Positions 1 to 32,555 of a DNA stretch of 32,555 nt are shown here, piece by piece (within the stretch, counting starts at the first letter, position 1; each line of letters begins with the position of its first letter). Origin of the DNA: Actinomycetota bacterium (lineage in GTDB: Bacteria > Margulisbacteria > Marinamargulisbacteria > GCA-2716485 > GCA-002719695); the NCBI GenBank assembly GCA_002697535.1, contig NZWE01000019.1, positions 1 to 32,555 of the forward strand. The letters run 5' to 3'. Below the pieces are notes generated by a model. That model had not been told where the DNA came from and did not search any database. It saw nothing but the letters and a program-made list of their open reading frames with translations. The position numbers and the translations under genes were made by a program.

Positions 1-2
1 TT

Positions 3-89
3 GCTACCGTTGCCAATAAAGCTCCCGAAGCCACTGCTACTGTTGCTAAAACACTTACTGCCGTTGCCAATAAAGCTCCCGAAGCCACC
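3..89 (+). repeat. 54-bp in-frame tandem repeat (partial array)
   Basis: Bases 7-34 and 61-88 are identical, giving a 54-base period that encodes an 18-residue unit. The array starts before the window, so the copy number is unknown. The identity at DNA level, including third codon positions, points to recent duplication or gene conversion. Confidence 0.85.
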
Positions 90-1142
90 GCTACTGTTGC
101 AAAGGCTATCACAACTGCAGCATCTCTTCCTAATGCAACACCTCAAAGCACAGCCTCTGTTGCCAATGCTATCTCAACTGCAGCAGCACTTCCTAAAGCG
201 ACAGCTCAAACCACAGCCTCTGTTGCCAATGCGATCTCAACTGCAGCAGCACTTCCTAAAGCGACAGCTCAAACCACAGCCTCTGTTGCCAATGCTATTT
301 CAACCGCAGCGTCTCTTCCTAACGCAACACCTCATACAACATCATCTGTAGCAGCCGTACTAACTCAAATAGCAGCAAAGCATGGATCATCACCTCAACT
401 AACACAAATCATGGCATCTGCAACAACACAAATAGCATCAATGAAAGGCCAAGATGCTCCGAAAATGCAAAATATGATGACATCACTTTCAATGATTAAT
501 GCACAAACCGGTGTTAAACCACAGACATTAATAAATATAACTAATATTATTACTAATATCGCAGCAAAAGCAAACTCAGCAATAACACAACCCTTAGCTG
601 GATTATTATCAACAATAGGTACAATGTCATCTAAATTAAGCCCACAAGCACTATCAAATTTAACAAACTTAGTATCTATTCTTTCAGATAAACTAACACC
701 ACAAAGTACAAAAGCATTAACAAACTTCATAAAAACTCTAGACAATATGGGCCTAGACAAAACGGGACAAAATATCTTAAACAAATTTGCTAATAATCTA
801 AATAAATTAGATCAACTTCAAATGCTTTTAGTAAAATATCCAGAATTAAGCACTCAGGATTTACTAAATATGCTTGGCCCATTTGCAAAAGCAGCTCTAG
901 GAGAAGACGATGAACTAACAGCAGAAGAAAAAGCAGAACAAAAACAAGCTGCAAACAATATTATTGAATTTTTTGAAAACATAAGCAAAGGACAAGCTTA
1001 TGCAATAATGAAATCTCTCGAACACCGCCAACAAATTAAAGAGCAAAAAGAAAAAGATGATCTTCTTAGAAAGTCTAGTAGGAGATTTAAGGAATTTGAT
1101 CAATTTGAAACAGATAACCAAACTCCAATTTTAGTTTCTTAA
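3..1142 (+). CDS. Ala/Thr-rich tandem-repeat protein, 5' end outside the window
   Basis: The reading frame is already open at base 3 and runs without a stop to the TAA at 1140-1142, giving at least 379 residues. The first 29 residues are 18-residue repeats (Ala-Thr-Val-Ala-Asn-Lys-Ala-Pro-Glu type). Five consecutive 21-residue units follow (bases 90-404; core ASVANAISTAAALPKATAQTT). Towards the C-terminus the repeats decay into helix-like segments rich in Asn, Leu, Ile and Lys, then a Glu/Lys-rich helical region, ending Thr-Pro-Ile-Leu-Val-Ser. The repeated part looks like low-complexity amphipathic helices. I see no transmembrane segment, cysteine or enzyme motif. A shorter ATG at 411 exists in the same frame, but the repeat frame continues upstream of it with no Shine-Dalgarno near 411, so I take the whole as one 3' fragment of a larger gene. 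I do not recognise the family. A structural, surface or secreted role is possible, but nothing here shows it. Confidence 0.75.
   Translation, partial: ATVANKAPEATATVAKTLTAVANKAPEATATVAKAITTAASLPNATPQSTASVANAISTAAALPKATAQTTASVANAISTAAALPKATAQTTASVANAISTAASLPNATPHTTSSVAAVLTQIAAKHGSSPQLTQIMASATTQIASMKGQDAPKMQNMMTSLSMINAQTGVKPQTLINITNIITNIAAKANSAITQPLAGLLSTIGTMSSKLSPQALSNLTNLVSILSDKLTPQSTKALTNFIKTLDNMGLDKTGQNILNKFANNLNKLDQLQMLLVKYPELSTQDLLNMLGPFAKAALGEDDELTAEEKAEQKQAANNIIEFFENISKGQAYAIMKSLEHRQQIKEQKEKDDLLRKSSRRFKEFDQFETDNQTPILVS
90..404 (+). repeat. Five 63-bp in-frame tandem repeats
   Basis: Units start at 90, 153, 216, 279 and 342, each encoding 21 residues. Units two and three (153-215 and 216-278) are nearly identical in DNA. 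The fourth is slightly diverged, and the first and last more so. The period is an exact multiple of three and the array sits inside one reading frame, so it expands or contracts the protein without frameshift. Confidence 0.85.
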
Positions 1143-1445
1143 TTATACGATTTAAATATATAGTCCTACCCTAGTCCAAACAGTTAAAAAAATACTTATC
1201 CCATAAAAACAGTATGAAACACATCATATAACAAAGTTATATAGATTCTTACGATTAGTTAAATCTACTAAATCCATTTGCAAAAACAATATTAGGCAAA
1301 AAGGTTTAGCCATTTGAAAAAAAAAGAAAATATTTTTTCAACCCACAACACAAAAACTAAAACTATAGTATTCATCTTACAAATTGAGCACTAAACTAAG
1401 GCCAAATTACGTTTAAAAACAAACTCTATTCGGTATTATATACGT
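1143..1445. other. 303-bp AT-rich intergenic region
   Basis: No open frame of note. It holds a perfect 7-bp inverted repeat with a 3-base loop at 1226-1242 (ATATAAC / GTTATAT) and a 9-bp A/T-rich inverted repeat at 1314-1341 (TTGAAAAAA / TTTTTTCAA). Neither has a GC-rich stem followed by a T-run, so neither is a convincing terminator. The last 35 bases contain the probable gpx promoter. Confidence 0.5.
1412..1439 (+). promoter_or_regulatory. Probable leaderless promoter of the glutathione peroxidase gene
   Basis: TTTAAA (1412-1417), 16-base spacer, TATTAT (1434-1439), then exactly six bases to the ATG at 1446. There is no Shine-Dalgarno, so transcription would start at or next to the A of the start codon. 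The -35 is weak. Confidence 0.45.
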
Positions 1446-2090
1446 ATGAAAACAATAACCATTATTTTAATAACGTGTCTTGCCTTGATAGCAGCAACAA
1501 AACTTTATGGAAATTTAACTAAAAAAAAGATAGTAACCAATACAACAACAACACAAAATGAAACCGAAACAATAACGCAATTTCATGATTTATCCTACAC
1601 AACATTATTAGGTGATATCATCCCCTTATCTACCTATAAAGGAAAGGTTTTATTAATTGTAAACACAGCCAGTCATTGTGGATTTACTTACCAATACACA
1701 CATTTACAAAAATTATATGAAACGTTTCAAGATAAAGACTTTGAAATTATTGGCTTTCCTTGTAATCAATTTGGGAACCAAGAACCTGGCAGTAATGAAG
1801 ATATTAAACAATTTTGTGACTTACGTTACAAAACTACCTTTCCAATGTCAGAAAAAATTGATGTTGCTGGTAAAAATCAAAACCCTATCTACACATTTTT
1901 AACTTCCCCTAAAACCAACCCCAATTTCTCAGGTCCAATCAACTGGAACTTTAATAAATTCTTAATCGATCAAAATGGCAACGTAATTGCTCGGTTTAGC
2001 TCCTTGGAAAAACCTAATTCTAAAAAAATTAAAAATCTAATTAATAAATCATTAGCAACAAACAAAAAAACAACAACTAAAAAAAATTAA
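1446..2090 (+). CDS. Membrane-anchored glutathione peroxidase (thioredoxin-type, Cys-based)
   Basis: A 214-residue thioredoxin-fold peroxidase that would reduce hydrogen peroxide or lipid peroxides. Residues 1-22 form a hydrophobic signal anchor. The nearby Leu-Ile-Thr-Cys is not a good lipobox, so I expect an enzyme tethered in the periplasm. The peroxidatic Cys78 lies in NTASHCGF, Gln108 in FPCNQFG, and Trp167-Asn168 in NWNFNKF, which completes the Cys/Gln/Trp/Asn tetrad of the family. Further cysteines sit at 106 and 124. Their offsets from Cys78 (+28 and +46) match those of yeast and plant-type thioredoxin-dependent peroxidases, where the +46 cysteine resolves the disulfide. Despite the family name, the donor is therefore more likely thioredoxin than glutathione. 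The gene is monocistronic, and its stop codon overlaps that of the convergent dacB gene within TTAA at 2087-2090. The C-terminus is Lys/Thr/Asn-rich and probably unstructured. Confidence 0.9.
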   Translation: MKTITIILITCLALIAATKLYGNLTKKKIVTNTTTTQNETETITQFHDLSYTTLLGDIIPLSTYKGKVLLIVNTASHCGFTYQYTHLQKLYETFQDKDFEIIGFPCNQFGNQEPGSNEDIKQFCDLRYKTTFPMSEKIDVAGKNQNPIYTFLTSPKTNPNFSGPINWNFNKFLIDQNGNVIARFSSLEKPNSKKIKNLINKSLATNKKTTTKKN

Positions 2091-3475
2091 CTACGTTGTA
2101 ACCCCTCAAGAATTTGCTGTAACAAAGGATTCGATAACGTTCCCTTATAAGCAGGTTTTTTAGTTCCATCATTTTTAGTTAAAATCACAAAACTATAAAC
2201 AGATTCTGTCATTCCATCCAAAATATATCCCGCTAAATTATTAACTCCCAAATTAGATAACGTTCCTGATTTCACATACACATGATACCGGTCCGGTAAT
2301 TCAATCGAATCATAATCCGCTTCTTCTCTAACATCAACAAACATTGTTTTAACTAGTTCAGGATATTTTTGATGAAAGTAATCTAAAAATTGATTCATAT
2401 GATTTGCTGTTAACCGATTATGATGAGATAACCCTGACCCATCTTGTAAAACAAACTGTGATGGCTCTAAATCTAACTTATCTTCCAAAAACTGTTTCAT
2501 CAAACGAAGTCCCTTACGATGCGTACCAGGATCACCATACTCTAACCTACCTAAAATTTTAAGAATAATACTAGCAATTATATTACTACTTTCTTGGTTC
2601 ATTTCTTCTAAATAATTAGATAAAGGTAACGACGTTAAGGTAAGCAAACGCTTTTTTTTACGAGTTAAAAACGAATCAAAATGTAATGGCTCTATCACCT
2701 TAATATCATGATCAAGCAAAACCTGTTTTAACATTGATGCATAAAAATGAGTCGGTCTAGAAACCCTTAACTGTAAATTCGTATACGCCTCATCTTGCTT
2801 AGACACCTTACCTCTAATAATATATTTATCATAACTGGGCCGCTGTTGTAACGAAATAGCAGGAAAACCTCGCTCATCAGGTGACAAAAATTGTAACGAT
2901 CGAACATCCAATTCAACAAAATTAGTTTGTGGTGATACCTGAAGTTGTTTATCTTCTGCATCAACCAATAACTGCACTTGATTATAATTAAAATTAAAAG
3001 CGCCTCCTAAAGCATAATAATAACGAGCACTGTTACCATACCGATTCGCATCTAATTGAATCATAGAACTATCCAAAACAATGGATTTTAGTCGTCTAAC
3101 ATTCTTCTTTAGCAAAGCCTGAGCGATCAAATGAAATTGCTCTAAAGTTTGGTTAGGGTCCCCTACCCCTTTAACATATAAAGTGGGTAAAGACTCTTTA
3201 TCCAAATAAACCTTTGTCTTAAAACGAAACGAAGTCGATAAATACTCTAAACAAGTTCCCGTCAAAAGTAACTTCGTTAAAGATGCCGGAATAAAATCAG
3301 AATCATCCCGAACAGAAAAAATATAATTATCCTTATCCAGATCCTTAAGTGAAACCGCTACATCAACATGCTTATACACATCAGACTGAAGAGTCTCTTC
3401 AAGAGAACGTGTCGAAAAAGCAAACACATAGTCTGCACATAATACAACAAGAAAAAAACAAAAAAAGCGTCTCAT
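2087..3475 (-). CDS. dacB: D-alanyl-D-alanine carboxypeptidase/endopeptidase, PBP4 (DacB, S13) type
   Basis: A 462-residue periplasmic penicillin-binding protein that trims D-Ala-D-Ala or cleaves cross-links in peptidoglycan. A signal peptide covers about residues 1-20 (ending Val-Phe-Ala-Phe). The three active-site boxes are present: Ser65-Leu-Thr-Lys68 (SxxK), Ser296-Ser-Asn298 (SxN) and Lys402-Ser-Gly-Thr405 (KTG box, here KSGT). The DGSGLS block typical of S13 enzymes is at 345-350. The large insertion between SxxK and SxN (about residues 75-280) is characteristic of the PBP4 class and explains the length. The ATG directly abuts the stop codon of the upstream M48 protease gene, so the two are probably co-transcribed and translationally coupled. 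The function call is strong. Which activity dominates (carboxypeptidase or endopeptidase) cannot be read from sequence. Confidence 0.9.
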   Translation of the reverse strand: MRRFFCFFLVVLCADYVFAFSTRSLEETLQSDVYKHVDVAVSLKDLDKDNYIFSVRDDSDFIPASLTKLLLTGTCLEYLSTSFRFKTKVYLDKESLPTLYVKGVGDPNQTLEQFHLIAQALLKKNVRRLKSIVLDSSMIQLDANRYGNSARYYYALGGAFNFNYNQVQLLVDAEDKQLQVSPQTNFVELDVRSLQFLSPDERGFPAISLQQRPSYDKYIIRGKVSKQDEAYTNLQLRVSRPTHFYASMLKQVLLDHDIKVIEPLHFDSFLTRKKKRLLTLTSLPLSNYLEEMNQESSNIIASIILKILGRLEYGDPGTHRKGLRLMKQFLEDKLDLEPSQFVLQDGSGLSHHNRLTANHMNQFLDYFHQKYPELVKTMFVDVREEADYDSIELPDRYHVYVKSGTLSNLGVNNLAGYILDGMTESVYSFVILTKNDGTKKPAYKGTLSNPLLQQILEGLQRS

Positions 3476-4711
3476 TTAAGCCAGCTTTCGAATAGCATTA
3501 ATACGCTGTAATACAGGAGGATGGGTATAATCAACCCATACTTTTAAGTAACTTGGTTCTAAATTTGACAAATTATCAACTGATAAACGTTTTAACCCCC
3601 CAATCATAGCATCTGGCAAGGCTGTGGTACGAACAGCAAAAGCATCAGCCTCAAACTCATGTTTTCGTGATAGATAATTAGACAAAACACCAATCACCGC
3701 CTCAATCGGCTGAAACAAAAACCCAAAAAAGATTAACGAACTATAAATTGAAACAGATTCCATCCCAAAGGCCTCCGCTAACAAAACATTATTTAAAAAT
3801 AATGACAGCAAAAATAACATTAACCCACTCGTAACCACAGATAAAGCTAAAGACTTATGAATATGACGTAACTTATAATGACCCATTTCATGAGCCAAAA
3901 TAGCCAATAATTCATCGGCGCTATGTTTTTCAATTAAAGTATCAAACAAAACAATACGACGTTGCTTACCAAACCCAGTAAAATAAGCATTTGATTTACT
4001 CGAACGCTTACTCCCATCCATCTTATAAATCCCCTCAAACGAAAAATTATGTTCCAAAGAATACGCTTCAAGTTTTGTTTTTAATTCACCGTCTTCTAAT
4101 GGTTCAAAGGTATTAAACAAAGGCATAATAAAACTGGGTGCGATATACACTAAAATAAGTTGAACGAAAATTAAAAATCCCCACGCAACACCCCAAGCCA
4201 TACTTCCTAACGATTCAAAAAACCATAAAATAGCCATCAAAATAGGAATTCCAATTAAGAAAGAAAGCAACATAGATTTTAAAAAATCCATCCAAAAAAT
4301 AGACTTAGTACTTTTATTAAACCCATAGGATTCTTCAATAACAAACGTTGAATAATAAGAAAAAGGTATCCCCATAAACATCATACCAAGCAATAAAATC
4401 AAAATGTAAACTACCCCTGCAAACAAAGACGATAATTCTAAAGAACGTACAAATACATCTAACTGATTAAAGCCGCCCAAAAGAATAAAAGGAACAACAA
4501 CAATTAACGTAACGGTTTGTTGAATAAAACCAAAACGAGTCGTTTCCTTTAAATACCGTTGAGATTTTGCATATTTTTCATCATCATAAACTCCCCGAAA
4601 CTCAGCCGGTATAGTAGTAGACACACAACGAATATTTAACCACTCTACAATAGAATCAAATAAATAAAATGAAATATAAAAACCTAAGATCAAAATTAAA
4701 AAAACATTCAT
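3476..4711 (-). CDS. M48-family integral membrane zinc protease (Ste24/CAAX protease 1-like)
   Basis: A 411-residue inner-membrane metalloprotease. The N-terminal half is the multi-helix M48_N-type region, with hydrophobic segments near 1-20, 62-80, 95-120, 145-165 and 172-192. The zinc site is His274-Glu-Met-Gly-His278 plus Glu352 in the RKHEFEADAFA block, the full ligand set of Ste24-like enzymes. Two more hydrophobic helices (about 286-310 and 322-345) lie between these motifs, as in the family. Bacterial members are usually quality-control proteases, and prenyl processing is not expected here. It is first in a two-gene run with dacB, whose ATG follows its stop without a gap. An upstream promoter places the ATG seven bases after a -10, and there is no Shine-Dalgarno, so the message may be leaderless. 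The substrate is unknown. Confidence 0.9.
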   Translation of the reverse strand: MNVFLILILGFYISFYLFDSIVEWLNIRCVSTTIPAEFRGVYDDEKYAKSQRYLKETTRFGFIQQTVTLIVVVPFILLGGFNQLDVFVRSLELSSLFAGVVYILILLLGMMFMGIPFSYYSTFVIEESYGFNKSTKSIFWMDFLKSMLLSFLIGIPILMAILWFFESLGSMAWGVAWGFLIFVQLILVYIAPSFIMPLFNTFEPLEDGELKTKLEAYSLEHNFSFEGIYKMDGSKRSSKSNAYFTGFGKQRRIVLFDTLIEKHSADELLAILAHEMGHYKLRHIHKSLALSVVTSGLMLFLLSLFLNNVLLAEAFGMESVSIYSSLIFFGFLFQPIEAVIGVLSNYLSRKHEFEADAFAVRTTALPDAMIGGLKRLSVDNLSNLEPSYLKVWVDYTHPPVLQRINAIRKLA

Positions 4712-4717
4712 AAAATA

Positions 4718-4746
4718 AGAGTACCCAAAATCATGATGTTTGTAAA
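4718..4746 (-). promoter_or_regulatory. Probable leaderless promoter of the M48 protease gene
   Basis: On the minus strand: TTTACA (4746-4741, five of six consensus bases), 17-base spacer, TACTCT (4723-4718), then exactly six bases to the ATG at 4711. It lies in the 36-base gap after the disulfide oxidoreductase gene. The -10 is poor; the -35 and spacing are good. Confidence 0.5.
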
Positions 4747-4747
4747 A

Positions 4748-6136
4748 TTAATTAGGCTTAGCATTACGAGCTGCATTACGAATCACTTCGGGCAAAGCCG
4801 GATGAATATAAATCATATTTAACAAATCCTCATGCTTAGCATGTAAATTCATCGCCATAATACACATATGAATCATAGTAGCAGCCTCTTTACCAATAAT
4901 ATGAGCCCCCAACAAACAATGTGTTTTTGTATCAAAAATAAGTTTCACAAAATCTTTATCAGACTGTAACGCCATCCCCATAGCCGAATCTTTATACCAG
5001 TTCACACCACAATAATAATCTCTATTTTGAGCAATACAATCCCGTTCTGTTAAACCAACACCTGCTACTTGAGGATTTGTAAAAATAGCATAAGGAACTG
5101 GTGGATACTTAATTGGAAGCCCATCATCTTCCTTAACAACATGATCAAATAAATATTGACCTTCAAAATTAGCAGAATGACGAAACTGATACCGTCCAAT
5201 AATATCACCAAAAGCATATACATTCTTTACAGCTGTTTCCAAATAATCATCAACCTGAATAAACCCTTTATCATCACAAACAATATCCGTATTTTGAACA
5301 CCTAAACAATCAGAGTTAGGTTGAATACCCGTTGCAACCAATAATTGATCCGACTGCAAAATATCCCCATTAGCTAATGTAACATGAAAGGCATCATCTA
5401 AATACTTAACATGAACTGGAAGATTCCCAAAAATAAGGCGATGATGCTTTGAAAATTGTTCTTCAAAATTTAAAATAATGTCATCATCTTCATGTTTAAT
5501 CATCCGACTTCGTACTAAAAACGTCACCTCCACACCCAACGCTTGAAAATAATAACCAAGCTCAGCTGCAATGTAACCACCACCAATAATTAATAATGAT
5601 TGAGGTAATGTTTTAACCCTTAAAGCTTCTGTTGATGTCCAATACGGAGTATCCATCAAACCCTTAATCTCAGGTATATAAGGACGACCTCCAGCTGCAA
5701 TAAAAATTTTATCAGCTGTAATAAGCTCATCCCCCACCTGAATCTCATAATTTGATTTAAAAACAGCAGTGCCAGAAAAATAAGTAATATGTTCATGTTT
5801 TTCATACAGAGGTTTAATAGAATTCGATTCAGAATCAACTTCATGCGATACATAATTAACTAAGCCCTCAACATCAACAGAAACCGTATCTTCAACATGA
5901 ACAAAAAATTGCTTAGCTTTTTTAATATCAGCAATAATATCAGCAGAATGAATTAACATTTTAGAAGGAATACAACCCCGATTTAGGCAAGTTCCGCCCA
6001 AAGGGCCATGATCCACAATAGCAACACGATACCCCAAATTAGCAGCAGGACGAGTTAACTTTGAACCACCCCCAGAACCAATAATTATCATATCGAATTT
6101 TTGAGTCATTTCGATTATACTATCATTAGTAATCAT
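4748..6136 (-). CDS. Class I pyridine nucleotide-disulfide oxidoreductase (dihydrolipoamide dehydrogenase / mycothione reductase-like)
   Basis: A 462-residue FAD-dependent disulfide reductase. The N-terminal FAD Rossmann motif is IIIGSGGGS (17-25). The redox disulfide is Cys50-x4-Cys55 in GGTCLNRGCIPSK. A second nucleotide-binding motif is GGGYIAAE (185-192), followed at 209-211 by Arg-Ser-Arg, which favours NADPH. The FAD ATG-like motif YAFGD is at 307-311. The C-terminal dimer domain ends with the catalytic pair His445...Glu450 (HPALPE), so all redox parts are intact. No lipoyl-complex E1 or E2 gene is nearby, and the opening glycine motif deviates from typical Lpd, so mycothione-, mercuric- or other thiol-disulfide reductase activity is equally likely. 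Start is uncertain: ATG at 6136 is the longest, and an internal ATG at 6109 is closer to the FAD motif and follows a TATAAT (6119-6114). Neither has a Shine-Dalgarno. Confidence 0.85.
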   Translation of the reverse strand: MITNDSIIEMTQKFDMIIIGSGGGSKLTRPAANLGYRVAIVDHGPLGGTCLNRGCIPSKMLIHSADIIADIKKAKQFFVHVEDTVSVDVEGLVNYVSHEVDSESNSIKPLYEKHEHITYFSGTAVFKSNYEIQVGDELITADKIFIAAGGRPYIPEIKGLMDTPYWTSTEALRVKTLPQSLLIIGGGYIAAELGYYFQALGVEVTFLVRSRMIKHEDDDIILNFEEQFSKHHRLIFGNLPVHVKYLDDAFHVTLANGDILQSDQLLVATGIQPNSDCLGVQNTDIVCDDKGFIQVDDYLETAVKNVYAFGDIIGRYQFRHSANFEGQYLFDHVVKEDDGLPIKYPPVPYAIFTNPQVAGVGLTERDCIAQNRDYYCGVNWYKDSAMGMALQSDKDFVKLIFDTKTHCLLGAHIIGKEAATMIHMCIMAMNLHAKHEDLLNMIYIHPALPEVIRNAARNAKPN

Positions 6137-6157
6137 AAATTTAGAGGGATATTTTAA

Positions 6158-6382
6158 ATGGAATCATTATTAATCTTTTGTTCATTACTATGTATAATTT
6201 TAGGTATAATACAATTATTTTTTCCAAAAGTAGTTGATTCAATGGAACAATATTTAGATCAATTATTTCATATCACAGAACACAACACTATTTCATTTCG
6301 ACGTATCATTGGTCTTACCTTAATTATAGTAGGGATCATACTCATCTACTCAGCGAAAAAAAATCACTTTATAGGAATATGA
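6158..6382 (+). CDS. Small two-helix membrane protein, hypothetical
   Basis: A 74-residue protein with hydrophobic segments at about 3-24 and 48-66 and a short polar loop (His, Glu, Asp, Gln, Arg) between them. It has no catalytic motif and I cannot assign a family. A Shine-Dalgarno-like GAGGG lies nine bases before the ATG. Its stop overlaps the dcd start as ATGA (6379-6382), so it is translationally coupled to dCTP deaminase and is very probably a genuine gene. A connection with nucleotide metabolism is only positional. Confidence 0.7.
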   Translation: MESLLIFCSLLCIILGIIQLFFPKVVDSMEQYLDQLFHITEHNTISFRRIIGLTLIIVGIILIYSAKKNHFIGI

Positions 6383-6915
6383 TTCTATCTGACAAAAAAA
6401 TTCGTGAATTATTAGCAAACAAGAGTTTAATTATAGACCCCATAGCAGACAATGCTATCCAGCCGGCTTCTATCGATTGTCGTCTAGGATCTCATTTTTT
6501 AGTTATAGATGAAAATTTAAACGATAATGGAGTTCTCAGTTTTGATAAAGAAATCAAATACAAAGATATTCATGCTGATTCTATCATTTTACCTCCAAAA
6601 TCATTTATCTTAGCAACAACAAAAGAACATATAAGAATTCCTAATGGATTTTCAGCCTTTGTAGAAGGACGAAGCTCCATTGGACGAATGGGATTATTTA
6701 TTCAAAATGCTGGTTGGGTAGATTCTGGATTTGAAGGAAATATAACCCTAGAACTATATAATGCTAACTCCTTACCCATTAAACTAGATGCTGAAAGACG
6801 TATCTGCCAACTTGTAGTATGCCAAATGGATCAACCCTCTGAATTTCCTTATAATGGTAAATATCAAGGACAAACGTTATCTGTCGGGAGTAAAGTATAC
6901 CTAGACACTGTATAA
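6379..6915 (+). CDS. dcd: dCTP deaminase
   Basis: A 178-residue, full-length soluble enzyme of the dCTP deaminase/dUTPase superfamily. It converts dCTP to dUTP, feeding dTMP synthesis. The nucleotide-phosphate motif GRSSIGRMGL is at 97-106, with Arg103. The catalytic glutamate is Glu125 in NITLELYN. The C-terminal lid Tyr-Asn-Gly-Lys-Tyr-Gln-Gly-Gln (158-165) closes over the triphosphate. Some relatives also hydrolyse the dUTP formed. The WVDSGFEGNITLE segment does not let me decide between mono- and bifunctional enzyme. It is the middle gene of a tight plus-strand trio, overlapping the small membrane protein by four bases and followed after four bases by the exonuclease gene. Confidence 0.93.
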   Translation: MILSDKKIRELLANKSLIIDPIADNAIQPASIDCRLGSHFLVIDENLNDNGVLSFDKEIKYKDIHADSIILPPKSFILATTKEHIRIPNGFSAFVEGRSSIGRMGLFIQNAGWVDSGFEGNITLELYNANSLPIKLDAERRICQLVVCQMDQPSEFPYNGKYQGQTLSVGSKVYLDTV

Positions 6916-6919
6916 CTCC

Positions 6920-7885
6920 ATGTCCACATCAATAAACCGAGCCTGCCCCGCCTGCAAACAATTAAACTGCTTAAAGATCGAGAAAAATAATATCCGATGC
7001 ACAAGCTGTGATTTTTCAATCAAATACAACTGCCCTATCTGTAAAGAGAGCCTAATAGAAAATATCTGGGAATCAAGTGATAATGGCGATTTTACAACCT
7101 GTAAATCATGTAACAATATGATCCATATCAAAAAAATACAAAACTTGTTTAACAATTTAATGAAAATATCATATACACAAGAATGCAAATTATGTAACGG
7201 ACCCACTATTTACCGTACACAAGCTAATATAGGACATCGATGCTTTTACTTTCCAAAATGTTCAGGACAAGCATCATTATTTAGCCAAAAAAAAGAATGT
7301 TTAATATTCTTAGATTTTGAAACAACTGGCTTAGAATTAAAAAAAGGTCATATTATAGAAATTGGAGCCTTAAAAATTGATACTGATGGATTAGAACATA
7401 CATTTGATACCTTTATTAAATCCCCCATAACACTTCCTGAAAAAATTAAAGCCATTACCAACATAAACGATGAAATGCTAGAAAATGCTCCCAATATGAA
7501 AGAAGTCATCGAAGATTTCCACACATTTATTGGTAATGCAACCATCATTGCCCATAATGCAGACTTTGATGTTCCTTGGCTAATAAACGAATTTGAAAAA
7601 CATAACCTACCACTACAAAACAATACTATTATCTGTACCTTCAAATGGGCACAACTCATGAAAGAACCACGATCATCATTATCAGCACTAACCAAGAAAT
7701 ACAAAATTGGACACCTTAACGCGCATCGTGCTTTAGCAGATGCAGCCGTAACAAAAGAATTATTTTTTATCTATGAAGATGCTCAGTTAGTAGAAAGACC
7801 CACACAACCATTAAGCGATTTTGAAAAAATATTAGCTAAAATAAATCGTTATAAAACCAAAAAAAAAGAAACTGTAACAACTTAG
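6920..7885 (+). CDS. Zinc-ribbon / DEDDh (DnaQ-like) 3'-5' exonuclease fusion
   Basis: A 321-residue protein. Residues 1-120 carry three putative four-cysteine zinc sites: Cys9/12 with Cys27/30; Cys38/41 with Cys61/64; and Cys89/92 with Cys108/114. The third has the Cys-x5-Cys spacing and Phe-Pro-Lys-Cys ending of topoisomerase I-type zinc fingers. Residues 127-295 are a DnaQ-type exonuclease with all DEDDh residues: Asp132 and Glu134 (DFETTGLE), Asp217 (AHNADFD), His269 and Asp274 (HRALADA). The best-known relatives are the epsilon proofreading subunit of DNA polymerase III and the exonuclease domain of PolC or DinG. The zinc ribbons are not part of those proteins and suggest DNA binding. 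It follows dcd by four bases without a Shine-Dalgarno, so it is probably coupled. It could be a repair or processing nuclease; proofreading epsilon is less likely because of the added N-terminus. Confidence 0.85.
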   Translation: MSTSINRACPACKQLNCLKIEKNNIRCTSCDFSIKYNCPICKESLIENIWESSDNGDFTTCKSCNNMIHIKKIQNLFNNLMKISYTQECKLCNGPTIYRTQANIGHRCFYFPKCSGQASLFSQKKECLIFLDFETTGLELKKGHIIEIGALKIDTDGLEHTFDTFIKSPITLPEKIKAITNINDEMLENAPNMKEVIEDFHTFIGNATIIAHNADFDVPWLINEFEKHNLPLQNNTIICTFKWAQLMKEPRSSLSALTKKYKIGHLNAHRALADAAVTKELFFIYEDAQLVERPTQPLSDFEKILAKINRYKTKKKETVTT

Positions 7886-7897
7886 CAAATTAAAATA

Positions 7898-9154
7898 CTA
7901 AATATCTAAATTAATACCTAAATCAATACCACCCTGATCAACCAGAGAATCTTTACGATAAACAAATTCTAAATTCAAATAATCATTTAAGTTATAAGCT
8001 GAAGAAAAGCTAAAATAACGATTATTAAAATCATAAAAGTTAGCTGATAAAGAAATATTAGAACGTGGATAAAAATCAACACCTACCCCCTCAGCATTAT
8101 GAATAATTCCAAAACGTGACCTAAGTAAAGAAGAAAAACGATATGATTGCTGAAAATGTTGAAAATTAATATCTCCAAACCGATTTCCTATCCCACCTAT
8201 CAATCCAAACCGTCCATTATCAATCCCAACCATAGTATCAAAATAACCTCTAGAAATAGTCGGCGCATAAGAAACATGCGTATTAGTACTTAATTTTAAA
8301 TTACGAAAACTAGCTAAAGGCGATGATTCACCAACCCCACCCACTAACATTTGTAAATCAGAAGACACATCTTCTAAGTTACCAAGAATCGTCGTAATCT
8401 TACCAATCGTTTCAGGATCAGATAACGTTGACGTCATCGATTCCAATTCAGCTAAAGAAACCGTTGTAGCATGAAATTTTTTAATGGAATCATGAATTAA
8501 AAATAACGATTCCTCATTAACGACAGAATCAATCAAAGGTTGAATAGCATCGATAGAATCATTAGCACTTCTTAGCAAACTAGCCAATTCGCCTTTAGAT
8601 AAACTCGATAATTCAGTAGAAATATCATGAACATTACTAATAATACGTTTAATCTGAGAAAACAAAATAGGATCCATTAAAAATGACTTTAAGTGAGTAA
8701 GAATAGCCTCTGATTGAACTAAATTTTGAGACCCTAAATCAATAAAATTAGCTAAGTCAGACCCTGACTTTCCATTGATAATATCACCATCCTGTAAAAA
8801 TGATTCAACATTCAAACCAGGCTCAATCTGAATATAATTTTCACCAACTAACCCATCAAACATAATCTTAACTTTTGAATCATCCGGAATTTCAATCTGT
8901 CCATCAACAAAAAATTTAACATCAATGTGTATAGGAAGAGGTGAAATATAAACAACATGACCAATCGTATAACCACGATAACGAACTGCAGCACCATCAA
9001 TAAGCCCCCCAATATGATCAAACCGTCCAACCAACTCATACCCTGTAACTTTACGAAAAATATCACTTTGCCAAATAATTAGCACCATAGAAACAACAAG
9101 CATTAAAAAAGTAAAAATCCCAACAACAAGGGACTTATTAGAATCTCTATCCAT
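7898..9154 (-). CDS. MlaD-type MCE protein with C-terminal barrel-like region
   Basis: A 418-residue envelope lipid-transport protein. A single transmembrane helix is at about residues 8-28. The MCE domain follows (about 35-115; RYRGYTIGHV, then GLVGENYIQIEPG). Residues 120-265 look helical with heptad-like spacing. Residues 280-418 switch to alternating polar/hydrophobic strands rich in Tyr, Phe, Asn and Gly (for example GGIGNRFGDINFQ and SLSANFYDFNNRYFSFSSAY), ending in short strand-like repeats and Leu-Asp-Ile. In E. coli, MlaD lacks this last part. In some diderm Terrabacteria such as Veillonella, MlaD is a long form reaching an outer-membrane barrel, and this gene has that layout. It is the last gene of the HMA-mlaE-mlaF-mlaD operon and overlaps mlaF by 8 bases. 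The MCE call is firm. The barrel is my reading of strand patterns. Confidence 0.85.
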   Translation of the reverse strand: MDRDSNKSLVVGIFTFLMLVVSMVLIIWQSDIFRKVTGYELVGRFDHIGGLIDGAAVRYRGYTIGHVVYISPLPIHIDVKFFVDGQIEIPDDSKVKIMFDGLVGENYIQIEPGLNVESFLQDGDIINGKSGSDLANFIDLGSQNLVQSEAILTHLKSFLMDPILFSQIKRIISNVHDISTELSSLSKGELASLLRSANDSIDAIQPLIDSVVNEESLFLIHDSIKKFHATTVSLAELESMTSTLSDPETIGKITTILGNLEDVSSDLQMLVGGVGESSPLASFRNLKLSTNTHVSYAPTISRGYFDTMVGIDNGRFGLIGGIGNRFGDINFQHFQQSYRFSSLLRSRFGIIHNAEGVGVDFYPRSNISLSANFYDFNNRYFSFSSAYNLNDYLNLEFVYRKDSLVDQGGIDLGINLDI

Positions 9155-9881
9155 TAGTTTTTCCGTTAATAAAAGTGTTAATAACTTTATTTGATGATGT
9201 CATAATCGTTTCAGGCGTTTCTGGATCAAACAAACTTCCTTCATGTAAATAATAAATTAAGTCAGAAGTTCTCATAATCGTAGAAATTTGATGAGTCACA
9301 ATAATAGCCGTAGTATTTAACTCATCCGAAATACGAACAATAAGATTTTCAATATTCGTTGATAAAACAGGATCTAAACCCGTCGTAGGTTCATCAAAAA
9401 GCAAATATTCAGGATTATTAATAATGGCACGAGCAAGACCAACCCGTTTTTGCTGACCTCCCGATAACTCTGAAGGAAACATAGCATTAAAACCTGACAT
9501 TTCAACCAAATCCAATGCCTGATCAATTTTAACTTGAATATCCTTACTAGAAAGCGAAGTCGGTGATTCTAATAAAGAAAAGCCAACATTTTCCTCAACT
9601 GTCATCGAATCAAATAAAGCTGCCGATTGAAATAACAAGCCTATTTTCTTTCGAATTCCATAAATTTCATCAACATTTAATAATGCCATATCCTGCCCAT
9701 CCACAAGAACCTTCCCAGAATCAGGCTTTATCAAACACAAAATTAATTTTAACAAGGTACTTTTTCCAGACCCAGAAGGTCCAATAATCGTAATCTTCTT
9801 ACCAGTAGGAACAGATAAAGATAAATCATCTAAAATAGATTTCCCATCAAACGATTTAGATAAATGACATAATTCAATCAT
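9147..9881 (-). CDS. MlaF-type ABC transporter ATPase
   Basis: A 244-residue cytoplasmic ATPase that powers lipid movement by the MlaE permease. Walker A is GPSGSGKST (34-42), the Q-loop is in LLFQSAALF (82-90), the signature is LSGGQQKR (139-146), Walker B is LLFDEP (160-165), the D-loop SGLD equivalent is TGLDP (167-171), and the switch histidine is His197 in IVTHQ. The sequence is complete. A strong Shine-Dalgarno AGGAGG stands five bases before the ATG. The gene lies between mlaE (22-base gap) and mlaD (8-base overlap), the standard gene order for this transporter class. Confidence 0.92.
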   Translation of the reverse strand: MIELCHLSKSFDGKSILDDLSLSVPTGKKITIIGPSGSGKSTLLKLILCLIKPDSGKVLVDGQDMALLNVDEIYGIRKKIGLLFQSAALFDSMTVEENVGFSLLESPTSLSSKDIQVKIDQALDLVEMSGFNAMFPSELSGGQQKRVGLARAIINNPEYLLFDEPTTGLDPVLSTNIENLIVRISDELNTTAIIVTHQISTIMRTSDLIYYLHEGSLFDPETPETIMTSSNKVINTFINGKTNG

Positions 9882-9903
9882 AACAACCTCCTAAAAACAC
9901 TAA

Positions 9904-10665
9904 CTAAAATAAAAGATACGACAAAAAGTAATTAACAACAAAAATAGAAATAATAGTCTTAACAACCGCATGGGTTGTTGAAATACCAACACCCTTTGCA
10001 CCTGCTTTTGTATTAAGACCTTGATAACAACCAATTACCCCAATCAAAAACCCAAACACAAGCGCCTTAATAAGGCCCCCAATAATATCAAATGGCTCTA
10101 ACATATTAATAGCCGAACTAAAATAAGCATTTGGATTAATATTAGCCATAGGAACCCCCACAAAAAAACCACTCATAAACCCAACCCCATCAGCCACGCC
10201 TACCAATAAAGGCATCATAATCATCACAGCTAAAATCCTTGGAACAACCAAATACTTAACAGGATCTTGAGACAAGGTTTTTAAAGCATCAATTTGTTCA
10301 GTAACACGCATTGTACCTAACTCTGAAGCAATAGCCGCTCCAATCCGAGCACTTACAGCTACCCCCGTTAATAAAGGAGCCAATTCTCTCCAAATAGCTA
10401 ACCCAACAATACCTCCTAATAAAAAATTTGCTCCAAATTTTTCAAATTCTAAAACAATTTGTAACGTAAACGCCATTCCTATAAAAACAGACGTAATAAT
10501 TGTGATAGGCAACGATTGAATACCTAACAAATAAACCTGATTAATCACCTTATTATATAACTTATAAGGCGAAAACATAGACCTAAAAAAACGAAATGCT
10601 AACTGCGTTATACCACCTAAATTAATAAAATATGAAACAACAAAACTACCTAATCGATTAAACAT
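9904..10665 (-). CDS. MlaE-type ABC transporter permease
   Basis: A 253-residue inner-membrane permease of the MlaE (DUF140) family, with five to six hydrophobic segments. The hallmark segment VSARIGAAIASELGTMRVTEQIDAL sits in the middle of the protein (its key residues are Arg-Ile-Gly-Ala, Glu-Leu-Gly-Thr-Met and Glu-Gln-Ile-Asp-Ala). It would form the membrane channel for lipid passing between the MCE ring and the inner membrane. The ATG overlaps the stop of the upstream HMA gene by one base (TAATG), so translation is coupled. The gene is complete and unremarkable for the family. Confidence 0.93.
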   Translation of the reverse strand: MFNRLGSFVVSYFINLGGITQLAFRFFRSMFSPYKLYNKVINQVYLLGIQSLPITIITSVFIGMAFTLQIVLEFEKFGANFLLGGIVGLAIWRELAPLLTGVAVSARIGAAIASELGTMRVTEQIDALKTLSQDPVKYLVVPRILAVMIMMPLLVGVADGVGFMSGFFVGVPMANINPNAYFSSAINMLEPFDIIGGLIKALVFGFLIGVIGCYQGLNTKAGAKGVGISTTHAVVKTIISIFVVNYFLSYLLF

Positions 10666-11021
10666 TAATTAATCTTTATATTATAATCAATAACCTTTAA
10701 TGTCTTCTTGGGCAACTTCTTTAACACATAATTCTGATCTACTAAATCTGTATTAAGTAACGCCAAATTCTTTTTATGAGGATCCAAATGCAACACAATT
10801 CGCTTCGTTTCAAAATCAACAGACTCAACTGACACATATTTACCATTTAAAGTATTTTTAATCTTAAACTCACATGCCTTGCAAGTCATCCCTTCAACAA
10901 GATATTCTTTTTGCTCAAAATCTTTGTTACTACCCAAATTAGATTGGTTCATCACTAAAATAGTACATAGAAAAACAGTAGGTATAACCAAAGCAAGTAT
11001 AATAAGAACTTTTTTAAGCAT
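10665..11021 (-). CDS. Membrane-anchored heavy-metal-associated (HMA) domain protein
   Basis: A 118-residue protein with an N-terminal hydrophobic anchor (about 2-24) and one HMA domain carrying the metal site Gly-Met-Thr-Cys47-Lys-Ala-Cys50. The domain faces outward, so it would bind copper, zinc or mercury-type ions, or act on thiols, in the periplasm. I place the start at the ATG at 11021 because GGAG lies six bases before it. The longer frame from 11078 would begin inside the promoter and add 19 residues that break the anchor pattern. It is first in the operon with mlaE, mlaF and mlaD, overlapping mlaE by one base. HMA proteins are not a usual part of Mla transporters, and the reason for the linkage is unknown. 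No metal exporter is seen nearby. Confidence 0.78.
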   Translation of the reverse strand: MLKKVLIILALVIPTVFLCTILVMNQSNLGSNKDFEQKEYLVEGMTCKACEFKIKNTLNGKYVSVESVDFETKRIVLHLDPHKKNLALLNTDLVDQNYVLKKLPKKTLKVIDYNIKIN

Positions 11022-11049
11022 GATAATCTCCAATAATGAGGAATACCTA

Positions 11050-11078
11050 ATTTTACCGATATTTTCTGTAGGAATCAA
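11050..11078 (-). promoter_or_regulatory. Promoter of the HMA-mlaE-mlaF-mlaD operon
   Basis: On the minus strand: TTGATT (11078-11073), 17-base spacer, TAAAAT (11055-11050). It leaves a leader of about 22-25 bases with GGAG before the ATG at 11021. It also argues against the longer HMA start at 11078. Confidence 0.6.
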
Positions 11079-11084
11079 ATGATA

Positions 11085-11113
11085 TTTACGTTATATTTAT
11101 TAAAAAATATAAT
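11085..11113 (+). promoter_or_regulatory. Promoter of comEC, nearly leaderless
   Basis: TTTACG (11085-11090), 17-base spacer, perfect TATAAT (11108-11113), then eight bases to the ATG at 11122. No Shine-Dalgarno is present. It is back-to-back with the divergent mla-operon promoter, with six bases between the two -35 elements. Confidence 0.6.
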
Positions 11114-11121
11114 TATATAAC

Positions 11122-13371
11122 ATGAAAAAACATTATTTCTTACTTCCCACCGGGCTATTAGCAACGATTCTATCATGTTTAACAAGCTACCTTTACATCA
11201 TCATTATTGGGTTAGGAATACTAATGATTGCTATCAGCAAAAAAAAACATACTATTATCAGTGTCATTATCTTCATCCTCTGGATTATCTTAATTAATTA
11301 CTATATCAGCACTCAAAAAAACCAACGATTATCCATTATTAATCAATACCCAACATCAAAGCAAACACAATTTACAGGAACCTTAACCTATCACCACCAA
11401 AACAAAATTATCATAACAATAAAAGAAGGCTTTCAAATCAGAGGATTTTTACCAAAAAAACACACTTACAAACTTCAATTAGGTGATACAGTAAGTATTA
11501 ACGGCTCCTACACAAAACCCTCTATTGCAAGCAATCCAGGCCAACACAACAAACTCACATACGCACTCTATCATAAAAAAATTGGTACGATCACTATTAA
11601 AACCATTAAAACTATCAAAAAAGGAAGTCCCTTTAATAGTCATTATATGTGTTTCAAAGTAAAAGAATATATTATTAAACAACATCAAAAAAGTATGACT
11701 GACCCTCATGCAACCATTTATTCTGCCCTTATTTTTGGTGAAAATTATTCTGAACTAGATCATAAATCCAAACAATTATTTAAAAAAGCAGGACTAATTC
11801 ATGCAATCGTTGTTTCCGGATCACAAGTATCCTTAGTTCTTGGACTCTGCCATATTATATTAAATGGATTAGGATTATACCGTCATTATCAACTCATTAT
11901 TTTAATTCCAATTAGCATATTTTTTTATATCTTAACCGGTGGAGGAGAATCCGTATTAAGAGCCATCTTAATGGCAAAGCTAATGTTTATCCTCAAATTT
12001 GGGTTTGGGTACAAATCATCCCCCTTACATGTAATCAGTTTAACAGCCTTAATCATGTTTTTAATAGATCCATTCATTATTTATAAAATGGGAGCAATCT
12101 TATCATTCTTAGCAACATTTTCACTTGTATTTGGTACAGATATTATCCAAAAAAAACTCCCCCATCACTTACCCAAAATCATAAAAAACATCCTCTCAAT
12201 AGGAATGGCACCATGGTTATTTACAACCCCCTTATTAATTTTAAAATTTCATTCATTACCCCTTGGATCACTAATATCAAATATCCTATTAATTAACATA
12301 ATTGAAATCATCGTATTATTAGGATTTGCAGCAACATGTTTAGGTATTATTTGTTTTCCTTTAGCCTTGTTAATCCATCAAGTATCATGGCTATGCATTC
12401 AAATAATTATTATAGTAAGTAACGAAGTAAGTAGCCTACCTTTGTCAGATATTCCTATTAACCATCACAATTTAAATACCTGCTTATTTTTGCTAGCAAC
12501 TTGGGTAGTCTTTAAAACAAACTATACCTTAAAAACAAAAACCTATAGCTGTATAGGATTAATACTAATAGGTATGAATATCTATTATTTTCAATACCAT
12601 CGCACAGCTATAATCACTCACCTTGATATTGGACAAGGTGATGCTACTCTCATTAAAACCAATCAACTAACCTGTTTAATTGACACAGGACCTCCCTATG
12701 ACAAACGATTAGGCTCCATAACCTATAATGTCTTATTACCAGCATTACGCTATTATGGAATCCGACAGTTAGATCTGTTAATAATTACTCATTTTGATAA
12801 AGATCATGCTGGAAATTTAAAATCATTATTAGCAAACATTCCCATCAAAACCATATTACATAACGGAAATTTAACAAACTATCTAAACAAACATAAACTT
12901 ACAATTCCAAAAAACACTCATGAAGAAACCGTCTGTAATCAAAACGAACTAAACTATAAAACCTTACAGTTTAAATTTTTAAATCCTTGCCAACATCCTC
13001 ATCAAACAAATAAAAATAATCAATCATTAGTATTTAAACTAACCAAACACCCCTACTCCATTTTATTTACAGGTGATATCGAAGAACAAACGGAATACAC
13101 CTTACTAAAAAATAATTTACCTGATCTAAAAAGCACACTACTAAAAGTAGGTCATCATGGTAGCAAAACATCGACAAACAAACTCTTTTTAAAGTCAGTA
13201 ACCCCTCAACAAAGTATTATCTCAGCAGGAAAAAACAATCGTTATAATCACCCACATTCATCCGTCATATCAAAGCTAAAACACTATGGAAAAATCTGGC
13301 GTACCGATCAGGCAGGTGCAATCATTATCAAACTAAGCAAAACATTATCCATCCAATCATTTTTAAACTAA
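11122..13371 (+). CDS. comEC: ComEC/Rec2-type DNA uptake channel
   Basis: A 749-residue, full-length three-part protein. The N-terminus has two to three membrane helices and the DUF4131/OB-like region (about 70-160). The central Competence domain (about 185-470) holds the motif VVSGSQVS near residue 230 and many membrane helices. The C-terminal metallo-beta-lactamase-like domain (about 493-745) has DIGQGDATL, the metal motif His557-Phe-Asp559-Lys-Asp561-His562, and Gly-His678-His679-Gly-Ser. In transformable bacteria ComEC passes single-stranded DNA across the inner membrane, and the C-terminal domain is proposed to degrade the other strand. Its presence suggests natural competence, but ComEA, pilus and DprA genes are not in the window. 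The protein is strikingly Thr/Lys/Ile/Asn/His-rich and Val-poor, following the strand composition. It converges on the oxidoreductase gene with no visible terminator. Confidence 0.92.
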   Translation: MKKHYFLLPTGLLATILSCLTSYLYIIIIGLGILMIAISKKKHTIISVIIFILWIILINYYISTQKNQRLSIINQYPTSKQTQFTGTLTYHHQNKIIITIKEGFQIRGFLPKKHTYKLQLGDTVSINGSYTKPSIASNPGQHNKLTYALYHKKIGTITIKTIKTIKKGSPFNSHYMCFKVKEYIIKQHQKSMTDPHATIYSALIFGENYSELDHKSKQLFKKAGLIHAIVVSGSQVSLVLGLCHIILNGLGLYRHYQLIILIPISIFFYILTGGGESVLRAILMAKLMFILKFGFGYKSSPLHVISLTALIMFLIDPFIIYKMGAILSFLATFSLVFGTDIIQKKLPHHLPKIIKNILSIGMAPWLFTTPLLILKFHSLPLGSLISNILLINIIEIIVLLGFAATCLGIICFPLALLIHQVSWLCIQIIIIVSNEVSSLPLSDIPINHHNLNTCLFLLATWVVFKTNYTLKTKTYSCIGLILIGMNIYYFQYHRTAIITHLDIGQGDATLIKTNQLTCLIDTGPPYDKRLGSITYNVLLPALRYYGIRQLDLLIITHFDKDHAGNLKSLLANIPIKTILHNGNLTNYLNKHKLTIPKNTHEETVCNQNELNYKTLQFKFLNPCQHPHQTNKNNQSLVFKLTKHPYSILFTGDIEEQTEYTLLKNNLPDLKSTLLKVGHHGSKTSTNKLFLKSVTPQQSIISAGKNNRYNHPHSSVISKLKHYGKIWRTDQAGAIIIKLSKTLSIQSFLN

Positions 13372-13397
13372 AAAATAAAAACAACTTACCACTAGTA

Positions 13398-14090
13398 CTA
13401 TTTATTTCCTGCCAATTTCATATCATGATAATAAAAATCTAAGGTATCACTAGGATACTGAATACTATGAAACATTGCCTTAGCAACATCTTGAGCAGCT
13501 ATAGCTTTCATACAAGATAATGAGCCAATCAAAAAAATCGAGAATAATGGAAAAATAAGCTTACCTATATATTCACCTAACCGAAACTGTTTTCGTTTCC
13601 CTAACAAAAGACCTGGCTTAAAAACAAGTACAGTTAAACCCGTTAACGATCGTACATAATGTTCTAACTTACCTTTTGTTGCAAGGTAATAATTCGTTGA
13701 TTTAGAATCTGAACCAACCGATGAAACAAGGGCTAAATTCTGAACCTTTGCTTCATGAGAAAGCGCTGCAATTTTACTAGGATAATCATAATCAACACGA
13801 ACAAACTGCTCTACAGATCCAGCATCCTTTAAAGTAGTCCCTAAACAACAATAAACATCATCCACATCAAATAAAAATCGATACTCATCCAAACAATCAA
13901 AATCAATCACATATTCTTCACACCTAGGATGACTCGAACCCGTTAACGTCCTTACCGCAATGTATATCTTTGAGTAAAATGAATCTTGTAATAATAAATC
14001 CAGTAAATGGCTCCCCACCAAACCAGAACTACCAAAAATAACAGCTTTACGCTCACGCTTCTGATTCTCTAAAGAAAAGTTATCATTCAT
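13398..14090 (-). CDS. Rossmann-fold NAD(P)-binding oxidoreductase (HTATIP2/CC3-like)
   Basis: A 230-residue protein of the atypical short-chain dehydrogenase group. The dinucleotide motif GSSGLVGSH is at about 20-28, YCCLGTTLKDAGS is the loop after the third strand as in HTATIP2-like proteins, VSSVGSDSKS is the catalytic-strand serine region, and YLATKGKLE gives the Tyr-x3-Lys pair. KPGLLLG is also typical. The substrate is unknown. The longest frame begins with TTG at 14144 inside the upstream gene. I prefer the ATG at 14090, which removes an 18-residue Cys-rich stretch, avoids the overlap and lies seven bases after TATACT (a possible own promoter). It follows the YdjM-like gene by 29 bases and may share its transcript. 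Confidence 0.78.
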   Translation of the reverse strand: MNDNFSLENQKRERKAVIFGSSGLVGSHLLDLLLQDSFYSKIYIAVRTLTGSSHPRCEEYVIDFDCLDEYRFLFDVDDVYCCLGTTLKDAGSVEQFVRVDYDYPSKIAALSHEAKVQNLALVSSVGSDSKSTNYYLATKGKLEHYVRSLTGLTVLVFKPGLLLGKRKQFRLGEYIGKLIFPLFSIFLIGSLSCMKAIAAQDVAKAMFHSIQYPSDTLDFYYHDMKLAGNK

Positions 14091-14119
14091 ACACTTAAGT
14101 ATAAAACGTAAACAGCATT

Positions 14120-15124
14120 CTAAACACCTTTTAAGCGTATCCAAAGTCGTTTAAATAACAATTTTGTATCAGCTACAACCGGATTTTGAACCACAACCTT
14201 GGTTTGGGAATCATCTAGCGACTGACTTAATCGATACGTAAATAAAAATTGTGGTGCTGAATCAAGAAGGTTTGCCATACTACCAAACCGTAAATCATGA
14301 ATATTAAGACCTGTTTTGGAATAAGAAGCCTTATAAAATCCATTGGTTACAAAACGAACAAAATTACTCCGTTCATCCATAAACAACGATTCATCAACCC
14401 CTGGGTTTTCAATAAACAACGGTTGTTCTTGCTGAGATGTATCAAATAAGGAACGTAACGCAACATAAAAACCCTTATCTGTTTTTACCGTAGCTGACCA
14501 CAATATAATATTAAACGGCGTAGGACGTGTCATCATCTGAGAATACTCAATATTATGATATTCAAAATAAGCTTTAAAATCATAATATAGTTTCCATTTA
14601 ACTCCCAAAGTAAGTAATAAATAAACAGAACTAACAAGCAAACTCATTTTCATAATAGTAAGCAATCGTTTAGAGAATGGCTTAAATAAACATACCCCTA
14701 TTCCAAGTAATATCCAGCTTGTATACAAAGGATCAATAATAAAAATAGAATTAAACGCTATACGAGGTGCTAAAGGCCAAAACAACTGAGTTCCCCAACT
14801 TGTAAAACAATCTAATAACGTATGTGTTAAAAAAACCCAAAAATATAACCAATACCAAAGTTTAAAAGATACTTTTTCTGAAATAAGACGCGTTAAATAG
14901 GTAGCTAAAAATGGAAAAAACAAACAAAAGAGTAAGGAATGGGTAAAACCACGATGATGTTTAAGCATCAAAAAGTCATCATTAAATAACGATAACGGAA
15001 TACTATCCAAATCAGGAAATGTACCCGCAAGTCCACCTATCAATAGTGAACGTTTCCCTAATTGTTTGCCAACTACAACATAAGCCACAGCAGAGCCTAA
15101 AACAAGTTGTGTTAAAGAATCCAT
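14120..15124 (-). CDS. YdjM-like membrane-bound metal-dependent hydrolase (DUF457)
   Basis: A 334-residue membrane protein. The N-terminal half has the family signatures Pro-Asp38-Leu-Asp40, HHRGFTHS (56-63) and THTLLDCFTSWGTQLF (100-115), whose His/Asp residues are taken to bind a metal. Four to five hydrophobic helices span about 5-195. The C-terminal 140 residues (about 195-334) are soluble and strand-rich, as in longer members of the family. E. coli YdjM is LexA-regulated, but its substrate is not established, and I saw no LexA box here. A lipid or cell-envelope substrate is a guess. The gene is 68 bases downstream of the 2OG oxygenase and 29 upstream of the oxidoreductase. Confidence 0.85.
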   Translation of the reverse strand: MDSLTQLVLGSAVAYVVVGKQLGKRSLLIGGLAGTFPDLDSIPLSLFNDDFLMLKHHRGFTHSLLFCLFFPFLATYLTRLISEKVSFKLWYWLYFWVFLTHTLLDCFTSWGTQLFWPLAPRIAFNSIFIIDPLYTSWILLGIGVCLFKPFSKRLLTIMKMSLLVSSVYLLLTLGVKWKLYYDFKAYFEYHNIEYSQMMTRPTPFNIILWSATVKTDKGFYVALRSLFDTSQQEQPLFIENPGVDESLFMDERSNFVRFVTNGFYKASYSKTGLNIHDLRFGSMANLLDSAPQFLFTYRLSQSLDDSQTKVVVQNPVVADTKLLFKRLWIRLKGV

Positions 15125-15192
15125 AAAATTATCTAATCATATCCCTGATCATTTGACTAGAAACAAAAACTAAATAACTATAAGTTATATAA

Positions 15193-15966
15193 TTATTTAT
15201 AAACAGATGAAGCAGAATCAATACTAGATCTCTTTTTAATTAAATCTAATACATCATCATCCTGTTTTTGTTCATCCGTAGGAGCAAACAATGCTTTGCC
15301 ACGATCATCAACATTTTCCGGAGGCATTGTTAAATAGTAAACAGCCATACTTTTACGACAAATATCATTTGGAGTTGTTACTTCACGACATAATCCATGC
15401 CAACTATTCATAGTAGTATCAAAAAAAACAGCACGATTAAATACCGGCTCAATTTCATCAACTAATTTTCCAGGTGCATTTTTTTCTTCATCATGTTCAT
15501 AAACACCCAAATGACCTCCCCAAGATGATTGCCAGCTTTCTTGTAAATAAACAATAAGATTAAGTTTACGTTGATAAGGCATTTTTGGATGCATAGAATA
15601 ATCCAAATGAGGATTTAATTTTCCACCATTAGAATGAATATGCCATCCCCCGCCATTTAATCCTGGATCCGATATCAACGTCTCAATCCCTGTTAATTCA
15701 GATAATAAAGAAGTAAAGTCGGTAGAATTTAAAAACCGAAAAGTATCATAAGTCGTTTTAGGAAAAACATTCCAATTGTTCGATACTTTTTTAATTTCAA
15801 TCTGATTTTTATATTCATGCCATTTAGGATCTTCAAAACTTGGAAATTCAGCTGAAAGTGCTTGTGCTAATGATTCTGGAAAAAAATTATCAATATAACA
15901 ATAAGAAAAAGGACGTTGTTTAGAAAAATTTTTAAAAGACTTTTTTAAGATTTCTTTATCAAACAT
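15193..15966 (-). CDS. 2-oxoglutarate/Fe(II)-dependent oxygenase (prolyl 4-hydroxylase-like)
   Basis: A 257-residue double-stranded beta-helix oxygenase. The iron ligands are His120-Leu-Asp122 (NPHLDYS) and the distal His190 (NSWHGL), and Arg204 in CRKSMAVYYLT is the 2-oxoglutarate-binding residue. The segment WGGHLGVYEHD is typical of the 2OG-FeII_Oxy_3 / P4Hc group. Such enzymes hydroxylate protein prolines or small molecules, or modify sugars in glycan clusters, and the substrate here is unknown. The N-terminus (YIDNFFPESLAQAL) is the usual first helix. GGAG lies five bases before the ATG. The C-terminal 30 residues are polar and probably disordered. The enzyme needs oxygen, which is relevant to the organism's lifestyle. 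Confidence 0.85.
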   Translation of the reverse strand: MFDKEILKKSFKNFSKQRPFSYCYIDNFFPESLAQALSAEFPSFEDPKWHEYKNQIEIKKVSNNWNVFPKTTYDTFRFLNSTDFTSLLSELTGIETLISDPGLNGGGWHIHSNGGKLNPHLDYSMHPKMPYQRKLNLIVYLQESWQSSWGGHLGVYEHDEEKNAPGKLVDEIEPVFNRAVFFDTTMNSWHGLCREVTTPNDICRKSMAVYYLTMPPENVDDRGKALFAPTDEQKQDDDVLDLIKKRSSIDSASSVYK

Positions 15967-16092
15967 AAATACTCCAAATAGATAAAAATCAATAAGTTTA
16001 AAATACTTTAAAACATATTAAATAACAAGAAAATATATAAACATGCCCTTCTTAAAATGAGTAAATAAATACTAACAAATTAAAAAGCAACA

Positions 16093-16121
16093 TTGTCGAA
16101 GAGAACCCTTTTGTTTATTAT
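16093..16121 (+). promoter_or_regulatory. Promoter of thiG-thiH, leaderless or nearly so
   Basis: TTGTCG (16093-16098), 17-base spacer, TATTAT (16116-16121), then nine bases to the ATG at 16131. An overlapping TATAAA (16119-16124) is exactly six bases from the ATG. There is no Shine-Dalgarno and no room for a TPP riboswitch: the 164-base gap upstream shows no recognisable THI element. Confidence 0.5.
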
Positions 16122-16130
16122 AAATCAACT

Positions 16131-16898
16131 ATGGATCATTTAACTCTTGGAAATCAAAACTTTTCAAGTCGATTACTATTAGGAACTGGTAAATTTTCAT
16201 CACCAGAAACCATGGAAAAAGCAATCATTGCATCTGAATCTGAAATCATCACCGTAGCGGTTAGAAGAGTCGATTTCAAACAAGAAAAGGATCCTTTTAC
16301 ACAAATCATCACCCCCGACAAATACAGCTTCCTTCCTAATACATCAGGGGCAAGAACAGCTATAGAAGCAATACGTTGTGCTGAAATTGCCCGATCATTA
16401 TCAGGTAATGATTTTGTAAAACTAGAAGTAACACCTGAACAAAACCATTTAATGCCAGATCCTATTGAAACATTAGAAGCTGCTAAACAACTCGTAAAAT
16501 TAGGATTTCATGTTCTTCCTTATATTCATGCTGATCCCATTTTAGCAAAAATGTTAGAAGATATAGGGTGTGCGGCTGTTATGCCTTTAGGATCCCCTAT
16601 TGGAAGCAATCAAGGAATCCAAACCGAAACATTTATTAAAATCATCATTGAACAAGCAAGTATCCCTGTCATCATTGATGCAGGGTTAGGCGCACCATCC
16701 CACGCTAGTAAAGCTATGGAATTAGGAGCCGATGCCGTATTAGTCAATACAGCTATTGCAACAGCAACCCAGCCAGAAGAGATGGCAACCGCATTTAAAT
16801 TAGCTACGATAGCAGGCAGAAAAGCCTTTTTATCTGGCCTAGCTCCTGAAAAAATATCAGCAGAGGCATCATCACCCTTAACTGGCTTCTTAGAATAA
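16131..16898 (+). CDS. thiG: Thiazole synthase ThiG
   Basis: A 255-residue TIM-barrel enzyme that forms the thiazole phosphate of thiamine from deoxyxylulose 5-phosphate, dehydroglycine and ThiS-thiocarboxylate. Schiff-base Lys97 is in FVKLEVTPE. Other family blocks are RLLLGTGKF (14-22), VRRVDF, LPNTSGARTA, MPLGSPIGSNQG and the phosphate-binding AVLVNTAIATA. The sequence is complete and close to canonical. It is followed by thiH with a one-base TAATG overlap, so the pair is co-translated. The thiS, thiF and thiE genes are not in the window. Confidence 0.95.
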   Translation: MDHLTLGNQNFSSRLLLGTGKFSSPETMEKAIIASESEIITVAVRRVDFKQEKDPFTQIITPDKYSFLPNTSGARTAIEAIRCAEIARSLSGNDFVKLEVTPEQNHLMPDPIETLEAAKQLVKLGFHVLPYIHADPILAKMLEDIGCAAVMPLGSPIGSNQGIQTETFIKIIIEQASIPVIIDAGLGAPSHASKAMELGADAVLVNTAIATATQPEEMATAFKLATIAGRKAFLSGLAPEKISAEASSPLTGFLE

Positions 16899-18007
16899 TG
16901 TTTTCACAGCAATTTAATCATAACCTGATTAAAAACACTGTTAGCCAATCCTTATTAACATCCGAAACAGACGTTAACAAATGTTTAAATAAAACACAGT
17001 TTTCATCACAAGATCTAAGTATATTATTATCACCTAACGCAGAAAAACAGCTAGAAACACTGGCTCAAAAAAGTGTTTCCATAACAAGACAACGATTTGG
17101 TAATACCATGCAATTATTTATTCCAATGTACTTATCCAACGAATGTTTTAATACCTGCACTTATTGTGGGTTTAGTTTGGAATACAAGTATAAACGAAAA
17201 ACATTAAATAAAGACGAAATAAAACAAGAAGCCGAACTATTAGCTCAAAAAGGCTTTAAACATATTTTATTACTAACAGGAGAATCCCCCAAACATGTCT
17301 CCACACCTTACCTTGAAGAAGCTATCCAAATCATCACCCCGCTATTCTCATCCGTAGGAATCGAAGTCCAACCCCTAGAACAACACGATTATCAAACATT
17401 AATCAAAGCAGGTGCTGATAAACTAACGTTATATCAAGAAACCTACCATAAAGAATCCTATTTAAAGTATCATACCTTTGGCTTGAAAAGAAATTTTAAT
17501 AACAGACTTGATGCCGTAGAAAAAGGAGCAAAAGCAGGATTTTATCAAATTAATATTGGTGCATTATTAGGATTATATGATTGGCGATACGAAGCCTTTG
17601 CAATGGCTAATCATCTAGATTATCTTATGAAAACATTTTGGAGAGTTAAATATGCTATTTCATTTCCACGAATTCAAGATATGATTGGAACCTTCCATGA
17701 ACCCTACCCCATTAGCGACAAACATTTAACCCAACTAATAACCGCTTTTCGACTCGTATATCCTGATTTAGGAATTACCTTATCAACCAGAGAACCAAAA
17801 GAATTACGTGATAATATTGTAACATTAGGTATCACAACAATGTCTGCTGAATCCAATACATCACCTGCCGGATATACTGATGGGCATTATGAAGAACAAT
17901 TTCAAATTAATGATACTCGATCTTTGAAATCAATCATAAGCATGTTAAAAAATAAGAACTTAGATCCAGTCACTAAAGATTGGGATATGAGTTTAATGCC
18001 TCACTAA
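16898..18007 (+). CDS. thiH: Tyrosine lyase ThiH (radical SAM, 2-iminoacetate synthase)
   Basis: A 369-residue radical SAM enzyme that cleaves tyrosine to dehydroglycine and p-cresol for ThiG. The 4Fe-4S motif is Cys83-x3-Cys87-x2-Cys90 (NECFNTCTYCGFS). The barrel follows with LLLTGESPK, then the C-terminal BATS region (TLSTREPKELRDN; TTMSAESNTSPAGY). ThiH is the oxygen-sensitive alternative to the glycine oxidase ThiO. The start overlaps the thiG stop by one base. The 3' end overlaps the convergent AlbA_2 gene by 15 bases (17993-18007), so the two transcripts must be complementary at their ends. Confidence 0.95.
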   Translation: MFSQQFNHNLIKNTVSQSLLTSETDVNKCLNKTQFSSQDLSILLSPNAEKQLETLAQKSVSITRQRFGNTMQLFIPMYLSNECFNTCTYCGFSLEYKYKRKTLNKDEIKQEAELLAQKGFKHILLLTGESPKHVSTPYLEEAIQIITPLFSSVGIEVQPLEQHDYQTLIKAGADKLTLYQETYHKESYLKYHTFGLKRNFNNRLDAVEKGAKAGFYQINIGALLGLYDWRYEAFAMANHLDYLMKTFWRVKYAISFPRIQDMIGTFHEPYPISDKHLTQLITAFRLVYPDLGITLSTREPKELRDNIVTLGITTMSAESNTSPAGYTDGHYEEQFQINDTRSLKSIISMLKNKNLDPVTKDWDMSLMPH

Positions 18008-18925
18008 ATCAGCTAAACGTTTACACGTCTCATCAATAACATAACACGTACTACGCCCAGACCCCTGACTAACAATCAAATTACGCTGAACCAAATCAAC
18101 TAACTCCAAATGAGCTGTTTTATGAGAAACAGAATACAAACTTCGATACAGTTTATTCTTAATAAACGCATTCTTAGCTAAATACTCTAATGCATCTTCC
18201 TGTCGCTTTGTAAGGGCTCTTACTTCAACCTGATTCATAGATAACTGTTCAACAGGTCGTGTAACAACAATATCTTCAGATAAATCGCTCTCAATAACCT
18301 CTGGCTGAGTATCATCACTATCAACCTGTTCCGTACTCGTTATAGCATGCTTGTCAGACACAGGTTTTGTATCTACATCATGTAATTGAACTAACTCATC
18401 TGTAAGCTCATGTAAATCTTGTAACTGCTGAATAGAATGTTCATCATCTACAGAAACTCTGTCGTCACGTGATCCTTGATTATTAGCCATATCTCGAGAA
18501 TCTGGTACACGGTTAAAAGAGTAGGTACGATCATCTTGTAACACATCTTTTTCTAAAATAGATAAAGATGAACGTTCTGGGTTTAAAACATAACATTTAT
18601 TATTATAATAATATGGCTTTAACGGTGATGCTTTAACATGAATAATCACAATACGTTTATCATTTTTAGTACAAATATCAAAGGAAAACTCAGGCTTAGG
18701 ATAACAATACGTATCAACTAAGGTTTTAATAAATGATTCATCAACATAAGTACCTAATAGATGATAGTTACGTTTATCAAACCCAATAACAACATTACCA
18801 CCCCTAGTATTGGCCATAGCCACTAAAATAGGTCCTAATTTATCTTCAGAAATAAAAGAACCAAAAAATTTAGTATCAATACCATCACCATCTCGCATTA
18901 AAGATAAAAAATCAGACCATTCCAT
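17993..18925 (-). CDS. AlbA_2 (Schlafen-type) / winged-helix putative transcriptional regulator
   Basis: A 310-residue protein. Residues about 8-130 resemble the AlbA_2 domain (GPILVAMANTRGGNVVIGFD and VIIHVKASPLKPYYYNNKCYV keep its glycine-rich core; the usual ESxxxEFK opening is degenerate). Residues 130-235 are a very acidic, Gln/Asp-rich linker without predicted structure. Residues 236-310 form a winged helix (ALTKRQEDALEYLAKNAFI, a recognition-type helix around SVSHKTAHLELVDLV, then GSGRSTCYVI). This arrangement is common in uncharacterised bacterial regulators. The ATG lies six bases after TATACT with no Shine-Dalgarno. The gene is divergent from purD and its 3' end overlaps thiH, so either neighbour could be a target, but that is positional only. 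Confidence 0.75.
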   Translation of the reverse strand: MEWSDFLSLMRDGDGIDTKFFGSFISEDKLGPILVAMANTRGGNVVIGFDKRNYHLLGTYVDESFIKTLVDTYCYPKPEFSFDICTKNDKRIVIIHVKASPLKPYYYNNKCYVLNPERSSLSILEKDVLQDDRTYSFNRVPDSRDMANNQGSRDDRVSVDDEHSIQQLQDLHELTDELVQLHDVDTKPVSDKHAITSTEQVDSDDTQPEVIESDLSEDIVVTRPVEQLSMNQVEVRALTKRQEDALEYLAKNAFIKNKLYRSLYSVSHKTAHLELVDLVQRNLIVSQGSGRSTCYVIDETCKRLADLVRH

Positions 18926-18931
18926 AACTAA

Positions 18932-18959
18932 AGTATAAAGTGTTTTAAATGATAATCAA
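18932..18959 (-). promoter_or_regulatory. Leaderless promoter of the AlbA_2 regulator gene
   Basis: On the minus strand: TTGATT (18959-18954), 16-base spacer, TATACT (18937-18932), exactly six bases to the ATG at 18925. No Shine-Dalgarno is present. Confidence 0.6.
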
Positions 18960-18987
18960 CACCCTATTCATAACCACCACATAATTA

Positions 18988-19016
18988 TTGACTCAAACAA
19001 AAGCAAATGCTAATTT
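18988..19016 (+). promoter_or_regulatory. Leaderless promoter of purD
   Basis: TTGACT (18988-18993), 17-base spacer, TAATTT (19011-19016) preceded by an extended TGC, and exactly six bases to the ATG at 19023. The -10 is weak by itself; the -35, extended element and spacing support it. Confidence 0.55.
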
Positions 19017-19022
19017 TCATAC

Positions 19023-20300
19023 ATGACAAAACTACTCATTATTGGTTCAGGTGGAAGAGAACATGCCATCGGAATTGCATTAAAACAATCTAATAAAAAT
19101 ACAACTTTATATTTTGCACCAGGTAATGCAGGAACAGCATTATTAGGAAGCAATATCGCTATTAATGCAACTGATATTAATGGGTTATTATCCTTTGCAA
19201 AAGAAAGCAATATTGATATGACCATTGTAGGACCAGAAGATCCACTCGTCATGGGAATCGTCGATACATTTCAAAAAGAAAACCTAACGATATTTGGCCC
19301 CAACAAACTAGCAGCTCAATTAGAAGGGTCCAAAAAATGGGCTAAGCAACTGATGAAAAACTACAATATTCCAACCGCAAACTATCATGCCTTTACAGAT
19401 TACGAAAAAGCAAAAGATTATATTAAAGCTAATAATCAATACCCTATAGTCATTAAAGCTGATGGACTCGCAGCAGGAAAAGGAGTAACCATTGCAACCT
19501 CACAAAACGAAGCAAACAATGCAATAGAAGAATGCTTATTAAACAAAAAATTTAACGACGCTGGAACAGAAATTATTATTGAAGATTTTTTAGAAGGTGA
19601 TGAAGCCTCAATCTTTGCTTTTACAGATTCTAAAGTGATATTACCAATGTTAGCAGCACAAGATCATAAAGCTATAGGAGATGGTGATACAGGCCCTAAT
19701 ACAGGAGGTATGGGAGCCTATTGCCCAACACCTTTAGTTACTCCTGAAATGTATAAAAAAGTAACAGAAACTATTTTTGAACCCTTACTACAAGCCTTTC
19801 AAAAAGAAGGCATTACCTATAAAGGCATTGTGTATGCAGGATTAATGATCACAAAAACAGGTGATATTTCCATTGTGGAATTTAATGTACGATTTGGAGA
19901 TCCTGAAACACAAGTCGTATTACCTTTACTAAAAACCGATTTATTAACCATATTTGAAGCAATAGAAACAGAAACATTAGCAAATATATCGTTAGAATGG
20001 AGCACAGAAAGTGCTGTTTGTGTTGTCTTAGCATCAGGAGGTTATCCAAATGCCTATCAAAAAGGAAAACCTATTTCAGGGCTAACTCAAAAAAAAGAAA
20101 ATACAGCTATTATTCACGCTGGCACCAAACAAGATAACGGAAACATCGTTACCTCAGGTGGTAGAGTATTAGGTGTTGTAAGTAAAGCAAGTCAATTAGA
20201 TTCAGCTATTACACAAGCCTACGAAACAACAACCAATATTTCATTTGAAAATATGATATACCGAACAGATATTGGTCAAAAAGCGAAACGATACCAATAA
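19023..20300 (+). CDS. purD: Phosphoribosylamine-glycine ligase (GAR synthetase)
   Basis: A 425-residue ATP-grasp enzyme that joins glycine to phosphoribosylamine in the second step of purine synthesis. The N-terminal domain begins IIGSGGREHAIGIAL. The region VIKADGLAAGKGVTIA is the first ATP-grasp lysine and loop. GDTGPNTGGMGAYCPTP is the PurD signature, and EFNVRFGDPETQVVLPLL is the metal/ATP-binding block. The length and order are canonical. The gene stands alone with no other pur genes in the window, divergent from the AlbA_2 regulator and convergent with the membrane protein (four-base gap). Confidence 0.95.
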   Translation: MTKLLIIGSGGREHAIGIALKQSNKNTTLYFAPGNAGTALLGSNIAINATDINGLLSFAKESNIDMTIVGPEDPLVMGIVDTFQKENLTIFGPNKLAAQLEGSKKWAKQLMKNYNIPTANYHAFTDYEKAKDYIKANNQYPIVIKADGLAAGKGVTIATSQNEANNAIEECLLNKKFNDAGTEIIIEDFLEGDEASIFAFTDSKVILPMLAAQDHKAIGDGDTGPNTGGMGAYCPTPLVTPEMYKKVTETIFEPLLQAFQKEGITYKGIVYAGLMITKTGDISIVEFNVRFGDPETQVVLPLLKTDLLTIFEAIETETLANISLEWSTESAVCVVLASGGYPNAYQKGKPISGLTQKKENTAIIHAGTKQDNGNIVTSGGRVLGVVSKASQLDSAITQAYETTTNISFENMIYRTDIGQKAKRYQ

Positions 20301-20304
20301 TACT

Positions 20305-21066
20305 TTACTGAGTATGACTAGAAATATCAGAATCATTGGTATTAGACTCTGCGACATAAGATTCTTTTTTTACTTCTTTAGTTAGATTTTTTATCAGCGA
20401 TAATAAATAAAATCCTTCTGATAATCCCCAAATAGGTGCAACAAGAATAATACAAATAGACACAACATATAAAACCTGAACAATAGAAAACGCATATCCT
20501 ATAGCAGAAAAAATATTACCAAATCCCCAAATAAAACCTAAAATAATTAAAAACTTAGGAATATGTTTATTAGACATAGCTAAATAACTAACCACTAAAA
20601 ACCAAATGCCAGGTAACCCAGCTGTTAAAATAAACATTTTAGGATTTGATACCCCAAAAGCAACAATAACATCTTGAATAATTCCCGGTTCAATCAAATA
20701 AGTCTTTGTAAGCTCAGGAATAACAGAAATATCCATAATAGCCTGATAAATGCCAAATCCATAACCCAAAAAAGCCAAAATAGAAGACCATAAAACAACA
20801 GCAATATTTTCAGGTCGACAGAGTGCTAAAAAAGAACAAACAACACCAATCATAGCAATACTTGCAAAAATAACCATAATCTTAAGGTTCATAAAAGTCA
20901 AAGAAAAATTACTAAAATGTCTAAAATATTCTTCAGAAGCCTGATAGGTAATAAGAGAAGAAGGTAACTTAAACGTTAATATTGCAATAATAAGATAAAA
21001 AAAACCTGCTAAAATGGCACTAATAGCACCTAACTTACAACAACTAATTTTTTGTTTACTGTCCAT
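20305..21066 (-). CDS. Polytopic membrane protein, hypothetical
   Basis: A 253-residue protein with about seven hydrophobic helices (near 13-33, 59-82, 88-110, 130-160, 164-180, 183-200, 203-225), a polar, charged C-terminal tail, and Cys9-Cys10 at the cytoplasmic N-terminus. Glycine- and proline-rich helices such as GLPGIWFLVVSYLAM and LGYGFGIYQ give it a DUF4386-like look, but I am not sure of the family. No substrate motif is visible. It is flanked by purD (convergent) and menC (divergent), with no obvious operon partner. Confidence 0.65.
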   Translation of the reverse strand: MDSKQKISCCKLGAISAILAGFFYLIIAILTFKLPSSLITYQASEEYFRHFSNFSLTFMNLKIMVIFASIAMIGVVCSFLALCRPENIAVVLWSSILAFLGYGFGIYQAIMDISVIPELTKTYLIEPGIIQDVIVAFGVSNPKMFILTAGLPGIWFLVVSYLAMSNKHIPKFLIILGFIWGFGNIFSAIGYAFSIVQVLYVVSICIILVAPIWGLSEGFYLLSLIKNLTKEVKKESYVAESNTNDSDISSHTQ

Positions 21067-21137
21067 ATAGTTAGTGATTACACAGTTTTACAAATCATTA
21101 AACATACTGACTATCTTTGATACCATAGTCCATTAAC

Positions 21138-22091
21138 ATGAAAAAAAAATATACTATTACCTATAAATATTTTAAGCATTCGTTAAAAACCCCCATTACC
21201 ATTGAAACGATAACAATCACAAACCGAGAAGGGTTTTACGCAATATTAAGTAATAACCAAACAATAATAGGTATTGGCGAAATAGCGCCCCTACCAGGCC
21301 TAAGTACCGAATCTATTCAATCAATTAAAAAAGAACTTGATCAACTACCCCATATCCATATTGATTCATCACATCTTAATAACCCAATCCCTAAATTTCC
21401 GATAATAAGTACCACACCATCTATTCAATTTGGAATTGAAACAGCCATACTTATGAGTCTATCAACTACAGTAACCTGTCAATGCCATACATTTGCTAGC
21501 AATCTTATAAACTTACCTGATCTCAAAAATCAATCAATCGTAAAATGTAAAATTGGACGATTAGAAACAAATCAAGAAGTAAATATCATAAATAATATCA
21601 TCACTCAATTTCCAAATATAAAATGTCGCTTTGATGCCAATAATAAATTTTCTTTAGAAGAAGCCTTAACTTTTTTTAACCAAATCCCCAAAAAAAATAT
21701 AGATTATATCGAAGCACCTTGTAAAACAATCGATGAAGAAAAGCAATTATATCTAGAAACTCAACTACCTATCGCCCAAGATAGCCCAAAAAAAGATTTT
21801 AACATTCCCTCATACTCAAAAAACATTATTATCAAACCAACCATTATGGGAAGCATAGCCAACTATCTAGGTTATCTTCAACAAGAAAAAACCCTTATTT
21901 TTTCAGCTTCATATGAATCTATTATTGGTTTATCAGGAATTGCATATCTAAGCTCCATTATTAGCCCTCAAGAATACCATGGTTTAAATACCAATCATAT
22001 TTTTTCTGGATCCTCAAACAAACAATTATCTACTTTAACAACATTAACATTACAAGAAAGTATTAACTGGATAAATAATGGATATCATTAA
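21138..22091 (+). CDS. menC: o-Succinylbenzoate synthase
   Basis: A 317-residue enolase-superfamily enzyme that dehydrates SHCHC to o-succinylbenzoate in menaquinone synthesis. The catalytic and metal residues are in place: Lys136 and Lys138 (KCKIGR), Asp166 (RFDANNKFS), Glu192 (IEAPC), Asp215 (AQDSP) and Lys233 (IIIKPTIMG). The N-terminal capping domain carries GIGEIAPLPGLS. The sequence is shorter and more Thr/Ile/Asn-rich than most relatives, matching the plus-strand composition. It overlaps menE by 14 bases, so the two are coupled. No Shine-Dalgarno is seen before its ATG. Confidence 0.88.
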   Translation: MKKKYTITYKYFKHSLKTPITIETITITNREGFYAILSNNQTIIGIGEIAPLPGLSTESIQSIKKELDQLPHIHIDSSHLNNPIPKFPIISTTPSIQFGIETAILMSLSTTVTCQCHTFASNLINLPDLKNQSIVKCKIGRLETNQEVNIINNIITQFPNIKCRFDANNKFSLEEALTFFNQIPKKNIDYIEAPCKTIDEEKQLYLETQLPIAQDSPKKDFNIPSYSKNIIIKPTIMGSIANYLGYLQQEKTLIFSASYESIIGLSGIAYLSSIISPQEYHGLNTNHIFSGSSNKQLSTLTTLTLQESINWINNGYH

Positions 22092-23355
22092 CCAACAAGC
22101 AAAAAAATATCCACATAGCATCGCTATACAATATAAAGACAAGCAAATTTCATATAAAGACTTAAACCAAACCATCCAAATAATTGCACACTATATCCAC
22201 AAAAATATATCTGAAAAACGCATTGGAATTAATATTACCGATCCACTTGAAAGTATCTATTGTATCTGGGGAACATTACGAGCAGGAAAAACCATCTATC
22301 TCCTCAATCATCGCTACAATACCTATACCACAGACATCATAAACCACTATAATCTTAAAAGCATCTTAACAGCTTGTCCAAAAACAGCTCCATCAATACA
22401 TGCATCATCTATCAATAAAACACAGGAATCATCTATTCGTATTTTCACCTCCGGAACAACCGCGATACCAAAATGTATTATTCATTCCATTAATACATTA
22501 ATGGCCAGTGCAAAAGAAATTAATAAAGCAGTAAACTATCAGCATAACGACATATGGCACTGCCAACTTCCCTTTTATCATGTATCCGGCCTTGCTATTT
22601 TATGGAGAACCTTATTAGCTGGTGCAACCATACAATTACTAACAACACAACCAAACTACACCCATATATCCTGTGTAGAAAAACAGTTAGAATCCCTAAT
22701 TAAAGTACCACCACACCATAACTTAAAATGTATTTTAGTTGGAGGATCTGCTATTAAAAAAAGTCTATTAACAAAAGCTATAGAAAAAAAACTTCCTATC
22801 TACCAATCTTATGGCCTTACCGAAACAGGGTCCGCCTGCACCCTAAGTAAACTAACAAAAGATACCCTACCCTTTTCAGGACAAGCATTACCCCATATAA
22901 ACATACAGATTATAAATAATCTTATTCATGTAAAAGGATCATCTCGTTGTTTAGGCTTTGAAACAAGTCCCAAAAATATAACAAACTTAAACAAAAATGA
23001 ATTTTATAACACCCTTGATTATGGAAAACTAAGTAAAGAAAATCAATTAAGCATTAAAGGCCGTTCCAACAGAATGATTATTATCAATGGTGAAAATATT
23101 TTTTTAGAAACCATTGAAACAGTTGTAAAACGCTTAAATAATATTAATCAATTTTATCTACTACCAATCACAGAAAATGAAACAATATTCTTATACGGAT
23201 TTGTAGACCTTAAACAACAGCAACCTAAGTACAAAAGTATAATTAAGCAAACCATAAAAACCTATTTTTCATCATTATGTATCCCAAAAGATATCCAAAT
23301 ACATAGCTTTACAAAAAACGGAAATCCTCGTTACAGTGATATTAAAACGTTATAG
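22078..23355 (+). CDS. menE: o-Succinylbenzoate-CoA ligase
   Basis: A 425-residue acyl-adenylating enzyme that activates o-succinylbenzoate with ATP and CoA, directly after MenC in the menaquinone pathway. The phosphate loop FTSGTTAIPK is at 123-132, LPFYHVSG at 164-171, YGLTETGSAC at 245-254, and the hinge region KGRSNRMIIINGENI at about 327-341. The C-terminal catalytic lysine, normally in a Gly-Lys near the end, appears replaced: the tail reads Lys413-Asn-Gly-Asn-Pro-Arg418-Tyr. The motif TGD that usually precedes the hinge is also altered (LDYG). The protein is on the short side for the family. Its genetic coupling to menC makes the assignment secure. Whether it is fully active is open. 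Confidence 0.85.
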   Translation: MDIINQQAKKYPHSIAIQYKDKQISYKDLNQTIQIIAHYIHKNISEKRIGINITDPLESIYCIWGTLRAGKTIYLLNHRYNTYTTDIINHYNLKSILTACPKTAPSIHASSINKTQESSIRIFTSGTTAIPKCIIHSINTLMASAKEINKAVNYQHNDIWHCQLPFYHVSGLAILWRTLLAGATIQLLTTQPNYTHISCVEKQLESLIKVPPHHNLKCILVGGSAIKKSLLTKAIEKKLPIYQSYGLTETGSACTLSKLTKDTLPFSGQALPHINIQIINNLIHVKGSSRCLGFETSPKNITNLNKNEFYNTLDYGKLSKENQLSIKGRSNRMIIINGENIFLETIETVVKRLNNINQFYLLPITENETIFLYGFVDLKQQQPKYKSIIKQTIKTYFSSLCIPKDIQIHSFTKNGNPRYSDIKTL

Positions 23356-23362
23356 AATTAAT

Positions 23363-24094
23363 CTAACCAGCGTCTGCTGACTTACCCTCAGCCTTATCGG
23401 CATCACCTTGTGAAGCATCATCGCCACCTTCAGCCTTAGCATCAGAAGATCCTTCCGAAGATTCTTCACCTTCTTCACCTTCTTCACCTTCTGCTGCAAC
23501 AGCTTCTTCTTCTTCTTCAACCAATAATCGTGGCGCAGCAACACGCACAATCGATGTTTCTTCATGAGTTAAAATATCATATTTCGACTGATCAAGCGTA
23601 CCAACTGTAATAAAATCATGAATTTCTAAAGTTGATAAATCAATCGTAATATAAGGAGGTAACTGATCAGGTTCTGCAGAAACAACAACAGAATCAATTT
23701 TTTTAACTAAAACACCACCCCTTTTAGAACCCGGAGCAACCCCTTCAAATTTTAAAGGAACATTAACATGTATTTTTTTACCTTTTGCGACTCGAAAAAA
23801 ATCAATATGAGTAATTTCTTTAGTAATAACATCTCGTTGCACATCATAAGTAACAACATTTTCATGAGTAGCTTTACCATCAAGCTCAAATTCTAGTTTT
23901 AAAACTGTATTTTTGCCAAACTCTGTTCGTAAAGACTTATCAAAATCAACATGATGAACAAAAACATTAATATTGTTCGTATTAGATTCTCCACCATAAA
24001 TAATAGCAGGAACTAACCCTTGTTGACGCAAAACTTTAACTTTGTTTTTCTTTAATTGATCTCTATGTTTAACTTTTAATGTTGCTTTTTCCAT
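23363..24094 (-). CDS. rplY: Ribosomal protein bL25 (Ctc/TL5 type) with acidic tail
   Basis: A 243-residue protein of the long CTC/TL5 class. It binds 5S rRNA through the N-terminal L25 domain (about 1-90; it opens MEKATLKVKHR and continues GLVPAIIYGG) and carries the second TL5-type domain (about 95-190; FEGVAPGSKRGGVL, then LPPYITIDLSTLEIHD). The last 50 residues are Glu/Gly/Ser/Asp-rich and surely disordered. The longest frame begins at 24115, but GGAGG lies five bases before the ATG at 24094, the start I choose. Many relatives sit next to pth; here the neighbours are mtaB and the convergent menE (seven-base gap). Confidence 0.92.
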   Translation of the reverse strand: MEKATLKVKHRDQLKKNKVKVLRQQGLVPAIIYGGESNTNNINVFVHHVDFDKSLRTEFGKNTVLKLEFELDGKATHENVVTYDVQRDVITKEITHIDFFRVAKGKKIHVNVPLKFEGVAPGSKRGGVLVKKIDSVVVSAEPDQLPPYITIDLSTLEIHDFITVGTLDQSKYDILTHEETSIVRVAAPRLLVEEEEEAVAAEGEEGEEGEESSEGSSDAKAEGGDDASQGDADKAEGKSADAG

Positions 24095-24126
24095 AAAATC
24101 CTCCACACTGCACAAGACAGGCGCTA

Positions 24127-24155
24127 ATTATAGTCAAATTTACTTATTTTTTAAA
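24127..24155 (-). promoter_or_regulatory. Promoter of the bL25 gene
   Basis: On the minus strand: TTTAAA (24155-24150), 17-base spacer, perfect TATAAT (24132-24127). The leader is about 26-28 bases and contains the GGAGG site before the ATG at 24094. Confidence 0.6.
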
Positions 24156-24196
24156 GAGTAAGAATAACACGATAAATATTACTCTATAAAAACATA

Positions 24197-31504: not shown

Positions 31505-32221
31505 TTAAAAGAAATCATCATCATCTGAAGCCGCATCCTCATCATCAATAACACGTTTAATCGGCATAGGACCTTGATTATAAATTTTAATTTCATCAAT
31601 ACGAATCCGTGGTTTCACCTCTTTATCACCCGCTAACAATACTAATTGCATTTGTAAAAGACCTCCAGAAGAATCACTTTGGTACGGATTCCATAAATCA
31701 TCCCCTATCCCTAAATTTGCATCTACAAAATTATTAAACGGAATAATAACGACCTTCCAACCCGTCCAATCTACTTTAAGGGTATGAATAAATTTATCAT
31801 CAGCTAAAGTTTCATCATCAGAATCTGGATGAGGTTCAATTTCAAAATTATTATTATCATCATCAAATAATTCAACAATTAAAACAGCACTTTTTTTTCC
31901 ATAACCTCTAACTAAAAGTTTAATAGAGTTATAATCAGCTACATCGATAGCAAAGTAAGTCCCACAACCACCGACATACCAATTTTTTTGTAACCCTGTT
32001 AATTGCAAAGATCGTTTTCCTAAATAAGCAAACTCTTTCATATTATTAGGTTCAACTGATAAATCAATATTATCAAAACCCCACCAACGCGGAAATTGAG
32101 ATAAATCCGCATCCTCGAAATCATCAACAATAAATAAACCTGGCTTTTGTGGCTGAAAAATAGCCTCACCAAACACTGACGTTGCAGCTAAAACTAAAAA
32201 CAAACATATTTTTAGAAACAT
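31505..32221 (-). CDS. Secreted beta-sandwich protein (CBM11/CIA30-like)
   Basis: A 238-residue exported protein. A signal peptide covers about 1-18 (ending Ser-Val-Phe-Gly). Then comes a jelly-roll-like domain: VDDFEDADLSQFPRWWGFD, ADYNSIKLLVRGYGKKSAVLIV, LKVDWTGWKVVIIPFNNF, LQMQLVLLAG and IRIDEIKIYN. This pattern resembles galactose-binding-like or CIA30/CBM11 domains that bind carbohydrate. A spirochaete flagellar-sheath (FlaA-type) protein is a looser alternative. After the domain there is a very acidic tail (Asp-Asp-Glu-Asp-Ala-Ala-Ser-Asp4) ending Phe-Phe. There is no Shine-Dalgarno; TATCTT with an extended TGA lies eight bases before the ATG. Confidence 0.75.
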   Translation of the reverse strand: MFLKICLFLVLAATSVFGEAIFQPQKPGLFIVDDFEDADLSQFPRWWGFDNIDLSVEPNNMKEFAYLGKRSLQLTGLQKNWYVGGCGTYFAIDVADYNSIKLLVRGYGKKSAVLIVELFDDDNNNFEIEPHPDSDDETLADDKFIHTLKVDWTGWKVVIIPFNNFVDANLGIGDDLWNPYQSDSSGGLLQMQLVLLAGDKEVKPRIRIDEIKIYNQGPMPIKRVIDDEDAASDDDDFF

Positions 32222-32229
32222 ATGTTAAT

Positions 32230-32257
32230 AAGATATCATATCAAGGCTATGTCGCAA
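32230..32257 (-). promoter_or_regulatory. Nearly leaderless promoter of the secreted beta-sandwich gene
   Basis: On the minus strand: TTGCGA (32257-32252), 16-base spacer ending in extended TGA, TATCTT (32235-32230), then eight bases to the ATG at 32221. Confidence 0.45.
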
Positions 32258-32320
32258 ACTATCTTATTCATCCACACCGACTAATTTAGCTCATAATTAT
32301 TAAAAACAAAAAAATATACC

Positions 32321-32555
32321 CTAATGTAACATAATCCGATAACAAACCGTATCACTAGAGGATACCAAATATCGTTTATCAACCCCTAATTCTGGAATCC
32401 AAATAATCTCATCATTAGATTTAAATCCTAAACAAAATTGTCGAAAAAAAGCATTAACACCTTGTTTAGCCAACACCTTGTTTACATTAACAAATTCATT
32501 TTTTTGATACGGCATATAAGAATCATCACCGTGAAGAAAGGCAACCGTTACTACT
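32321..32555 (-). CDS. tilS: tRNA(Ile)-lysidine synthetase TilS, C-terminal fragment
   Basis: The frame is open at the window edge and ends at the TAA at 32321, giving the last 77 residues. The pattern His-Gly-Asp-Asp-Ser-Tyr-Met-Pro, then VNKVLAKQGVNAFFRQ, and IIWIPELGVDKRY matches the C-terminal TilS domain, which in the family reads Gly-Asp-x-x-x-Pro, Lys-x-Leu, then Ile-x-Trp-x-x-Gly-Leu-Gly-x-Asp-x-Arg (Glu replaces the usual Gly here). TilS lysidinylates the wobble C of tRNA-Ile2. The N-terminal PP-loop is outside the window, so the call rests on this tail only. An ATG at 32515 lies within the frame but is not the true start. Confidence 0.7.
   Translation of the reverse strand, partial: VVTVAFLHGDDSYMPYQKNEFVNVNKVLAKQGVNAFFRQFCLGFKSNDEIIWIPELGVDKRYLVSSSDTVCYRIMLH

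Follow-up and report, generated by a model that had tools for sequence, protein, structure and literature searches.

A long MlaD with a putative C-terminal outer-membrane barrel in the mlaE-mlaF-mlaD operon of a Margulisbacteria genome

The mla locus described here raises the question of whether one long MlaD protein can span the periplasm and take the place of the separate proteins MlaA and MlaC. The window, by which we mean the whole stretch of 32,555 nucleotides that was analyzed, belongs to a genome assembly of 1.57 Mb that is 76% complete. The following genes of the window are concerned.

10665..11078, minus strand: HMA-domain ORF upstream of mlaE (PF00403, E 7.8e-6)
9904..10665, minus strand: mlaE, permease (PF02405, E 1.9e-77; TIGR00056, over its curated NCBIfam cut-off)
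9147..9881, minus strand: mlaF, ABC ATPase (PF00005, E 9.6e-37; NF008809 MlaF, E 1.2e-50, under its cut-off)
7898..9154, minus strand: mlaD, long form, whole gene of 418 aa with an ATG start (open reading frame and PF02470)

These genes form a compact operon on the minus strand in the order mlaE-mlaF-mlaD, in which mlaD is the final gene and its start overlaps mlaF by 8 bases. The surroundings of the operon were read in 13 relatives, and each of them has the same gene order on one strand; the spacing is exceptional in L037, where about 1.2 kb lies between mlaE and mlaF. The HMA-domain ORF overlaps the start of mlaE by one base and is probably co-transcribed with the operon; it also adjoins mlaE in L032, L033, and L035 (33% identity in L035). 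This ORF, which may encode a metal-binding partner of the operon, has a hydrophobic segment at its N-terminus and contains the motif CKAC. The operon is flanked by the HMA-domain ORF and comEC on one side, and by an exonuclease-domain gene and a gene taken to be dcd on the other; the statement of the earlier note that mlaA, mlaB, and mlaC are not adjacent to the operon is therefore correct. Elsewhere in the window, at 3-1142 on the plus strand, there is an open frame that runs over the edge of the window; it contains a degenerate repeat rich in Ala and Thr (ATAQTTASVANAISTAAALPK type) and, after this, a tail that looks helical.

The 418-aa product matches the TIGR04430 MlaD model with an E value of 4.6e-21, which is under the curated cut-off, and its segments were assigned as follows.

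9056..9133, minus strand: N-terminal inner-membrane helix, about residues 8-33, hydrophobic sequence KSLVVGIFTFLMLVVSMVLIIWQSDI
8816..9043, minus strand: MCE domain, residues 38-113 (Pfam match and genome-wide PF02470 search)
8300..8761, minus strand: alpha-helical stalk, about residues 132-285 (about 150 residues, amphipathic, helical periodicity)
7901..8299, minus strand: putative C-terminal outer-membrane beta-barrel, residues 286-418 (periodicity, composition, C-terminus, and low-confidence model)

The earlier note had described an MCE domain followed by a helical stalk, and both were recovered. PF02470 matches residues 38-113 with an E value of 1.6e-15, and phmmer finds solved MlaD and MCE chains, e.g., 6z5u and 6zy2. 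This is the sole PF02470 match in the whole genome (G000:C8:8816-9043), and thus one MCE protein was found in it. In the stalk, the hydrophobic moment at 100 degrees, calculated for 29 family sequences, reaches a z value of 7.1, while the moment at 180 degrees is under that of the shuffles. The stalk may be up to about 22 nm in length, if it is one continuous helix.

In residues 286-418 the periodicity is of the other kind: for 29 homologues the 180-degree moment has a z value of 5.6 (0/500 shuffles) and the helical moment is not raised. Aromatic residues make up 17% and Gly 11% of this segment, and Cys is absent, in agreement with the aromatic, alternating strand pattern that had been noticed earlier in the last 140 residues. 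When residues of the nine modelled strands are divided by strand phase, Asp, Glu, Lys, and Arg amount to 8% on the hydrophobic face, which would point outward, vs. 32% on the other face, where Gly accounts for 19%. Tyr and Trp occupy 15% of the two end positions of strands vs. 4% of inside positions (0/1000 within-strand shuffles). This enrichment is no more than supportive, since a comparable trend, though not a significant one, occurs in the soluble MCE domain (96/1000 shuffles). The protein ends with D-L-G-I-N-L-D-I, which we take to fit the outer-membrane beta-signal pattern.

Searches at the level of families and folds gave no significant counterpart of this C-terminal domain. Pfam had no significant family match to the C-terminal barrel domains, and a profile of 28 of these domains, compared with solved structures, gave one non-significant match (TMB12sol9_3, E 0.068). 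A tblastn search on plasmids for named barrel-bearing homologues matched the MCE and stalk parts only, and these matches were mostly actinobacterial. AlphaFold2 was run for the full MlaD and for the C-terminal 144 residues, with alignments of three sequences (MlaD and two relatives). The model of the full protein (pLDDT 33) has a helix at residues 3-37 and five helices across 142-272; that of the C-terminal 144 residues (pLDDT 37) consists of nine strands in an all-beta meander, whose search against PDB folds gave nothing significant, the best being soluble up-and-down barrels at an E value of 0.15. Since both models are too unconfident, the C-terminal fold is unproven by them. The proposal of the earlier note that residues 280-418 form a barrel was opposed by no confident soluble fold in the structure prediction, and a confident barrel was not obtained either. 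A barrel of nine strands, as weakly modelled, may be compared with the ten that are expected.

Intact mlaA and mlaC elsewhere in the genome would have spoken against MlaD acting in their place, and a search of the 76% complete assembly detected neither MlaA nor MlaC, while the positive controls of E. coli and Caulobacter were detected. The phylum set consisted of 74 genomes, 34 of them of high quality; MlaA or MlaC was found in none of these 34, and 28 of them have a match to the long MlaD. In the total set, the long MlaD and MlaE are each matched in 56 genomes, and the two sets of genomes differ by one each way (MlaD without MlaE in G004, and MlaE without MlaD in G050). The genome studied here is that of a diderm by its Omp85 content. 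Two Omp85 proteins were found, and a 1664-aa frame with a weak match to TamB lies near one of them on the same contig, which is a different contig from that of the mla operon. LolA was not found in the 76% complete genome.

This architecture had been published before. It was reported from Veillonella and many other bacteria by Grasekamp et al. (2023; PMC10665443), and the idea of a one-piece MlaD bridge is thus sound but not new. V. parvula has mlaEFD only, with no MlaA or MlaC, and its MlaD of 419 aa is composed of a TM helix, an MCE domain, and about 150 residues of helical region, after which a C-terminal barrel of 10 strands is predicted. Upon fractionation, a TM-MCE construct was recovered with the inner membrane, and the barrel was in the outer membrane, together with TolC. 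According to the same study, the long form represents 85% of MlaD homologues, a C-terminal barrel was inferred in 103 MlaD sequences (about 10%), which are widespread among the diderm Terrabacteria, and MlaA and MlaC are generally missing where barrel-ended MlaD occurs. The word Margulis is not present in the main text of that paper.

Since the present protein agrees with the published one in part order, length, operon, and absences, it is well supported as an ordinary further example of the known long, barrel-ended MlaD. An mlaE/mlaF/mlaD operon is common to both, the lengths are 418 and 419 aa, and the order of TM helix, MCE domain, helix of about 150 residues, and C-terminal beta domain is the same, the barrels being likened by description and not by sequence. 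Omp85 and TamB-like proteins are present in both, and MlaA, MlaC, and LolA were found in neither. The differences are that the phylum is another one, that tolC and tamB are not beside the mla operon here, and that the weakly modelled strands of the barrel are nine instead of ten. The E. coli MlaFEDB-MlaC-MlaA system has MlaE, MlaF, and the MCE domain of MlaD in common with this locus, whereas its MlaD is of 183 aa with no stalk or barrel, and it uses MlaA, MlaB, and MlaC; here, MlaA and MlaC are absent from the genome-wide search and mlaB is not beside the operon. PqiB, LetB, and mycobacterial Mce1A-1F resemble the system in their MCE rings and in tunnels, either helical or built of stacked rings, that cross the periplasm (PMC10665443 and general knowledge), and differ from it in having several MCE domains or forming heterohexamers, with no complete C-terminal barrel for each chain.

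The locus very probably encodes a trans-envelope lipid transporter of the Mla type with three components, MlaE, MlaF, and a long MlaD, as in V. parvula. In such a transporter, MlaE and MlaF would constitute the inner-membrane ABC transporter, on which an MCE ring made of six MlaD copies would sit. Across the periplasm, a hydrophobic tunnel would be built from the helical stalks; at its far end, every C-terminal domain would become an outer-membrane barrel of about ten strands and dock the tunnel there. Phospholipid would pass between the outer and inner membranes, most likely in the retrograde direction, with no need for a shuttle or for a lipoprotein of the outer membrane, and TamB-type proteins may act in the opposite direction, as in V. 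parvula. A single barrel of the V. parvula type has been judged too narrow for lipid (PMC10665443), and the simplest role for one barrel per MlaD monomer would be anchoring and docking. By analogy with V. parvula, MlaD may span the periplasm and replace MlaA and MlaC in this organism. With this locus, an uncultured phylum that has been little studied joins the diderms that apparently move phospholipids via a one-piece MlaD bridge and not via the shuttle of E. coli.

Two other explanations have to be weighed against the V. parvula-like transporter. The C-terminal domain might instead be soluble in the periplasm, as an up-and-down beta domain that closes the end of the tunnel or attaches to a partner in the outer membrane, MlaD itself not entering that membrane; we regard this as improbable. 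Strand alternation by itself is seen in soluble and in membrane barrels, soluble beta barrels came up in the weak fold search, and the strand-end trend of Tyr and Trp occurs, at a non-significant level, in the soluble MCE domain too. However, a hydrophobic phase nearly free of charge over nine strands, with the other phase rich in Gly and charged residues, is the pattern of outer-membrane proteins, and the presumed beta-signal at the C-terminus fits the same location. The behavior of the equivalent domain of V. parvula, which fractionates with TolC (PMC10665443), also argues against a soluble domain.

The second explanation, that the genes for MlaA and MlaC lie in the quarter of the genome that the assembly lacks, MlaD working with both in an E. 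coli-like manner and its long tail being an accessory anchor only, is more improbable still. It draws on the completeness of the assembly, 76%, but the phylum as a whole tells against it: the high-quality genomes are without MlaA and MlaC and mostly have the long MlaD, and the two genomes that do have MlaA and MlaC are without both MlaD and MlaE.

These two genomes (G005 and G021, of the same class) have both MlaA and MlaC and no match to MlaE or the long MlaD, and their loci are as follows.

L046:9632-13283 (G021:C127): mlaA/mlaC locus of G021
L047:3180-3836 and L048:1-2999: mlaA/mlaC loci of G005

In G021, mlaA, mlaC, and a gene of the MMPL family are consecutive. The gene order of G005 matches this: mlaC is followed by a membrane protein that resembles the MMPL protein of G021 and has the same kind of acidic insert, and mlaA sits at a contig end. 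Both MlaA proteins have, by eye, a plain signal-like N-terminus in which the lipobox cysteine is absent, and an MlaA without a lipobox fits the absence of LolA. Foreign contamination as the origin of MlaA and MlaC in G021 is disfavoured, and the contig looks native because the FlhA encoded on it shares 65-70% identity with the majority of FlhA proteins in the class.

We tentatively propose that, within the phylum, a bridge-type MlaD and a shuttle route through MlaA and MlaC may be interchangeable solutions, G005 and G021 carrying instead MlaA (with no lipobox) and MlaC beside an MMPL-family pump; this reading is possible rather than probable. Mutual exclusion of the two in the class is suggestive only, since it concerns two genomes that are 77-78% complete and since the class has other Mla-less genomes. 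If the proposal is true and the phylum belongs to the diderm Terrabacteria, the two genomes would be an exception to the total absence of MlaA/B/C stated for that group (PMC10665443). At the level of the class, the division between bridge MlaD and MlaA-MlaC-MMPL may serve, as a natural experiment on a small scale, to show what the bridge substitutes for.

Two minor observations were made in the phylum set. In family f21 (G035-G042), Omp85 is present in all 8 genomes and a match to MlaE or the long MlaD in none, and these appear to be outer-membrane bacteria without the whole Mla system, which was apparently lost. Several of the genomes G027-G034 carry, beside the flagellar FlhA, a second, divergent FlhA homologue (39-40% identity), which perhaps represents a second export apparatus.
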